The notes beneath the pieces were generated by a model. It was not told the DNA's origin. It did no database searches and worked only from the letters and a program-made list of their open reading frames with translations. A stretch of DNA of 64,000 bases. Origin: Streptomyces sp. 846.5 (GTDB lineage: Bacteria > Actinomycetota > Actinomycetes > Streptomycetales > Streptomycetaceae). Location of the stretch: NCBI RefSeq assembly GCF_004365705.1, contig NZ_SOBN01000001.1, forward strand, positions 496,001 to 560,000, given 5' to 3'. Both the position numbers and the translations under genes were made by a program. How positions within the stretch are numbered: the first letter of the stretch is position 1; every line of letters starts with the position of its first letter. Below are positions 1 through 64,000 of this stretch, in pieces.

Positions 1-161
1 CCGCTCTCCGGGCCGCTCGGTTCGCGTCGGTCGGCCAGACCGCACAGCGCGAGCCGGCCGGCCTGCTCGCGGGAGAGCAGGCCCTCCAGATGCACCCGGC
101 CGTGGCCGTGGATCCCGATCAGCACCACGCGGGGCACGTCCGCTCGGGAAGCGCCGCCCAT
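1..161 (-). CDS. Gfo/Idh/MocA-type oxidoreductase, N-terminal fragment (runs off left edge)
   Basis: Only the first 53 codons lie in the window. After a short leader the protein shows a beta strand followed by a glycine-rich turn (VVLIGIHGHGRVHL), as expected for an N-terminal Rossmann dinucleotide-binding fold of sugar dehydrogenases such as the Gfo/Idh/MocA family. The ATG overlaps the stop of the upstream kinase gene by one base (TGATG), so the two are translationally coupled. A role in sugar or inositol metabolism is inferred from the kinase and ABC transporter beside it. The catalytic EKP motif and substrate domain are outside the window, so the family call is tentative. Confidence 0.55.
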   Translation of the reverse strand, partial: MGGASRADVPRVVLIGIHGHGRVHLEGLLSREQAGRLALCGLADRREPSGPES

Positions 162-1066
162 CAGGTCACCGCCAGTCGCTCGGTGAGCCGCAGCGCACCG
201 TGCACCGGGGCGGTGTCCAGGGGGTGGACCAGCGTGTCCGGCAGGGCGGCGCCCAACTGCCGGACGAAGGAGTCGAAGAGCGGGGGCTGGTTGAGGATGA
301 CCCCGCCGGCCACGACCACGTCGTCGACCGCCACGTCACGGGCGGCCATCCGGACCACGAGTTGGGCCAGCGCGCCCGCCGCGTCCTCCACGACCACCTC
401 GGCGAGAGCGGAACCCTGTTCGAGCGCGTCGAACACCAGCGGGGCGCGCCGGCCCCAGACGCTGGCGCCGGAGTCGGCCGCCATCGCCTCGGGCAGGTCG
501 GTGACCTCCGCCACCTCGAAGGAGCGCAGCAGCAGGTCGGTCAGCAGGTCCTGCGGTTCGCCGCGGTCGCGGGCGCCGAGGCTGGCCCGCACCGCCTCGC
601 GCAGCAGCCCGGGGGCGCTGCCCTCGTCACCGAAAAGCCAGCCCCAGCCTCCTATGTACACGGGTTCGCCGGAGCGGTTCCGGCCGACGGCGACCGAGCC
701 GGTTCCGGCCACCAGGCCGACACCGGCGGACAGGCCGACCGCAGGGATGAGTAGTTCGGCGTCATTGAGCACCAGGCACGGGACGGGCAGCAGTCGCTCC
801 AGTTCGGCCCGCACACCCGCGCAGTCACGTTCGCTGTCGCAGCCGTGCGCGCCGACGGCGACCGCCGAGACGGTCGTCGCCGGAGGCAGCGTCTGCCCGA
901 TCAGATCTGCCAGGAAGGCCGCGGCCCGGCGGAAGTCGCCGGGGTGCCAGCCCTCGCTGGAGTACACCCGGTCGGCGATGACCGTCGACCCGAGCGCAGC
1001 GCGGATGTGCGTCTTGGTGCCGCCGACGTCGATCCCGACTCGGACGTCGGAGATCAGGTCCGGCAC
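161..1066 (-). CDS. BadF/BadG/BcrA/BcrD-family sugar kinase (N-acetylglucosamine kinase-like)
   Basis: The 301-aa protein has the ASKHA-fold phosphate-binding loops of this family: an N-terminal DVGGTKT motif at about residues 14-20 and a second glycine-rich segment (LVAGTGSVAVG) near residue 120. Family members of this length phosphorylate amino sugars or glucose in the cytosol. It is divergent from a ROK regulator, coupled to a downstream sugar oxidoreductase, and close to a sugar ABC transporter, which supports a role in using an imported carbohydrate. The substrate cannot be read from sequence; N-acetylglucosamine is the best-known one for actinobacterial relatives. Confidence 0.8.
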   Translation of the reverse strand: MPDLISDVRVGIDVGGTKTHIRAALGSTVIADRVYSSEGWHPGDFRRAAAFLADLIGQTLPPATTVSAVAVGAHGCDSERDCAGVRAELERLLPVPCLVLNDAELLIPAVGLSAGVGLVAGTGSVAVGRNRSGEPVYIGGWGWLFGDEGSAPGLLREAVRASLGARDRGEPQDLLTDLLLRSFEVAEVTDLPEAMAADSGASVWGRRAPLVFDALEQGSALAEVVVEDAAGALAQLVVRMAARDVAVDDVVVAGGVILNQPPLFDSFVRQLGAALPDTLVHPLDTAPVHGALRLTERLAVT

Positions 1067-1166
1067 AGCGTTCCTCTATCTGTCCGGCACGCCGCTGTCG
1101 GGCATGCCGTCATGTTGACGGAAGGTGAAGTCACAGAGCGGCTGGGACCCGCCCTGTTCGTTAAGC

Positions 1167-1178
1167 AGTAAACTTACT
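1167..1178. promoter_or_regulatory. AT-rich dyad AGTAA-AC-TTACT in the kinase/ROK divergent promoter region
   Basis: A 5-bp inverted repeat with a 2-bp spacer lies in an unusually AT-rich patch (TTAAGCAGTAAACTTACTAT) between the divergent kinase and ROK genes. Its position suits an operator for the adjacent ROK regulator. This is inference from position and symmetry only. Confidence 0.35.
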
Positions 1179-1245
1179 ATCCCCGGAGGTTGTCAAGAGA
1201 CGCCGTGCGATCATCATCCGCGGATCAACGAAAGCGGAGGTAGGC

Positions 1246-2355
1246 ATGGTCGACACAGGCCTCAGCGACAGCGCCCGGGAGGTCTTCACCGCGCTCGCGG
1301 GGCACGGCAGGGCCACCCGGCCGCAGCTCGCCGCCTCCTGCGGGCTGTCCAAGCCCACGGTCTCGGCCGCGGTCGCCGAGCTGGAGGGGGGAGGGCTGGT
1401 CGAGCGCAGCGGCACCTCGCACGGGGCCACCGGGCGTTCCGCCGCCGTCTACCGGCTGGGCCCGGCCGCCGGGTACGCCCTCGCCGTCGACCGGGGTTCC
1501 ACCCAGGTCGCCTTCCGCGCCGTGAGCCTGGACGGACAGGTGCTCGACGAGGGCCACACCGACGATCCGGCCTCGGCGGACATCATGATCCGCACCGCCC
1601 TGCACCGCCGGGACGGCAGCGGCCCACTGCGGGCCGTCGTCGCCGCCGTGTCCGACGTGGTCTCCCCCGACGGCGCCGGCGATCCCGAGACCGCGGACCG
1701 TGTGCGTGCCTCCACCGCCTCGCTCGGGCTGCCGCCCGGCACCACCGTGTTCACCGAGAACAACGTCAACTGCGGTGCCATCGCCGAGCTGCACGAAGGG
1801 TCGAGCGACTCCCGCGACACCTTCGTCTACCTGCAGGTCGGCTTCGGCATCGGCGCGGGCGTGGTGGTCGGCGGCCGGCTGCTGCGCGGTGCGAACGGGG
1901 CCGCCGGTGAGGTCGCCCGGCTCGCCTATCCCTGGGCCGACGACCTGCCCGCGGGCCGGGAGGCGCTGGAGGCCCGGCTCGGCTCGCCGGGCCTGCTGCG
2001 CCGGGCTCGCGCACGCTGGTCGGACGCGCACGGACCGGTCCCGGACAGCGCCGCCGCCCTGTTCGCGCTGGCCGGAGAGGCGCATCCACTCGCCGCCGAG
2101 CTGGTCGCCGAGCACTCCGCCGAGGTGGGCAAGCTGGCCGCGTCCATCTGTGCGGTGCTCGACCCCGGCCTGGTGATCCTGGGTGGCGGCGTGGGCACCA
2201 ACCCGCTGCTGCTCCGCGGCATAGTCGACACCATCGACGCCCTGAGCTGGCCCACCGAGGTCATCGCCAGCCGGCTCGGCGACCGGGCCACCCTGGTCGG
2301 CGCCGCGCACATCGCTCGCGAGCAGGGCATCCGGGACGCCGTCACCGCTTCGTGA
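1246..2355 (+). CDS. ROK-family transcriptional regulator
   Basis: The 369-aa protein has an N-terminal winged helix-turn-helix (about residues 8-65, with LAASCGLSKPTVSAAVAELE as the recognition region) followed by a ROK sugar-kinase-like domain starting near residue 80. The phosphate loop reads DRGST instead of the usual DxGGT, and the Cys-rich zinc motif of many ROK proteins is missing, so it is probably a ligand sensor and not an active kinase. A good ribosome site (GGAGG) precedes the ATG. It lies between the divergent kinase and the sugar ABC operon and probably controls one or both in response to a sugar or sugar phosphate. Confidence 0.85.
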   Translation: MVDTGLSDSAREVFTALAGHGRATRPQLAASCGLSKPTVSAAVAELEGGGLVERSGTSHGATGRSAAVYRLGPAAGYALAVDRGSTQVAFRAVSLDGQVLDEGHTDDPASADIMIRTALHRRDGSGPLRAVVAAVSDVVSPDGAGDPETADRVRASTASLGLPPGTTVFTENNVNCGAIAELHEGSSDSRDTFVYLQVGFGIGAGVVVGGRLLRGANGAAGEVARLAYPWADDLPAGREALEARLGSPGLLRRARARWSDAHGPVPDSAAALFALAGEAHPLAAELVAEHSAEVGKLAASICAVLDPGLVILGGGVGTNPLLLRGIVDTIDALSWPTEVIASRLGDRATLVGAAHIAREQGIRDAVTAS

Positions 2356-2377
2356 CCGGGCTCGCCTATTGACACTA

Positions 2378-2406
2378 TTGACACCGGACAAAGGGCTCCT
2401 TAAGGT
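2378..2406 (+). promoter_or_regulatory. Candidate sigma-70-type promoter of the sugar ABC operon
   Basis: A perfect -35 hexamer TTGACA (2378-2383) is followed after 17 bp by TAAGGT (2401-2406), an acceptable -10. A second TTGACA sits 9 bp upstream (2369-2374). The predicted start falls on the AAGCGCTT palindrome just downstream, a normal arrangement for repression. Confidence 0.55.
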
Positions 2407-2409
2407 CGC

Positions 2410-2423
2410 GGCAAGCGCTTTCC
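2410..2423. promoter_or_regulatory. LacI-type operator-like palindrome GGCAAGCGCTTTCC
   Basis: This 14-bp near-perfect palindrome centred on AAGCGCTT resembles the operators of LacI/GalR sugar regulators in actinomycetes. It lies just after the candidate -10 box and about 130 bp before the first permease gene. No LacI gene is in the window, so the binder would be encoded elsewhere or be the neighbouring ROK protein. Confidence 0.5.
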
Positions 2424-2556
2424 GAATCCCTGGGACGGATCGTCCGGAAGGAGCGCCGCGCACGGGCAGGAGAGACTCTCCCCAGAACGTCGCCCAGCGA
2501 TCCAATGCCGACGGCAATGCCAGCAGCACCGCACCGAAGTCCCAGGAGCCAAGCAC

Positions 2557-3561
2557 ATGGCGTCAGCCATTCCAAGCTCTCCGGTTGACCGCGCGCCGGA
2601 GCACACCCAGTCCACCGAGCGCGGCCCGGCACCGGGCGGTCCGCCCGCCGCCGGGAGCAGTACCGAACCCAGGAAGGCCAGGCGCAGCAAGCACCGGAAC
2701 AACCGCGTCGCCTACGCCTTCCTCGCACCGTGGTTCATCGGCATCTTCGGCTTCACCCTGATCCCCATGGGGTACTCGCTGTACCTGTCGCTGACCAAGT
2801 TCGACCTGCTCACCTCACCGAAGTGGATCGGACTGGCCAACTACAAGGCGCTGTGGCAGGACCCGCAGTTCCTCAAGTCGGTCACGGTCACCCTTGAGTA
2901 CGTGCTGTTCTCGGTGCCGCTCAAGCTGGCGCTGGCGCTGGTCGTCGCGGTCGCCCTGAACAAGGGCCTCGGCGCCCTGGGCTTCTACCGCTCGGTGTTC
3001 TACCTGCCCTCGCTGCTCGGGACGAGCGTCGCGGTCTCGGTGATGTGGCGGCAGATCTTCTCCCAACAGGGCCTGTTCAACCAGTTCCTGAGCTGGTTCG
3101 GCATCCGCGGCGCGGACTGGATCGGCGACCCCAGGTTCGCCCTGTGGACCCTGATCCTGCTGTCCGCCTGGCAGTTCGGCACCCCGATGCTGATCTTCCT
3201 GGCCGGGCTGAAGCAACTGCCCAGGGATCTCTACGAGGCGGCAGCCCTGGACGGCGCCGGCCGGTTCCGGACCTTCTTCCAGATCACGCTGCCGCTGCTG
3301 TCCCCCATGGTGTTCTTCAACCTGGTGCTGGAGACCATCAACGCCTTCCAGGCGTTCACCCCGGCCTACGTGGTCAGCGGCGGCAGCGGCGGGCCGATCA
3401 ACTCGACCCTCTTCTACACCCTCTACCTCTACCAGAAGGGCTTCGGCAGCCTTCAGATGGGCTACGCGTCCGCGATGGCCTGGGTGCTGTTCCTGGTGAT
3501 CGGAGTCTTCACAGCGATCTACTTCGCGATGTCACGGCGCTTTGTCACCTACGCCAACTGA
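2557..3561 (+). CDS. Carbohydrate ABC transporter permease (MalF/UgpA type)
   Basis: The 334-aa protein has a proline-rich cytoplasmic N-terminus of about 50 residues, six predicted membrane segments, and the permease EAA loop (EAAALDGAGRFRTFFQITLPLL) near residue 230 that contacts the ATPase. An AGGAG ribosome site precedes the ATG. It forms the membrane channel with the next gene, and the binding protein follows. No ATPase gene is adjacent, as is usual for streptomycete sugar importers that share MsiK. Confidence 0.9.
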   Translation: MASAIPSSPVDRAPEHTQSTERGPAPGGPPAAGSSTEPRKARRSKHRNNRVAYAFLAPWFIGIFGFTLIPMGYSLYLSLTKFDLLTSPKWIGLANYKALWQDPQFLKSVTVTLEYVLFSVPLKLALALVVAVALNKGLGALGFYRSVFYLPSLLGTSVAVSVMWRQIFSQQGLFNQFLSWFGIRGADWIGDPRFALWTLILLSAWQFGTPMLIFLAGLKQLPRDLYEAAALDGAGRFRTFFQITLPLLSPMVFFNLVLETINAFQAFTPAYVVSGGSGGPINSTLFYTLYLYQKGFGSLQMGYASAMAWVLFLVIGVFTAIYFAMSRRFVTYAN

Positions 3562-3605
3562 ACGCTTGTCACCACTCCCAGCGCAAAGCAGGCGAAAGGA
3601 CAGAG

Positions 3606-4463
3606 ATGGCACTCCTCCCCCAGTCGGGACAGCAGCGGACCTGGAACCACTGGCGTCTCCACACGATTCTGCTCACCGCCGTCATCGTGATGATCTACCC
3701 GCTCATCTGGATGGTCGGGGCCTCGTTCAAACCCGAGAACCAGATCTTCACCACGCTCAACCCGCTGCCGCTCCACTTCACCCTCAGGGGCTACACCAGC
3801 GGCTGGACCTCGACCGGCACCTCGTTCACGGTGTACCTGGCCAACTCGGCCACCGTCGCGATCGGCGCGGTGCTCGGCAATCTCATTGCCTGCTCGCTCG
3901 CCGCCTACGCGTTCGCCCGCCTGGACTTCGCGTTCCGCAAGCTGTGGTTCGCGCTGATGCTGGGCACCCTGATGCTGCCCTTCCAGGCGACGCTGATCCC
4001 GCAGTACACCATCTTCTTCAAACTGAACTGGGTGAACACCTTCCTGCCGCTGGTGGTACCGCAGTTCCTCGCCACCGACGCGTTCTTCATCTTCCTGATG
4101 GTGCAGTTCATCAGGGGCATCCCACGCGAACTGGACGAGGCGGCCGCCATCGACGGGGCCGGGCACCTGCGGACCTTCGTCTCGGTCATCCTGCCGCTGC
4201 TGCGGCCGGCGCTGATCACCACCGCCGTGCTGACGTTCATCTGGACCTTCAACGACTTCCTGCGCCAGCTGGTCTACCTGTCGAACAACACCCGCTACAC
4301 CGTGCCGCTGGGCCTGAACGCCTTCATCGACCGGGCGAGCGGCTCCAGTTACGGCGACATGCTCGCCATGTCCGTGGTGAGCCTGGTGCCCACGATGGCG
4401 GTGTTCCTGCTGGCCCAGAAGCGCCTCGTCGACGGCGTGGCGAACTCCGGAATCAAGGGCTGA
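3606..4463 (+). CDS. Carbohydrate ABC transporter permease (MalG/UgpE type)
   Basis: This is a 285-aa inner membrane protein with six predicted transmembrane helices and the EAA motif (EAAAIDGAGHLRTFVSVILPLL) near residue 180. The ATG giving MALLPQSG was chosen because it is preceded by GAAAGGACAGAG and removes an unrelated upstream extension; it starts 44 bp after the first permease gene. With that permease it should form the heterodimeric channel of a sugar importer. Confidence 0.9.
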   Translation: MALLPQSGQQRTWNHWRLHTILLTAVIVMIYPLIWMVGASFKPENQIFTTLNPLPLHFTLRGYTSGWTSTGTSFTVYLANSATVAIGAVLGNLIACSLAAYAFARLDFAFRKLWFALMLGTLMLPFQATLIPQYTIFFKLNWVNTFLPLVVPQFLATDAFFIFLMVQFIRGIPRELDEAAAIDGAGHLRTFVSVILPLLRPALITTAVLTFIWTFNDFLRQLVYLSNNTRYTVPLGLNAFIDRASGSSYGDMLAMSVVSLVPTMAVFLLAQKRLVDGVANSGIKG

Positions 4464-4517
4464 ACCCTCACCTCGCTCCACTCACCCTCACCCCACAGCA
4501 CAGAGAGTAGTCACGCC

Positions 4518-5843
4518 ATGTCAGAAATCCTGTCCAGAAGAGGATTCCTCGGTCTCGCCGCCGCGGGCGGCGTCGCCATGACGGCCTCCGCCTGCGGCTT
4601 CACGCCCACCACCAGCAGCAGTTCCGGAGCGTCCGGCAGCGCGGGCAAGACCCTGGTGTTCCGCTGGTGGGGCGGCGACTCCCGCAACCAGGCGTACCAG
4701 GCCGCACTGAAGATCTTCACCCAGAAGACAGGCATCGCGGTCACTGCCCAGTACTCCGGCTACGACGGCTACTTCAACAAGCTGAACACCGAGTTCGCCG
4801 GCGGCAACCCGCCCGACATCTTCCAGATGGACACCGCGCTGGTCAGCACCTACGCCGCCAAGGGCGTGCTGATCGACCTGGCCTCCTACATCCCGGGCAC
4901 GATCCAGCTGGACACCCTCTACTCCCCGCTGCGCACCGCCGGCACGGTCAAGGGCAAGAACTACGGCGTCGCATCCGGCTCCGGCTACGCCCCCGTTCTC
5001 TATGACAAGACCGTGCTGGACAAGCTCAAGATCGCCGCTCCCGGCGACAACTGGACCTGGGACGACTTCGCCACCATCACCGGCGAGATCTCCAAGGCGT
5101 GGGGCGCGAACAAGTACGGCGCGCTGGACGCCTCCAACGACGACTCCGGCGCCTTCCAACCGTGGCTGCGCCAGCGCGGCAAGGACCTCTACACCGCCGA
5201 CGGGGTCCTCGGTTTTGACTCCAGCGACCTGACCGAGTGGTTCACCTTCTGGGCCGGCTTGCGCAAGAGCGGCGCGATCTCCCCGGCGACCCTGCTCGCC
5301 AACGCCGGTGAGGCCAGCGGCACCCACCCGCTGATCGCCGGGCAGGTCGCCATGACCACCGGCTGGGGTCTGGCGCAGATGCAGCCGCTGACGCAGCACA
5401 CCCTCGACCTGGTGGTCGTCCCCCGCGGCAGCAACGGCAAGACCGGGCAGGCTCTCAACGGCGGCGTGCTGCTCTCTGTCCCCACCAAGAGCCAGAACCC
5501 AGCCGGTGCGGCCAAGCTGATCGACTTCTTCCTCAACGACGCCGACGCGATCAAGGCCATGGGCACGCAGCGCGGCTTCCCGCCGTCGGCGAAGGCCAAG
5601 GCCATCCTGCTGCCCACCCTGACCGCCTCGCAGAAGCGGGACGTCAACTACGGGGAGTACGTGGCCGCCCAGGCGACCAAGGACGGCCTGACCGCCGCCC
5701 CGACCGCGCCCCCCGGATACGGCGACGTCAAGACCGCGCTCGACGCGGCGGCCCAGGGCGTCGCCTTCGGAAAGCTCTCGATCAGCGCCGGCGTCACCCA
5801 GTTCTTCAGCGCCGCCAAGACGGCACTGGCCAACGCCAAGTAG
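4518..5843 (+). CDS. Extracellular sugar-binding lipoprotein of the ABC transporter
   Basis: The 441-aa solute-binding protein (family 1 type) carries a twin-arginine signal (SRRGFLG) and a lipobox ending at Cys26 (TASAC), so it should be exported by Tat and anchored as a lipoprotein. The mature part has the usual features: an early VFRWWGGDSRN strand-loop, a GNPPDIFQMD segment and aromatic residues for sugar stacking. It ends the operon with the two permeases and is followed by a strong hairpin. The ligand is not predictable from sequence alone. Confidence 0.9.
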   Translation: MSEILSRRGFLGLAAAGGVAMTASACGFTPTTSSSSGASGSAGKTLVFRWWGGDSRNQAYQAALKIFTQKTGIAVTAQYSGYDGYFNKLNTEFAGGNPPDIFQMDTALVSTYAAKGVLIDLASYIPGTIQLDTLYSPLRTAGTVKGKNYGVASGSGYAPVLYDKTVLDKLKIAAPGDNWTWDDFATITGEISKAWGANKYGALDASNDDSGAFQPWLRQRGKDLYTADGVLGFDSSDLTEWFTFWAGLRKSGAISPATLLANAGEASGTHPLIAGQVAMTTGWGLAQMQPLTQHTLDLVVVPRGSNGKTGQALNGGVLLSVPTKSQNPAGAAKLIDFFLNDADAIKAMGTQRGFPPSAKAKAILLPTLTASQKRDVNYGEYVAAQATKDGLTAAPTAPPGYGDVKTALDAAAQGVAFGKLSISAGVTQFFSAAKTALANAK

Positions 5844-5854
5844 CACGTTCCTGG

Positions 5855-5891
5855 ACCTGGGTGGTCATCGCCTGGCGCTGACCACCCAGGT
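5855..5891. terminator. Bidirectional hairpin terminator between convergent genes
   Basis: A 13-bp perfect inverted repeat (ACCTGGGTGGTCA / TGACCACCCAGGT) with an 11-nt loop sits between the sugar-binding protein gene and the leftward vWA gene. Its inner 26 bp closely match a hairpin at 18966-18991. Confidence 0.75.
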
Positions 5892-5898
5892 TCCTGGT

Positions 5899-7140
5899 CT
5901 ACCCGATGGCGACCACGCGGGCCCACTGCGGCGGCGAGTCCGGTACGTAGTCGGGATTGCTCTCGTCCCACGACCGGGGCGCCGACTGCCGGGCGAAGAG
6001 CCCGACCACCGTCCGGCACGGTGGTCGGCTGTCCGGCCAGGGTGTCTGACCATCCGTCAGGACGACGATGACATCCGGTCGGGGCTGCGCTCGCAGCACC
6101 TTGGCGAAGCCCGCGCGCAGATCTGTGCCTCCACCGCCGACCAGGGAGATGCCCTCGGCACGGCACAGCGGGACCACGGTGTGGGCTGCCGCTTCGCACG
6201 ACACCACGGTGACCTGGTCCCGACGGCCGCCCACCGCACGGGAGATCGCGGCGACCTCCAGCAGCGCGCTGCCCAGTTCGGCGTCGCTGACCGAGCCGGA
6301 GGTGTCGATGACCACGGCCACCCGGGGCGGTCTGCGCCGCAGACTCGGCAGCACCAAGCCGGGCACCCCGGCCGCGCGCCGCGACGGACGGCCGTAGGTG
6401 TAGTCGTCGGCTGCGCCGGGGCCGGAGACCGCCGACCGGACCGCCGCCCCCAGCAGGGCCCGCCACGGTTGCGCCGGGTGGAACACCTCCTCCGCCCACC
6501 GCTGCCACCCCTTCGGGACGCTTCCCGGACGGCCGCTGATGCCCTGCGCCACCCGGAACCGGACCGCGTCCCGCTCCTGCTCACTGAGTCCGTGCGCGCC
6601 GTCGGGCCCCAACTCCCACTCCCGGTCCAGTCCGTCGGCGCCGCTGCCGCAGTCCAGCCAGGCCATGTCCTGGGTATAGGGCCCGAGCCGGAACTGACGC
6701 AGGTAGTCCTCCATCAGCTCCCCCTCGGACAGTCCGAGGGACCTCGGCATGACCGCGCCCTTGGGCCGGACCAGCCCATCGCCGAACACGTCGTCGTTGA
6801 TCTCGCAGTCCGCGGCGATGTTCATCCGCAGTCGCTCCCCCGGGCTGGTCAGACCGTGCTCCCGGGCGAACCGGTCGCTGCGCCCGTGATGGTCGCGCAG
6901 CAGGTGCGACACCTCGTGCACCCATACCGCGGCCAGTTCCTCCACCGGCATGCGGGCCACGAACGCGGGCGAGGCGTAGCAGCGCCAGTGCCGGTCGACG
7001 CCCATGGTCGGTACCTTCCGCGATTCCACGATGTGCAGGGCGAACAGCGCGGTCGCCAGGTAGGGCCGGGCCCGGACCGCGTGCAGGCGGGCGGCGTAGA
7101 GCTTGTCGAGGTCCAGGGACACCGGTGCGTCGAGTGTCAT
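5899..7140 (-). CDS. DUF2201-type putative metallopeptidase/vWA-like protein
   Basis: The 413-aa protein has two parts. The N-terminal half contains VHEVSH, an HExxH-type zinc motif (His75 and His79) typical of the DUF2201 putative metallopeptidase domain. The C-terminal half is a von Willebrand A-like domain with a MIDAS-type DTSGS near residue 277 and a late LTDG. Its start overlaps the stop of the MoxR gene (ATGA), giving the classic MoxR-vWA pair. Such pairs act as cytosolic ATP-driven remodelling modules. Here they lie back to back with a trypsin-VMAP arm, so a part in a regulated proteolytic defence or stress response is inferred. Confidence 0.85.
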   Translation of the reverse strand: MTLDAPVSLDLDKLYAARLHAVRARPYLATALFALHIVESRKVPTMGVDRHWRCYASPAFVARMPVEELAAVWVHEVSHLLRDHHGRSDRFAREHGLTSPGERLRMNIAADCEINDDVFGDGLVRPKGAVMPRSLGLSEGELMEDYLRQFRLGPYTQDMAWLDCGSGADGLDREWELGPDGAHGLSEQERDAVRFRVAQGISGRPGSVPKGWQRWAEEVFHPAQPWRALLGAAVRSAVSGPGAADDYTYGRPSRRAAGVPGLVLPSLRRRPPRVAVVIDTSGSVSDAELGSALLEVAAISRAVGGRRDQVTVVSCEAAAHTVVPLCRAEGISLVGGGGTDLRAGFAKVLRAQPRPDVIVVLTDGQTPWPDSRPPCRTVVGLFARQSAPRSWDESNPDYVPDSPPQWARVVAIG

Positions 7141-8399
7141 CGGCGGGCCTTCGCGACAACCGCCACCTTGGCCGCCGCCTGGTCCGCCCGCCGGGACAGC
7201 GCCACCGCTCCGGCGAGCCGTTCGATCGACGCCGGAACGTCCCAGTCCTGCTGCCGCAACGACGCAAGGGTGGTCGCGGGGACCACCACAAGGTCCGGGG
7301 CGCCTGTCTCCATCGCCCGGACCAGCAGCTTCCACGCCGCGTCCCAGCGGGCCCGCTCCGGGCGCTTGCGGACCGCGGCCACCACGCCGTCGAGCACGGC
7401 CTGGCGGAGATCCCCCCGTTCGGGCAGTTCCGCACCCGTCGGGTCGGCGAGCAGCGACTCGGGATCCGGCAGGTCCATCCGGTCCAGGCTCGCCAGCAGC
7501 TCCAGCCCGGGACCGTCCCCCACAGTGCCCCTGACCAGCAGCGAGAGCACATCCCGGGAGGAGCCGGCCGCAGTGGCGAAGGCGATCAGGCACAGGCTCA
7601 TCTCCCAGCTGCGCGGCGACGGCCAGGGTCCGCCCCTGCGGGTCTCGTTGGTGGGCAGCCGGTGCACTAGCGCGGGCCGGGCGGAGAGCAGCCCGCACAC
7701 CGCTCGGCGGGCAAAGGCCACCGCGTGCGACAGCAGCTGCGGGTCGAGCCGGGGCAGCGTGGCCCGGGGCCAGGTCCCGCCGAGGCCGCGCACCACGACC
7801 TCGTGGTCGTGGGTCCACTGGAGGTGGACGAAACGGTTGGCCAGCGGCGGGCTCAGCTCCCAGCCGTCGGCTGCCGAGGAGCGTGGGTTCGCCGCGGCCA
7901 CGATCCTTATGCCGGGAGGCAGTTGGAGCGTGCCAATGCGCCGCTCCAACACCAGCCGGAGCAGGGCGGCCTGAACCGCCGGAGGTGCGGTGGAAAGCTC
8001 GTCCAGGAACAGCAGCCCCCGGCCGGCCCGTACCAGTCGTACGGCCCAGTCCGGCGGGGCCATCGGGACGCCGTGTGCTGCCGGATCGTCCCCGACGATC
8101 GGCAACCCCGAGAAGTCGGACGGCTCGTGGACGCTGGCGATCACGGTGGTCAGCGGAAGGTCCAGGGCGGCGGCGAGCTGGGTCAGCGCCGCGGTCTTGC
8201 CGATCCCCGGCTCCCCCCACAGGAGCACGGGCAGGTCGGCGGCCACGGCGAGGGTCAGCGCCTCCAGTTGGGTATCGGGGCGCGGTTCGGTGCTGCTGTC
8301 GCGCAGCAGAGTCAACAGCGCGCCGGCGACGTCGAGTTGGGTGGTGTGTGCGGAGTCGGAAGAGATGCCGGTAGGGGCAGGAGGAGCGCATGCGGGCAT
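7137..8399 (-). CDS. MoxR-family AAA+ ATPase (left arm)
   Basis: The 420-aa protein has Walker A GEPGIGKT (62-69), Walker B LLFLDE (129-134) and a sensor-1 region with AAANPR (Asn171), followed by the helical lid. MoxR ATPases work with vWA proteins in complex assembly or substrate remodelling. The ATG has an upstream AGGTGATC. The gene is coupled by ATGA to the DUF2201-vWA gene downstream. It is distinct from the second MoxR ATPase in the right arm, which suggests two separate motor modules in one locus. Confidence 0.9.
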   Translation of the reverse strand: MPACAPPAPTGISSDSAHTTQLDVAGALLTLLRDSSTEPRPDTQLEALTLAVAADLPVLLWGEPGIGKTAALTQLAAALDLPLTTVIASVHEPSDFSGLPIVGDDPAAHGVPMAPPDWAVRLVRAGRGLLFLDELSTAPPAVQAALLRLVLERRIGTLQLPPGIRIVAAANPRSSAADGWELSPPLANRFVHLQWTHDHEVVVRGLGGTWPRATLPRLDPQLLSHAVAFARRAVCGLLSARPALVHRLPTNETRRGGPWPSPRSWEMSLCLIAFATAAGSSRDVLSLLVRGTVGDGPGLELLASLDRMDLPDPESLLADPTGAELPERGDLRQAVLDGVVAAVRKRPERARWDAAWKLLVRAMETGAPDLVVVPATTLASLRQQDWDVPASIERLAGAVALSRRADQAAAKVAVVAKARR

Positions 8400-8504
8400 G
8401 TTTGATCACCTGTGGGTTCGTGGCGGGCTGAATGGGTGCGAAACGACCGGGGCGCCCGGTCAGTAGAAGGTCGTGTGGCGCAGCTCGGGACAGGGGTCGC
8501 CGGC

Positions 8505-9866
8505 TCAGCGACGCTTCGGGCGGATCCGGCCGGATCCGGGCCGGGGCGCGGGTCCGAACAGGCTCGCCCGGAACAGTCCGTAGGTGATCCGCTGCAGCGC
8601 GGCCGCCTCCAGTTCGTCCCGCAGCTCGCCGCTGCGTAGCAGCGCCTCGGGGCCCAGCAGGCCCTCGACGACAGCCAGCGCACCGGCGGTGTCGCCGTGG
8701 TCCAGGCGTTCCCGGACGCCGGTGAGGCAGTCCGGGCGCCGGTGCGCTTCGTCGATCGCTTGCAGGCAGGGCAGCGGCGTACCGGTCAGCGCGATCAGCA
8801 GTTCCTCCCTGCGGATCTCGGCAGGGTCGTGGTCCAGCGGCGCCAGTACGCCGTTGACCAGGCCGATTCGGTGTTGCTCTCCCCGGCACTCCACCCGGCG
8901 CGGTTCTCCGGCCCGGTCCGGGGGCCGGTACGAGCGGGTGGGTGAACGACCGGGTTCCAGTGCTGAGGCGACCAGCGGGTGCAGCCGATCGATCTCGATC
9001 GCACCGGTACGGATCAGTTCCAGATCCGGCAGCACCCACGTGGCCGCGTCGGGCAGCACCGGTGGTGTGCCGGAGGCCCTGCCGACGGCGGACGGCACCG
9101 CGACCCGCAGAGCGGGCGGTCCGTCCTCGTCCAGGTCCAGGTCCAGCCGGCGTCGCCGCCCGAGCCGAACGGTGAAGGTGCCGACGGGCCGTCCCTCGGC
9201 CCGGAGCAGGATGCCGCCCTCGGCCGCCCACCGGCCGACGGCGCAGCCTTGTTCCTGCGGCAGCAACCCCAACAGTTCGGGGTCCGGCTCCGGACCGCCG
9301 TCGCCGAGTCGCTCGGCTCCGGATCGGACCCGCAGCTCGTCGGTCCTGCGCGCGTCCCACAGATGCCGGTGCAGGTCGAGCCGGAACCGCCGGTCGGGAC
9401 GCGGATGCGGGTGGCGCCGCTCCCGGACTCCTCCGGCGGATCCGTCCCACAGCGTGAGGCTGATGCGCTGACCGGCGTCGGCCCAGGCCGGTGCGGTCCG
9501 GGCCACCAGGTACACCTGGCCTGCGCCGTCACCCGCCGCGGCGTCGTACCAGGCCAGAGCCACGGTCAGCCCCGGGCGCAACAACCCGTCAGGAGCGATC
9601 CTCGGCATGTGCCAGCGCAGCAGGTCAGGAGCCAGATGCCGGAGATCGTCCCGCACCCGGGCCGCGCACTCCCGGCCGTACATGCGGGCCACGGAACGCA
9701 GGTTGAGATCGGTGTCGAATCCTGCGGCAGCACACGCCCCGGCCCAGTCCCCGGCGCAGCGGCGAGCGGTCGCAGTCTCGATCATGGACGGCGGCACGGC
9801 GTACTCGCGCACGCGCCGCCAGAAGGAGAGTCGGGTGGTATCCCCGTTCGCGGTCTGAGTGAGCAT
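8505..9866 (-). CDS. Protein of unknown function in the MoxR-vWA arm
   Basis: The 453-aa protein has no membrane segment, signal peptide or catalytic motif that I recognise. It is Arg-, Asp- and Leu-rich. A central part looks beta-rich (VGTFTVRLGRRRRLDLDLDEDG) and the last third is helical. I chose the ATG at 9866 because AAGG lies 9 nt before it; a GTG two codons upstream (9872) is the alternative. It is first in the leftward arm, 105 bp before the MoxR gene, and starts about 190 bp from the divergent Trypco1 gene. Position suggests it is the dedicated third partner or adaptor of the MoxR-vWA pair. Confidence 0.7.
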   Translation of the reverse strand: MLTQTANGDTTRLSFWRRVREYAVPPSMIETATARRCAGDWAGACAAAGFDTDLNLRSVARMYGRECAARVRDDLRHLAPDLLRWHMPRIAPDGLLRPGLTVALAWYDAAAGDGAGQVYLVARTAPAWADAGQRISLTLWDGSAGGVRERRHPHPRPDRRFRLDLHRHLWDARRTDELRVRSGAERLGDGGPEPDPELLGLLPQEQGCAVGRWAAEGGILLRAEGRPVGTFTVRLGRRRRLDLDLDEDGPPALRVAVPSAVGRASGTPPVLPDAATWVLPDLELIRTGAIEIDRLHPLVASALEPGRSPTRSYRPPDRAGEPRRVECRGEQHRIGLVNGVLAPLDHDPAEIRREELLIALTGTPLPCLQAIDEAHRRPDCLTGVRERLDHGDTAGALAVVEGLLGPEALLRSGELRDELEAAALQRITYGLFRASLFGPAPRPGSGRIRPKRR

Positions 9867-10059
9867 CAGCACTCACCTTGCGCGGACGGGACCCCCGATC
9901 TGATAGCAGAGGGATTCATCATCGCCGGGAGTGTAGCGCTCCCGATCCGGATCCACCAGGTAGTTCCGGATGCCCCGCAGCAGGTAGGGCCCGCAGCGAA
10001 GCTGATGCAGCGTCAACGTTTCTCGTATGCGCGGACCCTGAGTTGGGCATACTGCTCGG
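9867..10059. promoter_or_regulatory. Divergent promoter region between the two arms of the conflict locus
   Basis: This 193-bp gap separates the two oppositely transcribed arms and must hold both promoters. The only clear symmetry is CGGGAG-7nt-CTCCCG at 9926-9944. A shared control region would explain joint regulation of both arms; no specific regulator gene is nearby. Confidence 0.4.
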
Positions 10060-10434
10060 GTGGCCGAATATGTCGAGTTCTCCTTCGCGGATGGAACGGT
10101 GGTCGCGCTCCAGGCGTTTCCCCCAGTTGGTCAGGGCACGGACGACTACGCGGTGCCGGGATTCGGCTCGTCGCTGCCTGTGTCTCGTGGACGCCTGGTC
10201 ACAGCCACCGACACCGCGCTGCGCACCGTGCTCGCCCCACTGGTTCCGGTGCTGGAGAGCATCCATGACACGGTCGCCGCAGCGCCGAACCCTCCGCAGC
10301 GGCTCCAGGTGTCCCTCGGAGTCCGAATCGGCCATGATCTCAAACTCGGGGTCGTCGGAGCCACTGGTGAGGCGAGCCTGACCATCACCGCCGACTGGGA
10401 TCTCCCGCGGCCGGCCCCGACCCAGTCGCCATGA
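10060..10434 (+). CDS. CU044_2847-family (trypsin-co-occurring domain 1-like) protein
   Basis: The 124-aa protein starts at a GTG and matches the small Trypco1/CU044_2847 family in pattern: an N-terminal VEFSFADGTVVAL strand pair, a helix with ESIHDTVAAAP, and a C-terminal beta-rich LQVSLGVRIGHDLKLGVVG followed by EASLTITADW. These proteins are encoded beside trypsin-like proteases in actinobacterial and cyanobacterial conflict loci and are thought to regulate or present substrate to the protease. The gene overlaps the protease gene by ATGA, so the two products are probably made in fixed ratio. Confidence 0.75.
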   Translation: MAEYVEFSFADGTVVALQAFPPVGQGTDDYAVPGFGSSLPVSRGRLVTATDTALRTVLAPLVPVLESIHDTVAAAPNPPQRLQVSLGVRIGHDLKLGVVGATGEASLTITADWDLPRPAPTQSP

Positions 10435-12653
10435 CCGTGGGGTGGTTCTCCTCGCACCTGGCCGCCGACGAGCGTGCCGCCCGACCCTCCCTGGTCACTC
10501 TCCTCGGCGCCGCGGACGGACGGCCGGTCGGCGGCGGGGTGTACCTTTCCGCCCGCTCCGTGCTGACCTGCGCGCACGTGGTGAACGATGTCCTGGGTCG
10601 GCCCCCCTTCCACCAGGCGCCACCGCAGGATGCCTGGATCGAGGTCGCCTTTCCAGGTGCGCCGGCGGCACCGCGGATCAAAGGAAAGGTCAGCACCTGG
10701 ATCCCGGCGCGCAGGCCCGGGCAGCAGCTCGCCCTCGCGGCGGTCAAGGGCGACCGTACCTGGGCCGGTGATCTGGCCCTGCTGACCCTTTCCGATGACC
10801 CGCCTGCCCAGGTGCGCGCGATCGACTGGCGACCGATGAAGGTCGGCATGTCCGTACGCTCCTGGTACGGCGGAGGCGAGGAGTTCACCTTCGCGGAGGC
10901 GCTGGTACGAAGCATCGACGCTGACGTCGCACTGCTCGACGGTGATCTCCGGGGAGCGGCCATCGGCCCCGGGTACAGCGGCGGCCCGCTGTGGTGCCAG
11001 TCGCAGCAGGCCGCCGTAGGCCTGGTCCTGGGTGTCATCCCGCAGGCGTCGTCGACGTTCGCAGTGGATCAGGTCGTACGCCGGTCGCTGGCTGTCCCCT
11101 GGCAGGAGATCGAGCGCGCGTTGACAGCGCAGACCGGCGGGAGTGGTGCGGTCTCCTCCACCGGCCCCGGCACGGGTGACCGTCGCAGCCGTCGCTCGCG
11201 GCACGCCGACGACTCCTCGGTGTTCACCCTGACATCCGTCCTCCACGAGGTCATGTCCACGGCTGTCCTGGTCGAGCAGGCCCGCAGGCTGTCCCGGGAA
11301 CTGCGGCTGGAACTCCCTGAGGCGCCCGACGAGCCCGGGCCCGGCATCCGCGAACTGGCCGAGCTGCTGCTGGAGATGCCGCGCGCGATGGCTGTGCTGA
11401 CCGAGGGCCTTCTCGGACCGAACCGGGAGGGTTCACGCAGGCTGCTGGCGGTGGGACGGGCTCTGCGGGCCCCAGGGATGCTCTCGGTCCACGAGTACGA
11501 CTGGCTCACCGGCCTGCTCACGTCGCAGGAGTACGCCCATGTGGTGGAGGCCGCGCGGGCCGCTCTCCCGTACTCCTCGCTGTGGAAGGAGTACCAGCCG
11601 CCGGAGGCCGGGGCCGGCACAGCGGCTGCGCTGATCGAGCGGCTGGAGGAGTACTGGGGTGACAGCATGACCGTGCCCGAGGCAGGCCTCCGAGTACCTG
11701 CTCTGATCCGCGTGGTCGAGTTCCTGGCGGCATCGCGTCCCGAACCCCTGTCCAGGGCACTCCGGGACTGGTCCGCCCAGGTGGCACGTCGGCTGGGCGT
11801 GTCCAAACAGGCCCTGCTGGAGCGGCGCGCGGACGCGAGGACTTGGGCTGGATCGGATGCCCGGACGGCTTCCCGGCGAACCCGGCCCCGACTGGTCGTC
11901 GAGTTGTCCCGGCAGAGTGCGGACCGCTATCGCTGCGCCGGCTGGTACGCACCGGGCGACGGAAGCATCCGCCGGATCCTGGCCGATGAGCAGGCCCGCT
12001 CGCCGGCCGAAACCGCGGCGCTGCTGCACGAGGTCCTGAACGGCACGAGTACGGCGCGTGGCACGGACAGCCTGCCGGTCATCGAAGTCGTGCTCCCCCT
12101 GGACGACCTCGACCTCCCGGTGGACCAGTGGGAGAGCACCGACACCACCGGCCTCCCCATGGTGCTCGGCGTCGAATACCCGCTGGTGCTGCGCTGCCTC
12201 GAACCCCGCCATCGCTCCGCCGGTCACTACGCGAACTGGCGTCGACGCTGGAACGCAGTGGACCGGGGCGGCTGGGAACGGCTCGGCAGCGACCTCGTCT
12301 CGGTCCATCAGGTCTACGGCGTGCTGAAGACCGACCTGTCCGTGTCCCGGGTCGTCCTCGAGTGCACCCCCGAACTGCGCCCCGCATTGCGGGCTGCCTG
12401 CGTCCTTCTCGGGATCCCCGTGGTGCTCTGGGACCGGGTCCAGGACCACCCCGGGCGCGCGGACCGGTTGACCGCGCTCATGATCAATGGTTCGACTCGC
12501 GAGTTACCGCTGCGATTGCGCCGGCAGCGTGCGCAGTCCCTGGCCGCTGCCGCCCCGGCGGCACTGACGCCCAGTCTGATCTGGGACGACATCGATCAGC
12601 CGATGCCGGAGTCCCGATGGCGCGACCCTTCTCGGGGAGGAGAGCAACCATGA
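10431..12653 (+). CDS. Trypsin-like protease fused to a VMAP C-terminal domain
   Basis: The 740-aa protein begins with a trypsin-fold domain with a full triad: His49 in TCAHVV, Asp near 115 in GDLALLTL, and Ser near 183 in GYSGGPL. A helical middle region (about 260-460) resembles VMAP-M or effector-associated domains. The end (about 480-740) has VMAP-C hallmarks such as VLPLDDLDLPVDQW, GVEYPLVLRCLEPR and VVLWDR. No signal peptide is present, so the protease acts in the cytosol. In vWA-MoxR-VMAP systems the VMAP protein bridges the motor and the effector; here it carries the effector itself. It overlaps both neighbours by ATGA. Confidence 0.85.
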   Translation: MTVGWFSSHLAADERAARPSLVTLLGAADGRPVGGGVYLSARSVLTCAHVVNDVLGRPPFHQAPPQDAWIEVAFPGAPAAPRIKGKVSTWIPARRPGQQLALAAVKGDRTWAGDLALLTLSDDPPAQVRAIDWRPMKVGMSVRSWYGGGEEFTFAEALVRSIDADVALLDGDLRGAAIGPGYSGGPLWCQSQQAAVGLVLGVIPQASSTFAVDQVVRRSLAVPWQEIERALTAQTGGSGAVSSTGPGTGDRRSRRSRHADDSSVFTLTSVLHEVMSTAVLVEQARRLSRELRLELPEAPDEPGPGIRELAELLLEMPRAMAVLTEGLLGPNREGSRRLLAVGRALRAPGMLSVHEYDWLTGLLTSQEYAHVVEAARAALPYSSLWKEYQPPEAGAGTAAALIERLEEYWGDSMTVPEAGLRVPALIRVVEFLAASRPEPLSRALRDWSAQVARRLGVSKQALLERRADARTWAGSDARTASRRTRPRLVVELSRQSADRYRCAGWYAPGDGSIRRILADEQARSPAETAALLHEVLNGTSTARGTDSLPVIEVVLPLDDLDLPVDQWESTDTTGLPMVLGVEYPLVLRCLEPRHRSAGHYANWRRRWNAVDRGGWERLGSDLVSVHQVYGVLKTDLSVSRVVLECTPELRPALRAACVLLGIPVVLWDRVQDHPGRADRLTALMINGSTRELPLRLRRQRAQSLAAAAPAALTPSLIWDDIDQPMPESRWRDPSRGGEQP

Positions 12654-13663
12654 GCTTCGACAGTGCTGAGCAGTGGGACGGATACCTGGAGCATGGCTCC
12701 GCCGAACCATGGCAGCTCTTCCGGGGCGACGGGATCCCGCGACGACCCGACCTGCCGCCCCCGCCGCCTTGGCGGACGTTCACCGGTGGGGCTGCCGACA
12801 GCTCCGCCCGGAACCCGCCGCTCCCGGCACGCCCCTATCTCATCGAGCCGGCCCACGCCAACGTGGTCAACGCCGCACTGCACTTGCGGCGACCGCTTCT
12901 GGTCACCGGTCACCCCGGCACGGGGAAGTCGTCACTCGCCGACGCGATCGCCCACGAGCTGTCCCTCGGCAGTGTGCTGCGCTGGAACGTCAACAGCCGT
13001 TCCCAGGTCGTCGAGGCGCTGTACCAGTACGACGCCATCGGCCGGCTGCGCGAGGCGGGGAGCGGGCTGCCGTCCGGTCCGGACCGGACCGGCGGCAATG
13101 ACGTCGGGCACTTCATCCGGCTGGGACCGCTGGGGACCGCCCTGGTACCCCGCACCCGCCCGCGGGTCCTGCTCGTCGACGAACTCGACAAGGGGGACAT
13201 CGACCTGCCCAATGACCTGCTCTCCGCGTTCGAGGAGGGCGAGTTCGTGATCCCGGAACTCGCGCGCCTCCCCTCCGGCACCGAGGTGTCCGTCCATCCG
13301 GCCGACGGCGGACAACTGGTGCCGGTCACTGACGGCCGGATCCGTTGCCGGGAATTCCCGGTCGTGGTGATCACAAGCAACGGCGAGCGGGACTTCCCGC
13401 CCGCCTTCCTGCGCCGCTGCCTGCGGCTGGAACTTCCCGACCCCGACGAGACCCGCCTGCGTGCCATCGTCGACGCGCATCTGGGCGGCCAAGCGCTGTC
13501 GGGCGCCGATGAACTGGTACGGCTCTTCCTCGCCCGCCGGGCCCCGGGAGAGCTGGCCACCGACCAACTGCTGAACGCGGCGTTCCTCCGGCTCAAGGGC
13601 GTCGACCTGGACGCGGAAGGACTCATCGAAGCCGTGCTCCACCGCCTGGGCGGGGCGGTGTGA
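12650..13663 (+). CDS. MoxR-family AAA+ ATPase (right arm)
   Basis: The 337-aa ATPase has Walker A GHPGTGKS (87-94), Walker B VLLVDELDK (about 173-181) and a sensor region VVITSNGERDFPPAFLRRC with the arginine finger. I set the start at the ATG overlapping the VMAP stop (ATGA), with GGGGAGGAG just upstream; the in-frame extension further upstream is antisense-like and unsupported. The N-terminal 60 residues are proline-rich. It should couple ATP hydrolysis to the vWA protein encoded immediately downstream and to the trypsin-VMAP effector. Confidence 0.9.
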   Translation: MSFDSAEQWDGYLEHGSAEPWQLFRGDGIPRRPDLPPPPPWRTFTGGAADSSARNPPLPARPYLIEPAHANVVNAALHLRRPLLVTGHPGTGKSSLADAIAHELSLGSVLRWNVNSRSQVVEALYQYDAIGRLREAGSGLPSGPDRTGGNDVGHFIRLGPLGTALVPRTRPRVLLVDELDKGDIDLPNDLLSAFEEGEFVIPELARLPSGTEVSVHPADGGQLVPVTDGRIRCREFPVVVITSNGERDFPPAFLRRCLRLELPDPDETRLRAIVDAHLGGQALSGADELVRLFLARRAPGELATDQLLNAAFLRLKGVDLDAEGLIEAVLHRLGGAV

Positions 13664-13666
13664 GGG

Positions 13667-16600
13667 TTGTACCGGGAGCTGAGCCACTGCCTCGGGCAGG
13701 AGTCGGGCGACCTCACCCCTGCCGAGCTGCTGGACATCCTCTGGCTGGCAGGCCGGATGCCGCCCGCCGTCCTTCCCGGCGCGCCCCACGGACCGGATGG
13801 CCACAGGGGTATCCGGTCCCGTCGTGGGACAGCGTCCGCGCCGGACCGCCCCCGGGACACCCGGGCGCCGGAGGGCGCCGCGGAAGAAGAGGCGGACCCG
13901 GGCAGCTCCACACACCCTGACAGCGGCCCCGGTGCGCCCGAAGTTCCTGCGGCGACCCGGGCTCCTTCCGACGCCTCTGCCTCGGAGATCCACGCGTCCC
14001 CGAGAGCGGAACCGGAATCCGCCGCCTCTCCAGCTCCCGAAGCCCCGCGCAAGGCGCTGCCGGTCAGCCTCCCCCGGCCGCGCACCATTCCCGAACCGCT
14101 GCGGTTCGCCCGTCAGCTGCGCCCGCTGAAGCGGAACCGCCCCGCGCTCCACCGCCGCCTGGTCGACGAGCAGGCGACAGTGGAACGTGCGGCGCAGGCG
14201 GGAGTCGTCGACGTGGTGCTGCGCCCGGACGCAGAGCGATGGCTGGACGTGGTGCTGGTGGTCGACGAGAGCACATCGATGCTGCTGTGGCGTGACCTGT
14301 CCGCGGAACTCCACCTGCTGCTCGAACGGCTCGGTGCCTTCCGCACCTTCCGGGTGCTGGGGCTGAGACTGCGTCAGTGCTCCTCGCCGGTCCTCACCTG
14401 CCGGCCGTTCAGTGACGAGACCGAACTTCTCGACCCCGGGACGATCCGTGACCCCAGCGGCCGGACGCTCACCCTGGTCCTCTCCGACGGCGCGGCGCCC
14501 GAATGGCGCGGAGCGGAACTGCGACGCATCGTCGCGCGCTGGGCCTCCTGCGGGCCGACTGCCGTGGTCCACGCCCTCCCCTCGCGAATGTGGCCGGGGT
14601 CCGGGCTGTCGGTGCAGCGCTGGGAGGTCACCAACCCGTACCCAGGGGCACCCAACACCGTCTGGCGGGTGAGCGATCCCCTGCTGCCTCCGGAAGTGCT
14701 GGCGTTCCACGGCGTCCCGGTGCCGGTCCTGGAGGTTGGGCCGGACTCCCTCGGGACCTGGGCACGGCTGACTACCACGGCGGAGGGCAGGGCGGTGCTT
14801 CCGCTCTGGGACCTCACCGAACGACCGGAGCCGACGGGAGACGCTGTCCCGCCGCAATTCCGGGAGCACCCCCAGTACCGGTCTCTTGGGGCGGAGCAGC
14901 ATCTGCCGGCGCAGCGGGGCCGGCCGACGGTCCCGCTCCGCGCCTTCCGGAACGCCGCCTCGCCCGAGGCCTACCGGCTGGCCGGCTGCCTGGCCGCCCT
15001 CGTACCGCTCACCGTGCCCGCGATGCGGTTGGTCGCCCAGGCGGTGCAACCGCCGCTGGACAGCTCGCACCTGGCCGAGGTCTTCCTCAGCGGCCTGTTC
15101 CGGCAACTGATCCCACCTGACGCCTCCCCTGGCGGGGCGGAACCCCCAGAAGCGGAATCGCGTCGCACGGCCCGCCGGAGCCAGGCCGACAGCATGCTCT
15201 TCACCTTCGACGACATCGTCCAGGACATTCTGCTGGACGCCGTCCCGACCGCGGAGATCCTCGAGACGACCCGCAGGGTCAGCGACACCGTAGCCGAGCT
15301 CCTGGGCAGATCACCGGATTTCGCTGCCTGGTTGAGCCACCGCGACGGCCCTGACGAGCTGCCGGACATCGCCCGTGCCTTCGCCTGGTTGAGTGCCCCA
15401 CTGCTCGCCCGACTCGGCCTCACCGCTGACCCCCGGACGGACGACCTGGACGAACCGGACGTCCCGGAGATCGAGCCGCCCGAACAGGCCCGCAACCCGC
15501 TCTCCCCCTACTTCGACGGCTGGGACCTGTTTCGCGCTTCCGTCAACTTCGACCGCGAGACCCCGCGCCCGGGGTACATCGCCCCCTACATCAGCCTGGT
15601 GGTGGGCGACCGGTACCGGCTCGGTGCACGCATGGCGGAGAGCACGACGACAGACGTCTACGCGGGTGCGACATCCGGGGGAACCCCCGTCGCCGTTCGG
15701 ATCGCCTGGCACAACCGGCCCCGACAGCGCGGCGCGGCGCGGCGCCGGATCGCCGCCGAGGGCGCCGCCCTGAGCGCGGTCGCACATCCCTGCTTACCCG
15801 TCCTGCTGGACTTCGGTCCGGGCGGCGACCCACCCGCCACCGATCTCCCCTGGCTCGCGATGACCCTGGGCGCGGCGAGATCAGGACGACGTCCGCTCAC
15901 CCTTCGAGAGCTGATGCGCCACGTACGCGGAACGGAGGCGCAGTCGGTCGCCTTCCACCTCGCCCATCTGCTGGCCGATGCCCTGACCGTGTGCCACGCC
16001 GCTGGGGTGGTCCACGGTCGACTCACCGCCGATCGGGTGCTGATGACCGGAACCGGGCCGCTGATCGTCGGCTGGGGTGCCCACTCCAGTGCCGCAGAGC
16101 CGGCCGACGACCTGCTCGCCCTGGGCCAGTTGATGCTCCAAGCCTCCGCTCCACCATCGCTCTGGCAGGACGACCCCACCGAGACGGCACTGGCGGACAC
16201 CCTGGGAAGACTCGATCCGGGACTCACCGCACTGATCCGCGGCTGTCTGCGGACGTCACCGTCGGAGCGCCTCAGCGCCCCCGAGCTGAGGGCTCTCGCC
16301 GCGTCCCGCCTCACCAGTGACAGCATCGGCCAGCCCATCCGTGAGCTCCTCCCCGCAGTCGCACAGGAACTGCTTGACGCAGGGCACACGCCCGCGCCAC
16401 CGATCACCGGCTTGCCCGGGCCTCCCCCGGAAGCGGACCGCGGCCGCCAGTCCAGACGTGCGATCCGGCGGCTGGACGCAAGGGCCAACAGGCCCGACGT
16501 CCTCGCGCCGGCAATCGCCGACCCCGTCCCCAGGAAGGCGCCGGCGACCAGGGCCGCCGCGCCCGGCGGGACACTGATCTGGCATCCGGGGAACGTCGGC

Positions 16601-17455
16601 CCCGTGCAACAAGGTCGGCGACGCAAGCACGGCCCTGTTCCCACCCCCGGTCCCGCTCACCCGACCGTGATGGTGTACTCGGTCTCCCCTGCGGTGGGCT
16701 GCTCAACGGTGGCCGTGCAACTGGGCTCCGCGCTGGCGGTGCTCGGCAGAAAGCAGAAGCCCCAGGAGCACGTGCTCATGCTGCTCGTGGATCGTTCCAT
16801 GGGCGTCCTCGGTTACCGGGCCCCGCTGTCCGCACCGGATCTGGGCGACACCCTCCTGCTCGGACCCCAGTCCCCTTCGGAGGCTGTGACGCCACCCGAG
16901 TGGATCAGCCGGTTCGGTCACCGTCCGCCGCCGCGGTGGCTGACCCGTCAGGACTCCAACGGACTGCACATCGTCTACCGCACCACGGACGTCCTGACCG
17001 TGATGCCCATGGGGACACGCACGGTTCGCGAAAGCGTCGACGAACTCAGGCACCTCGGCCTGGTCCTGCTCGCCTACCGTGCCAGAGGACGGAGTCCGGA
17101 CGAGTTCCGACGCGACGCCAAGATCGACCGGCTGGTCGTCGCCACGGACACCAGACCGGGCAGCCTGCGGGCGGTCAGGACCGAGTTGGACCGAATGCGC
17201 GAGTCGTTTGCCACCGAACTGACGCGTGATGCGCTGGTCGTGGTCTCCGACCTGTGCGGAGCCGAATCCCCTGCCGCTGCGTCAACCATCGCCGAGCACC
17301 TCGGCATATGGGCGGACCAGGCCTTCGTCATGCCGTACGACCCCACGCTGGGTAGCCGCGGGCTGGTCGACCACGCGGAACTCGATCCCACGAGCCGCCG
17401 TGCCTACCGGGATCTGGCCCGCGCGGTGCACGCAGGTCTCCCGCCGACGCGCTGA
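13667..17455 (+). CDS. SAV_2336-like vWA / pseudokinase / MinD-like fusion protein
   Basis: The 1262-aa protein combines an N-terminal helical SAV_2336-type segment (LTPAELLDILWLAGRMP), a Pro/Glu-rich linker (about 45-135) and a vWA domain with MIDAS DESTS at 200-204. From about 645 there is a protein-kinase fold whose catalytic residues are gone: VAVRIAWH replaces VAIK, HGRL replaces HRD and GWG replaces DFG. The end (about 1002-1262) is a MinD/ParA-like P-loop domain whose Walker A reads SPAVGCST without lysine. The start is uncertain: a TTG lies one codon after the in-frame TGA of the MoxR gene. Likely the signal-sensing partner of the MoxR ATPase and trypsin-VMAP effector. Confidence 0.8.
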   Translation: MYRELSHCLGQESGDLTPAELLDILWLAGRMPPAVLPGAPHGPDGHRGIRSRRGTASAPDRPRDTRAPEGAAEEEADPGSSTHPDSGPGAPEVPAATRAPSDASASEIHASPRAEPESAASPAPEAPRKALPVSLPRPRTIPEPLRFARQLRPLKRNRPALHRRLVDEQATVERAAQAGVVDVVLRPDAERWLDVVLVVDESTSMLLWRDLSAELHLLLERLGAFRTFRVLGLRLRQCSSPVLTCRPFSDETELLDPGTIRDPSGRTLTLVLSDGAAPEWRGAELRRIVARWASCGPTAVVHALPSRMWPGSGLSVQRWEVTNPYPGAPNTVWRVSDPLLPPEVLAFHGVPVPVLEVGPDSLGTWARLTTTAEGRAVLPLWDLTERPEPTGDAVPPQFREHPQYRSLGAEQHLPAQRGRPTVPLRAFRNAASPEAYRLAGCLAALVPLTVPAMRLVAQAVQPPLDSSHLAEVFLSGLFRQLIPPDASPGGAEPPEAESRRTARRSQADSMLFTFDDIVQDILLDAVPTAEILETTRRVSDTVAELLGRSPDFAAWLSHRDGPDELPDIARAFAWLSAPLLARLGLTADPRTDDLDEPDVPEIEPPEQARNPLSPYFDGWDLFRASVNFDRETPRPGYIAPYISLVVGDRYRLGARMAESTTTDVYAGATSGGTPVAVRIAWHNRPRQRGAARRRIAAEGAALSAVAHPCLPVLLDFGPGGDPPATDLPWLAMTLGAARSGRRPLTLRELMRHVRGTEAQSVAFHLAHLLADALTVCHAAGVVHGRLTADRVLMTGTGPLIVGWGAHSSAAEPADDLLALGQLMLQASAPPSLWQDDPTETALADTLGRLDPGLTALIRGCLRTSPSERLSAPELRALAASRLTSDSIGQPIRELLPAVAQELLDAGHTPAPPITGLPGPPPEADRGRQSRRAIRRLDARANRPDVLAPAIADPVPRKAPATRAAAPGGTLIWHPGNVGPVQQGRRRKHGPVPTPGPAHPTVMVYSVSPAVGCSTVAVQLGSALAVLGRKQKPQEHVLMLLVDRSMGVLGYRAPLSAPDLGDTLLLGPQSPSEAVTPPEWISRFGHRPPPRWLTRQDSNGLHIVYRTTDVLTVMPMGTRTVRESVDELRHLGLVLLAYRARGRSPDEFRRDAKIDRLVVATDTRPGSLRAVRTELDRMRESFATELTRDALVVVSDLCGAESPAAASTIAEHLGIWADQAFVMPYDPTLGSRGLVDHAELDPTSRRAYRDLARAVHAGLPPTR

Positions 17456-17478
17456 CCGGCCGCCCCCCTAGCCGTCCG

Positions 17479-17525
17479 CCCGTCCGACCTGGCTGAGCAG
17501 CCAAAGCTCGGCTTGGCCGGACGGG
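17479..17525. terminator. Hairpin between convergent genes
   Basis: An 8-bp stem (CCCGTCCG / CGGACGGG) encloses a smaller GGCTG-AG-CAGCC hairpin. It separates the end of the right arm of the conflict locus from the convergent serine hydrolase gene. Confidence 0.55.
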
Positions 17526-17542
17526 CTCCGGATGATGCACCG

Positions 17543-18802
17543 TCACCTGGTGGATTCAGCGCCGAGCATCGCGCACACCACGGCGTTCACCAGGGCCTGA
17601 TCGGCCGCGCCCGTCCTCGGCTTGGCGAGGCCGAAGATGGTGGAGGTGTAGACCGAGGCGGTGCGGTGGCCGGTGCGGTCGGTGAAGTCCTCGCTCGAGT
17701 AGCCGGGTACCTGGCCGACGTGGCCCCAGACGGTGCCGCAGGGCGTGACGATCTGCTCCAGGCCCAGCCCGTAGCGGTTCGGATTGCCGGGCTCCTCGGG
17801 GACCGTGGTGAGCATCTCCTTGAGCTGCGCTGGTGGCAGGAGCTTGCCGGACATCAACGCGGCGTCGAATCGGGCCCACTCGGCGGCGGTGGAGACCATG
17901 CCGCCTGCGGCCCATTCCGTGCTGGCGTTGATCCAGGTGGTGTCCACATACCCGGCGGGCCGGGCCGGGCCGGCGAACGCGGTGCCGGCGGGCGTGCCGG
18001 GAGGCAGCAGCGAGGCGATGTGCGCAGCGTCGGGTTCGTAGCCGTGCGCGAGACCGGAGCTCTTCCGCTGGGCGGAGCCGGTAGTCAGATAGGTGTTCTT
18101 CAGGTGCAGCGGCCTGGCGATCCGCTCCTGGACCAGGGTGCCGAGGCTGCGCCCCGAAGCCTTCTCGGCCACCAGGCCGAGGACGATGTAGTTGGTGTTG
18201 CTGTAGGAGTACTGCGTACCGGGCGCGAACAGCGCAGCGTGCTTGACCGCTGCGGCGATCAGCTCCTGCGGGCTCCACGTCCTGGTGTCCTGGCCGGTGA
18301 ACGCCTTGAGGACGTCGGGATCGTTGACGTAGTTGAACAACCCGCTGGTGTGATTCAGCAGCATCCGCAGGGTGATCGCCTGCCCGTCGGGGACGACCCC
18401 GGGCAGCCACTTCTCAACCGAATCGGTCAACTTGAGCCGACGCTCGGCCTCCAACTGCAGCACCAGCGTGGCGACCATCGTCTTGGTGTTGGAGCCCATC
18501 CGGAACTGGTCGCCGACGGCGAGTGCATGGTCGGACCGCGACCAGGACGCCTGTCGGCTGACCTCGACCGCCGGTCCGCGGCCGTCGTCGACCCGCACGA
18601 TCACCCCGGGAGCCCCGGCGTCCACGTCCTGCTGGGCCAGTTCGGCCAACCGGGACGGCACAGTGGACGTACTACCGGTGGTCTGCGGCGCAGCCGTCGC
18701 GGAAGCCGCGCAGAGCGTGACCGCGCCGGTCAGGACGGCGGCCGCCGCCAGGGTCGATACAGCGCGCCGGTGGTGACGGGGCGACAGGAAGTTCTCAGTC
18801 AT
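17543..18802 (-). CDS. Secreted serine hydrolase, class C beta-lactamase/D-Ala-D-Ala carboxypeptidase family
   Basis: The 419-aa protein has a cleavable signal peptide (hydrophobic stretch about 16-36, then ATAAP) and the penicillin-binding fold motifs: Ser104-x-x-Lys107 (SNTK), Tyr200-Ser-Asn202 and a late HVG in the KTG position. This fits an extracytoplasmic carboxypeptidase or esterase of the beta-lactamase family. The ATG was chosen for its AGGAGCACC ribosome site; a longer reading frame upstream lacks support. Peptidoglycan tailoring is more likely than antibiotic resistance, but substrate cannot be told from sequence. Confidence 0.88.
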   Translation of the reverse strand: MTENFLSPRHHRRAVSTLAAAAVLTGAVTLCAASATAAPQTTGSTSTVPSRLAELAQQDVDAGAPGVIVRVDDGRGPAVEVSRQASWSRSDHALAVGDQFRMGSNTKTMVATLVLQLEAERRLKLTDSVEKWLPGVVPDGQAITLRMLLNHTSGLFNYVNDPDVLKAFTGQDTRTWSPQELIAAAVKHAALFAPGTQYSYSNTNYIVLGLVAEKASGRSLGTLVQERIARPLHLKNTYLTTGSAQRKSSGLAHGYEPDAAHIASLLPPGTPAGTAFAGPARPAGYVDTTWINASTEWAAGGMVSTAAEWARFDAALMSGKLLPPAQLKEMLTTVPEEPGNPNRYGLGLEQIVTPCGTVWGHVGQVPGYSSEDFTDRTGHRTASVYTSTIFGLAKPRTGAADQALVNAVVCAMLGAESTR

Positions 18803-18964
18803 CGGTGCTCCTACTGGAGGGCCGGCACGGCTCCACGGAACCGATGATCGCCGGCCCGCAGGAGACCCGCGCTCTTTGCGGACACCCGTCAGCCTGGTCG
18901 AACGCGAGCCGCAGAACGATGGGGCAATCCCCCGAGGCACGCCTAGGGCCAGCCCTACACCAAC

Positions 18965-18991
18965 GGTGGTCAGCGCCAGGCGCTGACCACC
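18965..18991. repeat. 27-bp palindrome at the end of the ATPase gene, near-identical to a copy at 5861-5886
   Basis: GGTGGTCAGCGCC and GGCGCTGACCACC face each other with a single A between them. The palindrome spans the stop codon of the ATPase gene. A 26-bp core (18966-18991) matches 24 of 26 bases of the hairpin core at 5861-5886. It may act as a transcription terminator or be a dispersed palindromic repeat. Confidence 0.6.
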
Positions 18992-20421
18992 TGCTCCGGT
19001 CCCCAGACCAGGTCGACGGCATCGCGGCCGAGGTCGGGCGACGTTCCGGAGAGTGAGGCCACGACCAGACCCGTGCGTCCCGGGGTGAAACCGGGAACCA
19101 GCGGTGCCGCACGGGTGAGTCCGGCGAGATCATGGTGGTCGAACGGGCCGGCCAGCCACTTCACCGAGCCGACGAACGCGACCTGCTGGGCAATCGGGGC
19201 GCGATCCGTGCCGACGAGGTCGACCTCGGGGTCGAACCGGCGATTCCACCAGCCTCCGACCGCCTCCACCTGCTCCCACGGCAACAGACCGTCCAGTGCC
19301 GCGATTTCCAGTGACTGGCGGACAAGCGGCTCGACGGCGCGGCCGCGCCACGCGGTCCAACGTCGTTCGACCAGGCGGAAGGCCGCCTCCGGCCGACCCC
19401 GGCGGACCTGGTCCTGGGCCGCGCGCAGAACGGCCACATACAGGCGCAGGTTGCTGTCGGCGATGCGATAGAGCACAGGCTTGCCCGGTTGCGTCGACAG
19501 CGGTTCGTCCACGGCCAGGACCCTTTTCCCGTTCACGAGACGACGCAACAGCGGGGACAGCGAGCCGGAGGGCAGCGCACCTTGACGGCCCCCGGCTGTC
19601 GCGGCGATGTCGGCATGGGTGCGGTCGCCACCGCCGACGGCTTCCAGCACACGGCGCGCCTGGTCGGGTGCCGGGAACTCGGCCAGGAGCGAGGATTCCG
19701 GGACACCGAAGACCGGGGAGGCAGGGTCCGCGCACTCCTGTTCCAGGAAGGACAGTGCCGACGTGCCGTGCGGCCAGGCACGGAGAATGCCCGGTAGACC
19801 GCCCGAGACCAGGTGGGCGTCCACCGCGTCGGCAGCCGCCAGACCGAGAGCTTCGCCTGTCTCGGCCGGGTTCAGCGGGCCAAGTGTGAGGTTGTCCGCG
19901 CGTCCGTAGAACGGGCGGTCGTATGCGGTCAGCCGCTCCATCATGTGCAGGTCGCTGCCGAGCAGCAGAAGCAGGACGGGGTGCGAGGAGAGCAGGCGGT
20001 CCCAGGCTGTCTGCAGTGCGCCGTCGAAGAGGTCGTCCTGTTCGGCGAGCCAGGGCAGCTCGTCGATCACCACGACGGCCGGTCGCTGGGGCAGCACCGC
20101 AGCCAGGACCCGGAATGCGTCGGGCCAGCTCCCCGATGTGCTCGCGGGCACCAGCTCCGGGTTCGCCACCAGCGAGGACTCTCTGAGCGCGGTGAGGAAC
20201 TCGATCACCGCCTCCGTCGCCGACGCACCCTTCGTCGCCGAGAAGAACAGGTAGGGCACGTCGGCGCGGTCACAGAACTCCTGGACGAGACGTGACTTGC
20301 CGACCTGTCGCCGCCCCCGTATGGCCACTGCCGCGCCCGCACCCGAGGCTGCGACACGCTCGAGACGTTTGTCGAGCAACGCCAGTTCGACCCTCCGGCC
20401 GACGAAGGATGTCGCTCTCAC
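18970..20421 (-). CDS. STAND/archaeal-type AAA ATPase with DUF234-like C-terminus
   Basis: The 483-aa protein starts with a bait-like FVGRRVELALLDKRL, then Walker A GRRQVGKS (36-43), a Walker B VVVIDELPW near residue 118, a winged-helix region (about 290-350) and a C-terminal domain with DPEVDLVGTD like the DUF234 putative nuclease domain. Such ATPases are scattered in archaea and bacteria, often as solitary, horizontally moved genes; their function is poorly known. It starts with GTG after GTAGGAG. A very regular tandem dyad lies 15-46 bp upstream, suggesting autoregulation, and its stop lies in a palindrome. Confidence 0.82.
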   Translation of the reverse strand: MRATSFVGRRVELALLDKRLERVAASGAGAAVAIRGRRQVGKSRLVQEFCDRADVPYLFFSATKGASATEAVIEFLTALRESSLVANPELVPASTSGSWPDAFRVLAAVLPQRPAVVVIDELPWLAEQDDLFDGALQTAWDRLLSSHPVLLLLLGSDLHMMERLTAYDRPFYGRADNLTLGPLNPAETGEALGLAAADAVDAHLVSGGLPGILRAWPHGTSALSFLEQECADPASPVFGVPESSLLAEFPAPDQARRVLEAVGGGDRTHADIAATAGGRQGALPSGSLSPLLRRLVNGKRVLAVDEPLSTQPGKPVLYRIADSNLRLYVAVLRAAQDQVRRGRPEAAFRLVERRWTAWRGRAVEPLVRQSLEIAALDGLLPWEQVEAVGGWWNRRFDPEVDLVGTDRAPIAQQVAFVGSVKWLAGPFDHHDLAGLTRAAPLVPGFTPGRTGLVVASLSGTSPDLGRDAVDLVWGPEQVVSAWR

Positions 20422-20435
20422 CCGCGCTCCTACGA

Positions 20436-20467
20436 GGTAGATTGAATCTACGTAGATCCAATCTACC
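20436..20467. promoter_or_regulatory. 32-bp tandem dyad, two copies of GTAGAT-3nt-ATCTAC
   Basis: Two 15-bp palindromes, GTAGATTGAATCTAC (20437-20451) and GTAGATCCAATCTAC (20452-20466), lie back to back. Together with flanking GG/CC they form a 32-bp palindrome centred on TAC-GTA with one mismatched pair. The element is AT-rich against the local background and sits immediately upstream of the ribosome site of the leftward ATPase gene. It looks like a cooperative dimer-of-dimers operator, most simply for autoregulation. Confidence 0.7.
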
Positions 20468-20503
20468 TGATTGAACGGGCGTGCGCTTCGATGTCGGTCT
20501 CGG

Positions 20504-21874
20504 TCAGCCCTGGATGCGGGCGGCCAGGACGGCGATGTCGTCGTCGGGGACGGCGGGCATGACTGTGGCCAGGACGTGGTTCAGCAGGTCCTCCAGGGAT
20601 GTGCTCCCGCGCTGGGGGCGTACTCGGGTGAGCCGGGTCAGGGAGGCGTCGATGTCCTCGGTGCGGCGCTCGACCAGGCCGTCGGTGTAGAGCATCAGCA
20701 CCTGTTCGGGGCCTAGGGGGTGGACGACTGCCTGGTAGTCGCCCAGGCCGGTGCCCAGCGGGGGTCCGGTGGGGACCTCCAGCAGCTGCGTCGGGCCGTC
20801 GGGGCGGAACAGGGCCGGCGGCAGGTGTCCGGCGCTGGCGAAGGTGGCCCGGTGCCGGGCGGGCTCGACCAGGGCGAGCAGGCAGGTCGCGGGGCGGGTG
20901 GCATCGCTCTCCGCGGTGAGGTGGTCCAGCTGGCGCAGGATGCGGTGCGGCGGCAGGTCGGCGGCCGCCACGTAGCGCAGCAGGGTGCGGTAGGCGCTCA
21001 TGTCGACGGCGGCCTCCACGCCGTGGCCCATGACGTCGCCGATGACCAGCAGGGTCCGGCCGAAGGACAGCCGGATGGTCTCGAACCAGTCGCCGCCGAC
21101 CATCGCGGAGCTGCCGCAGGGCAGGTAGCGGGAGGCCAGTTCCAGGTTGGCGTGCGGGCTGCCCGGCTCGGCCAGCAGTGCCCGCTGGAGTTCCATGGTC
21201 AGGTCCTGGGCCAGGGCATGGCGCCGGGCGTTGTCGATGTTCCGTGCCGCCCGGTCCGCGACCGCCTGGATCATCGCGCTGTCGTCGTCGAAGGGCGTGC
21301 CGTGCCCGGGCCTGAACAGGGTCAGCACGCCGACGAGCCGGTCGCTGGCCCGCAGCGGGACGTGGAGCACCAGCCCGGCTCCCGCATCGACCTCGCAGGG
21401 CCAGCCCTCGCCGGCCGGTCCGCCCCGGCCGGCGGACGGCCGGCGGTCCGGGAACGCCTTGCCGTTCGCCAGGCACTGGGCGGTCGGGCACCCGGGACGG
21501 TGGCGCACCCATTCGCCGACCGGCGCGAGGGTGCCCAGGCGGCGGGACGCGGGAACGGCCGCCAGCGCCTTGCGCTGCGTCCGCAGCGGCCCCGAGCCGA
21601 CGGTCGGTCCGGTCGGGAGCGCCTCCGGGGGCAGGATCTCCACGATCGCCAGATCCGCGTAGCGCGGGGCCATGAACTGCGCCAGCTCCGCGCAGGTGAC
21701 CTCCAGGTCCAGGCTGGTGCCGATCCGCTCGGCCGCCTCGTTCAGCAGCGCCAGCCGGTCCCGCTCGGCGATCAGGGCGCGCAGTCCGTCGGCGTCGAGG
21801 GAACCAGTGGGCAGTACGGCGTCGCCGTCGCCCAAGCCGGTGCCCGCTCGCTCCGAACGCACCCACGCCTCCAT
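20504..21874 (-). CDS. GAF-domain PP2C-family (SpoIIE-type) serine phosphatase
   Basis: The 456-aa protein has an N-terminal coil, a GAF domain (about 45-215, ending NIDNARRHALAQDLTMELQRALL) and a C-terminal PPM/SpoIIE phosphatase domain with the metal-binding motifs GGDWFE, GDVMGHG and PDDDIAVLA. The family dephosphorylates anti-sigma-factor antagonists in partner-switching cascades, which streptomycetes use for stress and development. The ATG at 21874 was preferred over an upstream TTG because of its GGGGATCGG ribosome site. No anti-sigma or antagonist gene is adjacent. Confidence 0.88.
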   Translation of the reverse strand: MEAWVRSERAGTGLGDGDAVLPTGSLDADGLRALIAERDRLALLNEAAERIGTSLDLEVTCAELAQFMAPRYADLAIVEILPPEALPTGPTVGSGPLRTQRKALAAVPASRRLGTLAPVGEWVRHRPGCPTAQCLANGKAFPDRRPSAGRGGPAGEGWPCEVDAGAGLVLHVPLRASDRLVGVLTLFRPGHGTPFDDDSAMIQAVADRAARNIDNARRHALAQDLTMELQRALLAEPGSPHANLELASRYLPCGSSAMVGGDWFETIRLSFGRTLLVIGDVMGHGVEAAVDMSAYRTLLRYVAAADLPPHRILRQLDHLTAESDATRPATCLLALVEPARHRATFASAGHLPPALFRPDGPTQLLEVPTGPPLGTGLGDYQAVVHPLGPEQVLMLYTDGLVERRTEDIDASLTRLTRVRPQRGSTSLEDLLNHVLATVMPAVPDDDIAVLAARIQG

Positions 21875-21979
21875 GGTCCGATCCCCGTCCCGGAAAGGCA
21901 ATCATCGGACCCTGCGACCCCGCACGCATCCCGGCTAGGTGTGATGTAGCCGACACTTCGCCATCCGGTGGGGTGGATG

Positions 21980-22252
21980 TCATGCTCCGGGCGCCGGCGC
22001 CGATGTCGATGTGTCGTCGGGGTCGGTCGGGGGCTGGTCCGCAGTCGCCGGCCGGGCGGTGTCCTTGCGCGGTCGGCCGCGGCGGGGCAGCGCGCCGACG
22101 TCCCCCGGCAGGCGTCCGGCCTGGGCGAGGGACTGGCGCAGCAGGTACTCGATCTGGGCGGTGGTGCTCCGCAGTTCGTCGCCGGCCCAGCGGGCCAGCG
22201 CGTCGTGCACCGCCGGGTCGAGCCGCAGCAGGATCTTCTTGCGTTCGGTCAC
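21980..22252 (-). CDS. Small Arc/RHH-type DNA-binding-like protein
   Basis: The 90-aa protein has a [25 protein letters not shown] beta strand plus two helices, the pattern of Arc/MetJ ribbon-helix-helix proteins, followed by a Pro/Asp/Thr-rich disordered tail. The GTG start lies 8 bp after the stop of the SPFH gene, so the two form one transcription unit. A regulatory role for this unit is inferred; RHH proteins usually bind their own promoter. Part of its reading could be questioned because it is short, but the N-terminal pattern is clear. Confidence 0.7.
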
Positions 22253-22260
22253 CGTGCTGC

Positions 22261-23166
22261 TTACTGGTAGAGGGTGCCGGTGTTCACCACGGGCTGGGTG
22301 GCGTGGTCGCTGCAGAGCACCACGAGCAGGTTGCTGACCATGGCGGCCTTGCGTTCCTCGTCGAGGTCGACGATTCCCTGATCGGCGAGGTCGTCCAGGG
22401 CCATCCGGACCATGCCCACGGCTCCTTCGACCAGCCGGGTGCGGGCCGCGACCACGGCGTCGGCCTGCTGGCGGCGCAGCATGGCCTGGGCGATCTCGGC
22501 GGCGTAGGAGAGCCGGGTGATGCGCGACTCGATCACATGGACGCCGGCGGAGGCGACCCGGGCGCTGATCTCGGCGGAGAGCTGCGAGGTGATCTCGGCG
22601 GCGTTCTGACGCAGCGACAACTGCTCGGCGCCGCGGGCGTCGTAGGGATAGTTGCCGGCGATGTGGCGCACGGCCGTCTCGGTCTGGATGGCCACGAACT
22701 GGACGAAGTCGTCGACCGCGTACACCGCTTGGGCGGTGTCGTCGACCTGCCAGACCACCACGGCGGCCATCTCGATCGGATTGCCGTCGGCGTCGTTGAC
22801 CTTGAGCACGGCGGTCTCGTGGTTGCGGATCCGGGTCGAGACCTGACGGCGCTTGGTGAAGGGGTTGACCCAGCGCAGGCCGGTGTCGCGGATGGTTCCG
22901 GTGTAGCGGCCGAACAGCGACACCACCCGGGCCTGGCCGGGGGCGACGGGGGTGAGGCCGATCAGCACCAGCACCCCGGCCGCGATCAGCGCCGCCACGT
23001 AGATTCCGGTGCCGCCCGTCGAGTTCGCGGCCAGCACCACCGCGCCGACGACCAGGGCCAGGCCGACGGTCAGCGCGAGCCAACCCGCCCAGGCCCGCGC
23101 GGCGTACTCGCTCACCGGTGGCTGCGGCATCCGGGCCCGGATCTCGCCGGGCTCTCCCATGGCCAT
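22261..23166 (-). CDS. SPFH/band 7 (stomatin-like) membrane protein
   Basis: The 301-aa protein has two N-terminal membrane helices (about 28-46 and 54-72) and an SPFH domain: [28 protein letters not shown], the [14 protein letters not shown] strand pair, and a helical part with [30 protein letters not shown]. These proteins oligomerise at the membrane and scaffold microdomains. The gene is cotranscribed with the small RHH protein. The upstream gap (about 35 bp) to the convergent-oriented neighbour includes an AT-rich patch able to hold its promoter. Confidence 0.9.
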
Positions 23167-23201
23167 CTGACTGCCTCCATCGTCTCAATTCAATGTGCTA
23201 G

Positions 23202-24434
23202 CTAAGTGTTATCACTTTTTCTGGCTGTCCGCACCCGGGCGGCCCGGGACTCCAGGTGGCGTTGCTCGGCGATGCTGGCGGTGGCCTTCGCGGCGCGCCG
23301 GTAGTGCTCGTACGCCCCGGAGGTGTCGCCGAGTCTCTCCAGCAGATGCGCCCGCACCGACAGCAGCCGGTGGTGCCCGGCCATCCGCTCGTCCCCGTCC
23401 AGCGTGGACAGCAGCGCCAGCCCGGCCGCCGGGCCCTGGGTCTCGGCGAGCGCGATCGCCCGGTTGAGGGTGACCATCGGGTTGGGCGCGATCCGTTCCA
23501 GGATCAGGTAGAGGGCGTGCACCTGCTGCCAGTTGGTCTCCTCGGCGGTGGCCGCGTCGGCGTGGGTGGCGGCGATGGCGGCCTGCAGTTGGTAGGGCCC
23601 CAGGGACGGGCCGGCCAGCGACGCCTTGACCAGCGCTGTGCCCTCGTCGATCAGCCCCCGCTCCCACCTCGTACGGTCCTGCTCGTCCAGCGGCACCAGG
23701 TCGCCGGCAACCGTCGTCCGCGCATCCCGGCGGGCGTGGGTGAGCAGCATCAACGCGAGCAGCCCGGTCACCTCGTCGTCCCCGGGCAGCTGCGCGTGCA
23801 CCGCCCGGGTCAGCCGGATCGCCTCGCGCGCCAGGTCGGCGCGGTGCAGCTCGCTGCCGGAGGAGGCGGTGTAGCCCTCGTTGAAGATCAGGTAGAGCAC
23901 CTGCAGCACGACCCGCAGCCGTTCCTCGCGCTCGGCGCCTTCCGGCAGGCTGAACGAGCTGCCGGCGGCCCGGATCCGCTGCTTGGCCCGGCTGATCCGG
24001 GCCGCCATGGTGGACTCCGGCACCAGGAACGCCCGGGCGATCTCGGCCGTGGTCAGGCCGCCGACCGCGCGCAGCGTCAGCGCGGTCTGCGAGGCTGCGG
24101 TCAGCGTCGGATGGCAGCACAGGAACAGCAGCAGGAGCGTGTCGTCGGTGTCCGGAACGTCCTCCGGCACCACCTCGCCGGCCGTCGCCGACTCCCGCTC
24201 GCGGCGCGCGTGGTCGCTGCGCATCTGGTCGACGAGCCGCCGGGACGCGACCGTCACCAGCCAGCCGCGCGGGTTGTCCGGCACCCCCTCGGCCGGCCAC
24301 TGCACAGCGGCGGCCAGGACGGCCTCCTGGACCGCGTCCTCGCACCCTTCGAACTGGCCGTGCCGACGTACCAACGTGCCGAGGACCCGCGGCGTGAGCT
24401 CACGCAGCAGGTCCTCGATAGCCGATGTTGTCAT
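23202..24434 (-). CDS. ECF42-type RNA polymerase sigma factor
   Basis: The 410-aa protein has region 2 (FEGCEDAVQEAVLAAAVQWP and NPRGWLVTVASRRLVDQMR), region 4 (LTLRAVGGLTTAEIARAFLVPESTMAARISRAKQRIR) and a long C-terminal extension of about 220 residues with TPR-like helices (NRAIALAETQGPAAGLALL), characteristic of the ECF42 group. These sigma factors lack a classical anti-sigma factor and are encoded with YCII/DGPF proteins, as here, where the start overlaps the stop of that gene by 4 bp. The C-terminal extension probably senses or is needed for activity. Confidence 0.92.
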   Translation of the reverse strand: MTTSAIEDLLRELTPRVLGTLVRRHGQFEGCEDAVQEAVLAAAVQWPAEGVPDNPRGWLVTVASRRLVDQMRSDHARRERESATAGEVVPEDVPDTDDTLLLLFLCCHPTLTAASQTALTLRAVGGLTTAEIARAFLVPESTMAARISRAKQRIRAAGSSFSLPEGAEREERLRVVLQVLYLIFNEGYTASSGSELHRADLAREAIRLTRAVHAQLPGDDEVTGLLALMLLTHARRDARTTVAGDLVPLDEQDRTRWERGLIDEGTALVKASLAGPSLGPYQLQAAIAATHADAATAEETNWQQVHALYLILERIAPNPMVTLNRAIALAETQGPAAGLALLSTLDGDERMAGHHRLLSVRAHLLERLGDTSGAYEHYRRAAKATASIAEQRHLESRAARVRTARKSDNT

Positions 24435-24802
24435 GCCTCCAATGGTCCGTCAGCGAACATCACCTGACGCACCTCGACACCCAGGCCCTGGATCGCGGCG
24501 TCCGGGATCTGCGCCGCCAGCTCGATCGCCCGCTCCTTGTTCTCGCAGTCGACCAGGTAGAAGCCGCCCAGGAACTCCTTCGCCTCGAGGAAGGGTCCGT
24601 CGGTGACCACCGGCTGGCCGTTGCGCACGGTCACCACGGCGGCCTGCGACGGGTCGACCAGCGCCTGGGTGGTGAGCAGTTCGCCCGACGTCTTCAGCGA
24701 CTCGATGAACGCGCCGTGGCCGGCGCCGATCGCCGCCTTCTCCTCGTCGCTGAGCGCGTCCAGCACGGCCGGGTTGATGTGCAGGCTGATGAGGAACTGC
24801 AT
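24431..24802 (-). CDS. YCII/DGPF-domain protein, partner of ECF42
   Basis: The 123-aa protein has the DGPF signature (VVTDGPFLEAKEFLGGFYLVDC) of YCII-related proteins, a ferredoxin-like fold of unknown chemistry. The start at MQFLISLHINP follows GAGGAGTACGAG and fits family length. It lies first in the operon with the ECF42 sigma factor, overlapping it by 4 bp, as is typical. It is thought to be part of the signalling circuit, possibly both target and modulator. A short GAGCCCC-GGC-GGGGCTC hairpin lies in its leader (24824-24840). Confidence 0.88.
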   Translation of the reverse strand: MQFLISLHINPAVLDALSDEEKAAIGAGHGAFIESLKTSGELLTTQALVDPSQAAVVTVRNGQPVVTDGPFLEAKEFLGGFYLVDCENKERAIELAAQIPDAAIQGLGVEVRQVMFADGPLEA

Positions 24803-24935
24803 CTCGTACTCCTCGTGGTTCGCGAGCCCCGGCGGGGCTCCTTCGACCGGTTGGTCGGAGCCGCGGCCGTCGTCTTGACATCCCCCGCCAGAACCTTCGC
24901 ACGAGTTTTTCCACCTCAGCTCGCGCACCGCGCCG

Positions 24936-25907
24936 TCATCGCTCCTTGGACTCGACCCGTCCGAGCGGGTCGGGGTCGGCCGCCAGCGCGTCGAGCGCCA
25001 GCTGCCAGGCGGAATCGCCGGGGTAGAGCTGGGTGCGGAGGTAGGCCGAGCTGAGCCGCTGGAGCACGGACACCCGCTCGGGGTTCTCGTCCGTGGTCTC
25101 GGCGACGTCGTACCCGGCGACCCCGCCGAGCCCGTGCTCCGCGTCGAACAGGGTGAGCAGCGACTTGGGCCCCGGGGAGAGGTAGTACGGATCGGTGTGC
25201 CACTCCGGGCCCCGAACCGTCAGGTGGGCGGAGGCGTCCTTGTCGCCGGCGACGACCAGCGCGGGCGCCGTCATCGCGGAGAAGTCCGTGGTCGAGAAGA
25301 ACGAGTAGTTCTCGGCCGTGAACTCGGTGAGGGCGTCGCCGCCCCGGCCGGGCGCGGCGAGCAGCACGCCCGCCTTGATCCGGGGATCGGCCAGGTCCAC
25401 CGCCGTTCCGTCCTGCGGATCGGTGAGCCTGGCGCCCAGCAGCAGGCTCGCCGTGTGCCCGCCCATCGAGTGGCCGGCCACCGCGATCCTGCTCCGGTCC
25501 AGGCGCCCGGGGAGCTGGGGGACGGCGGCCTCGACCGCGTCGAGCCGGTCGAGGATGCGGCTCATGTCCTCGGCCCGGGACCGCCAGTACAGCGGCGCCC
25601 CGGGGGTGTCGGAGGGCAGGCTCAGCGTCCGGGAGCTCAGATGCGTCGGCTGGATCACCACGAAGCCCTGCGCCGCCCAGTAGTTGGCCAGCGGGGCGTA
25701 GCCGTTCAGGGAGGAGAGGTGGTTCGAGTAGCCATGACCGTGCGAGAGGAGGATCACCGGCAGTTCGCTCCCGGTCACGGGCGCGGAGACGCGCACCTGA
25801 AGGTCCACGGCTCGGCCGGGAGCGGGCAGCACCACCGGACCGACCGAGAGGACGGGAACGGGTGCCGGTGCGGGTGCGGTGTCAGCGGGAGAAGTCGATT
25901 CACTCAT
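24936..25907 (-). CDS. Alpha/beta hydrolase (platelet-activating-factor acetylhydrolase/dienelactone hydrolase-like)
   Basis: The 323-aa cytosolic protein has an oxyanion-loop SHGHGYSNHLSSL, the nucleophile elbow GHSMGG near residue 165, an acid position in VVAGDKDAS and a late histidine in DAEHGLGG. This suits an esterase or lipase; the substrate is unknown. The ATG at 25907 has GAAAGG 11 nt upstream; another ATG three codons earlier is possible but lies too close to it. A 37-bp inverted repeat lies 40-76 bp upstream, so the gene is likely repressed by a TetR-type protein, but none is encoded nearby. Confidence 0.85.
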   Translation of the reverse strand: MSESTSPADTAPAPAPVPVLSVGPVVLPAPGRAVDLQVRVSAPVTGSELPVILLSHGHGYSNHLSSLNGYAPLANYWAAQGFVVIQPTHLSSRTLSLPSDTPGAPLYWRSRAEDMSRILDRLDAVEAAVPQLPGRLDRSRIAVAGHSMGGHTASLLLGARLTDPQDGTAVDLADPRIKAGVLLAAPGRGGDALTEFTAENYSFFSTTDFSAMTAPALVVAGDKDASAHLTVRGPEWHTDPYYLSPGPKSLLTLFDAEHGLGGVAGYDVAETTDENPERVSVLQRLSSAYLRTQLYPGDSAWQLALDALAADPDPLGRVESKER

Positions 25908-25946
25908 GATGCGCATTGCCTTTCAACGGCGGACCACGCCGCAAGC

Positions 25947-25983
25947 GGAACGTTGTTCCGTTCAACATACGGAACAACGTTCC
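25947..25983. promoter_or_regulatory. Perfect 14-bp inverted repeat, TetR-type operator candidate
   Basis: GGAACGTTGTTCCG and CGGAACAACGTTCC flank a 9-nt AT-rich spacer. Each arm is itself close to palindromic. The element lies in the promoter region of the leftward alpha/beta hydrolase gene and resembles the operators of TetR-family repressors. Confidence 0.65.
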
Positions 25984-26017
25984 ACTTTGTCAACGGCCGC
26001 CTACAGGGCCGTCGCCG

Positions 26018-27565
26018 TCACCCAGTGGGCCGCCAGACGTACCAGATCCCCTGGCCGTAGCTGCTGTCCGCGTTCACGGTGGCGACCAGGGTGTAGCCGT
26101 GCCCCTGGGACAGGGCCGGGTCGATCTGGCGGTCCAGGCCCGCCGTCGGGCCGTAGCGCAGGACCACCAGGTCGAAGTAGCGGTCCGTGATGGCGGCGCG
26201 GTACGCGGGGACGCCGGTCAGGTAGGCGCCCTTCTTGTCGGTGTAGCCGAAGAAGTAGGTTCCGCTCCACTGGTACGGCTGGACCAGGTCCGACAGGTAG
26301 TAACGGGGAACCTCCGACTCCTCGGCGAGGTAGCGACCGGTGACCGGGCGGACCTGGGTGCGCAGCACCTGTTCCAGGGTGGTCGAGTCGGGCCACTGGC
26401 GGAACAGCTGCGCGGACTGCAGCATGCCCAGTTCGGCGGCGAGCAGGCACACGCCCAGGGTCAGCCCCAGGCGACGGGGGCTGTAGCGGCCGACCGCCGC
26501 GATCCGGGCCAGGCCGTAGCCGGCGACGGGCGCCGCGAAGAACAGCCCGAAGCCGACATGCTTGTGCAGCGAGGTGAGCGTGTGCAGGTGGATCTGGTAG
26601 GCGGGCGCCAGCAGGGCGGTACCGGTCAGCACCGTTCCCAGCAGCACGCGCGTCAGCCGGGTGCTGCCGCTGCCGGCCCTGATCAGCAGCACCGTCCCGA
26701 GTACGGCCAGGACGAGGACCAGACCGCCGTACTCGAAGGAGAGCTTGAGCAGCAGACCGGCGGAGTCGGTGCCGGCGACGCGGGCGGTGGTGGTGGTGCG
26801 GACACCGACCAGGAAGGTGTGGCCCGCGAGCGCGAGGACCAGTGCTGCTCCCCCCACGGCGGCGGCCACGGCGAGGAGGCCGCGCAGCAGTGCCCGCCAC
26901 CAGTTGCGCTCGGGTATGGCGGCCAGCACGACCAGGGCCACCACGGTGGGGGCGAACAGCAGCGCCGCGTACTTGGTGGCACCGGCCAGGGCCAGCGGCA
27001 GGCCGGCAAGGACGGCCGTGGACCAGTGCAGGCGGGCGGTGCGCACCGCGGTCCAGGCGGCGACCGCGAGCAGGGCCAGCGCCATGGCGTCGTAGGTGGC
27101 CAGCCGTCCCAGGAACAGCACGGGCGCGCTGAGGGCGAAGACGACCGCGGCCAGCAGGGCGGCCGGGCGCCCGAACAGACGGCGGGTCAGCCCGTGCAGC
27201 AGCACCGTCGTGCCCAGCATGAAGAGCAGGCTGAGGGCTCGGGCTCCGGCGAGTCCGGCGACGCTGTCGGCGAGCGCGCCGAGGACGGGGTAGAGGAAGG
27301 GCGCACCGGAGAAGTAGGAGGCGTAGTTGTCGTAGGTCGGGGTGTGGTGCAGCCACAGGTCGAGCTCCCGGTGCCCGGAGTACAGGTACAGGGCCTCGTC
27401 CTGGAAGGCGCTGTTGTGCAGGCGCAGGCTGAGGACCGTCTGCAGGACGAGCAGGCACAGCAGGGGCAGCCGCACCAGCCAGGCAGGCTGGTGCGGCCGG
27501 CTCGGCCTGGCGGTCGCGGGCGGACGGCGCAGCGGGGCGAGAGTGATCACGTCAGTGGTCCTCAC
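26018..27565 (-). CDS. GT39/ArnT-like polytopic membrane glycosyltransferase
   Basis: The 515-aa protein has about 11 hydrophobic segments and an early extracytoplasmic acidic motif (FQDEALYLYSG) as in PMT/ArnT-type enzymes that use lipid-linked sugars at the outer face of the membrane. The GTG start overlaps the end of the GT2 gene by 14 bp, so both are made together. A role in building or decorating a cell-surface polysaccharide made by the GT2 enzyme is inferred. The acceptor and donor are unknown. Confidence 0.82.
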   Translation of the reverse strand: MRTTDVITLAPLRRPPATARPSRPHQPAWLVRLPLLCLLVLQTVLSLRLHNSAFQDEALYLYSGHRELDLWLHHTPTYDNYASYFSGAPFLYPVLGALADSVAGLAGARALSLLFMLGTTVLLHGLTRRLFGRPAALLAAVVFALSAPVLFLGRLATYDAMALALLAVAAWTAVRTARLHWSTAVLAGLPLALAGATKYAALLFAPTVVALVVLAAIPERNWWRALLRGLLAVAAAVGGAALVLALAGHTFLVGVRTTTTARVAGTDSAGLLLKLSFEYGGLVLVLAVLGTVLLIRAGSGSTRLTRVLLGTVLTGTALLAPAYQIHLHTLTSLHKHVGFGLFFAAPVAGYGLARIAAVGRYSPRRLGLTLGVCLLAAELGMLQSAQLFRQWPDSTTLEQVLRTQVRPVTGRYLAEESEVPRYYLSDLVQPYQWSGTYFFGYTDKKGAYLTGVPAYRAAITDRYFDLVVLRYGPTAGLDRQIDPALSQGHGYTLVATVNADSSYGQGIWYVWRPTG

Positions 27566-30347
27566 TGGACAGCCCGTGCAGCAGTCGGGCGGCGGCCGCG
27601 CTGGTGAGAGGGTCGGTGACGGGCGACCAGCGCGCGGCGGCGCTGGAGCTGGTGTCCGTCTCCGGGCCGGTGAGCTGGTAGACGACGGCGACGATGTCGT
27701 GCCGGGCAGCCACGGCGGTGGCGAGGTGGTCGAGCCAGCTCGCGCGCAGGGCGGGCTTCCCGGCCACGCTCGCGGTCACCAGCAGCGGCTTTCCCGGGTG
27801 CGCTGCCGCGGCGGCGGCCAGCACGGTGGCAGGGTCGGCCCAGCGGGTGCCGGGATACTCGAACAGGGTGACGCCGACGGCGTCGATGCTCGCCGGGGCG
27901 GGACGGTAGGACTGGTCGTGCGCCGGGTCGGCGGGGTTCCAGACCAGTGCCGCGTTGTCTGCACCGGCCTCGCTGAGCAGCTTTCTGATGTGCTGCCAGG
28001 CGCGGGCGGAGTCCTGCGGGATGCCTCCTCGGGCCACGGCGGAGCTGATGGCGTAGTTGCGGTCGTCCTCCGGGAGCACGGTGAGGTAGAGCGGGTGGCC
28101 GTAGTGGGCGAGTTCACTGCCCCAGCTCAGCAGCGCGGCGTCGTCGATACCGTTGTTGACGGCGGTGAGCGACGAGTCCAGCGAGCTCTTCCCGTTCGTG
28201 GACAGCTGCAGCGTCACCCAGGGGATGCCGCCCTGGGCGCGTACCGAATCGGCCCAGGCGGTGTCGAAGCTCGCGCCGACCTCCTCGGTCCGCGACTGGA
28301 GGCCGAAGGCGGTGCCCAGGCTCTGGCGCAGGGAGAGGGCCTGGGCATCGGTGGCGCTGCCGATTCCGGCGTACGGGTGCGCCGGCAGAGCCGTAGGCGC
28401 CGTCACCACGGGGAGCGGGGCGGCGCCGGCCGTGGTGAGGACCGCGACGCCGCCGGCCGCGACCAGGACGGTGGCGGCAACCGCCACCAGCGGGCGGCGG
28501 GGCCGGCGGCGATGGCTTCCCGTCGCGGGCTTCTCCTCGCCCCGAACGACCGGAGGAGGTTCCTCGACTGCGGTGCTGCTGCGGGCGGCACGGGCGTCCT
28601 GGAGCACCAGCCACAGGTGCGCGCCGATCATCAGGCACAGGTAGGCGAGCCAGAAGGCGGCCAGGTAGTAGGCCGGGGAGTGGTGCACCGCCACGGCCAG
28701 GCCGAGCGAGGCCAGACAGGCGGCCAGGCCGAACAGGTGCCACCGGGCGGTGCGCCAGGGCGAGGCGGCGGTGCGCTGCTTGGGGGTGATGGTGAACAGT
28801 CCGCGGCTGCCGACCAGGGTCATCCAGGCAGCCCGAATCAGTGCCGGGAAGGAGCCGAAGCCGACGACGACACTGCGCCAGCTGGTGGTGCGCCAGGCGG
28901 CGTGCACGAAGGCGAGGCCGGCCAGCAGGTAGTAGGGGACGAAGTGGGCCATGAAGGAACCCAGGGTCGCACCGCGCACCCCCGTGGTGCCGGTGGTCAG
29001 ATAGAGCACCGGGGCGACCAGGAAGACCAGGTCGCGCACCCCGGCCAGGTAGTGGGTGACGGCCAGACCGTACTGGAACCGTTGCTGGGCCCGGAGACCC
29101 CCTTCCTTGGGCAGCAGCAGGTCGCGCCAGTGCGAGCGGAGCACCGACAGGGTGCCGCGGGCCCATCGCTCCTGCTGCTTGAGGTAGGAGGGCAGGTCGA
29201 CCGGACCGAGCCCGACGGCGAGCACCTCGGGCAGGTAGACGCTGTGCCAGCGCGGCGCCAGCCGGATGGAGGCGGCGAAGTCCTCGGTGACGGAGTCGGT
29301 GGGCAGGCCGCCGATCTCGTCCAGCGCCGCGGCCCGCAGCACCACGTTGGTGCCGCAGATGAACGCGGAGTCGTGCAGGGCCTTGCCGGGGCACAGCAGC
29401 CGGTAGAACAGCGACTGCTGGTCGTCGGCCCAGCGGGCGACGGGGTTGTGGCGGTTGCCGTAGAACTGCCCGGACTGCACCCAGCCGACGCTCGCGTCGG
29501 CCATCGGCGCCAGGCTGTGCAGGAAGAAGTGCTCGCGGGGGATCTGGTCGGCGTCGAAGACCACCAGCAGCGCGTCGCCGTAGGCCCCGAGCTGCTCCCT
29601 GGCGTGCTCGATGTTGCCGGCCTTGGCTCCCCCGCCGACGGTCCGGGTCACGCAGATCACGCCGAGCCGTCGGCACAGATCGATCACCGCGTCACTGCAC
29701 GGAGCCCCGGCGACGCCACCGTCGTTGCAGACCACGACGGTGATGGCGGCGTGCGGGAATTCGGCCAGATAGCGCTGCCTGGCGGCGAGGACCCCGCGCA
29801 GGGTGGCCTCGACGACCTCGGGGCCCTCGTCCACGGTGGGGACGAACACGAACACCGGCAGTCGTGAGGGGTCCAGGTCCTGACGGACCCGGCGCGCACG
29901 GTGCGGCCAGACGGTGGCGTGCAGGCCCACCGTGTGGACGGCGGCGTGCAGTTCGGCCAGGAACAGCGGCAGGCCGATCCACCAGCCGGTCCAGGTCCAT
30001 GACAGCACCGACAGTCGCCAGGACAGATAGTCGACGGCGCTGACGTACACGCCCAGGGCGAGGGCGATCAGCCGCAGGTCGCGCCCGTGCCAGCCGCCGA
30101 TCCAGGCGAACCCGACCCCGAGCAGGAGCGTGGCCAGCGACAGCAGCGGGCCCGGTTGGTACCAGGCGACGGCCGCCGCCCCTAAGGCGATGACCAGGCG
30201 ACTGGCCCATAAGGTGCGCGGGCCCGGTTCGGTGTAGGGCCCGGCGGGCTGGACCTCGGCGGCATAGCTGCCGTGCAGGTCGGGGCCCGGGGCGAGCCTG
30301 GGTTCGGTGAGCGCGGACGGCTGCGGTTCCATGGTCGGGGTGCTCAT
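27552..30347 (-). CDS. Cellulose-synthase-like GT2 with C-terminal extracytoplasmic GH-like domain
   Basis: The 931-aa protein starts with MSTPTMEP after a strong GGAGGAAACTG. Four membrane helices (about 48-135) precede a processive GT2 domain with CNDGG (208-211), DAD (265-267), TED (354-356) and QQERW (391-395), the residues for donor binding, base and acceptor of BcsA-like synthases. Further helices (about 420-590) are followed by a Pro/Arg linker, one more helix and a C-terminal domain of about 280 residues resembling a GH26/TIM-barrel glycosidase (YAGIGSATDAQALSLRQ, GGIPWVTLQLS). A single chain could both extrude and trim a beta-glycan. Confidence 0.85.
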   Translation of the reverse strand: MSTPTMEPQPSALTEPRLAPGPDLHGSYAAEVQPAGPYTEPGPRTLWASRLVIALGAAAVAWYQPGPLLSLATLLLGVGFAWIGGWHGRDLRLIALALGVYVSAVDYLSWRLSVLSWTWTGWWIGLPLFLAELHAAVHTVGLHATVWPHRARRVRQDLDPSRLPVFVFVPTVDEGPEVVEATLRGVLAARQRYLAEFPHAAITVVVCNDGGVAGAPCSDAVIDLCRRLGVICVTRTVGGGAKAGNIEHAREQLGAYGDALLVVFDADQIPREHFFLHSLAPMADASVGWVQSGQFYGNRHNPVARWADDQQSLFYRLLCPGKALHDSAFICGTNVVLRAAALDEIGGLPTDSVTEDFAASIRLAPRWHSVYLPEVLAVGLGPVDLPSYLKQQERWARGTLSVLRSHWRDLLLPKEGGLRAQQRFQYGLAVTHYLAGVRDLVFLVAPVLYLTTGTTGVRGATLGSFMAHFVPYYLLAGLAFVHAAWRTTSWRSVVVGFGSFPALIRAAWMTLVGSRGLFTITPKQRTAASPWRTARWHLFGLAACLASLGLAVAVHHSPAYYLAAFWLAYLCLMIGAHLWLVLQDARAARSSTAVEEPPPVVRGEEKPATGSHRRRPRRPLVAVAATVLVAAGGVAVLTTAGAAPLPVVTAPTALPAHPYAGIGSATDAQALSLRQSLGTAFGLQSRTEEVGASFDTAWADSVRAQGGIPWVTLQLSTNGKSSLDSSLTAVNNGIDDAALLSWGSELAHYGHPLYLTVLPEDDRNYAISSAVARGGIPQDSARAWQHIRKLLSEAGADNAALVWNPADPAHDQSYRPAPASIDAVGVTLFEYPGTRWADPATVLAAAAAAHPGKPLLVTASVAGKPALRASWLDHLATAVAARHDIVAVVYQLTGPETDTSSSAAARWSPVTDPLTSAAAARLLHGLSSEDH

Positions 30348-30612
30348 CAGTTTCCTCCGGAACAGCTGATGGTCGGGCTGGTCACCTGATGGGTGTCGGT
30401 GAGAGAGCCGTTGCCGCCGGTGAAGGCGACGAGCACCTGGGGTGGCAGGCTGACGGTCTGGTCCAGGACCTGGACGCCGTCGCTCAGGCCGGCGGTGTAG
30501 TTCTGGCGCCGTCGGTGGTGAGGGTGGCGGTGCCCGCGCACGGCAGTACGACTGCGAGTAACACCGACGTCGCACCGCGGGTTCTGCGGGCACGCCGGAT
30601 GACCCCCCCCAC
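30347..30612 (-). pseudogene. Small secreted protein gene with a one-base frameshift
   Basis: From a GTG at 30612 the frame encodes an export signal (VIRRARRTRGATSVLLAVVLPCAG) and then ATLTTDG. In another frame the sequence continues QNYTAGLSDGVQVLDQTVSLPPQVLVAFTG and ends TISCSGGN, with a stop overlapping the GT2 start (TGATG). Adding one base near 30500 joins the two into one protein of about 88 residues. It would be a small exported partner of the GT2 operon. The start codon lies beside a run of eight identical bases (30603-30610), a spot prone to sequencing or replication slippage. Confidence 0.45.
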
Positions 30613-31077
30613 TCCATGACCCCCGGTCCTCGGCCCGCTGCAACCGCTCGGGCGCGGGTATTGCGAAGACCCTGTTATCCGACTGTCGGCTCTTCGCTTC
30701 ACCAGAAGAGCACGCCGGAGGGTGACTGCACGCGTACTTGCAGTAGAACTTACGTGGACATCACACACATGTAACCTCCCGAACGGATCACCCCACGCCT
30801 GCCGTGTCCGAGCGAGGGGGTTGCCGTGGGCACGAGCGGCGTAGCTCGCGGGCATAACGACGACCGCGACAGCAGGGCGGCGAGGCTCTGCTCGGTCACC
30901 GCTGCATACCGGCAATTCCCCGAAACAGTGCCCGGATATGACGCCCACTCACAGATCATCCGACAGGGGATAAGATCCGGATCCGCATATGAAGTGAGTC
31001 ACATCTTAATTTCTCTTACGCATTGCTACATAACATGACTCGCACAGCAAACACCCAGCGAGAGATCAGGGCGAGCC
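30613..31077. other. 465-bp intergenic region with divergent promoters
   Basis: No convincing gene is seen. The right-hand 130 bases are notably AT-richer than the surroundings and should hold the promoter of the anchored surface protein. The left part should hold the promoter of the leftward GT2 operon. The short open frames here have no recognisable protein pattern. Confidence 0.6.
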
Positions 31078-32919
31078 ATGTCACGAAGAAAACTCAGAAC
31101 CGGTGGCGTGATCGCCGCCGCCACCGCACTGGGCTCGCTCGGTCTGACCCTGGGCGGGTCGGCGACCGCTGCCGGTACCGTGGTCAATCCGGTGCGACCG
31201 GTCGACGCGACCGATGTACAGAAAGATCCGAGTCATGGATTCGGAGTTCTGGTTTCCGGGGACGCCCAGCTGACCGGGGGCGAATCCGAGACATCCATGG
31301 CGGTCGGCGGAACACTCACGTTCGGCGGCTACAACCTGGCCTCCAAGGACGCGGGCTCGGCGACTTATACAGCTCCCGGCGACACGGCCCCGACCAGCCT
31401 GGTCGCGGGAACTGTCGATTTCTCGGGATCGACCGGGGTCCTCCAGGTCGACCAGGGGATGTACGCCAAAATCGGCGGCTCACCTGCGGTCTTCCCCTCC
31501 GGCGGAACGACGGGCATCGACGCGCCCGGTTCCACCGGGGACGGCTCGCCGCACATCGTGGTCAATTCCTCGGAGCCGGCCGCGTCGGTGCTCAGCAGTT
31601 CCGGATTCGATCTGCCGTCGCTGTTCACCCAGTACCGGACGCTCAACACGCAGATGGCCGCGCTCACCGACACCGTGTCGCTCCAGGACCAGAACGGCGT
31701 GACGGCCTGGAACGGCACGGACTCGAATGTCAGCCTCACGCTGCAACCCGGCCAGAACGTGTGGAACGTGACGGCGGCGCAACTGGCCGCGATCCAGAAC
31801 ATAAACCTGAGCGGCCAGGCATTGGGCAGCGGTGCCTGGTTGGTGGTCAATGTCACCGACAGCGGCAACATCGATCTCAAGGGTGCCACCAACGCCTTTC
31901 AGAACAACCCGACCGATGTGCTGTGGAATTTCACCACGAACGGCACCATCACGCTCGACAGCGGGCGTCAGTTCTCGGGGACTCTCTACGCACCGAACGC
32001 CGCAGTCGTCGACAGCGACGGCCAGAACCTGGAAGGCGATCTCGTCGCCAGGGAACTGACACACACCGGAGCCGAGATCAACGACCGCCACTTCGTACAC
32101 GGAGTCGAACTGATACCAACGGCCACAGTGACGCCGTCCTCAAGCCCGACCCCGACGGCCACCGCCTCCGCAAGCCCCACTCCGACCCCGACCGCCACCA
32201 CATCAACCCCGGCGGCCTCAGCGACGCCCAGCGCCTCGGAATCGCCGTCTTCGAGCCCGACTCCGTCAGCCACCGTCCCCGCCGTCAGTCCCACCCCGAC
32301 CGCCGCCACATCGACCGCGGCGGCCACACCCACACCCTCGACGCCCGCCCCCACACCCACACCCACGGAAACAACCTCCGCAAGCCCGACCCCGTCGGCC
32401 ACCAGCACCCCAACCGCCGACACGTCGTCCCCGGCGGCCACACCCACGCCCACATCCACACCCACCGGCGCGGTATCAGCCTCCTCAACTCCAACCCCGT
32501 CGGCCAGCAGCAGCCCAACCCCCATCCCGACCGCCACCGCGTCGTCCGCTGCGGCAACCCCGACGCCCTCAGCGCCCACCCCGACAGCCACCAGTCCGGA
32601 GACAACGTCCTCCAGTCCGACCCCGAGCGCCACCGCGCCCGCCACAAGCCCCACCCCGACCGCCACGACCGCCACGGCAGCCACGAGTTCGTCCGCTGCG
32701 GCCACGCCGAGCCCCTCGGGGGCTGTTTCGGAGTCCTCGTCCCCCGGGCCCGGGTCCATCACGACGCCCGCAGCCGGCGAGACGCCCGGCGGTAACACCG
32801 GGCAGCTGGCTCACACAGGAGCAGGTCCGCTGGTGCCCATGGCGCTCGCCGCACTTGGAATGCTCACGGCAGGCGCCCTGATCGTTCTCGTCGGTCGTCG
32901 CCGGAAGCGAGCGCACTGA
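31078..32919 (+). CDS. Sortase-anchored choice-of-anchor A surface protein
   Basis: The 613-aa protein has a signal peptide (MSRRKLRTGG then a hydrophobic core to about residue 31), a choice-of-anchor A/collagen-binding-like beta domain (about 40-345, with GFGVLVSGDAQLTGGESE and FSGTLYAPNAAVV), and a 230-residue Ser/Thr/Pro/Ala stalk of short TPTPT-like repeats. It ends with LAHTG, a hydrophobic helix and RRRKRAH, a class E sortase LAXTG signal as in long chaplins. It should be covalently attached to peptidoglycan with the folded domain held beyond the wall. The stalk is likely glycosylated. Confidence 0.88.
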   Translation: MSRRKLRTGGVIAAATALGSLGLTLGGSATAAGTVVNPVRPVDATDVQKDPSHGFGVLVSGDAQLTGGESETSMAVGGTLTFGGYNLASKDAGSATYTAPGDTAPTSLVAGTVDFSGSTGVLQVDQGMYAKIGGSPAVFPSGGTTGIDAPGSTGDGSPHIVVNSSEPAASVLSSSGFDLPSLFTQYRTLNTQMAALTDTVSLQDQNGVTAWNGTDSNVSLTLQPGQNVWNVTAAQLAAIQNINLSGQALGSGAWLVVNVTDSGNIDLKGATNAFQNNPTDVLWNFTTNGTITLDSGRQFSGTLYAPNAAVVDSDGQNLEGDLVARELTHTGAEINDRHFVHGVELIPTATVTPSSSPTPTATASASPTPTPTATTSTPAASATPSASESPSSSPTPSATVPAVSPTPTAATSTAAATPTPSTPAPTPTPTETTSASPTPSATSTPTADTSSPAATPTPTSTPTGAVSASSTPTPSASSSPTPIPTATASSAAATPTPSAPTPTATSPETTSSSPTPSATAPATSPTPTATTATAATSSSAAATPSPSGAVSESSSPGPGSITTPAAGETPGGNTGQLAHTGAGPLVPMALAALGMLTAGALIVLVGRRRKRAH

Positions 32920-32977
32920 TTCCGTAGGGGTCCGGTACGCAACCTGAGCCCCACGGCGGCGCAGACCGGACCGGACC

Positions 32978-33349
32978 TCAACCGAGCCTGGAAACCTGGT
33001 AGTGGCTGATGTACCAGCCGTTCTCCGTCTGCACGACCAGCAGGCTCAGGTAGAGGGTGAGCGTCGGCCGGTCGGTGAACGAGAAGTCGACGCTCATATA
33101 GCCGAGCACCAGGCCGTCGGCGAGCCGCCTGGTCTCCAGGATCCGGTAGTCGGCGGCCATCCCGATCGGCTGGGAGGCGTAGTAGTCGGCGATGCCCTGT
33201 CGGCCCACGCTGTACGGATGGAGACCCTGGAAGATCGCGTCTTCGGCGAAGTTGGACGCGACCCGCTCCGGCTGGTGCGCGTCGACGGCCGCCTTCCACT
33301 CGTCGAGGACGCCACGAAGGATCTTCTCGTTGTCCGCTGTGCTGTTCAT
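32978..33349 (-). CDS. NTF2/SnoaL-like protein
   Basis: The 123-aa protein starts at ATG after AGGAGGAAAACTG and shows the NTF2-like cone fold pattern: an N-terminal helix (VLDEWKAAVDAHQPERVASNFAEDAIF), HPYSVGRQGIADYY, and C-terminal strands (DFSFTDRPTLTLYLSLLVVQTENGWYISHYQVS). Members of this family act as small ligand-binding proteins, polyketide cyclases or limonene-type hydrolases; the chemistry here is unknown. Its promoter region reaches into the non-coding part of the adjoining IS110-like element. Confidence 0.8.
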   Translation of the reverse strand: MNSTADNEKILRGVLDEWKAAVDAHQPERVASNFAEDAIFQGLHPYSVGRQGIADYYASQPIGMAADYRILETRRLADGLVLGYMSVDFSFTDRPTLTLYLSLLVVQTENGWYISHYQVSRLG

Positions 33350-33652
33350 CAGTTTTCCTCCTGAGTCATTCAGCGGCCCTTCGGGCCTCGCGGTGGGACG
33401 GGAAAATCGGGGGCGTCGTCGGCGTTTGTGCCCCTGCCACGCACGGGGAACGGCAGCATGGTTGTCGTCCGTTCCGGATGACTCCGGATCTACTCTGGTG
33501 CCTGTGAGCCCGCACCTGAGTCTGGTGGCGGAGGGCGGCCACGGGAACCGTGGATTGTTGCCACGAGCACGAGCGTCAGATTGCATGCTGACCCCAGCCC
33601 TCCCCGGAGCGGTGTCCGACCGACTGCCGAGGCAACCCCGGAGGGGTGGGAG
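33350..33652. other. Non-coding leader of the first IS110-family transposase gene; possible bridge-RNA region
   Basis: About 300 bp without a gene lie between the NTF2-like gene and the transposase start. Some of it must be the NTF2 gene promoter. IS110-group elements carry a structured guide (bridge) RNA in the non-coding left end upstream of the transposase, so the right-hand part is a candidate. Local pairings such as GGCCACGG-GAA-CCGTGG (33536-33550) are visible. The exact element end was not found. Confidence 0.4.
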
Positions 33653-34903
33653 ATGGACGTCGTCCACGAGCGCGTCGCCGCGCTGGACGTCAGCAAGAAG
33701 GACGCCAAGGTGTGCGTCCGGGTCCCCGGCGCGCGCAAGGGGACCTTCACCAGGGAGGTGACCACCTGGGGGTCGATGACCGGCCAGGTCCTCGAACTGC
33801 GTGAGTTCCTCCTGGACAAGAACGTGACGCTGGTCGTCATGGAGGCGACCGGCGACTACTGGAAGCAGTTCTACTACCTTCTGGAGGACGCACTGCCAGT
33901 GCAGTTGGTCAACGCGGCCCACGCGAAGAACCTGCCCGGCCGCAAGAGCGACGTGAACGACGCCCAGTGGCTGGCTCAACTCGCAGCCCACGGGCTGCTG
34001 CGCGGCTCACTGGTGCCGCCGCCACCCGTGCGTGAACTGCGCGACCTGACCCGCCTGCGCTCCAAGCTGACCAACGACCGCTCCAAGGAGCACCAGCGGC
34101 TGGAGAAGCTCCTGGAGGACGCGGGCGTCAAACTGTCCGTGGTGGCCACCGACATCCTCGGCGTCTCCGGTCGGCTCATGCTCGGGGCCCTGTGTGCGGG
34201 CACGGCCGGCCCCGAGGCGATGGCCGAGCTGGCCAAGGGCCGCATGCGCTCGAAGATCCCCGAGCTGCGCGAGGCCCTGACCGGCCGCTTCACCAGCCAC
34301 CACGCCTTCCTGACCCGCCTGCACCTGCAAGTAATCGACGGCTTCGATGCGGCCATCGCCGAACTGGAGGCACGGATCGAGGTGGTGATGGAGCCCTTTC
34401 GCCCCCTGATCGACCTCCTGCTGACCATGCCCGGTATCGGCGAGAAGACCGCGCAGGTGATGGTCGCCGAGGCCGGTGCGGTCATCGACTGCTTCCCCAG
34501 CGCCGCATGCTTCGCGTCCTGGGCCGGACTCGCCCCCGGCTCCAACCAGTCAGGGCCGAAGACCAAACCCGCCAGGACCAGACATGGCAACACCTACCTC
34601 AAGGGCGCCCTCGGCATCGCAGCGCTGTCCGTCTCCCGCTCCCGCGGCACGTTCCTCAGCGCCCGCTATCACCGCATAGCCACCCGCCGAGGCCCGATGA
34701 GAGCCCTGGTCGCCACCGAGCACTCCATGGCCACGGCGATGTGGCACATGCTCACCCAGGGCGTGCCCTACCTCGAACTCGGCGGCGACTACTACACCCG
34801 CCGCGACCCCGAACGCGCCAAGGCCCGCATCACCGCCCAGGCAGAGGCCCTCGGGCTCGCCGTCACCTTCAGCCCCATCGAGCCCGACACCGCTTCCCAA
34901 TGA
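33653..34903 (+). CDS. IS110-family transposase (element 1)
   Basis: The 416-aa protein has the RuvC-like DEDD domain with Asp12 (LDVSK), Glu64 (VVMEATGDYW), and Asp100/Asp103 (KSDVND), and the C-terminal Transposase_20 domain with the HhH-like MPGIGEKTAQVM and the serine region HGNTYLKGALGIAALS. The enzyme should be intact. The ATG was chosen after GGAGGGGTGGGAG. Recombination in this family is guided by a bridge RNA encoded in the element. Confidence 0.93.
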   Translation: MDVVHERVAALDVSKKDAKVCVRVPGARKGTFTREVTTWGSMTGQVLELREFLLDKNVTLVVMEATGDYWKQFYYLLEDALPVQLVNAAHAKNLPGRKSDVNDAQWLAQLAAHGLLRGSLVPPPPVRELRDLTRLRSKLTNDRSKEHQRLEKLLEDAGVKLSVVATDILGVSGRLMLGALCAGTAGPEAMAELAKGRMRSKIPELREALTGRFTSHHAFLTRLHLQVIDGFDAAIAELEARIEVVMEPFRPLIDLLLTMPGIGEKTAQVMVAEAGAVIDCFPSAACFASWAGLAPGSNQSGPKTKPARTRHGNTYLKGALGIAALSVSRSRGTFLSARYHRIATRRGPMRALVATEHSMATAMWHMLTQGVPYLELGGDYYTRRDPERAKARITAQAEALGLAVTFSPIEPDTASQ

Positions 34904-34908
34904 AGTTG

Positions 34909-36099
34909 TCAAGCAACTGCGGTGACTGGCGGTGCAACTTGGTAGCACCGTCGGTCACGGATCAGAGCCCAGAAGACGTTGACGCGTCGGCGGGCCAGGG
35001 CGATGACGGCCTGGGTATGGCGCTTGCCCTCTGCGCGCTTGCGGTCGTAGAAGCGGCGCGAGTTGGGGTCGCAGCGGATGCTGATGAGCGCGGAGGTGTA
35101 GAAGACGCGCTGCAGGCCGCGGTGGTACTGCTGAGGGCGGTGCAGGTTGCCGCTGGTCTTTCCGGAGTCGCGTGGTGCCGGTGCCAGGCCGGCGAACGCC
35201 GCGAGGCGGTCCGGGTTCGCGAAGGAGTCCATGTCACTGCCCACGGCGGCCAGAAACTCGGCTCCGAGAAGGGAACCGATGCCGGGCATGCTGGTGATCA
35301 CCTCGGCGAGCTCGTGCTGGCGAAACCGGCCCTCGATGAGCTTGTCGATCTCCGCGATCTTCCCGTTGAGAGCCACCACCTCCTCTGTGAGCGTGCGCAC
35401 CATCGCGGCGAGGGTCCCCTCGCCGGGAACCGCGGTGCGCTGGCGCTCAGCGGCCTCGACCGCGGCAGCGGCCAGGGCCTCGGCGCCGCGAACCTTGCGG
35501 GCACGCAACCACTTCGCGAGCCGGGCCGCCCCCAGGCGCCGGATCGCGTCCGGGGTCTGATATCCGCTCAGCAGCACCAGCGGCCCCGTGTTGGTCAGCT
35601 CCAGAGCGCGCTCCAAACCGGGGAACATGCTGGTCAGCATGCCCCGCAGGCGGTTGACCGCGCGAGTTCGGTCGCAGACCAGGTCGGTGCGCCGATTGGT
35701 GAACAGGCGCAGTTCGATGCTCGCCTCGTCGCTGGGGCGCATCGGCTTCAGGTCCCGGCGGATGCGGGCCTGGTCCGCGATGACCAGCGCGTCGCGGGCA
35801 TCGGTTTTGCCTTCGCCGCGGTAGCCGTCAGTGGCCCGGTTGACCGCCCGCCCGGGGATGTAGAGCAGCTCCTGTTCGTGGTTGACCAGCAGAGCGATCA
35901 GCAGGGCGGCCCCGCCGTCGGCCATGTCCACCGCCCAGGTGACCTGGTCTGCCAGGGCGAGGACGTCGGCGAGGAGTTGGAGGAGCTCCGGTTCGTCGTT
36001 GGCCACCCGTCGGGACAGCAGCTTGGCGCCGTCGGTGTCCAGCACCACGCAGTGGTGGTGGGTCTTGCCGCTGTCGATCCCGGCCCATATTCGGCTCAT
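34909..36099 (-). CDS. IS110-family transposase (element 2)
   Basis: The 396-aa protein has Asp9 (GIDSGK), an Asp58 in VDMADGG where many relatives have Glu, Asp100/Asp103 (KTDARDA), and a C-terminal MPGIGSLLGAEFLAAVG with the GKTSGNLHRPQQYHRGLQRVFY serine-containing region. It starts at ATG after GGGAGCACG. It is only distantly similar to its neighbour, so the pair did not arise by simple duplication. The frame is uninterrupted, so it may be active. Confidence 0.92.
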   Translation of the reverse strand: MSRIWAGIDSGKTHHHCVVLDTDGAKLLSRRVANDEPELLQLLADVLALADQVTWAVDMADGGAALLIALLVNHEQELLYIPGRAVNRATDGYRGEGKTDARDALVIADQARIRRDLKPMRPSDEASIELRLFTNRRTDLVCDRTRAVNRLRGMLTSMFPGLERALELTNTGPLVLLSGYQTPDAIRRLGAARLAKWLRARKVRGAEALAAAAVEAAERQRTAVPGEGTLAAMVRTLTEEVVALNGKIAEIDKLIEGRFRQHELAEVITSMPGIGSLLGAEFLAAVGSDMDSFANPDRLAAFAGLAPAPRDSGKTSGNLHRPQQYHRGLQRVFYTSALISIRCDPNSRRFYDRKRAEGKRHTQAVIALARRRVNVFWALIRDRRCYQVAPPVTAVA

Positions 36100-36457
36100 C
36101 GTGCTCCCAAGAGTCGTTCCTGCAGTGCGTACCACGGACGACCTCGCCGGCATTGCCTTACGCAGCGACTTGTTCGCACTTCCCAATCAGCGGCCCGGTC
36201 GTCGTGGGGTGCCGGGCGGCGAAGCGAAGTCAGCCATGGACGGCAGCCGCCTGAAAGCCACACCCGGCACCCCTGGGCGACCCAACCCTACGAATGGCTC
36301 GATCAACCCGTCCAACAACGTAAGGCCGCCTGACAACGCCCACAGTGCACCATTTGCGCAGGCCGGCCGCCACCGGTTCCCGAAGCATGTCAACAAGGCA
36401 CCGCCGCACCTTCCGTCTGCCGGGCTGACCGTGATTTTCGCGTCAGTGGTGTGAAGG
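36100..36457. other. Non-coding leader of the second IS110-family transposase gene; possible bridge-RNA region
   Basis: The roughly 358 bp between the transposase start and the broken SDR gene hold no gene that I can support. Read leftward, it is the upstream non-coding part of element 2 and so the expected place for its bridge RNA. The part next to the SDR gene (36350-36457) may already be host DNA. Confidence 0.4.
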
Positions 36458-37171
36458 TCAGCGCCCGGCGCTCTGGCCCCCGTCGACGTGCAGGATCTCT
36501 CCGGTCACGAACGAGGCGTTCTCCAGGTAGAGGATCGCGTCGACGACGTCCTCGACCTCGCCGATCCGGCCCAGCGGATGCAGCGCGGCGAGGTCGGCAT
36601 GGGTTTCGGCCGGGTGCATCGGGGTGCGGATGATGCCCAGCGAAACAGTGTTGACCCGGATTCCGCGGGACGCGTACTCGATCGCCAGCGACTTGGTGAC
36701 CGCGTTCAGGCCGCCCTTGGTCAGCGATGCCAGCGCCGAGGGGACATGCGAATCGGCGTGGTCCACCAGGCTGGTGGAGACGTTCACCAGGTGACCGCCG
36801 CCGCCCTGGGAGAGCATCGCCGCCACCGCGCTCCGGGAGACCTCGAAGAAGCCGCGGAGATTCAGCTCCGCCACCGCCCGGTAGTCCTCGTCGGTGTACT
36901 CGGTGAACGGCTTGGCGACGAAGATCCGGCGTTGTTGACCAACGTGTCGATCCGTCCGAACCGGGCCAGCCCCTGCTCGATGACGCGGGCGCCGACGCCC
37001 GGCTCGCCCAGGTCGCCGCGCACCGTGAGCACCTCGGGATCATCGGACGGGGCGATGGAGCGCGATGTCGCCACCACTCCGTAGCCGAGCTTGCGATAGG
37101 CGGTGACCAGGGCGGCTCCGATGCCCTGGGAGGCGCCGGTGATGACGACGACGTGCTGTGTGGTGCTCATG
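36458..37171 (-). pseudogene. Short-chain dehydrogenase/reductase with a one-base frameshift
   Basis: The N-terminal part (from MSTTQHVVVITGASQGIG, a TGxxxGIG cofactor loop) runs to LVNNAG and then shifts frame near 36930. The second part continues LNLRGFFEVSR through the serine and the degenerate active-site block (LASLTKGGLNAVTKSLAIEYASRGIRVN) to a normal SDR end (FVTGEILHVDGGQSAGR). Adding one base after GCCGG would restore NNAGIFVAKPF and a 238-aa classical SDR. The usual YxxxK tyrosine appears replaced (SALASLTK). Either a recent pseudogene or a sequence error. Confidence 0.8.
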
Positions 37172-37279
37172 GCCGAGTGCTCGCTTTCGAGAGCGCACGG
37201 CTCTCCCTCCCCCGCTACGACAGAGATCCTCCCTGGTGGTAGCCCCGGCCTCACACCGCATGTCGGGGATGGACGGCCC

Positions 37280-37285
37280 TATAAT
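37280..37285 (+). promoter_or_regulatory. Consensus -10 box TATAAT just before a leaderless start
   Basis: A perfect TATAAT ends 7 bp before the ATG of the binding-protein-like gene, and no ribosome site is visible between them. This geometry places the transcript start at or near the ATG, indicating a leaderless mRNA. No good -35 hexamer is seen. Confidence 0.5.
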
Positions 37286-37292
37286 CCGTTCC

Positions 37293-38012
37293 ATGATCGT
37301 GAACGCTGCCGTCGGCCAGGACCTCGCACCGAGCGGCGTGCTGCGGGTCTCCGTCAATCTGGGCAATCCGGTTCTGGCCCAGGGCACCCCGGCGGCACCG
37401 ACCGGCGTCACGGTCGACATCGCGCGCGAGGTCGGCGCGCGGCTTGGCGTGCCGGTCGAACTGCTCTGCTTCGACGCGGCACGGAAGTCCTACGAGGCGA
37501 TGGCGACCGGCCGGGCCGACATGTGCTTTCTGGCCGTCGAGCCGGCACGGGAGGCAGAGGTCGCCTTCACTGCGCCGTATGTGGTGATCGAGGGCGTCTT
37601 CGCGGTGCCGCGCAGCTCAGCTCTGGCCACGGTCGCCGATGTCGACCGGGCCGGCGTCCGCATCGGCGTGAAGCGCGGGTCCGCGTACGACCTCTTCCTC
37701 TCCCGCACGCTTCAGCACGCGAGCGTCGTGCGCGGCGAGGAAGGCGTCGACGAGTTCCTCGCTCAGGAGTTGGAGGTCGCGGCCGGTATCAGGCAGCCGA
37801 TGACGGAGTTCGTCGCGGCCCATCCCGAGTACCGGCTGATCGAGGACCGGTTCATGCAGATCCGGCAGGCGGTGGGCACGACCAGGACCGGGCGGCCGGA
37901 GACCGTCCGGTTCCTCCGGGACCTGGTCGAGGAGCTGAAGGCGAGCGGGTTCGTCGCAGCCGCGCTCCGACGCGCCAACCAGTCCGACACCCTGGTCGCC
38001 CCGCCCGCGTAG
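37293..38012 (+). CDS. Periplasmic-binding-protein-like (SBP_bac_3) protein without signal peptide
   Basis: The 239-aa protein has the family 3 solute-binding pattern: LRVSVNLGNPVLA, GVTVDIAREVGARLGVPVELLCFDAARKSYEAMATGRADM, the hinge VAFTAPYVVIEGVFAVP, and VRIGVKRGSAYDLFL. It binds small amino-acid-like ligands in relatives. No signal peptide or lipobox is present, so it should be cytosolic, unlike transporter components, and no permease is near. It may be a free-standing ligand sensor or a cyclohexadienyl-dehydratase-like enzyme. An upstream ATG eight codons earlier is possible. Confidence 0.75.
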   Translation: MIVNAAVGQDLAPSGVLRVSVNLGNPVLAQGTPAAPTGVTVDIAREVGARLGVPVELLCFDAARKSYEAMATGRADMCFLAVEPAREAEVAFTAPYVVIEGVFAVPRSSALATVADVDRAGVRIGVKRGSAYDLFLSRTLQHASVVRGEEGVDEFLAQELEVAAGIRQPMTEFVAAHPEYRLIEDRFMQIRQAVGTTRTGRPETVRFLRDLVEELKASGFVAAALRRANQSDTLVAPPA

Positions 38013-38028
38013 GCACGCCCCTGACCGG

Positions 38029-38535
38029 CTACAGGGAACGGCGAAGCCGGTCGACGGCGCCGCGCATGGCGGACGGGTCCGGCTTGCTGTCGTCCATCGG
38101 GTCCTCGGGCTCGCGCTGGTAGGTCAGGTCCTGCCAGATCTGTCCGACCGGATCCGGGATCCCTTCGGTCGAGTCGGGCTGCGGCGGAAGGTGCCCGAGC
38201 GCTCTCAGCGTCTCGGCGGAGACCGCGCGCAGCTGCGGCTCGCCGTTCCAGTCCTCCGGCCCGTCCAGCAGGTCCCGGAGCTCCTCCGGCGACACCGACG
38301 ACGGCTCCCGACCGCCCTGGTGGGCCAGCACGTACAGGGCCACGGCCAGGGTCTGCAGGTCGACCTCGGCGGTCGGCGCCACGTCGCGCTGTCGCCAGGC
38401 CGGGGCCTGGAGCTCGGCCGCCCGGTGCACCGCCGCGGCCCAGCCCGGAGGGGTCGGTCCCGACGTCAGACCGTCGAGCGCATCGGACAGGGTCCGCTGC
38501 ACCACCGGATGCGGATCGACCTCGCTGCCACCCAA
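38029..38535 (-). CDS. Hypothetical protein
   Basis: The 168-aa acidic, soluble protein starts at TTG after GGAGGGAAGTCCG. It has a helical central part (VDLQTLAVALYVLAHQGG, SPEELRDLLDGPEDW) and a charged C-terminus (MDDSKPDPSAMRGAVDRLRRSL). I do not recognise a family. It is convergent with the binding-protein-like gene and follows the methyltransferase gene by about 70 bp on the same strand, so the two may be cotranscribed. Confidence 0.6.
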   Translation of the reverse strand: MGGSEVDPHPVVQRTLSDALDGLTSGPTPPGWAAAVHRAAELQAPAWRQRDVAPTAEVDLQTLAVALYVLAHQGGREPSSVSPEELRDLLDGPEDWNGEPQLRAVSAETLRALGHLPPQPDSTEGIPDPVGQIWQDLTYQREPEDPMDDSKPDPSAMRGAVDRLRRSL

Positions 38536-38604
38536 CGGACTTCCCTCCAGGACGCAGGACCGTGGCCGCCGCCGAGCCTATCCCTGACCGGCCAGGTCAG
38601 CACG

Positions 38605-39348
38605 TCAGGAAGGGTGCGGGAGACGGTAGACCGAGACGTGGGACCGCGACTCGCCGGTGAACTCGGCCCCGTCCCAGTTCGCCTGCCTGGACTCCAGCTC
38701 GAATCCGGCCAGTTGGGCCATGAGGTCGAGCTCGGCCGGCCAGATGTAGCGGTGCTTGCTGCGGTGCAGCCGGGCCTGCCGGCCGTCGTCGAACGTGAAG
38801 TGGTGCGACACCAGGTGCTGCCGCAGGATGTCGTAGGTGTCCAGGCCGATGTAGCCGGCCTGGACGTCGAAGAGCGCCCCCTGCTGGCCCGGCGGCAGCA
38901 CACGCAGGTCGGGTACGCCGAGCTCGATCACGAATCGGCCGCCCGGCGTCAGATGGCAGGCGGCATTGCGGAAGCAGGCGACCTGCTCGGCCTGGGTGAG
39001 CAGGTTGGAGATGGTGTTGTAGACCAGGTAGACCAGCGTGTACTCCCCCGGAGCGACGGCGGTCGCCATGTCACCGACGACCACCGGGATCGTCGCCTCG
39101 TCCGCCTTGGTCCGAAGTCGCTCGATCATCGGCAGCGACAGTTCGATGCCGGTCACCGGCACGCCGCGCTCGGTCAGGGGGACGGCCACCCGCCCGGTTC
39201 CGACGGCGAACTCCAGCGCGCGCCCGCCGTCCGCGAGGTCGGCGAGGAAGGCCACGGTCGGCGCCAGCAGCTCGGGCGCGAACATGCCGCTGCCCGGTGT
39301 GTCATAGCGCTGGGCAGTGTCGACGTCCCAGGTCTGCTCCTGTTCCAT
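38605..39348 (-). CDS. Class I SAM-dependent methyltransferase
   Basis: The 247-aa protein has the SAM-binding motif I ALEFAVGTGRVAVPL, motif II TGIELSLPMIERL, the acidic VVVGDMAT loop and motif IV YTLVYLVYNTISNLLTQ, as in the class I Rossmann methyltransferases. The start at MEQEQTW follows GGTGGAGGC. The substrate is unknown. The spacing to the hypothetical gene downstream suggests one transcription unit. Confidence 0.85.
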   Translation of the reverse strand: MEQEQTWDVDTAQRYDTPGSGMFAPELLAPTVAFLADLADGGRALEFAVGTGRVAVPLTERGVPVTGIELSLPMIERLRTKADEATIPVVVGDMATAVAPGEYTLVYLVYNTISNLLTQAEQVACFRNAACHLTPGGRFVIELGVPDLRVLPPGQQGALFDVQAGYIGLDTYDILRQHLVSHHFTFDDGRQARLHRSKHRYIWPAELDLMAQLAGFELESRQANWDGAEFTGESRSHVSVYRLPHPS

Positions 39349-39388
39349 GCCTCCACCATCGGCACCAACAGGCGCACTGTCCAACGAA

Positions 39389-40921
39389 TTACGCCACCGG
39401 CTCAGCTGCCCCGAGGTCCTCGGCCCCGGCCAGCTCGATGGCCCGTTGGGCCAGCCACTGGTCGTGGACAGCGCTGGGAGACCGTAGCAGTGAGCGTTCG
39501 AGCAGTGCCTCACTGCGGGTCAGACGCTTGCGTACGGCGGAGACCGAGACGGACAGCGCAGCCGCGGTGGGGCCGATGCGCGCGTCGAGGCGCAGCCAGG
39601 TGGTGAGTGTCTCGGCGATGCTGGCCGGAACGTCGGGGGCGCTCACGGGACGGAGCTGTCGGTGGGCCCAGGCCACGACGCTTGGCAGCACAAGGAGTTC
39701 GTCCAGGCTGGGCGCCGTCCTCCCGGCCCCGATGGCGTCGTGCTCCGGCGCGGGCGGGATATCTGTGGCGATCGCGCGCAGAGCGAGTGCCAGTGCGGCT
39801 TGGTCGGCGAGCCGCCGCAGGTCCAGGCCCAGCAGCTCCTGAATGCAGGTCAGGCGTCCGCTCAGGGTGTTGCGGTGGATCTTCAGGTGGGCCGTCGCGT
39901 GGGAGTGGAAGCTGAGCCATGAAGCGGCGGTGGCCAGGAGTTCCGTACTGTCCGGGTCCTGCGGGCGTCTGGCCCGGTGGGCGCGGATCGGTGCGAGGAA
40001 GGCCTCGGCCCAGGCGACTGCGGCGGAGCCGATGGTCAGGGCCAGGTCGGGGTCGGCTGCGAACGAGGACTGTCGGTCGCAGCGATCGCGCGCGGCGGCG
40101 AGGGCGTGGAACGCCTGGGCGTAGCCGGTGGCGGTGTCGCGCAGCGGCAGGGCGTTGCTGACCCCGATCCAGCAGGTGGCCTCCAGCTCGGGGGGCCAGA
40201 CCCAGCTTGGGGCACCGTCGGCGGGCGCGAGCATGAGGATGTGGTCGGCGTACACCGGACACGGCACGATCCATGCGCCCTCGGCCACCTGGGCCAGCTC
40301 CTCGGCCATCCGGGCGCGCACCCTGGGCGGTCCCTCGATGACGTAGATGCGCACCGTCGCGGGCAGAGCCGGTCGCAGCGCCCCCGCGACCTGGCGCGCA
40401 ATGGATGTCTGACCGTTCATCAGCAGATGCAGGACTGCTTCGCGATTCTGGGCGTCCGCGATCCGCAGCCGACGCTGCTGCCGCCGGGCGTGTTCCGCCG
40501 GCCAGGTCAGACTCAGCACGGAGGTGGCGTCCGCGAGCAGGACCGGAAGCTCTGGCGCTGCCGGTCGGGACGTCACGGCGACGAGAAAGGGCGACCGGCC
40601 GCCCCGCGACCTGTCGAGAGGAAGGACGATGCAGGTGAGCCCGCCCTGGTCGATGACCACGGACCCGCGCCCACGCACAGCCATCTCCCGCACTGCGCAC
40701 AGAGCCAGACCGTGCTCGGCCTCACCGAGGGGGGCCTGCGGCGGGTGGCTCAGCGCGCCCGCGGAGTCCATCAGGAGGACGTCGGCCCCGGTGCGGGCCG
40801 CCAGCCAGCTGAGCACCAGTGCGGTGCCGCCGCCGCGGGCAGCGCGCTGCATGTCCAGCACATCGTCGGCCCGCCGGATCCGTCCGACGGTCGCCGTGTC
40901 CGCCGGCCGACCACCCTGCAC
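39389..40921 (-). CDS. PucR/CdaR-family transcriptional regulator
   Basis: The 510-aa protein has a GAF-like or PucR-type sensor region in the first 150 residues, a GGDEF-like CdaR middle part (about 180-310, with AFHALAAARDRC) and two C-terminal helix-turn-helix stretches. One is the typical HTH_30 (LKIHRNTLSGRLTCIQELLGLDLRRLADQAALALALRA) near 345-385 and the other lies near 445-475 (GPTAAALSVSVSAVRKRLTRSEALLE). Family members activate catabolic or secondary pathways. The start is a GTG. It stands alone, so its target is not evident. Confidence 0.82.
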   Translation of the reverse strand: MQGGRPADTATVGRIRRADDVLDMQRAARGGGTALVLSWLAARTGADVLLMDSAGALSHPPQAPLGEAEHGLALCAVREMAVRGRGSVVIDQGGLTCIVLPLDRSRGGRSPFLVAVTSRPAAPELPVLLADATSVLSLTWPAEHARRQQRRLRIADAQNREAVLHLLMNGQTSIARQVAGALRPALPATVRIYVIEGPPRVRARMAEELAQVAEGAWIVPCPVYADHILMLAPADGAPSWVWPPELEATCWIGVSNALPLRDTATGYAQAFHALAAARDRCDRQSSFAADPDLALTIGSAAVAWAEAFLAPIRAHRARRPQDPDSTELLATAASWLSFHSHATAHLKIHRNTLSGRLTCIQELLGLDLRRLADQAALALALRAIATDIPPAPEHDAIGAGRTAPSLDELLVLPSVVAWAHRQLRPVSAPDVPASIAETLTTWLRLDARIGPTAAALSVSVSAVRKRLTRSEALLERSLLRSPSAVHDQWLAQRAIELAGAEDLGAAEPVA

Positions 40922-41096
40922 GCCGCTCCCTCACATCGACCATCGAAGTCCGTTCGACCGGAGAGTATCCAGGTCATGACAGGGACACAATGCGCTCGCT
41001 GTGCGGTTCGACACCGAAAGGACCGTTTCACCGTGCAGCAAGGTACTTCGCGCCGCCCGTAGCTGTCGTATGTTCTGCGACGACGACACGGGCGGT

Positions 41097-41125
41097 CCGG
41101 GTCCCTCACGGGGGAAGGGACCCGG
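41097..41125 (-). terminator. Hairpin terminator downstream of the mannosyltransferase-like gene
   Basis: A perfect 10-bp stem (CCGGGTCCCT / AGGGACCCGG) with a 9-nt loop lies 20 bp after the stop of the leftward membrane glycosyltransferase gene. No T-tract follows, as is common in high-GC actinomycetes. Confidence 0.75.
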
Positions 41126-41144
41126 GCCCGGGACTGACCCGCTG

Positions 41145-43019
41145 TTACACGCCGCCGCACAGGTAGAGCTTGCCCAGGCCCTTCGCCTGGCCCTGCACCG
41201 GTGCGCAGTTGGTCCGTACCCAGGCGCTGATCTCCACGGCCGCGCTGTTCCCGGTGTGGACCTTGGCCGGTACGAGCGCGTAGTGCACCTCGCCTGCGGT
41301 CACGTACCGCTGGAACTGGGCGATCGTGGTGGAGGGCACCAACCCCGAGTAGCCGCCGAGAGGCAGGACTGAGGCGTCCTCGGCCAGGATGTACGGGGTG
41401 GCGGCGCTCCAGGACCAGGTCGCCATGAGGTACTTCGCCCCCTGGCGGTGTGCCGTCAGGTAGGCGTAGAGACTGCGTTGCTCCTTGTCGAGCTTTCCCG
41501 ACACGCCGCTGACGCTGTTGCCGTTGCGCAGTGCGGCGGCGCCGACGGTGCCCAGCCAGGAGTGCCCGTAGCGGGTCTGGAAGACCGAGGCGGACCAGGC
41601 GGCGGGCGTCACCAGCATGGCGGCCAGCCCCAGCGCGGCTCCCGCCGTCACCAGACGTCCGTTCCTGCCGAGCCGCAGCAGCGCGATCGCGGCACCGGCG
41701 AGGACCATCGCGGTCGGCGCCGCCCAGACGAGGTAGAGCGGGTAGCGCATGGACTGGACCAGCGCCCACACCGCCGTGACGCCGATCGCCGCGGGAAGCG
41801 CCCAGGCGTGTCGACCGCCCGCGCGGAAGGCCCGCCAGAACGCCGCGAGGCCGGCGCCGGTCAGCGCGGCGAGGGGCGGGGCCAGTACGCCGAGGTAGTA
41901 GGTGTGACCGTTGACGCTTCCCACGCTGAGCACCAGGGTGAACACGGCCAGCCAGCCGCCCCAGACCAGATAGCCGGACCGGCCCCGGTCGGTGCGGGGC
42001 CGGCCGCGCCGCCACAGCAGTCCGCAGCAGAGCGACAGCAGGGCGACCGGGTAGAGCCAGGCGATCTGGGTCCCGAACTCGCCCCAGAAGAGTCGGAACA
42101 GCCCGCCGTCGGAGCCGGCCGAGCCCGACTGCGCGGCCACGGCGCCGGTCTGCGCGGCGCTCACACCGATCCCTTGGAAGCGGGTCAGGAAGTTGTATCC
42201 GAAGACCATGCTGAAGACGGAGTTGTTGGTGGTGCCGTCGATATAGGGCCGGTCCGCGGCGGGGGTGAGCGCGACCACCGTGCAGTAGGACAGCGAGACC
42301 GTCAGCGCCACCGCGGCTGCCGTCCCCGCGCGTACCAGTCGGGTGCGCAGCGCCACCGGGGCCGCGTACAGGTACACCAGGCCCAGCACCGGCAGTACCG
42401 CCCACGCCTCGACCATCTTCGCCTGGAAGGCCAGCCCCACCCAGGCCGCCGCTGCCAGCAGATGCCGCAGCCGTCCGTCCATAGCCGCCCGCGCGGTGGC
42501 GTCGGCGGCGAGCAGAAGCAGCAGGGTGAACAGCGCGTCCTCGGTGACCGTGCGGAACAGTCCGGCGACGATCGGCGTGAACGCGAACGCGGCGGCGGCC
42601 AGCAACGCGGCGTTCGCCCCGGTCCAGCGGCGCACCGCTCGGTGGAGCACCAGGATGCTCAGCACACCTTCGATCGCCTGCGGCAGCAGCAGCGTCCAGG
42701 TGTGGAAGCCCAGCAGCCGGGCGGCGAGGGCCTGCGGCCACAGGTAACCGGGGAGCTTGTCCAGGGTGATCGAGGCGGCCGGGTCGAAGGAGCCGTAGAA
42801 GAACGCCTTCCAGCTTCCCGACATGCTGCGCACCGCGTCGGCGTAGAAGGCGTGGTAACGAGCGTGTTCCCAGTCCCAGCAGAACGCGACGGCGGCGACT
42901 GCCGCGATGAGCAGCAGAGCCGGTCGGGCGTGGCGGGGCCGGGCGGGGCCGCGGGTCGCCAGGGAGGGCTCCCTCCCAGGGGCGGTCGGGGTGGTGAGAG
43001 TGGGGGCCATGCTCGGCAT
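41145..43019 (-). CDS. Polytopic GT39-type glycosyltransferase (YkcB/ArnT-like mannosyltransferase)
   Basis: The 624-aa protein has about 12 hydrophobic segments after a Pro/Arg N-terminus and an extracytoplasmic acidic position (YHAFYADAVRSMSGSWKAFFYG), then the KLPGYLWPQALAARLLGFHTW stretch typical of the YkcB-type family, and a soluble C-terminal part of about 150 residues. Such enzymes transfer sugars from polyprenyl carriers to wall or membrane acceptors. Two ATGs three codons apart could start it. It stands alone and ends at a strong hairpin. Confidence 0.85.
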   Translation of the reverse strand: MPSMAPTLTTPTAPGREPSLATRGPARPRHARPALLLIAAVAAVAFCWDWEHARYHAFYADAVRSMSGSWKAFFYGSFDPAASITLDKLPGYLWPQALAARLLGFHTWTLLLPQAIEGVLSILVLHRAVRRWTGANAALLAAAAFAFTPIVAGLFRTVTEDALFTLLLLLAADATARAAMDGRLRHLLAAAAWVGLAFQAKMVEAWAVLPVLGLVYLYAAPVALRTRLVRAGTAAAVALTVSLSYCTVVALTPAADRPYIDGTTNNSVFSMVFGYNFLTRFQGIGVSAAQTGAVAAQSGSAGSDGGLFRLFWGEFGTQIAWLYPVALLSLCCGLLWRRGRPRTDRGRSGYLVWGGWLAVFTLVLSVGSVNGHTYYLGVLAPPLAALTGAGLAAFWRAFRAGGRHAWALPAAIGVTAVWALVQSMRYPLYLVWAAPTAMVLAGAAIALLRLGRNGRLVTAGAALGLAAMLVTPAAWSASVFQTRYGHSWLGTVGAAALRNGNSVSGVSGKLDKEQRSLYAYLTAHRQGAKYLMATWSWSAATPYILAEDASVLPLGGYSGLVPSTTIAQFQRYVTAGEVHYALVPAKVHTGNSAAVEISAWVRTNCAPVQGQAKGLGKLYLCGGV

Positions 43020-43277
43020 GGTGTGTCACGGAGCTGTGCGGGAAGGTGAGCGGGTCGCGGCAGGTGTGAGCGGGTTCTCATGTCCAGGCGATCAGCCGAC
43101 CGGACCCCGACCACCACGAGGAGCGCGCATGCAGGCACGCCCCTGTCCTTCCGTCCTGTGCTTTTCCTGGCTCCTTGCCTGAAAAAGAACAGGTGGGGCC
43201 GGTAGTCGTGAAATCTGATTCAAAGGGTAAGAAGCTCTCTTCCTCGGCGCGGAAATCGGGTGGCACACTCACGCGCC

Positions 43278-44600
43278 ATGACCGCGATTCCACCGAGCAC
43301 CCTTACCCGTTCCCTACCCCCGAAACCGGCGCCCCGGACGGCCGGCCGGTTCGCGGGGCAGGAGCGGTGGCTGACCCTGGGCGCCGCGGTGTTCGCGCTG
43401 GTCTCGGCCCTGGCTGTGCTGGCCCAGTGGCGGATTCACGGTTACCCCTTGGTGGACATGGTGGTGTACCGGGCGGAGGGCCGCAGCGTCCTCGACCACA
43501 CCAGCCTGTACGGCATGCGCGTCGCGCCGTGGCACTTGGCCGCGACCTACCCTCCGTTCGCGGCGCTTCTCTTCGTCCCGGCGGCCTGGCTGCCGGTCTC
43601 GGTCATGCGCTGGATCGTCATGGGCGAGAACCTCACACTGGTGGGCGTACTCGCCTGGCTCTCCTGCCGCCTGGCCGCCTGGCCGCGCCCGGGTCTGCGG
43701 CCGGCGGTGGCCCTGGTCGCCGCCGGAGCCGGCCTGTGGCTGGAGCCGATCTGGACCACGTTGAAGTACGGCCAGATCAACCTGCTGCTGGTGGTCCTGG
43801 TGCTGTGGGACCTGCTGCGCCCGGACGACCGGCGCAGCAAGGGTGTCGCGATCGGCATCGCAATCGGAATCAAACTCACCCCGGGAGTCTTCGCGGTCTA
43901 TCTCCTGCTGACCCGCCGCATCCGGGCCGGCCTCGTCGCGCTGGCCACCTCGCTTGTCACCGTCCTGCTCGGCTGTGCGGCGCTGCCCCGTGCCTCGTTC
44001 GACTTCTGGACGAAGGACCTCTACGACACCAGTCGCGTGGGCAGGACCTGGATCGTCGACAACCAGTCCCTGAGCGGCCTGCTGGCGCGGCTCCTGCACA
44101 CCCCGCAACCGGGCCTGCCTGCGACGATCGCCGCTGTGGTGGTCGGCCTGACCGGCCTCGCCGTGGCAGCTTTCACGGCTCGAAGGGCAGCGGGCCCGCA
44201 GCGTGCCGGGGCCTGGGGCATCGTCCTCTGTGCGGTCACCGGGCTTCTCGCCTCGCCGATCAGTTGGACCCACCACTGGGTCTGGTGCCTGCCGCTGCTG
44301 GTGCTGTTGTCCGCGGAAGCCGCGCGCGAGGCGCGGACCGCCAGAGGCTGGCGCCACCTGGGATGGCGCATCACAGCCGTCGCCGTCTGGATCGCGTTCG
44401 CATCCAAGGCCATGTGGCGGGTCAACGGCAGGCACACGGCCGACCTGCACCTGCCGTACTGGAAGATGCTGTGCGCGGACATCTACCCGCTGCTGGGACT
44501 GGCGCTGCTGGCCGTCGCCGCCGCACGCCTGCTGGTGCTGCCGGTGGGTCCGGGTCGGGTGCGGCAGGAGTCGATCAGTTCTGGCAGCTCGCCGAACTGA
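43278..44600 (+). CDS. GT87/DUF2029-family polyprenyl-dependent mannosyltransferase-like protein
   Basis: The 440-aa integral membrane protein has about 10 helices and family motifs: DMVVYRAEGRSVLDHTSLYG (the acidic catalytic site), the ATYPPFAALLFVP block, GQINLLLVVLVLWDLLR and KLTPGVFAVYLLLTRR. GT87 enzymes add alpha-1,2-mannose to lipid-linked glycans such as PIMs. The ATG giving MTAIPPST is used; a GTG six codons upstream is possible. Its last 118 bp overlap the convergent TetR gene in antisense, which is unusual. Confidence 0.85.
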   Translation: MTAIPPSTLTRSLPPKPAPRTAGRFAGQERWLTLGAAVFALVSALAVLAQWRIHGYPLVDMVVYRAEGRSVLDHTSLYGMRVAPWHLAATYPPFAALLFVPAAWLPVSVMRWIVMGENLTLVGVLAWLSCRLAAWPRPGLRPAVALVAAGAGLWLEPIWTTLKYGQINLLLVVLVLWDLLRPDDRRSKGVAIGIAIGIKLTPGVFAVYLLLTRRIRAGLVALATSLVTVLLGCAALPRASFDFWTKDLYDTSRVGRTWIVDNQSLSGLLARLLHTPQPGLPATIAAVVVGLTGLAVAAFTARRAAGPQRAGAWGIVLCAVTGLLASPISWTHHWVWCLPLLVLLSAEAAREARTARGWRHLGWRITAVAVWIAFASKAMWRVNGRHTADLHLPYWKMLCADIYPLLGLALLAVAAARLLVLPVGPGRVRQESISSGSSPN

Positions 44601-45178
44601 TACTGCGTCAGTCCTGGCAGAAGCAGCAGCCAGAGTGCATCCAGGCGTTGTTCGACGAGCTTGCGCCGGTCCATAGCGTCGGAGACCGAGTGGACGCCGA
44701 ACAGGGCGCAGACCACCGTTTCGGCCGCCTGCGCCAGGTCGAGGCCGGTGCGCAGCGATCCCTCGGTCTCGGCCTGCCCCAGCAGGTCGGTCACGACGTT
44801 GATCCAGCCGACGAACGGTTTCGGCAGCCCGGCGTCGATGGACTGGCGTTCGCTCCACAGCCGGCCCCCGGCCCGCACGATCACGTCGTCGCGGAAGGCG
44901 CGCACCACCGCGTAGCTGAGCGTCAGCAGCCGCTGCAGCGCCGGCACCGGCAGTTCCTGCGCCCAGTCCACCATGGGCTCCCAGGCGGCGAAGTGCGCCT
45001 CGACGACGGCGGCGGCCAGTTCGTCCTTGCTGGCGAAGTGGAAGTACAGCGCCCCGCTGGTGCACTGCGCCTGACGGGCGATCGCGTTGACACTGGTGAC
45101 GGCATAGCCCTTGGCATCGAACAGCTCCGCTGCCGAGCGCAGGATCAACTCCCGGGTGCTCTGCGCACGTTCCTGCAC
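44483..45178 (-). CDS. ArpA/ScbR-type gamma-butyrolactone receptor-like TetR regulator
   Basis: The 231-aa protein has the N-terminal TetR helix-turn-helix (AIARQAQCTSGALYFHFASKDELAAAV) and the ligand domain pattern of butyrolactone receptors (FRDDVIVRAGGRLWSERQSIDAGLPKPFVGWINVVTDLLGQAETEG). The GTG start has AAGGAG upstream. It is divergent from an AfsA-type gene, the usual pairing of receptor and autoregulator synthase. The last 40 residues (after LLPGLTQYQF) have no family counterpart and are antisense to the GT87 gene, suggesting that the original stop was lost. Confidence 0.85.
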   Translation of the reverse strand: MQERAQSTRELILRSAAELFDAKGYAVTSVNAIARQAQCTSGALYFHFASKDELAAAVVEAHFAAWEPMVDWAQELPVPALQRLLTLSYAVVRAFRDDVIVRAGGRLWSERQSIDAGLPKPFVGWINVVTDLLGQAETEGSLRTGLDLAQAAETVVCALFGVHSVSDAMDRRKLVEQRLDALWLLLLPGLTQYQFGELPELIDSCRTRPGPTGSTSRRAAATASSASPSSG

Positions 45179-45203
45179 TCGCGCTCCTTGTCTGGGCCGT
45201 GCG

Positions 45204-45249
45204 GTGCGCGGAAGCCCGAGAACTCCACGATAGCGTGCGCGGAAACCCG
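45204..45249. repeat. 15-bp direct repeat, 31-bp period, in the receptor/AfsA intergenic region
   Basis: GTGCGCGGAAGCCCG (45204-45218) and GTGCGCGGAAACCCG (45235-45249) differ at one base and lie about three helical turns apart between the divergent regulator and AfsA-type genes. They may be paired regulator binding sites. They do not look like the usual palindromic autoregulatory element of butyrolactone receptors. Confidence 0.5.
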
Positions 45250-45301
45250 GATGGAGCAGGTCGACGAGCCGTACCGGTGCCGGGTTCCTACAGTGTCGGG
45301 C

Positions 45302-46279
45302 ATGGGAGCCAGTGAACCCGGCCAGCCTTCCGGCCCGGCAGGCCCGCATGTCACGTCGGGGGTGCCGGTGACCCGGCAGCAGGTCCACCGCGCGGCCGAC
45401 GCGGAGGTCCTGATCACCGCCCGGGCGCGGGCCGGTCCGCACCGTTTTCGCTGCGCGGCCCGCTGGCCCAGCGGCCACCGCACCGCGGTCGGGGGCCGGC
45501 ACAGCCCACTGCTGGTGGCCGAGTCGATCCGGCAGGCCTGCCTCTGCCTGGCCCAGGGCTACTTCGACGTCCCCGGCGACACCCAGTTCGTCATCAAGTC
45601 CCTGGCCTTCTCCATCGATCCGGGCCAGGAGCCGGCCGCCCGCGGCGCGGCCACCGATCTGGTGATGGACGTGGACGTCGGCGACCTGCGCCTCGACCCG
45701 GCCACCGGGCAACTGGTCGCCCTGACCATGCGGGCCGCCTACCGCACCGCGGACGACGCCGACGTCTTCGCCACCGCCGCCGGTACCGCGCGGCTGTTCA
45801 CCCCCGAGCAGTACACCGCCGTACGCGCCGCGCCCGCGCTCGTCCGGCCCCTGCCACCCGCCGACGGCCCGCTGCGGCGCCCCGCCCCGGACCAGGTCGC
45901 CGTGGCGCGCACCGCCGACTTCGTCATCGCCGAGGACGCCGACGGACGCTGGTTCATCGCGCCGGCCGATCCGCAGCACCCCTTCTTCTTCGACCACCCC
46001 GCCGACCACCTGCCCGGCATGCTGCTGCTGGAAGCCGCGCGCCAGCACGCCCTGCTCCAGTGGCAGCCCGCATCGAAGCACACGGCAAGCGAGCCGATCT
46101 CTGGCTCGACGCCTCCTACATCACCATCGCCTACCACCGGATCGGCCGGGCCGACAGCAGGCACCACCGCATCCCCCTCGCCCACGTCACCGGGATCCGC
46201 TGGTGCCCGGCCAGCGCCCTGGTCCCCGGCTTCATTCAGTTCACCGTGGCCGGCGTCGGCGCCGACAATACGTCCGTGA
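45302..46279 (+). pseudogene. AfsA-family gamma-butyrolactone biosynthesis gene, 3' end replaced
   Basis: Residues 1-255 follow the AfsA hot-dog repeat pattern: VTRQQVHRAADAEVLITARA, HSPLLVAESIRQACLCLAQGYF, and, in the second repeat, DHPADHLPGMLLLEAARQHALLQW. AfsA makes the butyrolactone skeleton from glycerol-derived and beta-keto substrates. After that point, near 46066, the match stops and the frame runs into low-complexity Ser/Thr/Pro sequence that is the out-of-frame reading of a DUF4429 remnant. The final 60-80 residues of a normal second domain are missing, so the enzyme is probably inactive. Confidence 0.75.
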
Positions 46280-46368
46280 CCTTCAGCCGTGCCCAGCAAC
46301 CCGAGTTCGCCGCCCTCAAGGCCGCCGTCGAACGGGCCATCCCCACCCACCACAGCAACGCCGCATAG
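46072..46368 (+). pseudogene. C-terminal DUF4429 (PH-like) remnant
   Basis: About 98 codons read IEAHGKRADLWLDASYITI through RIPLAHVTGIRWCPASALVPGF to FAALKAAVERAI, the second half of DUF4429 bacterial PH-like proteins. The first half is absent; sequence upstream belongs to the AfsA-type gene in another frame. A GTG at 46060 could start a short product, but the simplest reading is a deletion that joined the start of one gene to the end of another. Confidence 0.65.
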
Positions 46369-46425
46369 CGGCCCGCCCCCGCGCGTCTCCCCTTCGGCTG
46401 CCCGGATCCTCGCCATCATCGACCT

Positions 46426-47148
46426 GTGACCACCTTCGACTTCCTGATCCGGCTGGCTACCGGGGCGGGTTGCGGTGCCGTGATCGGGGTCGAACGCCAG
46501 TGGCGGGCCCGGATGGCGGGCCTGCGCACCAATGCCCTGGTCGCCACCGGGGCCACCCTGTTCGTGCTCTACGGGGACAGCACCGGAAGCCTGGACAACG
46601 CCACCCGCATCGCCGCCTATGTCGTCTCCGGCATCGGCTTCCTGGGCGGTGGCGTGATCCTCCGCGACGGCGCCTCCGTACGCGGACTGAACACCGCGGC
46701 CACACTCTGGTGCTCCGCCGCGACCGGTGTCATGGCCGCCGGCGGCCACCTGGTCCTCGCCTGGATCGGCGCCGCCACCGTGCTCACCATCCACCTGGTG
46801 CTGCGCCCGGCCGGACGGCTGATCGACCGCGTCCCGCAGGACGACCCCGACACCGAGGGCACCGAGGCCACCGTCCACCTGGTCTGCGAGCGCCGGGCCG
46901 AGACACACGTCCGCGCCCTGCTCCTGCAGGCCCTCGCCGGCAGCGGCCTGACCTCCACCGGGCTGCGGGCCACCCGCGAGGGCGAGGACACCACCAGCCT
47001 GCGCGCGACCGTCGACGTCAGCGGGGACCCGGCCCGCGCCCTGGAACAGCTCATCGCCCGCCTGTCCCTGGAGCCCGGCATCCGCGACCTGCACTGGCAC
47101 CTGGACGACGGCGACGACTCCACCCGCGGACGCGCCGCACTCGCCTGA
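46426..47148 (+). CDS. MgtC/SapB-family membrane protein
   Basis: The 240-aa protein starts at GTG and has four hydrophobic helices with the family signatures GCGAVIGVERQWR, GLRTNALVATGATLFVL, YVVSGIGFLGGGVILRDG and VRGLNTAATLWCSAATG, then a soluble ACT-like C-terminal domain (about 150-235). MgtC-type proteins affect magnesium homeostasis and the membrane ATP synthase in pathogens; in soil actinomycetes their role is not defined. It stands alone. Confidence 0.9.
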   Translation: MTTFDFLIRLATGAGCGAVIGVERQWRARMAGLRTNALVATGATLFVLYGDSTGSLDNATRIAAYVVSGIGFLGGGVILRDGASVRGLNTAATLWCSAATGVMAAGGHLVLAWIGAATVLTIHLVLRPAGRLIDRVPQDDPDTEGTEATVHLVCERRAETHVRALLLQALAGSGLTSTGLRATREGEDTTSLRATVDVSGDPARALEQLIARLSLEPGIRDLHWHLDDGDDSTRGRAALA

Positions 47149-47236
47149 GCGGACTGGCCGACTACTCCTGCAGGCGCGGGTCGTCGATGCGCCGTCAGCC
47201 AGGCACCACGGGGCTCGGCGCGATGGCGGGGAGCCG

Positions 47237-47541
47237 TCAGTCGTAGCGATAGAGCCCAGCCCTGACCAGGCGTGCGTTCAAGGCGGCGACCGAGTGCGGC
47301 GCCAGGACGGACACGTCCGTGTCCTCCAGCGCGTGGATGGACTCGCAGACCTCCCAGTGGGTTCGGTAGTCGTCGGAGGCGGCCAGGGCGAGAGTATCCA
47401 GGTCTCGACCATCACCCGCCCGGCCGTCAACCGCCACGCGACAGGTCGCGCGAGCCCGGCAAGCGTTCCGTCCGTCTCGGCCAACCCGATCGCGGCCGCA
47501 CATGCGGCCTCCAAGCGTCTTGGATCAACTGCAGCCCTCAA
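47237..47541 (-). pseudogene. Small hypothetical gene with a one-base frameshift
   Basis: A TTG-initiated frame reads RAAVDPRRLEAACAAAIGLAETDGTLAG to about VMVE, and the following part in a second frame reads LDTLALAASDDYRTHWEVCESIHALED to VRAGLYRYD. Both have normal coding character only up to or from about 47410, where adding one base would join them into a protein of about 100 residues. I do not recognise the family. The rest of the gap (47149-47236 and 47542-47665) shows nothing clear. Confidence 0.4.
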
Positions 47542-47665
47542 CTGCCCTACATCCTCGGCCCCGAGGCATCAGCCGCCTCCAGCAGACCACGCATGTCCCC
47601 TTGGGCCTGGGAGCCCTGGTCACCGACGCACGCGCAGGCGCCGGTGAGCCGGGAGCGCCCAACGG

Positions 47666-48073
47666 TCAGCTGGGGTCGCAGGGATAGTCGACCCAGCCCG
47701 TGCTGTTGGCCCATGAGACGAGTGCTGGCCAGGTCTGCGGGCCGACACTGCCGTCCACTGTGAGGTCGTCGCAGGTCTGGAAGCGCTTGACCGCCGCGAG
47801 CGTGGCCGGTCCGAAGCTGCCGTCCTCGGCGATCGTCACGTAGTACAACGACAGGTTGAGCAGGCACTGCAGCACGTACACGGCTGAGGAGTTCGTGCTG
47901 TACTCGTTGGTGATGGGCTCGTTCGTGGTGTGGCCGCCGCAGGAGACGGTCGCCAGCGGGCTGACGACGGCGGGGCGAACGGAGGCAGCCGTCGCGCTGC
48001 CGGCGCCCGACATGCCGAGACCAAGAGCGAGAGCGGTGGCGGCGAGTGAGACCCCGATCTTCTTGCGGACCAT
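47666..48073 (-). CDS. Secreted peptidoglycan-binding-domain protein
   Basis: The 135-aa protein has a signal peptide (MVRKKIG, then a hydrophobic core ending ATAAS near residue 30) and a PG_binding_1 domain (VYVLQCLLNLSLYYVTIAEDGSFGPATLAAVKRFQ and LTVDGSVGPQTWPAL). Cysteines at the domain edges probably form disulfides outside the cell. It should bind the wall without a catalytic domain. The AraC-type gene lies upstream on the same strand, and HTH proteins with a similar tail are close by. Confidence 0.85.
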   Translation of the reverse strand: MVRKKIGVSLAATALALGLGMSGAGSATAASVRPAVVSPLATVSCGGHTTNEPITNEYSTNSSAVYVLQCLLNLSLYYVTIAEDGSFGPATLAAVKRFQTCDDLTVDGSVGPQTWPALVSWANSTGWVDYPCDPS

Positions 48074-48214
48074 GTGCGCTCCTTTTTGGAAGGGCTGGTG
48101 CGAGACAGCAGCCGGTCGGGAGCAATCACTCCCGATGGTGCTTGACGACGACTCTCGCCGAAGAACGGAGGAGTGTCATTGACGGTCCACGCAGTGCCCT
48201 TGATGCCCCGTGCA

Positions 48215-49192
48215 CTATGTAGCGCGTCGATACTGCTCGCGGTAGTCGCGCGGTGCCGCCCCGTACCTTGCCCGGAATGCCCGGCTGAATTCCTCCGGGT
48301 GCCGAAAGCCCCATCGGGCGGCCACGGCATGGATCGGGAGTTGAGCCCAATGGAGGTCGGTGAGGTCCCGGCGACAGCGCTCCAGCCTGCGGTGACGGAT
48401 CCAGGCCGATACGGTGGTGCTTTGCCGCTGGAAGAGCAGGTGCAAGTAGCGCACCGAGATGTGGTGCGCGGCAGCCACGGTGGTAGGTGACAAAGCGGCG
48501 TCGCCGAGGTTGTGTTCGATGAAGGCGTGGATGGCGACCATCAGGGCCTGGTGGCGGCTCTCGGGGGTAACGGCGTCTGCTGCGTCCAGGTGGTGGGCCA
48601 GGAACACGGCGACCAGGTCGGTCAGCACAGCGCCCAGGCGACTGGCGTCCGGCACCTGCAAGGAGCCGTACTCGGCTGTCAGTCGGGTCAGGAACTGGGA
48701 CAGCAGCGCCCCTGTGCCCGATTTCCCCGGCAGTGCGGTCCCCAGCAGACGATCGGCCTTCGCACTGGGCAGGGGCAGCGCCGATCGAGGTATGTCGATC
48801 ATGATCCCCTCCACCATGCCCTCCTCGCCGAAGGACTGGGCGCTGTAGGGGTGAGAGGTGTCCGACAGCAACAGGCTGCCCTGGCTCAGGATCGTCTCAC
48901 GCCCGCACTGCGACATCCCGCGATCGCCTCGCAGGGCCAGGTGCAGGTGGTACAGCTGTGGGTCGGACCGGCGGACCAGGGCTGAGGTCCGACTGATCCG
49001 CATCGGAGGATAGGCCAGAACCGACACCCGCGAGGGGCCCAGGTGCAACTCCGTGGCCTTGGCCCGGAAGTCCTCGGTGTGGTCACTGCTTACCAGGGCG
49101 GGCATCGCGGATCGCAGGATCATTTCGCGCCACCACTCGAACCTGTCGCCGGCAGGCAAGTCCTCATTGCACCGTACGGTCTCGATCAACAC
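48215..49192 (-). CDS. AraC-family transcriptional regulator
   Basis: The 325-aa protein has an AraC-binding-like cupin domain (about 20-190) and two C-terminal helix-turn-helix motifs (VAAAHHISVRYLHLLFQRQ and IHAVAARWGFRHPEEFSRAFRARYGAAPRDYR). Members regulate catabolic or secondary metabolism genes. The start is GTG. It precedes the secreted peptidoglycan-binding gene on the same strand, separated by about 140 bp. Its ligand and targets are unknown. Confidence 0.88.
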   Translation of the reverse strand: MLIETVRCNEDLPAGDRFEWWREMILRSAMPALVSSDHTEDFRAKATELHLGPSRVSVLAYPPMRISRTSALVRRSDPQLYHLHLALRGDRGMSQCGRETILSQGSLLLSDTSHPYSAQSFGEEGMVEGIMIDIPRSALPLPSAKADRLLGTALPGKSGTGALLSQFLTRLTAEYGSLQVPDASRLGAVLTDLVAVFLAHHLDAADAVTPESRHQALMVAIHAFIEHNLGDAALSPTTVAAAHHISVRYLHLLFQRQSTTVSAWIRHRRLERCRRDLTDLHWAQLPIHAVAARWGFRHPEEFSRAFRARYGAAPRDYREQYRRAT

Positions 49193-49450
49193 GCATCCCC
49201 CGAGAGTCCATGGTCATATCTGATAGCGCGCCGTCAGCAAATGAGCGTCCGGGTGGGATCCCGGCGGCGCTCAGCGCCGCTGCGGAGGATCCTCGGGGAG
49301 CCCCCCTGCCGTGTCGACCGTTTACGGGCAAGTGCCGAGAATGTGGTACGAACAGCGCTCTGACCTGCCACTCTTCCTTACCCAATGACAATGGAATGGC
49401 ACGGATCGTCAGGTACAGTACAAGAACTGACGGAGAATCAGGGGGCGTAC

Positions 49451-50251
49451 ATGACTCGCTGGAAGGCGCTACCCGAAGACTTGGACCCGCTGGCAATGCA
49501 GTTGGTCGTCCGACTGCGGCAGATGAAGGACGAGAGCGGCCTGAGCCTCGCCCAGCTCACCGAGCGGACCGGCTACAGCACCTCGTCGTGGGAGCGTTAT
49601 CTCAGCGGACGCGCCCTCGCTCCGCGCCGGGCCGTCGAGGCGATCGTCGCCCTGGTCGGCGCTGATCCGGTCTCCGTGCTGGTACTGCTTGAGAGGGCGC
49701 GAGAGGCCTGGCCGACCGGTGTACCGCAGGAGCCCGATTCCGACCCGACCGGATCACCGGACAGGGATCCGAAGGATCTCACCGCACCCACGCCCCCACC
49801 GCGGTACCCGACACTGACGCAAGCGCGCCTCCTCCTGCCGCCGCGCACCGTGCTGGTCGCCGTGGTCTCCGCCATGGTCGGGGCGATCGTCACGCTGACG
49901 GCCGTACAGACCGGGGCCCGCATGTCGGCGCACGCGGCGTCGGCATCGGCGATCGCGACCCCGGGAACCACAGCATCGGCAGTGCGGTACAGCTGCCGCT
50001 TCACCCGGACCGGCGGCAAATGGTACGCGGGCAACGCCACCACCAGCAGTGACGTCGTCATGGACGGCATGGCCAACGCTGAGGTCGCCGAGGTGCAGTG
50101 CCTGCTCCAGCGGGCGGGATTCTCCCCCGGCGGTGTGGACGGCATGTTCGGCCCAATGACCCTCCGCGCGCTCCTGAAGGAGCAGCAGATACGCCATCTG
50201 GACATCGACGGACAGGTGGGTCCGCAGACCTGGGCGGCACTGCGAAGATGA
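49451..50251 (+). CDS. Membrane-anchored XRE-HTH protein with extracytoplasmic peptidoglycan-binding domain
   Basis: The 266-aa protein has an N-terminal XRE helix-turn-helix (about 18-72: LRQMKDESGLSLAQLTERTGYSTSSWERYLSGR), a Pro-rich linker, one membrane helix (about 138-160) and a C-terminal PG_binding_1 domain (VQCLLQRAGFSPGGVDGMFGPMTLRALL, DGQVGPQTWAALRR). A DNA-binding domain joined through the membrane to a wall-binding domain could relay cell-wall state to transcription. It overlaps the next HTH gene by ATGA. The ATG giving MTRWKALPEDLDP fits homologues. Confidence 0.85.
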   Translation: MTRWKALPEDLDPLAMQLVVRLRQMKDESGLSLAQLTERTGYSTSSWERYLSGRALAPRRAVEAIVALVGADPVSVLVLLERAREAWPTGVPQEPDSDPTGSPDRDPKDLTAPTPPPRYPTLTQARLLLPPRTVLVAVVSAMVGAIVTLTAVQTGARMSAHAASASAIATPGTTASAVRYSCRFTRTGGKWYAGNATTSSDVVMDGMANAEVAEVQCLLQRAGFSPGGVDGMFGPMTLRALLKEQQIRHLDIDGQVGPQTWAALRR

Positions 50252-51105
50252 GCGGGGCAGTCACGGCGTGCCGGCGCCTCGCAGACGAGCTCCAGGGCCT
50301 GCGGGACCGAGCGGGCCTGAGCCTGGCGGCCCTGGCGGCCAGGACCCCGTTCAGCAAGTCGTCCTGGGCCCGCTACCTGGGCGGCAAGGCGCTGCCTCCA
50401 TGGCAGGCCGTCCTGGCCCTGGGGGACCTGGTCGGTGCTCCTGAGCACCAGCTGCGGGCGTTGTGGGAGCTGGCCGAGGCGGAGTGGAGCCGACGGGAGT
50501 CCGTCCGGGCCGCCCCTGAGCCGCAGTCACTTCCGGCGACCGAAACGCCGGAGACGGACTCGACCCCGGGCGAGCCGCTCGCCACGGGCACCCGCCGACC
50601 GCCGGCCGGGCGGACGCTCCGGATCAGCGCGGCGCTCGCCTGCGTGGCGGCCCTGGGTCTCGGGGCGTCCCTGAGCCTAGGTCAGCAGGGCGCGCCCACT
50701 CGCTCAGCCCCGTCCCCGGGCACGGCGGCGGCAGGCACAACGCCCCCGTTCCGCTGCACGGGGACCGCCTGCGACGGCGCCGACCCGATCGCGATGAACT
50801 GCGGCATCCTCCCAGAGAGCCTGGGGATCTTCCAGACCCGGTCGGGGGCGGGGATGGAAATCCGCTACAACCCCCACTGCCACGCCGCCTGGGCCCGGGT
50901 GTGGCACAGCCAGGTCGGTGACCGCCTCTCGGTCTCAGTCGGCGGGAAGCACATCAGAACCGTGCGTGTGCCGGACACCGTCACCGCCCAGACCTTCCTC
51001 TACACCCCGATGATCCCCGTCCTCGTCCACGGTTCCTCCGTCCGAGCCTGCCTCACGCCCCTGTCCACTGGGAAGCCCGAGTGCCACACCGCACCGGTGC
51101 CGTGA
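50248..51105 (+). CDS. Membrane-anchored XRE-HTH protein with DUF2690 domain
   Basis: The 285-aa protein has an XRE helix-turn-helix (about 10-60: LRDRAGLSLAALAARTPFSKSSWARYLGGKALPPW), a membrane helix (about 128-148) and a C-terminal DUF2690 domain with CTGTACDGADPIAMNC and further paired cysteines, likely disulfide-bonded outside the cell. It is translationally coupled to the HTH-peptidoglycan-binding gene, so both probably act as one transmembrane sensor pair. Homologous pairs occur widely in streptomycetes but are not characterised. Confidence 0.85.
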   Translation: MSGAVTACRRLADELQGLRDRAGLSLAALAARTPFSKSSWARYLGGKALPPWQAVLALGDLVGAPEHQLRALWELAEAEWSRRESVRAAPEPQSLPATETPETDSTPGEPLATGTRRPPAGRTLRISAALACVAALGLGASLSLGQQGAPTRSAPSPGTAAAGTTPPFRCTGTACDGADPIAMNCGILPESLGIFQTRSGAGMEIRYNPHCHAAWARVWHSQVGDRLSVSVGGKHIRTVRVPDTVTAQTFLYTPMIPVLVHGSSVRACLTPLSTGKPECHTAPVP

Positions 51106-51129
51106 GCACGCGCGTCAGGCGCGGAAAAT

Positions 51130-51150
51130 AACATGAGCAGTGCTCTTGTT
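51130..51150. promoter_or_regulatory. 21-bp near-perfect palindrome, TetR-type operator candidate
   Basis: AACATGAGCA-G-TGCTCTTGTT has one mismatched pair and matches the general form of TetR-family operators in actinomycetes (GAGCA-n-TGCTC core). It lies about 110 bp before the truncated GDSL hydrolase gene. No TetR gene is adjacent, so the regulator or its original target may have been lost. Confidence 0.55.
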
Positions 51151-51257
51151 TCGCTACTCGCCGGTATCTAGCATCTGAGCCCAACCGGCGCTCTTCCCCG
51201 CCGCGCACCACCTGGTGCACCTGCTGGGTGGTTCACCTGCTCTCACTGGAGACATGC

Positions 51258-51656
51258 GTGAAGAGACCAGCACTCGCCAGAGCCGCCGCGATCACCGCGG
51301 CCGTCCTCATCGCCGCCTTCGGCGTCACCGTGACGCCCGCAGCCGCAAGCACCAGCAGCAGCACCACGGCGATCGTCGCCATGGGAGACAGCGCCATCTC
51401 GGGCGAGGGCGCCGGCACGGACACCAACGACGCCTACGTCACCGGAACCGACACCCCGACCGACTACTGCCATCGCAGCACCAAGTCGGAAATCTTCGAG
51501 ACGGGCCTGTCCGGAGTGACCCCGATCAACCTCGCCTGCTCGGGCGCGCAGACCGGAGACATCGTCAGCAACGCGACCTACGCGGCCATGCACAGCGGAG
51601 ATGGTGGGCGGGCCTTGTCCTCGTCCCGTGGGCGGCGTGGGCGTACCTCTCGCTGA
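51258..51656 (+). pseudogene. SGNH/GDSL hydrolase, truncated after the first third
   Basis: From GTG the product has a signal peptide (VKRPALARAAAITAAVLIAAFG, ending TPAAAS) and the SGNH block I with the nucleophile (AIVAMGDSAISGEG), then CHRS and block II (INLACSGAQTGDIV). The match stops at about 51597 and is followed by Arg/Ser-rich out-of-frame sequence. The Asn and Asp/His blocks are missing, so there is no active enzyme. An intact secreted SGNH hydrolase is about two to three times longer. Confidence 0.7.
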
Positions 51657-51667
51657 AGGGTGGCTGA
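51597..51667 (+). pseudogene. Possible C-terminal fragment of a membrane protein
   Basis: In a frame different from the GDSL remnant, the sequence after the breakpoint reads WWAGLVLVPWAAWAYLSLKGG and stops, as a last membrane helix would. It looks like the 3' end of another gene joined to the GDSL fragment by deletion. Too short for a family call. Confidence 0.3.
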
Positions 51668-51679
51668 GGCGGGCCGGGC

Positions 51680-53035
51680 TCAATGGGGGCTTGGCCGTCC
51701 GGACCGGAGGAAGGTGGCCAGCGAGTCGTCGAGCTCGGTCCACCACGGGGTGTGGTGCAGCGGGGCGACGGTGCCGGTGCAGGGGGAAGCGAAGGCACGG
51801 TCACGGTAGCCGGTGATGCTCTCCTCCTTGTGGTGCTCCCAGGTTGCGAAGTGCTGACGGGCGAGTTCGAGGTCGAAGGAGGGGTAGTCGGTGGCCGCCA
51901 TCAGGTCGCGCAGGTAGTCGGTCTGGAAGTCGATGTCGTCCATGGGACCGTGGAGCATGTCCTGGCGGTCACGCCAGTGCGCGATGTCCGCCTGCATCGC
52001 GTCCGCCGAGGGCAGCGGGATGCGTCCGAGCACCACGTCGCGCACATAGAAGGCCTGGGCGTCGAACATGGTGAAGGTGTAGTACTGGTCCTGCATGGCC
52101 AGGTACATCAGCCTCGGGTTGGGTGTCCAGACCACGCCCTTGTAGAGGTCGGCCGGGTAGAGCATATTGCCGGTGCTCAGCCGCAGTTCCTCGTCCACGA
52201 AGGGGAAGTGGTGCCGGTAACCGGTGCACAGCACGATCGCGTCGACGTCGCGGGCGGTGCCGTCGGTGAAGTGCGCGGTGCGGCCCTCGACCCGGTCCAG
52301 GGCGGGGACCTCGCTGATCCCGTCCGGCCAGCCGAAGCCCATGGGCTGGTTGCGGTAGGAGATGGTGATCGACCTGGCGCCGTACTTGAGGGTCTGCAGG
52401 GCGATGTCCTCGGCGGAGTAGCTGCTGCCCAGGATGAGCAGGTCCTTGTCGGCGAACTCCGTGGCGTCCCGGAAGTCGTGCGAGTGCAGCACCCGCCCGG
52501 GGAAGGTGTCGAAGCCCGGGTACTCCGGCATGTTGGGGATCGAGAAGTGGCCGGTGCCGATGATGACCCGGTCGAACTCCTCGGTGCGCGCGGAACGGTC
52601 GCCGTACGACTCGACGGTGACCTGGAAGGTATCGCTGGCGGCGTCGAAGGAGATCCGGCGGACCGCCGTGTCGAACTGGATGTACTGGCGGACGTTGCTC
52701 TTCTTGGCCCGGCCGGTGATGTAGTCGTACAGGACCTCGCGCGGCGGAAAGGACGGGATCGGTCCGCCGAAGTGCTCGTCGAAGGTGTAGTCGGAGAACT
52801 CCAGGCACTCCTTGGGCCCGTTGGACCACAGGTAGCGGTACATGCTGCCGTGGACGGGGTCGCCGTGCTCGTCGAGTCCGGTGCGCCAGGTGTAGTTCCA
52901 CAGACCGCCCCAGTCGCTCTGCTTCTCGAAGCAGACGATCTCGGGGACGTCGGCACCGCTCCGGCGGGCCTCCTCGAAGGCGTGCAGTTGGGCGAGGCCG
53001 CTGGGGCCGGCACCGATGACGGCAATGCGGGACAT
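51680..53035 (-). CDS. tmm: Trimethylamine monooxygenase (flavin-containing monooxygenase)
   Basis: The 451-aa protein follows bacterial Tmm closely along its length: FAD site VIGAGPSG (7-13), QSDWGGLWNYTWRTGLDEHG, MYRYLWSNGPKECLEF, an FMO-type FPGRVLHSHDF, NADPH site LGSSYSAED near 210, DLYKGVVW and MFDAQAFYVRDVVLGR. It should oxidise trimethylamine to TMAO with NADPH and oxygen in the cytosol. The ATG follows AGGAGGATCACC. It is last in an eight-gene operon that also encodes TMAO demethylase and dimethylamine monooxygenase, which supports the substrate. Confidence 0.92.
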   Translation of the reverse strand: MSRIAVIGAGPSGLAQLHAFEEARRSGADVPEIVCFEKQSDWGGLWNYTWRTGLDEHGDPVHGSMYRYLWSNGPKECLEFSDYTFDEHFGGPIPSFPPREVLYDYITGRAKKSNVRQYIQFDTAVRRISFDAASDTFQVTVESYGDRSARTEEFDRVIIGTGHFSIPNMPEYPGFDTFPGRVLHSHDFRDATEFADKDLLILGSSYSAEDIALQTLKYGARSITISYRNQPMGFGWPDGISEVPALDRVEGRTAHFTDGTARDVDAIVLCTGYRHHFPFVDEELRLSTGNMLYPADLYKGVVWTPNPRLMYLAMQDQYYTFTMFDAQAFYVRDVVLGRIPLPSADAMQADIAHWRDRQDMLHGPMDDIDFQTDYLRDLMAATDYPSFDLELARQHFATWEHHKEESITGYRDRAFASPCTGTVAPLHHTPWWTELDDSLATFLRSGRPSPH

Positions 53036-53069
53036 GGTGATCCTCCTGGGAACGGGCATGCGGGGCTAG

Positions 53070-55430
53070 TCAGGAGCGCGGGCGGGTCTTGTCGGGGTCG
53101 TAGAACGGGAAGTCCACGACGCGCGCGGCGATGCGTTTGCGCTGGCCGTCGAGCTTGCCGATCGCGACCGCGGTGCCCGGTTCGGCGTACTGGACGGCGA
53201 TCCGGCACAGTGCGATGTTCTTGCGCAGCACAGGTGAGCGGGTGCCGCTGGTGACGACCCCGACCTGGGAGCGTCCGACGTGGACCGGGTCGCCGTGGCG
53301 GGCGGGCTCGTTGCCGTCCAGCTCCAGTCCGACGAGGGTGCGCTGCGGACTGGCCTTGCGGGCGAGCAGGGCTTCGCGTCCGACGAAGTCGTCGTCCTTG
53401 GTCTTGAGCGGCACCGTGAACCCGATGCCGGCCTCGAACGGGTCGGTCTGGTCGCAGAACTCGTATCCGGCGAAGACCAGTCCGGCCTCGATGCGCAGGA
53501 TGTCCAGCGCGTCCAGTCCGAGCGGGGACAGGCCGTGCGGCAGGCCCGCCTCCCAGACCGCGTCCCACAGCGCGGGCGCGTGCCGGGGATGGACCCAGAT
53601 CTCGTAGCCGAGCTCTCCGGAGTAGCCGGTGCGGGACACCAGCAGCGGAATGCCGTTGCGGTCCCCGAGGCGGCCGATGGCGAAACGGAACCAGGCGAGG
53701 TCGGTGAAGGCGGGCTGGGTGGGCGGTGTCCAGATGATTGCGGCCAGCAGGTCCCGGCTGGCCGGGCCCTGCACCGCGAGATTGTGCAGTTGGTCGGTGG
53801 AGTGCTTGACCCAGACCCGCTCCAGTCCGAGGCGTGCCGCCTGCTCCCTCAGCCAGGCGCCGTCGTACTCGTCGCCGCCGACAAAGCGGAAGTTGTCGGC
53901 GCCGAGGCGGAAGACGGTGCAGTCGTCGATCATGCCGCCGGTCTCGTTGCACATGGCCGAGTACACGACCTGTCCGGGCGAGAGTCTGCGGATGTTCCGG
54001 GTCAGCGTCGCCTGCAGCAGTGCCTCCGCGTCCGGGCCGAGCACTTCGAACTTGCGCAGCGGGGTCAGGTCCATCACCGCGGCGCGCTCCCGGCACGCCC
54101 AGTACTCCTGCTCCGGGCCGTGGTTGTCGTAGCGGGTGGGGAGCCAGTAGCCGCGGTACTCGGTGAGCTGCCGGGTCAGCGCGCGGGTCCGCGGTGCGAA
54201 GCCAGTCTCCTGACTGAGCGTCACTTCGGCGTCCGGAGTGACCCGGTGAGCCACGGCCATGGAGAACGTCCTCTTCGAGTCGTAGACGCGGATGTGCACG
54301 TCGGTGGGCATCCAGGCGTTCGAGGGGTCGACGTCGTCGGGGCAGGCCGAGGAGGCGCAGACGAGGTCGGTCATCGCTCTCATCAGGACGTAGTCGCCCG
54401 GGCGGGACCAGGGCTCGTCGAAGACATAGAGGTGGTCGTCGTCGAACATGGTGTTGTAGAAGAGGTTGAGTGCGGGCCAGCCCGCGCGCGGGGCGACCCG
54501 GTACCGGGCCAGCCGGTTGTTGAAGTTGTCGGTGCAGTTGGGGTGGCCGGGGTAGCCCAGGTCCTCGTAGTACCTGGCGTTGCAGGCCAGCCCGAAGGAG
54601 TCGTGCCGCCCGACGGTGTCCCGGACGATCTCCACCAGCGGTTGGGCGTCCTGGTCGAAGAAGGTCGCGAACAGTCCCGGCCCGGGGTAGGCACTGCCCG
54701 TCAGGGAGCGGGTGGTGGTGGCGTCCAATACCCGCTCCACACCGTCCTGGAGCCGGCGGGCGTTGAAGGCGAGGAAGTCCGAGCACTGGCGGCCCTGGAC
54801 GTCGATCACCTGGATGTACTGTCCGGCCCGCACCTCGTAGCTGCGCGCGGTGGCCGCGTCGATGCGCAGGTCGAGCACCGGATCGGCCAGCGGTTCCGGG
54901 AGCTGCGGCTCGTACGCGGGACGGACCTTGGCCCGGCGGACCTCCAGCAGCAGCTCCGAGGGAGGGTTGGCGGACGCGTCGTCGACCCGCATCGGCGCGG
55001 CCGGAGCGGCGACCAGCGCCGTGCACGCGTGATCAGCGGTGAATCCCTGGCGGGATCCGGCCGGTGACCACTCGCCGAACAGCCGTACCGCACCGGCGCG
55101 TTCGGGATCGATACCGCGCCCGGCCAGGAACGCCAGCACGGCGGCTGCTCCGCGCTGCTCGGGGTCGTCGGCGACCCGGCGCAGTCCGCCCAGCACCCGG
55201 GCCGGCGTGTCCGCCCTGGTGCCGAGGCCCGCGCCGTCGGCTCCCACGGCGTCCACGACCGTCAGCTCCGCGGTCTGCCGTCCGTGCGGGTCGATGACGT
55301 CGAGGCGGTCACCGCCGTCGAGCCGGACGGCGGTGACGGCGCCGGGGCGGACCCGGAAGCTCTCAAGGCCGGCATCCCGGGGTGCGCTATCGGGCAGCAC
55401 CGGGCCCAAGGCCGGCAGGGCCTGCGTCAT
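53070..55430 (-). CDS. tdm: Trimethylamine N-oxide demethylase (DUF1989-GcvT fusion)
   Basis: The 786-aa protein has an N-terminal extension resembling a second, degenerate DUF1989-like unit (1-170), a DUF1989 domain (about 185-400, with YEVRAGQYIQVIDVQGRQCSDFLAFN, NCTDNFNNR and CASSACPDD whose cysteines fit the zinc site) and a C-terminal GcvT-type tetrahydrofolate domain (about 430-786). Tdm splits TMAO into dimethylamine and formaldehyde; the folate domain can capture the formaldehyde. It is coupled by ATGA to a small zinc-ribbon membrane protein gene and precedes tmm by 34 bp. Confidence 0.9.
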   Translation of the reverse strand: MTQALPALGPVLPDSAPRDAGLESFRVRPGAVTAVRLDGGDRLDVIDPHGRQTAELTVVDAVGADGAGLGTRADTPARVLGGLRRVADDPEQRGAAAVLAFLAGRGIDPERAGAVRLFGEWSPAGSRQGFTADHACTALVAAPAAPMRVDDASANPPSELLLEVRRAKVRPAYEPQLPEPLADPVLDLRIDAATARSYEVRAGQYIQVIDVQGRQCSDFLAFNARRLQDGVERVLDATTTRSLTGSAYPGPGLFATFFDQDAQPLVEIVRDTVGRHDSFGLACNARYYEDLGYPGHPNCTDNFNNRLARYRVAPRAGWPALNLFYNTMFDDDHLYVFDEPWSRPGDYVLMRAMTDLVCASSACPDDVDPSNAWMPTDVHIRVYDSKRTFSMAVAHRVTPDAEVTLSQETGFAPRTRALTRQLTEYRGYWLPTRYDNHGPEQEYWACRERAAVMDLTPLRKFEVLGPDAEALLQATLTRNIRRLSPGQVVYSAMCNETGGMIDDCTVFRLGADNFRFVGGDEYDGAWLREQAARLGLERVWVKHSTDQLHNLAVQGPASRDLLAAIIWTPPTQPAFTDLAWFRFAIGRLGDRNGIPLLVSRTGYSGELGYEIWVHPRHAPALWDAVWEAGLPHGLSPLGLDALDILRIEAGLVFAGYEFCDQTDPFEAGIGFTVPLKTKDDDFVGREALLARKASPQRTLVGLELDGNEPARHGDPVHVGRSQVGVVTSGTRSPVLRKNIALCRIAVQYAEPGTAVAIGKLDGQRKRIAARVVDFPFYDPDKTRPRS

Positions 55431-55783
55431 GAGTGCTGCCGTTCCGCGACCGCCTGCGGCAGCTGCTGGTAGAGCCTGCTCAGCCGGCGCCGGTGGGTGG
55501 GCCGGTACAGGATCGCGGCGACCCCGAGCAGCACCGGGACCAGCAGCAGCCGCCCCGGGTCGACGACCGCGAGCACGCCCGCGGAGACCGCCGCCAGCAG
55601 CAGGGCGAGCAGCACGACCATCCTCATCCGCCGGACCGCGGCGGCGAATTCGGTGAACCGCGCGGCGGACCGCTGGTCGGCCCGCCAGGCGGAGCCGCAG
55701 TCCGGACAGTGCCACGTATGGCCGGCCTCGGCACTGCGGATGGTGCCGCCGGTACCGCAGGCGCAGGTGATCGTCAGGTTCAT
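55427..55783 (-). CDS. Small zinc-ribbon protein with two membrane helices, in the methylamine operon
   Basis: The 118-aa protein begins with a zinc ribbon (CACGTGGTI and CPDCGSAW) and has two hydrophobic helices (about 54-73 and 77-94) ending in an Arg-rich tail. No family with known function comes to mind. It overlaps the permease gene and tdm by ATGA on both sides, so it is firmly part of the operon. It may assist the permease, act at the membrane in metal or protein handling, or be a taxon-specific accessory. Confidence 0.75.
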   Translation of the reverse strand: MNLTITCACGTGGTIRSAEAGHTWHCPDCGSAWRADQRSAARFTEFAAAVRRMRMVVLLALLLAAVSAGVLAVVDPGRLLLVPVLLGVAAILYRPTHRRRLSRLYQQLPQAVAERQHS

Positions 55784-57279
55784 GCTGCGACCTGCTCGAC
55801 CGGCCCGACGCCCTCGACAGCATCGACCGCGCTATCACGCAGCCGGAACGGCTTCTTGTCCTCGACCACTTGCCGGTAGGCGTAGAGCAGGCAGGCCAGG
55901 GCCAGCAGGCCGATGCCGACCAGCAGTTGGCCGGATCCGCCGTACCCGGTGATCCCGAAGGACAGCGATCCGACGACGAGCAGCACCGCGTTGAGCACCG
56001 CCAGGACCCCGGCCAGGACCACCCACCCCGTCTTGAGGCGCAGCGGCCGCGGCCAGCCGGGCCGGTCGCGCCGCAGCAGGACCACCGCGGACAGCGCCAG
56101 CACATGGCACAGCACATAGCCGAAGTTGCTGGCCGCGAGCACGGCGACGGTGCTCGGCAGCAGCAGCACCGCGAGGATGTTGGCCACCACGTCCACGTAC
56201 ATGCCGCGGTTGGGCACGTTGTGCCGGCTGAGGTGTCCGAGCCAGCGGATGGTCATCCCGGACTTCGACATGCCGTACAGGGTCCGGGCCCCGCCGGCGC
56301 TGGCCGCGTTCATGCCGAGGACGAAGCTGCCGATCATGAAGACGACCACCAGGTCCGACCATCCGTGACCGATCTCGCGGTTGAGCAGTCCGGTGTAGAA
56401 GCCGAGGGGTGAGCCGGCCATGGTCTGCTGGCCGACCACGCCGCCGAGCGCCAGCGGCAGCAGCGCGTACACGGCCAGCGAGAACATCGCCGAGCGCTGC
56501 AGGGCGAGCCGGGTGTCGCGTTTGGTGTCGTGGTACTCCGGCGCGAAGGTCGCGCAGACCTCCACTCCGTACGCCGACCAGGAGTTCAGGTACAGCCACA
56601 CCAGGGCGAGCTGCACGGTGCCCCAGGCGGACACGCCCGCCCCGCCCAGCCCCCAGCTCATCCGCGACCAGGCGAATTCCGGCAGGAAGAAGGGCACCAG
56701 CGCGAACAGCGCCAGAGGCACCATGAGCAGCCCTCCGGTCAGATAGCCCAGGATCTTGACCGGTCTGACGCCCAGTGCGTTGACGATCCAGATGCCCAGG
56801 ATCAGCGCGACCGCGATGACGCGTGGCAGGTCGAGGTGGACCACTCCGGAGACGCTCCAGGTCTGGCCGGGGAACCACTGCGCCTGCACCAGGCTGCCGA
56901 TGGTCATGCCGAAGATCGCCAGAACGGAGGACCAGCCCGCCCAGTAGCCGGCCGCCGACATCGGGCCGGCCAGGGTGAACCGTTTGCGCCAGCCCTCGAA
57001 GGCGTACATGGAGATGCCGCCGGAGTGGGTGGGGAACATGGTGGCCGGCTCGGTGTAGATCTTGTTCTGCAGCACGGCGATGACCATGGAGCCGAGCCAG
57101 ACGGCCAGCGCTCCGAGGGCGCCGAGCTGTCCGGCGGTGTAGCCGATGTTGGCGATGATGAACCCGGGGTTGGACAGCGCCATCACGAAGCCGTCGTACC
57201 AGTGCATCGTCTTGAGCAGTGCTCGGTCGTCGACGGTGATGGTGGCGGAGGAAGTGGACGAGCCAGAGGAGGTTGTCAT
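55780..57279 (-). CDS. APC-superfamily permease, likely methylated-amine importer
   Basis: The 499-aa protein has 12 predicted helices in the amino-acid/polyamine/organocation pattern, with helix 1 FVMALSNPGFIIANIGYTAGQLGALG and a mid-protein YLNSWSAYGVEVCATFAPEYHDTKRDTRLA. APC carriers import amines and amino acids with protons or sodium. Its place between the dimethylamine monooxygenase genes and tdm, coupled by ATGA to both neighbours, makes a methylated amine or TMAO the likely substrate; this is inference from context. Confidence 0.85.
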   Translation of the reverse strand: MTTSSGSSTSSATITVDDRALLKTMHWYDGFVMALSNPGFIIANIGYTAGQLGALGALAVWLGSMVIAVLQNKIYTEPATMFPTHSGGISMYAFEGWRKRFTLAGPMSAAGYWAGWSSVLAIFGMTIGSLVQAQWFPGQTWSVSGVVHLDLPRVIAVALILGIWIVNALGVRPVKILGYLTGGLLMVPLALFALVPFFLPEFAWSRMSWGLGGAGVSAWGTVQLALVWLYLNSWSAYGVEVCATFAPEYHDTKRDTRLALQRSAMFSLAVYALLPLALGGVVGQQTMAGSPLGFYTGLLNREIGHGWSDLVVVFMIGSFVLGMNAASAGGARTLYGMSKSGMTIRWLGHLSRHNVPNRGMYVDVVANILAVLLLPSTVAVLAASNFGYVLCHVLALSAVVLLRRDRPGWPRPLRLKTGWVVLAGVLAVLNAVLLVVGSLSFGITGYGGSGQLLVGIGLLALACLLYAYRQVVEDKKPFRLRDSAVDAVEGVGPVEQVAA

Positions 57280-58265
57280 GGTGCGTATCTCCAGCCTTCG
57301 GTGAGCCAGTGTGCGGCGGCGTCGCGGTAGCGGGTGAGCCCCTTGTAGTCGGTCATGTCCTGCGGGAGTTCGGCGAGCACGGAGCCGAGGCGGCGGCGCC
57401 ATCCGGGGATCCGGGCGAGTTCGGTGAGCGAGGCGAGGTAGGTGCGGATCAGGAAGAGCACCGCCCCCGACTCGGCCAGCCGGATCAGGTGCTGGACCTC
57501 GACCCGTAGGTGCAGCCGGTCGGGCAGCCGGTCGTCGTCGACGACCAGGCGCCGGTCGCGCCCCCACTCCGGGTAGGTCTCGGTGGAGGCGTCCAGCCGA
57601 CGGTCGACGGTCATGGTCCAGTTGGTGCGCCGGAACTCCTCGCCCGGCTGAAGCCGCATCAGGAACTGCTCGGCCCGGGTGATCACCCGTTCCTCGTGGA
57701 TCCGGGGCACCGGTCCGTGCACCTCCAGGAAGCGCATGCCGACGTCGAAGCCCAGCGACCAGTCGGCGGCGAACGTCACCAGGCCGGCGTCCGCCCACAG
57801 CGAGCCCTCGCGCTGGTCCAGCAGCACGATGTCCTCCTGGACCTGCTGTCCGGCGAACCCGAGCGGGCCGCCGGGCAGCGAGGCGTCGCCGCCGTAGGTG
57901 AACTCCTGGTCCGTGCCGAGCAGTTGATTGCGCCAGCGGTACCGTGCGCCGTCGCGCTCCAGGGTCATCTGCTGCGGGTGGGTGGCTGCCAGCTCGCGCA
58001 GCAGGGTGAGCAGGGTGTCCCAGGCCGCTGCCCGCATGTGCGGCAGCACGGTGCACCGGCTCGGGTCGCGCCGCAGGATCGCGGCGCGCTGCGCGAGTTC
58101 GTCGCGGTACTCGTCGTCGATGTCCAGCACCCGGTCGCCCCAGCCGCCGGCCTCGGTGGGGGTGAACCGGCGGGCCGGCTCGACATTGGTGCTGTAGCGG
58201 TAGCTGTCGTCGCGGAAGGGGAAGGGGAACCGCGCGATCCGCGGGTCCAGCACAGTGGTTGTCAC
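57276..58265 (-). CDS. Dimethylamine monooxygenase haem-type subunit (DUF3445/heme-dependent oxidative N-demethylase)
   Basis: The 329-aa protein has DUF3445 features: RFPFPFRDDSYRYSTNVEP, EEFTYGGDASL-like loops, RREGSLWADAGLVTFAADWSLGFDVG-type core, VPRIHEERVITRAEQFLMRLQPGEEFRRTNWTM and an end DYKGLTRYRDAAAHWLTEGWRY. Proteins of this family are the catalytic subunit of the haem-dependent N-demethylase and of dimethylamine monooxygenase, which yields methylamine and formaldehyde. Start is GTG, overlapping the reductase gene by GTGA. Subunit lettering differs between sources, so no symbol is given. Confidence 0.88.
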   Translation of the reverse strand: MTTTVLDPRIARFPFPFRDDSYRYSTNVEPARRFTPTEAGGWGDRVLDIDDEYRDELAQRAAILRRDPSRCTVLPHMRAAAWDTLLTLLRELAATHPQQMTLERDGARYRWRNQLLGTDQEFTYGGDASLPGGPLGFAGQQVQEDIVLLDQREGSLWADAGLVTFAADWSLGFDVGMRFLEVHGPVPRIHEERVITRAEQFLMRLQPGEEFRRTNWTMTVDRRLDASTETYPEWGRDRRLVVDDDRLPDRLHLRVEVQHLIRLAESGAVLFLIRTYLASLTELARIPGWRRRLGSVLAELPQDMTDYKGLTRYRDAAAHWLTEGWRYAP

Positions 58266-59233
58266 AGGTCGAGCTCCAGTTCCTCGTCATGGCTGCGGGA
58301 GACGCAGGCCATCACCGCGTCGCCCGCCGCGCGCTCCTCCGGCGACAGGTACAGGTCCCGGTGCAGGGGCCGGCCGCGGACGACCCGGAGCCGGCACTCC
58401 CCGCAGACGCCCTGGCGGCACATGTGGGGCACCGCTGTTCCGGCCCGCTCCAGGGCTTCGAGCAGGCTCACCCCCGCCGGGACCGGGATCCGGGCCCCGG
58501 TGCCGGCGAGTGAGGCGGTGAAGGGCTCCCCCGGGTCGAGCGCCGCCGAGAACCGCTCGGCGTGCACCCGCTCCTGCGGCCAGCCGGCGCGCCCGGCAGC
58601 CGCGTGGACGAAGTCGAGCAGGCCGGCGGGCCCGCAGACGTAGAGGTGGGTGCCCAGCGGCTGCGACCGCACGGCGTCCTCCAGGGCGCGTTGGAACTCC
58701 GCCCTGCCGGGGAACTCCCGCAGGCGTTCCCCGCACAGCTCCCTCAGCTCGGCGGTGTGCGCGCCCGCACCGGGGCGGTGCGCGTACAGCAGCTCGAACG
58801 GGCGCCCCCACTCGGTGGCGGCCCGCACGTGCGACAGCAGCGGGGTGATCCCGATGCCGCCGGCCACGTACAGATGCCGGCGTGCCGTCGCCACCGGGAC
58901 GAAGGCGCTGCGGGGCCGGGAGACGCCGAGCAGGTCGCCCACCCGCACCCGGTGCAGGAAATCCGACCCGCCGTCACCGTCGGGGCGCAGCAGGACGGAC
59001 ACGGAGTAGAACTCCGGCTCCCTGCCGGGGCCGGTCAGCGAGTAGGCGTTGCGGCGGGTGCCGCAGTCGACCACGATGTGGCTGCCCGGCGGGAAGGACG
59101 GCAGCGGCGCGCCGTCCGGGGACCGCAGCCGGAGCGTCCGGATTCCGGGGGCGGCCGGTTCGGCGTCCGCGACCTGCAGCAGCAGGCCGGCTTCCCGGGC
59201 CTGGACCGCGGTCGGGGACAGATCGACGCTCAT
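58262..59233 (-). CDS. Dimethylamine monooxygenase reductase subunit (FNR-type with 2Fe-2S domain)
   Basis: The 323-aa protein is a phthalate-dioxygenase-reductase-like electron carrier. An FMN/FAD-binding barrel (RNAYSLTGPG, a variant of RxYSL) comes first, then the NAD(P)H domain (YVAGGIGITPLLSHVRA, YVCGPAGLLDFV) and a C-terminal plant-type ferredoxin with CRQGVCGECRLRV and a last Cys in MACVSRS. It should pass electrons from NAD(P)H to the haem subunit. It is coupled to both neighbours by 4-bp overlaps. Confidence 0.9.
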   Translation of the reverse strand: MSVDLSPTAVQAREAGLLLQVADAEPAAPGIRTLRLRSPDGAPLPSFPPGSHIVVDCGTRRNAYSLTGPGREPEFYSVSVLLRPDGDGGSDFLHRVRVGDLLGVSRPRSAFVPVATARRHLYVAGGIGITPLLSHVRAATEWGRPFELLYAHRPGAGAHTAELRELCGERLREFPGRAEFQRALEDAVRSQPLGTHLYVCGPAGLLDFVHAAAGRAGWPQERVHAERFSAALDPGEPFTASLAGTGARIPVPAGVSLLEALERAGTAVPHMCRQGVCGECRLRVVRGRPLHRDLYLSPEERAAGDAVMACVSRSHDEELELDL

Positions 59234-59766
59234 ATCGCCTCCGCGTCAGCCATGAACCCGAGGTAGGTTCCGGTCCGTCGGGACACGTGGTGGTAGATGG
59301 CCAGCTCGCGACCGCACCCGCCGCAGCGCACGCTCTCGTCGACGGCGCGGTCGGTCGCCGTCACCTGCTGGCAGTGCGGGCAGTGCACCCGTTTCCGGCG
59401 GGCGCTGGTGACATGGACCCGGATCTCGGCGGGAACGGCGCCGTGCATCAGGGCTTCGGAGCGCGCGGGCAGCACCTCGGCCTCCGGGCCCGCCAGCATC
59501 AGCCGCCAGCCCACCAGCGCCGTCCGCAGCTGCTCGCGCAGCGCGGCGAGCAGTTCCTCGTCGGCGCGCTCGGCGTGGCGGGCCCAGCAGGGGCCCGCGG
59601 TGCCGATGTCGCCGACGTCGCTGATGTCACCGATGCCGCTGATCCAGCGCTCGGCGGTCTCGCGGCCCTCACGGCCGAACGACAGTACTGCGAAGGACTT
59701 TCCGTCGGTGTCGACGGCGGGTGGCGTGGCCTCCCACCGCGGCACGCTCGTGTGGGCCCCGGGCAC
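59230..59766 (-). CDS. Dimethylamine monooxygenase accessory subunit, zinc-ribbon type (DmmA family)
   Basis: The 178-aa protein has an N-terminal SVPRWE and AVLSFGREGRETAERWI part with a GPCWARHAERADEELLAALREQLRTALVGWRLMLAGPEAEVL core, and a C-terminal zinc ribbon (CPHC and CGGC) ending HHVSRRTGTYLGFMADAEA. This organisation matches the small subunit encoded with haem and reductase subunits of dimethylamine monooxygenase. It overlaps the reductase gene by ATGA and follows the cupin gene by 6 bp. Confidence 0.82.
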   Translation of the reverse strand: MPGAHTSVPRWEATPPAVDTDGKSFAVLSFGREGRETAERWISGIGDISDVGDIGTAGPCWARHAERADEELLAALREQLRTALVGWRLMLAGPEAEVLPARSEALMHGAVPAEIRVHVTSARRKRVHCPHCQQVTATDRAVDESVRCGGCGRELAIYHHVSRRTGTYLGFMADAEAI

Positions 59767-59772
59767 GGCGGG

Positions 59773-60132
59773 TCAGGGCGCGAAGGAACGGTGGCCGGTG
59801 TAGAAGCCCAGGGCCCGGTCCGGCGTCTCGAAGACGACCGTGGTGCCCTTGGGGAAGAAGAGCACGTCCCGCGGCTTGGCGTGCACCACCTGGCCGGTGG
59901 CCTGGTCGGTGAGGGTGAACTCGCCCTCGATGACGATCTTCATCTCGTCGTAGGTGTACTCGTAGACCAGCGGGGCGGAGGCGATCAGTTCGAAGAAGCC
60001 GGAGCACAGCACGGAGCCGCCCGGGTTCTGGTGCACGTCCCCGATGAAGGCTTCGCAGCCCTCGACGTTCATGCTCGGCAGGTTCTCGAATCCGCCCTCG
60101 ACCTTGCGGATGGGTCCGTTCTCGGCGTCCAT
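59773..60132 (-). CDS. Cupin-domain protein, first gene of the methylamine operon
   Basis: The 119-aa protein is a single cupin (LVYEYTYDEMKIVIEGEFTLTDQATGQVVHAKPRDVLFFPKGTTVVFETPD) like EutQ-type ethanolamine utilisation cupins. The first motif has few histidines, so metal binding is doubtful. Cupins of this type recur in methylated amine clusters; a chaperone, sensor or accessory function for dimethylamine oxidation is possible. It leads the operon and directly follows the divergent control region. Confidence 0.8.
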   Translation of the reverse strand: MDAENGPIRKVEGGFENLPSMNVEGCEAFIGDVHQNPGGSVLCSGFFELIASAPLVYEYTYDEMKIVIEGEFTLTDQATGQVVHAKPRDVLFFPKGTTVVFETPDRALGFYTGHRSFAP

Positions 60133-60163
60133 CTCGACTCCATTCGGCCGTTCATTGCTGTGA

Positions 60164-60320
60164 AACAGACAGTAATGTCAGTGGACTCCCGCTGGGTTAC
60201 GCGCTCGTATCGACCCCGTTGCCTGCGGCGGCCAACCCGTTTACAGAGCGGCAACAGGGCCGACATGGCCAACGTGTTTAACTTCATGAGACTTAATGTC
60301 ATGACAGTAGACAGTCTGTT
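60164..60320. promoter_or_regulatory. Divergent control region of the methylamine genes with two inverted copies of a motif
   Basis: Near the cupin start lies AACAGACAGTAATGTCA (60164-60180), which on the minus strand reads TGACATTACTGTCTGTT. Near the gmaS start lies TGACAGTAGACAGTCTGTT (60302-60320). The two share TGACA at one end and TCTGTT at the other, are AT-rich and point toward their respective genes. They look like sites for one regulator controlling both directions. Confidence 0.5.
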
Positions 60321-60347
60321 GGATGATCCGATGGATGAGGAGACGCC

Positions 60348-61736
60348 GTGTCCGCCCAGCTGATGTCCGCTCCGTCCGCAGCGGTCCCCGCCCCCGGCGT
60401 CCCGGCGCCGGCCGGCACCCAGTCCCTAGCCTCGCTCGCCAAGGCCGACGGCGTGCGCTTCCTGCTGGCCACCTTCACCACGCTGACCGGCAAGCCGTGC
60501 GCCAAGCTGGTCCCGGTCGAGGCCGCGGACGCCCTCCAGGGCGACGGGGTCGGCTTCGCCGGGTACGCCGCCGGCGCCATGGGACAGCAGCCCCGGGACC
60601 CCGACATCATCGCGGTCCCGGATCTCCGCTCCTACGCCCCGCTGACCTTCCTCCGCCCCGGCCTGGGCATGGTCCACTGCGACCCGCATGTGAACGGCAG
60701 CCCGCACCCCTTCGCGCCCCGGGTCATCCTGCGCGCCCTCGCCGAACGCGCCGCCGCCGAGGGACTGTCCCTGGTCACCGGCGCCGAGGTGGAGTACTTC
60801 CTGGTCCGCCGCGCCGAGGACGGCACCCTCAGCACCGCGGACCGGCTCGACGACGCCGACCAGCCCTGCTACGACGCGCGCGGGGTCACCCGGATGTACG
60901 ACCACCTCACGGCGGTGTCCGACGCGATGGTCCAGCTGGGCTGGGGTCCGTACGCGAGCGACCACGAGGACGGCAACGGCCAGTTCGAGCAGAACTTCCA
61001 CCACGCCGACGCCCTGACCACCGCCGACCGGGTGGTCACCCTGCGGTACATCCTCCAGGTCCTGGCCGAACAGCGCGGCATGACGGCCACGTTCATGCCC
61101 AAGCCCTTCACCGACCGCACCGGCAGCGGGATGCACCTGCACCTCTCGCTGTGGGACGGCGACCGCCCGCGCTTCCCGGCGGCCGAGGGGAGCGACGACG
61201 CGTACGGCATGGGCCTGAGCCCGGAGGCCTACGCGTTCACCGCCGGACTCCTCACCCACGCGCCCGCCCTGCACGCCCTGATCGCACCGACCGTCAACTC
61301 GTACAAGCGCACCGGCGCCACCACCACCGCCTCCGGCGCCACCTGGGCACCGCGCCACGCCACCTGGGGCGGGAACGACCGGACGCATCTGGTCCGGGTG
61401 CCGGACGCGCACCGGGTCGAGCTGCGCGGCGGCGACGGATCGGCCAACTCCTACCTCGCCTCCGCCGCCGTGCTCGGCGCGGGCCTGGACGGCGTACGAC
61501 GTGGACTCGACCCCGGCAGCCCCGGAGCTTCGGCCGACGCCCCGGTGCTCCCCCGCACCCTGCTCGACGCCGTGCACGCGCTGGAGGGCGACGAGGTGCT
61601 GCGCGGGGTGCTGGATGCCGCGGACCCCGCCGCGGGCGTGAGCGACTACTACGCGCAGTTGAAGCGCGAGGAGTTCTACAGCTGGCACAACACCGTCTCG
61701 GCCTGGGAGATCGACCGCTATCTCACCTCCGTCTGA
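60348..61736 (+). CDS. gmaS: Gamma-glutamylmethylamide synthetase (glutamine synthetase type GlnT/GmaS)
   Basis: The 462-aa protein starts at GTG after GATGAGGAG and has the glutamine-synthetase fold with features of the type III/GmaS branch: LATFTTLTGKPCAKLVPV, ASDHEDGNGQFEQNF, HLHLSLWDG and NSYKRTGATTT, with metal-binding Glu in GAEVEYFLV. It should ligate methylamine to glutamate with ATP. Downstream mgs genes and the upstream divergent amine oxidation operon support methylamine instead of ammonia as substrate. It starts the rightward transcription unit. Confidence 0.87.
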   Translation: MSAQLMSAPSAAVPAPGVPAPAGTQSLASLAKADGVRFLLATFTTLTGKPCAKLVPVEAADALQGDGVGFAGYAAGAMGQQPRDPDIIAVPDLRSYAPLTFLRPGLGMVHCDPHVNGSPHPFAPRVILRALAERAAAEGLSLVTGAEVEYFLVRRAEDGTLSTADRLDDADQPCYDARGVTRMYDHLTAVSDAMVQLGWGPYASDHEDGNGQFEQNFHHADALTTADRVVTLRYILQVLAEQRGMTATFMPKPFTDRTGSGMHLHLSLWDGDRPRFPAAEGSDDAYGMGLSPEAYAFTAGLLTHAPALHALIAPTVNSYKRTGATTTASGATWAPRHATWGGNDRTHLVRVPDAHRVELRGGDGSANSYLASAAVLGAGLDGVRRGLDPGSPGASADAPVLPRTLLDAVHALEGDEVLRGVLDAADPAAGVSDYYAQLKREEFYSWHNTVSAWEIDRYLTSV

Positions 61737-61771
61737 CCCGTCCCGTCCGCCTTCGTCGAGAGGCAGTGCTC

Positions 61772-62659
61772 ATGTGCGGAATCGCAGGCATCCAGGTCCG
61801 CGACCCCTCCCTCGAACCCCGGCTCGGTGAACTGCTCGCCGTGATGCTCCATCAGGCCGCCGAACGCGGCCCCGACTCCGCCGGAGTGGCTCTCTACGGC
61901 GACGCCCGGCTCACCCCGCCCGGCCACGCCGCGGTCAGCCTGACCGGCCTCCGGGTGCCGGCCGCCGAGGCCACCGCCCGGCTGGGCGGTGACGCCGACG
62001 CGGTCGCCGCCGGCCAGGCCCTCGTCGTGCGCTCGGCCACACTGAGCACCGAGGAGCTGGAACAGACTGTCCGCCGGACCTTCCCGGAGGCCGTGGTCAC
62101 CGGCCGCGGGTCGGGCCTGGCCGTGCTCAAGGGCGTCGGTCACCCGGACACGCTGATCGAGGAGTTCGCGCTGCGCCGCGCCGCCGGACGGCAGGGGGTC
62201 GTCCACACCCGGATGGCCACCGAGTCCGCCGTCACCCCCGAGGCCGCCCACCCCTTCTCGGTCGGCGGGAACGTGTGCCTGGTCCACAACGGCTCCTTCG
62301 CCAACCACGCCACCATCCGGCGCGAACTGCTGGCCGAGGGCGCGCTGTTCGACAGCGACAACGACTCGGAGGTCGGCGCCCGTTTCATCGCCCGCCAACT
62401 GGCCCAGGGCGCGGACCTGGAGAAGTCGCTGCGCCTGCTGTGCGAGCGGTTCGACGGCTTCTACACCCTGCTGGTCACCACCGGCGACAGCTTCGCGGTC
62501 GTCCGCGACGCCATCGCCTGCAAACCCGCCGTCGTCGCCGAGACCGACGCCTGGGTGGCCATGGCCTCCGAGTACCGGTGCCTGGCCGCACTGCCCGGCA
62601 TCGAGTCGGCCCGCATCTTCGAACCCGAGCCTGAGAGGGTCTACCTGTGGCAGCACTGA
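61772..62659 (+). CDS. mgsA: N-methylglutamate synthase subunit A (class II glutamine amidotransferase)
   Basis: The 295-aa protein begins MCGIAGI with the N-terminal nucleophile Cys2 exposed after Met removal, and has ERGPDSAGVALYG, HTRMATESAVTPEAAHPFSVGGNVCLVHNGSFANH and DSDNDSEV, the Ntn-hydrolase active-site blocks of GltB/PurF enzymes. In N-methylglutamate synthase this subunit releases methylamine from gamma-glutamylmethylamide or accepts it. It overlaps mgsB by 13 bp and follows gmaS by 35 bp. Confidence 0.88.
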   Translation: MCGIAGIQVRDPSLEPRLGELLAVMLHQAAERGPDSAGVALYGDARLTPPGHAAVSLTGLRVPAAEATARLGGDADAVAAGQALVVRSATLSTEELEQTVRRTFPEAVVTGRGSGLAVLKGVGHPDTLIEEFALRRAAGRQGVVHTRMATESAVTPEAAHPFSVGGNVCLVHNGSFANHATIRRELLAEGALFDSDNDSEVGARFIARQLAQGADLEKSLRLLCERFDGFYTLLVTTGDSFAVVRDAIACKPAVVAETDAWVAMASEYRCLAALPGIESARIFEPEPERVYLWQH

Positions 62660-63339
62660 CCGCGACCGGGGTGGACCTGCGGTCCGTGTCCGTCCGTGAA
62701 CTCAACCACGCACTGCACCGGGCGACTTCGGGCACCGCCTGGCGCATCGCCCACCCGGACGGCGCCCACAACCTCGCCGTCGGCCTCGACACCGCCGTCG
62801 ACGTCGTGGTCGACGGGCACGTCGGCTACTACTGCGCGGGCATGAACCAGCACGCCACGGTCACCGTCAACGGCAATGCGGGCACCGGCGTCGCCGAGAA
62901 CATGATGTCCGGGACGGTTCGGGTGTGCGGTAACGCCTCCCAGGCCGCCGGCGCCACCGCCCACGGCGGTCTGCTGGTGGTCGACGGCGACGCCTCCGCG
63001 CGCTGCGGGATCTCCCTGAAGGGCGCGGACATCGTCGTCGGCGGCAACGTCGGCCATATGAGCGCGTTCATGGCCCAGGCCGGCCGCCTGGTGATCTGCG
63101 GCGACGCGGGCGACGCGCTGGGCGACTCGATCTACGAGGCCCGCATCTATCTCAGGGGCAGGGTTCGGTCGCTGGGCGCCGACTGCGTCGAGAAGCCGAT
63201 GCGGGACGAGCATCTCGCCGAGCTGGCTCAGCTGTTGAAGTCCGCGGGGCGCGACGAGGACGACCCGGCCGACTTCCGCCGCTACGGATCCGCGCGCGGC
63301 CTCTACCACTTCAACTCCGGCAACAGCAGCGCCTACTGA
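62647..63339 (+). CDS. mgsB: N-methylglutamate synthase subunit B (GltB C-terminal GXGXG-like domain)
   Basis: The 230-aa protein is the right-handed beta-helix domain of glutamate synthase, with regularly spaced glycines: VDVVVDGHVGYYCAGMNQHATVTVNGNAGTGVAENM, VRVCGNASQAAGATAHGGLLVVDGDASARCGISLKG, and VICGDAGDALGDSIYEARIYLRG. In this family it is a structural domain separating the amidotransferase and the FMN domain. It starts at GTG inside the end of mgsA, so the subunits are made together. Confidence 0.88.
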   Translation: MAALTATGVDLRSVSVRELNHALHRATSGTAWRIAHPDGAHNLAVGLDTAVDVVVDGHVGYYCAGMNQHATVTVNGNAGTGVAENMMSGTVRVCGNASQAAGATAHGGLLVVDGDASARCGISLKGADIVVGGNVGHMSAFMAQAGRLVICGDAGDALGDSIYEARIYLRGRVRSLGADCVEKPMRDEHLAELAQLLKSAGRDEDDPADFRRYGSARGLYHFNSGNSSAY

Positions 63340-63386
63340 CCGCAGCGGCCACCGCCACCCGCACACCGCCAACCCCGGAGACCTCC

Positions 63387-64000
63387 ATGAACCAGGACCT
63401 CGCCCAGCAGGGCCTGCGCGAGTCGGCGACCTTCGACCGTGCCACCATCCACGCCATCCAGCGCGCCGCCGAGACCGGTGTCTACGACATCCGCGGCTGG
63501 GGCGCCAAGCGCAGGCTGCCGCACTTCGACGACCTGCTCTTCCTCGGCGCCTCCATGTCCCGCTACCCGCTGGAGGGTTACCGGGAGCGCTGCGGCACCG
63601 ACGTGGTCCTCGGCGACCGCAACGCGACGCATCCGCTGCACCTGGACACCCCGGTCACCATCGCCGGCATGAGCTTCGGCGCCCTGTCTGCGCAGGCGAA
63701 GGAGGCGCTGGGACGCGGCGCGAGCGAGGCCGGCACCTCCACCACCACCGGCGACGGCGGGATGACCCCCGAGGAGCGCGACCAGTCCAAGCAGTTGGTC
63801 TACCAGTACCTCCCCTCCCGCTACGGCATGAACCCGGACGACCTGCGCAAGGCCGACGCCATCGAGGTGGTGCTCGGGCAGGGCGCCAAGCCCGGTGGCG
63901 GCGGCATGCTGCTCGGCCAGAAGATCACCGAGCGGGTCGCCGGGATGCGCACCCTCCCGGTCGGCATCGACCAGCGCAGCGCCTGCCGCCACCCGGACTG
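63387..64000 (+). CDS. mgsC: N-methylglutamate synthase subunit C (FMN-binding GltB-like), runs off right edge
   Basis: The first 204 codons are present. RATIHAIQRAAETGVYDIRGWGAKRRLPHFDDLLFLGASMSRYPLEGYRE, then the GltS central-domain pattern HLDTPVTIAGMSFGALSAQAKEALGRGA, TGDGGM and GQGAKPGGGGMLLGQKI, as in glutamate synthase FMN domains. It should carry out the reductive transfer giving N-methylglutamate from 2-oxoglutarate. The ATG follows CCCGGAGACCTCC. The iron-sulfur part and any N-methylglutamate dehydrogenase genes would lie beyond the window. Confidence 0.88.
   Translation, partial: MNQDLAQQGLRESATFDRATIHAIQRAAETGVYDIRGWGAKRRLPHFDDLLFLGASMSRYPLEGYRERCGTDVVLGDRNATHPLHLDTPVTIAGMSFGALSAQAKEALGRGASEAGTSTTTGDGGMTPEERDQSKQLVYQYLPSRYGMNPDDLRKADAIEVVLGQGAKPGGGGMLLGQKITERVAGMRTLPVGIDQRSACRHPD

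Follow-up and report, generated by a model that had tools for sequence, protein, structure and literature searches.

A truncated afsA gene joined out of frame to a DUF4429-like domain beside an autoregulator receptor gene in Streptomyces sp. 846.5

Introduction

In Streptomyces albus J1074, a butyrolactone receptor-like gene has been reported for which the synthesis genes were not identified (PMC3937824). A study of Streptomyces ambofaciens reports that DNA became integrated where breaks had been healed by end joining (PMC5869714). Here, we analysed a locus that touches on both subjects. It lies in a stretch of 64,000 nucleotides of Streptomyces sp. 846.5 (hereafter the window, whose coordinates are used throughout), where an afsA gene breaks off next to a divergent receptor gene and runs into unrelated DNA. 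No such locus is described in the titles or abstract beginnings of the literature matches listed.

Results

The sequence around the break is made up of the following features.

45302-46057, + strand: AfsA-homologous part, with the first hot-dog repeat plus the opening of the second (Pfam, NF041195, alignments)
46046-46075, no strand: afsA/DUF4429 junction (ends of protein similarity; codon-signature switch at 46058-46109)
46058-46279, + strand: out-of-frame tail of the afsA reading frame, unalignable to other AfsA proteins (codon signature, alignment)
46060-46368, + strand: DUF4429-like single bacterial PH domain as predicted, GTG start, 102 aa, without a Shine-Dalgarno or SHOCT-like tail (similarity, motifs, predicted structure)

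AfsA/ScbA similarity runs in frame 2 from 45302 and ends at about 46051-46060, and DUF4429-like similarity follows in another frame from about 46063. Alignments of the AfsA part with 14 other listed loci, drawn from 394 family genomes, end at query residues 250-253, equivalent to 46051-46060 (six candidates per genome were scored in this search, so that it gives minimum counts). When the full 325 aa of the ORF were searched against 14 genus genomes, the 20 other matches ended at residues 249-258. On the far side of the break, similarity begins at residues 2-6 of ORF 46060-46368 in 14 of 22 other matches and at residues 9-34 in the other eight. Codon usage changes as well: third-position GC lies between 0.85 and 0.97 in frame 2 as far as 46081, then between 0.88 and 0.97 in frame 1 from 46082 to 46381. 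A model with a single codon-signature switch, placed best at 46100 with a 95% set of 46058-46109, outperforms the two one-frame models by 65 and 81 log units. The junction is real, and its coordinates in the preliminary description are correct. That description had placed the end of AfsA similarity at about 46066, inside the second hot-dog repeat, and the onset of DUF4429 similarity within a few bases in another frame; both placements were borne out, the end falling at position 238 of 290 in the NF041195 profile.

We next consider what is left of the synthase. ORF 45302-46279 (+) opens with ATG and matches Pfam AfsA in two stretches (100.8 bits, cut-off 24). Against the ScbA/BarX model NF041195 it scores 189.9 bits, under the cut-off of 200, over profile positions 2-238. 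The first hot-dog repeat is represented by positions 2-119 of 133 and the second by only 27-59 of 133. When 33 other AfsA ORFs, including two from the same genome, were aligned with it, the query followed them as far as residue ~250 and diverged from every one of them beyond that point. By comparison with the 14 nearest relatives, the lost C-terminal part amounts to 58-75 residues (about 60, the last fifth), which in the hot-dog fold are the last strands of the second repeat. Among the 59 positions invariant in these relatives (a count made with 14 of the 33 aligned ORFs), 47 are kept and 12 differ. The kept positions include all 15 invariant residues from P221 to Q248, and the helix motif residues E74, R77, Q78 and E244, R247, Q248 are kept too, which we take to match published catalytic residues of ScbA; four positions of the first helix that never vary among the 14 relatives (T75, L76, G80 and I81) are changed. 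Since the AfsA part is stop-free, retains its high GC at codon position 3 and keeps the complete P221-Q248 set, it is without visible decay, a point that speaks against a scar. Its branch is 1.16 long against 0.66 for the receptor, and this ratio of 1.75 is not far above those at two relatives' loci (1.49 at L060 and 1.23 at L062). Comparison of the AfsA part with solved structures yielded no convincing match (best E 0.66). Because the end of the second hot-dog repeat is gone and an out-of-frame tail follows, the truncated protein most likely makes no butyrolactone and is probably non-functional as an enzyme.

A further AfsA-domain protein was noted outside this family. In a contig titled as Primorskyibacter aestuariivivens, an alphaproteobacterium, the protein at 5767-6795 of locus L072 (NZ_JAQIOZ010000012.1; 68.4 bits, locus GC 59.5%) has the second-repeat motif standing first, as if its halves were swapped.

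The missing AfsA C-terminus was sought in the window with a broader C-terminal profile in any frame, and the best of 1209 segments reached only E = 0.12. This profile recovered 33 of 33 proteins at E <= 4.3e-5 when each was left out in turn; it also detected the five control loci, although each of them is among the sequences it was built from. A first C-terminal profile had recovered L053 alone, one of its own rows, and missed the AfsA genes of L001, L002, L012 and L018, while leave-one-out runs of the narrow profile gave 14 of 14 at E <= 2.8e-20. In the whole genome, the narrower profile gave no C-terminal match up to E = 10 among the 150 of 188 candidates scored, but since the same search missed the C-termini of both full-length AfsA genes of this genome, a diverged detached piece could escape it. 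A PF03756 search of the genome found no detached AfsA piece over the cut-off; a weak match lies at C1:3005325 (10.5 bits). The C-terminus is thus absent from the window, and there is no sign of relocation within the genome, where the evidence is thinner. Because the window does not contain it and two genome searches found no detached piece, loss fits better than interruption.

A junction seen in one genome only might reflect a sequencing or assembly error, the true sequence being an intact afsA or two separate genes. A single-base error is ruled out because the AfsA C-terminus is in no frame of the window. The assembly has 5 contigs, with completeness 100 and contamination 0.08, although a chimeric join is conceivable even so; we consider an error of either kind very unlikely.

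The DUF4429-like ORF was then characterized. It scores 23.0 bits against Pfam DUF4429 (PF14472), under the cut-off of 25, over profile positions 23-94 of 95, and the DUF4429 family model finds nothing in the genome at E <= 0.01. The ORF is assigned to this family because of its matches to relatives (best in another genome, E 3.2e-13) and to one annotated DUF4429 plasmid protein (31.7% identity); 21 of the 394 family genomes, its own included, match at E <= 1e-4. In the predicted structure of the 102 aa, strands extend from residue 5 and the final helix runs to residue 93 (mean pLDDT 74.6). The closest solved structure is the bacterial PH domain 3hsa (E 3.6e-3, TMq 0.66; another 3hsa chain, TMq 0.71), and the fold is only suggestive because none of 573 structural matches reached E <= 0.001. 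The model thus suggests a complete domain with a bacterial PH fold. The earlier term "DUF4429 remnant", in the sense of a broken domain, does not hold: relatives start at about the same place, and a full PH fold is predicted, although the ribosome-binding site and the SHOCT-like tail are missing. The alignment revealed this tail, which we take to be SHOCT-like, in many relatives and its absence from the window's ORF.

Whether the domain is translated is a separate matter. Shine-Dalgarno pairing at its start is +1.2 kcal/mol; of the 16 of 22 relatives that were scored, 11 have values of -6.2 to -11.8 and the other 5 of -3.0 to -4.0, against a local background median of -2.7. Between the preceding stop and the GTG start, the frame contains no ATG, GTG or TTG. 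At four relatives' loci (L032, L035, L041 and L042), M-I-E-A-K-G is encoded from an ATG at the place of R-I-E-A-H-G in the window. The missing Shine-Dalgarno alone proves little, because the five weakest relatives are near the background median and two nearby genes are weak too (GT87, -3.9; the gene starting at 43019, -3.7). Nevertheless, judged from its sequence context, the domain is probably poorly translated or untranslated.

Both frames are open and keep the codon signature and conserved motifs, and the PH domain is predicted to be complete, as would be expected of a functional new gene in which a -1 shift at the junction yields an AfsA-PH fusion or a coupled DUF4429 start yields a selected overlapping pair. 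However, no slippery sequence is apparent by eye, the DUF4429 start has no Shine-Dalgarno, no fetched locus of other genomes carries such a fusion, and the second hot-dog repeat is incomplete under either variant. We regard this explanation as highly improbable. It would be a very long shot to suppose that the truncated AfsA and the PH domain form one unit, by frameshift or coupled start, that has lost signal synthesis and still binds an acyl substrate or the receptor, a synthase turned regulator.

The relatives' loci were compared for traces of the ancestral arrangement. An ScbR-like receptor is divergent to a C-terminally complete AfsA at 14 of the 14 nearest loci (L009, L010, L053-L055 and L057-L065, leaving out L056, a duplicate of L009, and L052, the window itself), and this layout is kept in the window; the nearest AfsA relative is 49% identical. 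The comparison with relatives advised in the preliminary description therefore found the truncation at none of these loci and a full-length AfsA at each. A scan of genome contigs with the AfsA part gave one distant match. In the flanks of 22 DUF4429-like loci from other genomes (about 1.5 kb, less at contig ends), no AfsA similarity was found, and afsA stands side by side with a DUF4429-like gene at no fetched locus of other genomes. The proposal that the two were "fused by deletion" is thus upheld in so far as a truncated afsA abuts DUF4429-like sequence out of frame, but a simple deletion between neighbouring genes is not, as the pair was not seen side by side. Deletion and insertion are never seen directly because no close relative has the ancestral arrangement.

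On the other side of afsA, the features are as follows.

43260-44600, + strand: GT87-family glycosyltransferase gene, 3' end overlapping the receptor gene tail-to-tail (Pfam GT87, 168.4 bits)
44483-45178, - strand: ScbR/ArpA-type autoregulator receptor of the TetR family (231 aa), with a complete conserved core and a C-terminal tail that differs from those of relatives (NF041196, alignment, Shine-Dalgarno pairing)
44537-44586, no strand: possible second sharp junction, GT87 to receptor (single-switch codon-signature model)
45179-45301, no strand: intergenic region between the divergent receptor and afsA genes, no clear common operator (comparison of query and relatives)

The receptor, described earlier as intact, indeed has an ScbR-family core, scoring 200.6 bits against NF041196 (cut-off 150) over model positions 1-190 of 191, and its Shine-Dalgarno pairing energy is -9.9; it is probably functional. 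After residue ~199, its tail is antisense of the GT87 gene and unlike aligned relatives. In the receptor-afsA promoter region, no palindrome is apparent as common to the query and 14 relatives, and promoter and terminator scans found nothing. The 3' ends of the GT87 and receptor genes share 118 bp (44483-44600). The best matches of GT87 relatives, which are at most 55% identical, stop at residue ~425 of 446. A codon-signature switch is placed best at 44570 (95% set 44537-44586; gains of 27.8 and 13.8 log units), weaker than that at the afsA junction, and convergent overlaps can be native.

Downstream of the DUF4429-like ORF, a further edge was observed.

46369-46429, no strand: probable third junction, 5' edge of mgtC (start of blastn similarity, Shine-Dalgarno comparison)
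46426-47148, + strand: MgtC family gene with 68-79% identity to the relatives' genes (Pfam, blastn)

The similarity of relatives' mgtC genes to the window starts at 46427 in blastn at 9 of 9 loci from 8 genomes. At 7 of the 9 loci, those with a start found by pattern, the relatives' genes begin three codons upstream, behind a strong Shine-Dalgarno (-9.0 to -15.8), and in the window (46426-46440) these first codons and the ribosome-binding site are missing, with a Shine-Dalgarno of 0.1. Judged from ORFs, the relatives' mgtC genes lie in other neighbourhoods. A direct before/after comparison failed because the GT87 relatives are so diverged and mgtC is elsewhere in relatives. Up to three joins would thus lie in 1.9 kb, secure at afsA, probable at mgtC and possible at GT87, and we read 44.5-46.4 kb as a likely patchwork from illegitimate recombination.

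In one special case of such recombination, whose odds therefore overlap with those of the general reading, a mobile segment bearing DUF4429 would have entered afsA, and the displaced 3' end would have been lost later. DUF4429-like genes do occur in one phage (two records) and at 10 loci of viral contigs; a PHROGs comparison gave no family for the window's ORF. However, no AfsA 3' end is left in the window, the gap from the DUF4429 stop to mgtC is just 57 bp, and a repeat scan of 44400-46500 yielded no flanking duplication distinguishable from chance among the 25 of 59 inverted pairs listed. Such an insertion therefore seems unlikely.

Elsewhere in the window, we noted an IS110 family transposase gene about 9 kb from the locus (34912-36186; 228.5 bits, cut-off 140), a methyltransferase weakly similar to daptide-type RiPP methyltransferases (38608-39519; 74.9 bits, cut-off 175) and a strong trimethylamine monooxygenase match (51683-53065; 815.5 bits, cut-off 675).

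A check for other afsA copies had also been proposed, and the family search revealed two further two-repeat afsA genes in the same genome, C1:613907-614776 and C2:715878-716744. Both proteins cover the whole ScbA/BarX model above its cut-off (332.9 and 203.6 bits, the latter barely). Receptor-like genes adjoin the C1 gene (C1:612372-612941 and C1:613135-613623). Because of these two full-length genes, the earlier suggestion that the strain responds to butyrolactones without making them is unsupported for the strain, and the locus looks like an ordinary genetic scar rather than a new system. An intact receptor next to a truncated synthase, together with the S. albus J1074 precedent of a receptor-like gene without identified synthesis genes (PMC3937824), would suit such a strain, but with two other full-length afsA genes the idea could hold only for this receptor's particular ligand. 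It is compatible with a recombination scar, with which its odds overlap, and we consider it distinctly unlikely. For this receptor, an orphan state is conceivable, as is a supply of ligand from the genome's two other AfsA enzymes or from neighbours.

Discussion

Taken together, we propose, with a probability of about 0.8, that the locus is an illegitimate-recombination scar in a mosaic stretch, in which a truncated afsA is joined to the start of a DUF4429/PH gene beside a probably functional receptor. In an ancestral ScbR/ScbA-type pair, with divergent receptor and afsA, the final ~60 codons of afsA would have disappeared, and the broken end would have been joined to DNA beginning near the first codons of a DUF4429/PH-domain gene. 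Further joins would have arisen just before mgtC, probably, and between GT87 and the receptor, possibly. By analogy, end joining in which DNA becomes integrated where the break is repaired would yield such abrupt joins. We infer both recombination by end joining and the receptor's present ligand; telling apart a deletion between two genes, an insertion with subsequent loss and a series of joins would take a close relative.

This is an ordinary truncated gene in a mosaic region, and the surviving receptor is of modest interest. If the proposed history is true, the locus adds a natural case in which a receptor has outlived the synthase paired with it at the same place, and is a small sample of how a chromosome is patched from gene pieces. 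It also cautions against taking a receptor plus a partial AfsA match here as evidence of a working butyrolactone system. With two more afsA genes in the genome, one can ask whether a receptor that has lost its partner becomes retuned to the signal of a sibling.

Several known systems resemble parts of this locus. Like the S. ambofaciens end-joining scars (PMC5869714), it contains abrupt joins of unrelated DNA, which were induced and sequenced there, whereas the history is inferred here. With the DUF4429(-SHOCT) proteins of Actinobacteria and phages (PF14472) it shares what is predicted to be the whole PH-like domain, the GFIQF motif and the C-terminal helix, but the window ORF is without a SHOCT-like tail or ribosome-binding site and stays below the family cut-off. 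The receptor agrees with the ScbR/ArpA family (NF041196) in exceeding the model cut-off and in its divergent position, and differs in the C-terminal tail that runs into GT87 antisense. As in the ScbA/BarX/AfsA synthases (NF041195, PF03756), the truncated gene is divergent to an ScbR-type receptor and encodes the first hot-dog repeat and the HPxxFDHxxDHxxGMxLLEAxRQ stretch opening the second; unlike them, its product is without the last ~60 residues and scores below the model cut-off. Finally, S. albus J1074 (PMC3937824) likewise has a butyrolactone-type receptor without a working adjoining synthase gene, whereas here the truncated synthase gene is still in place and the genome holds two other afsA genes.
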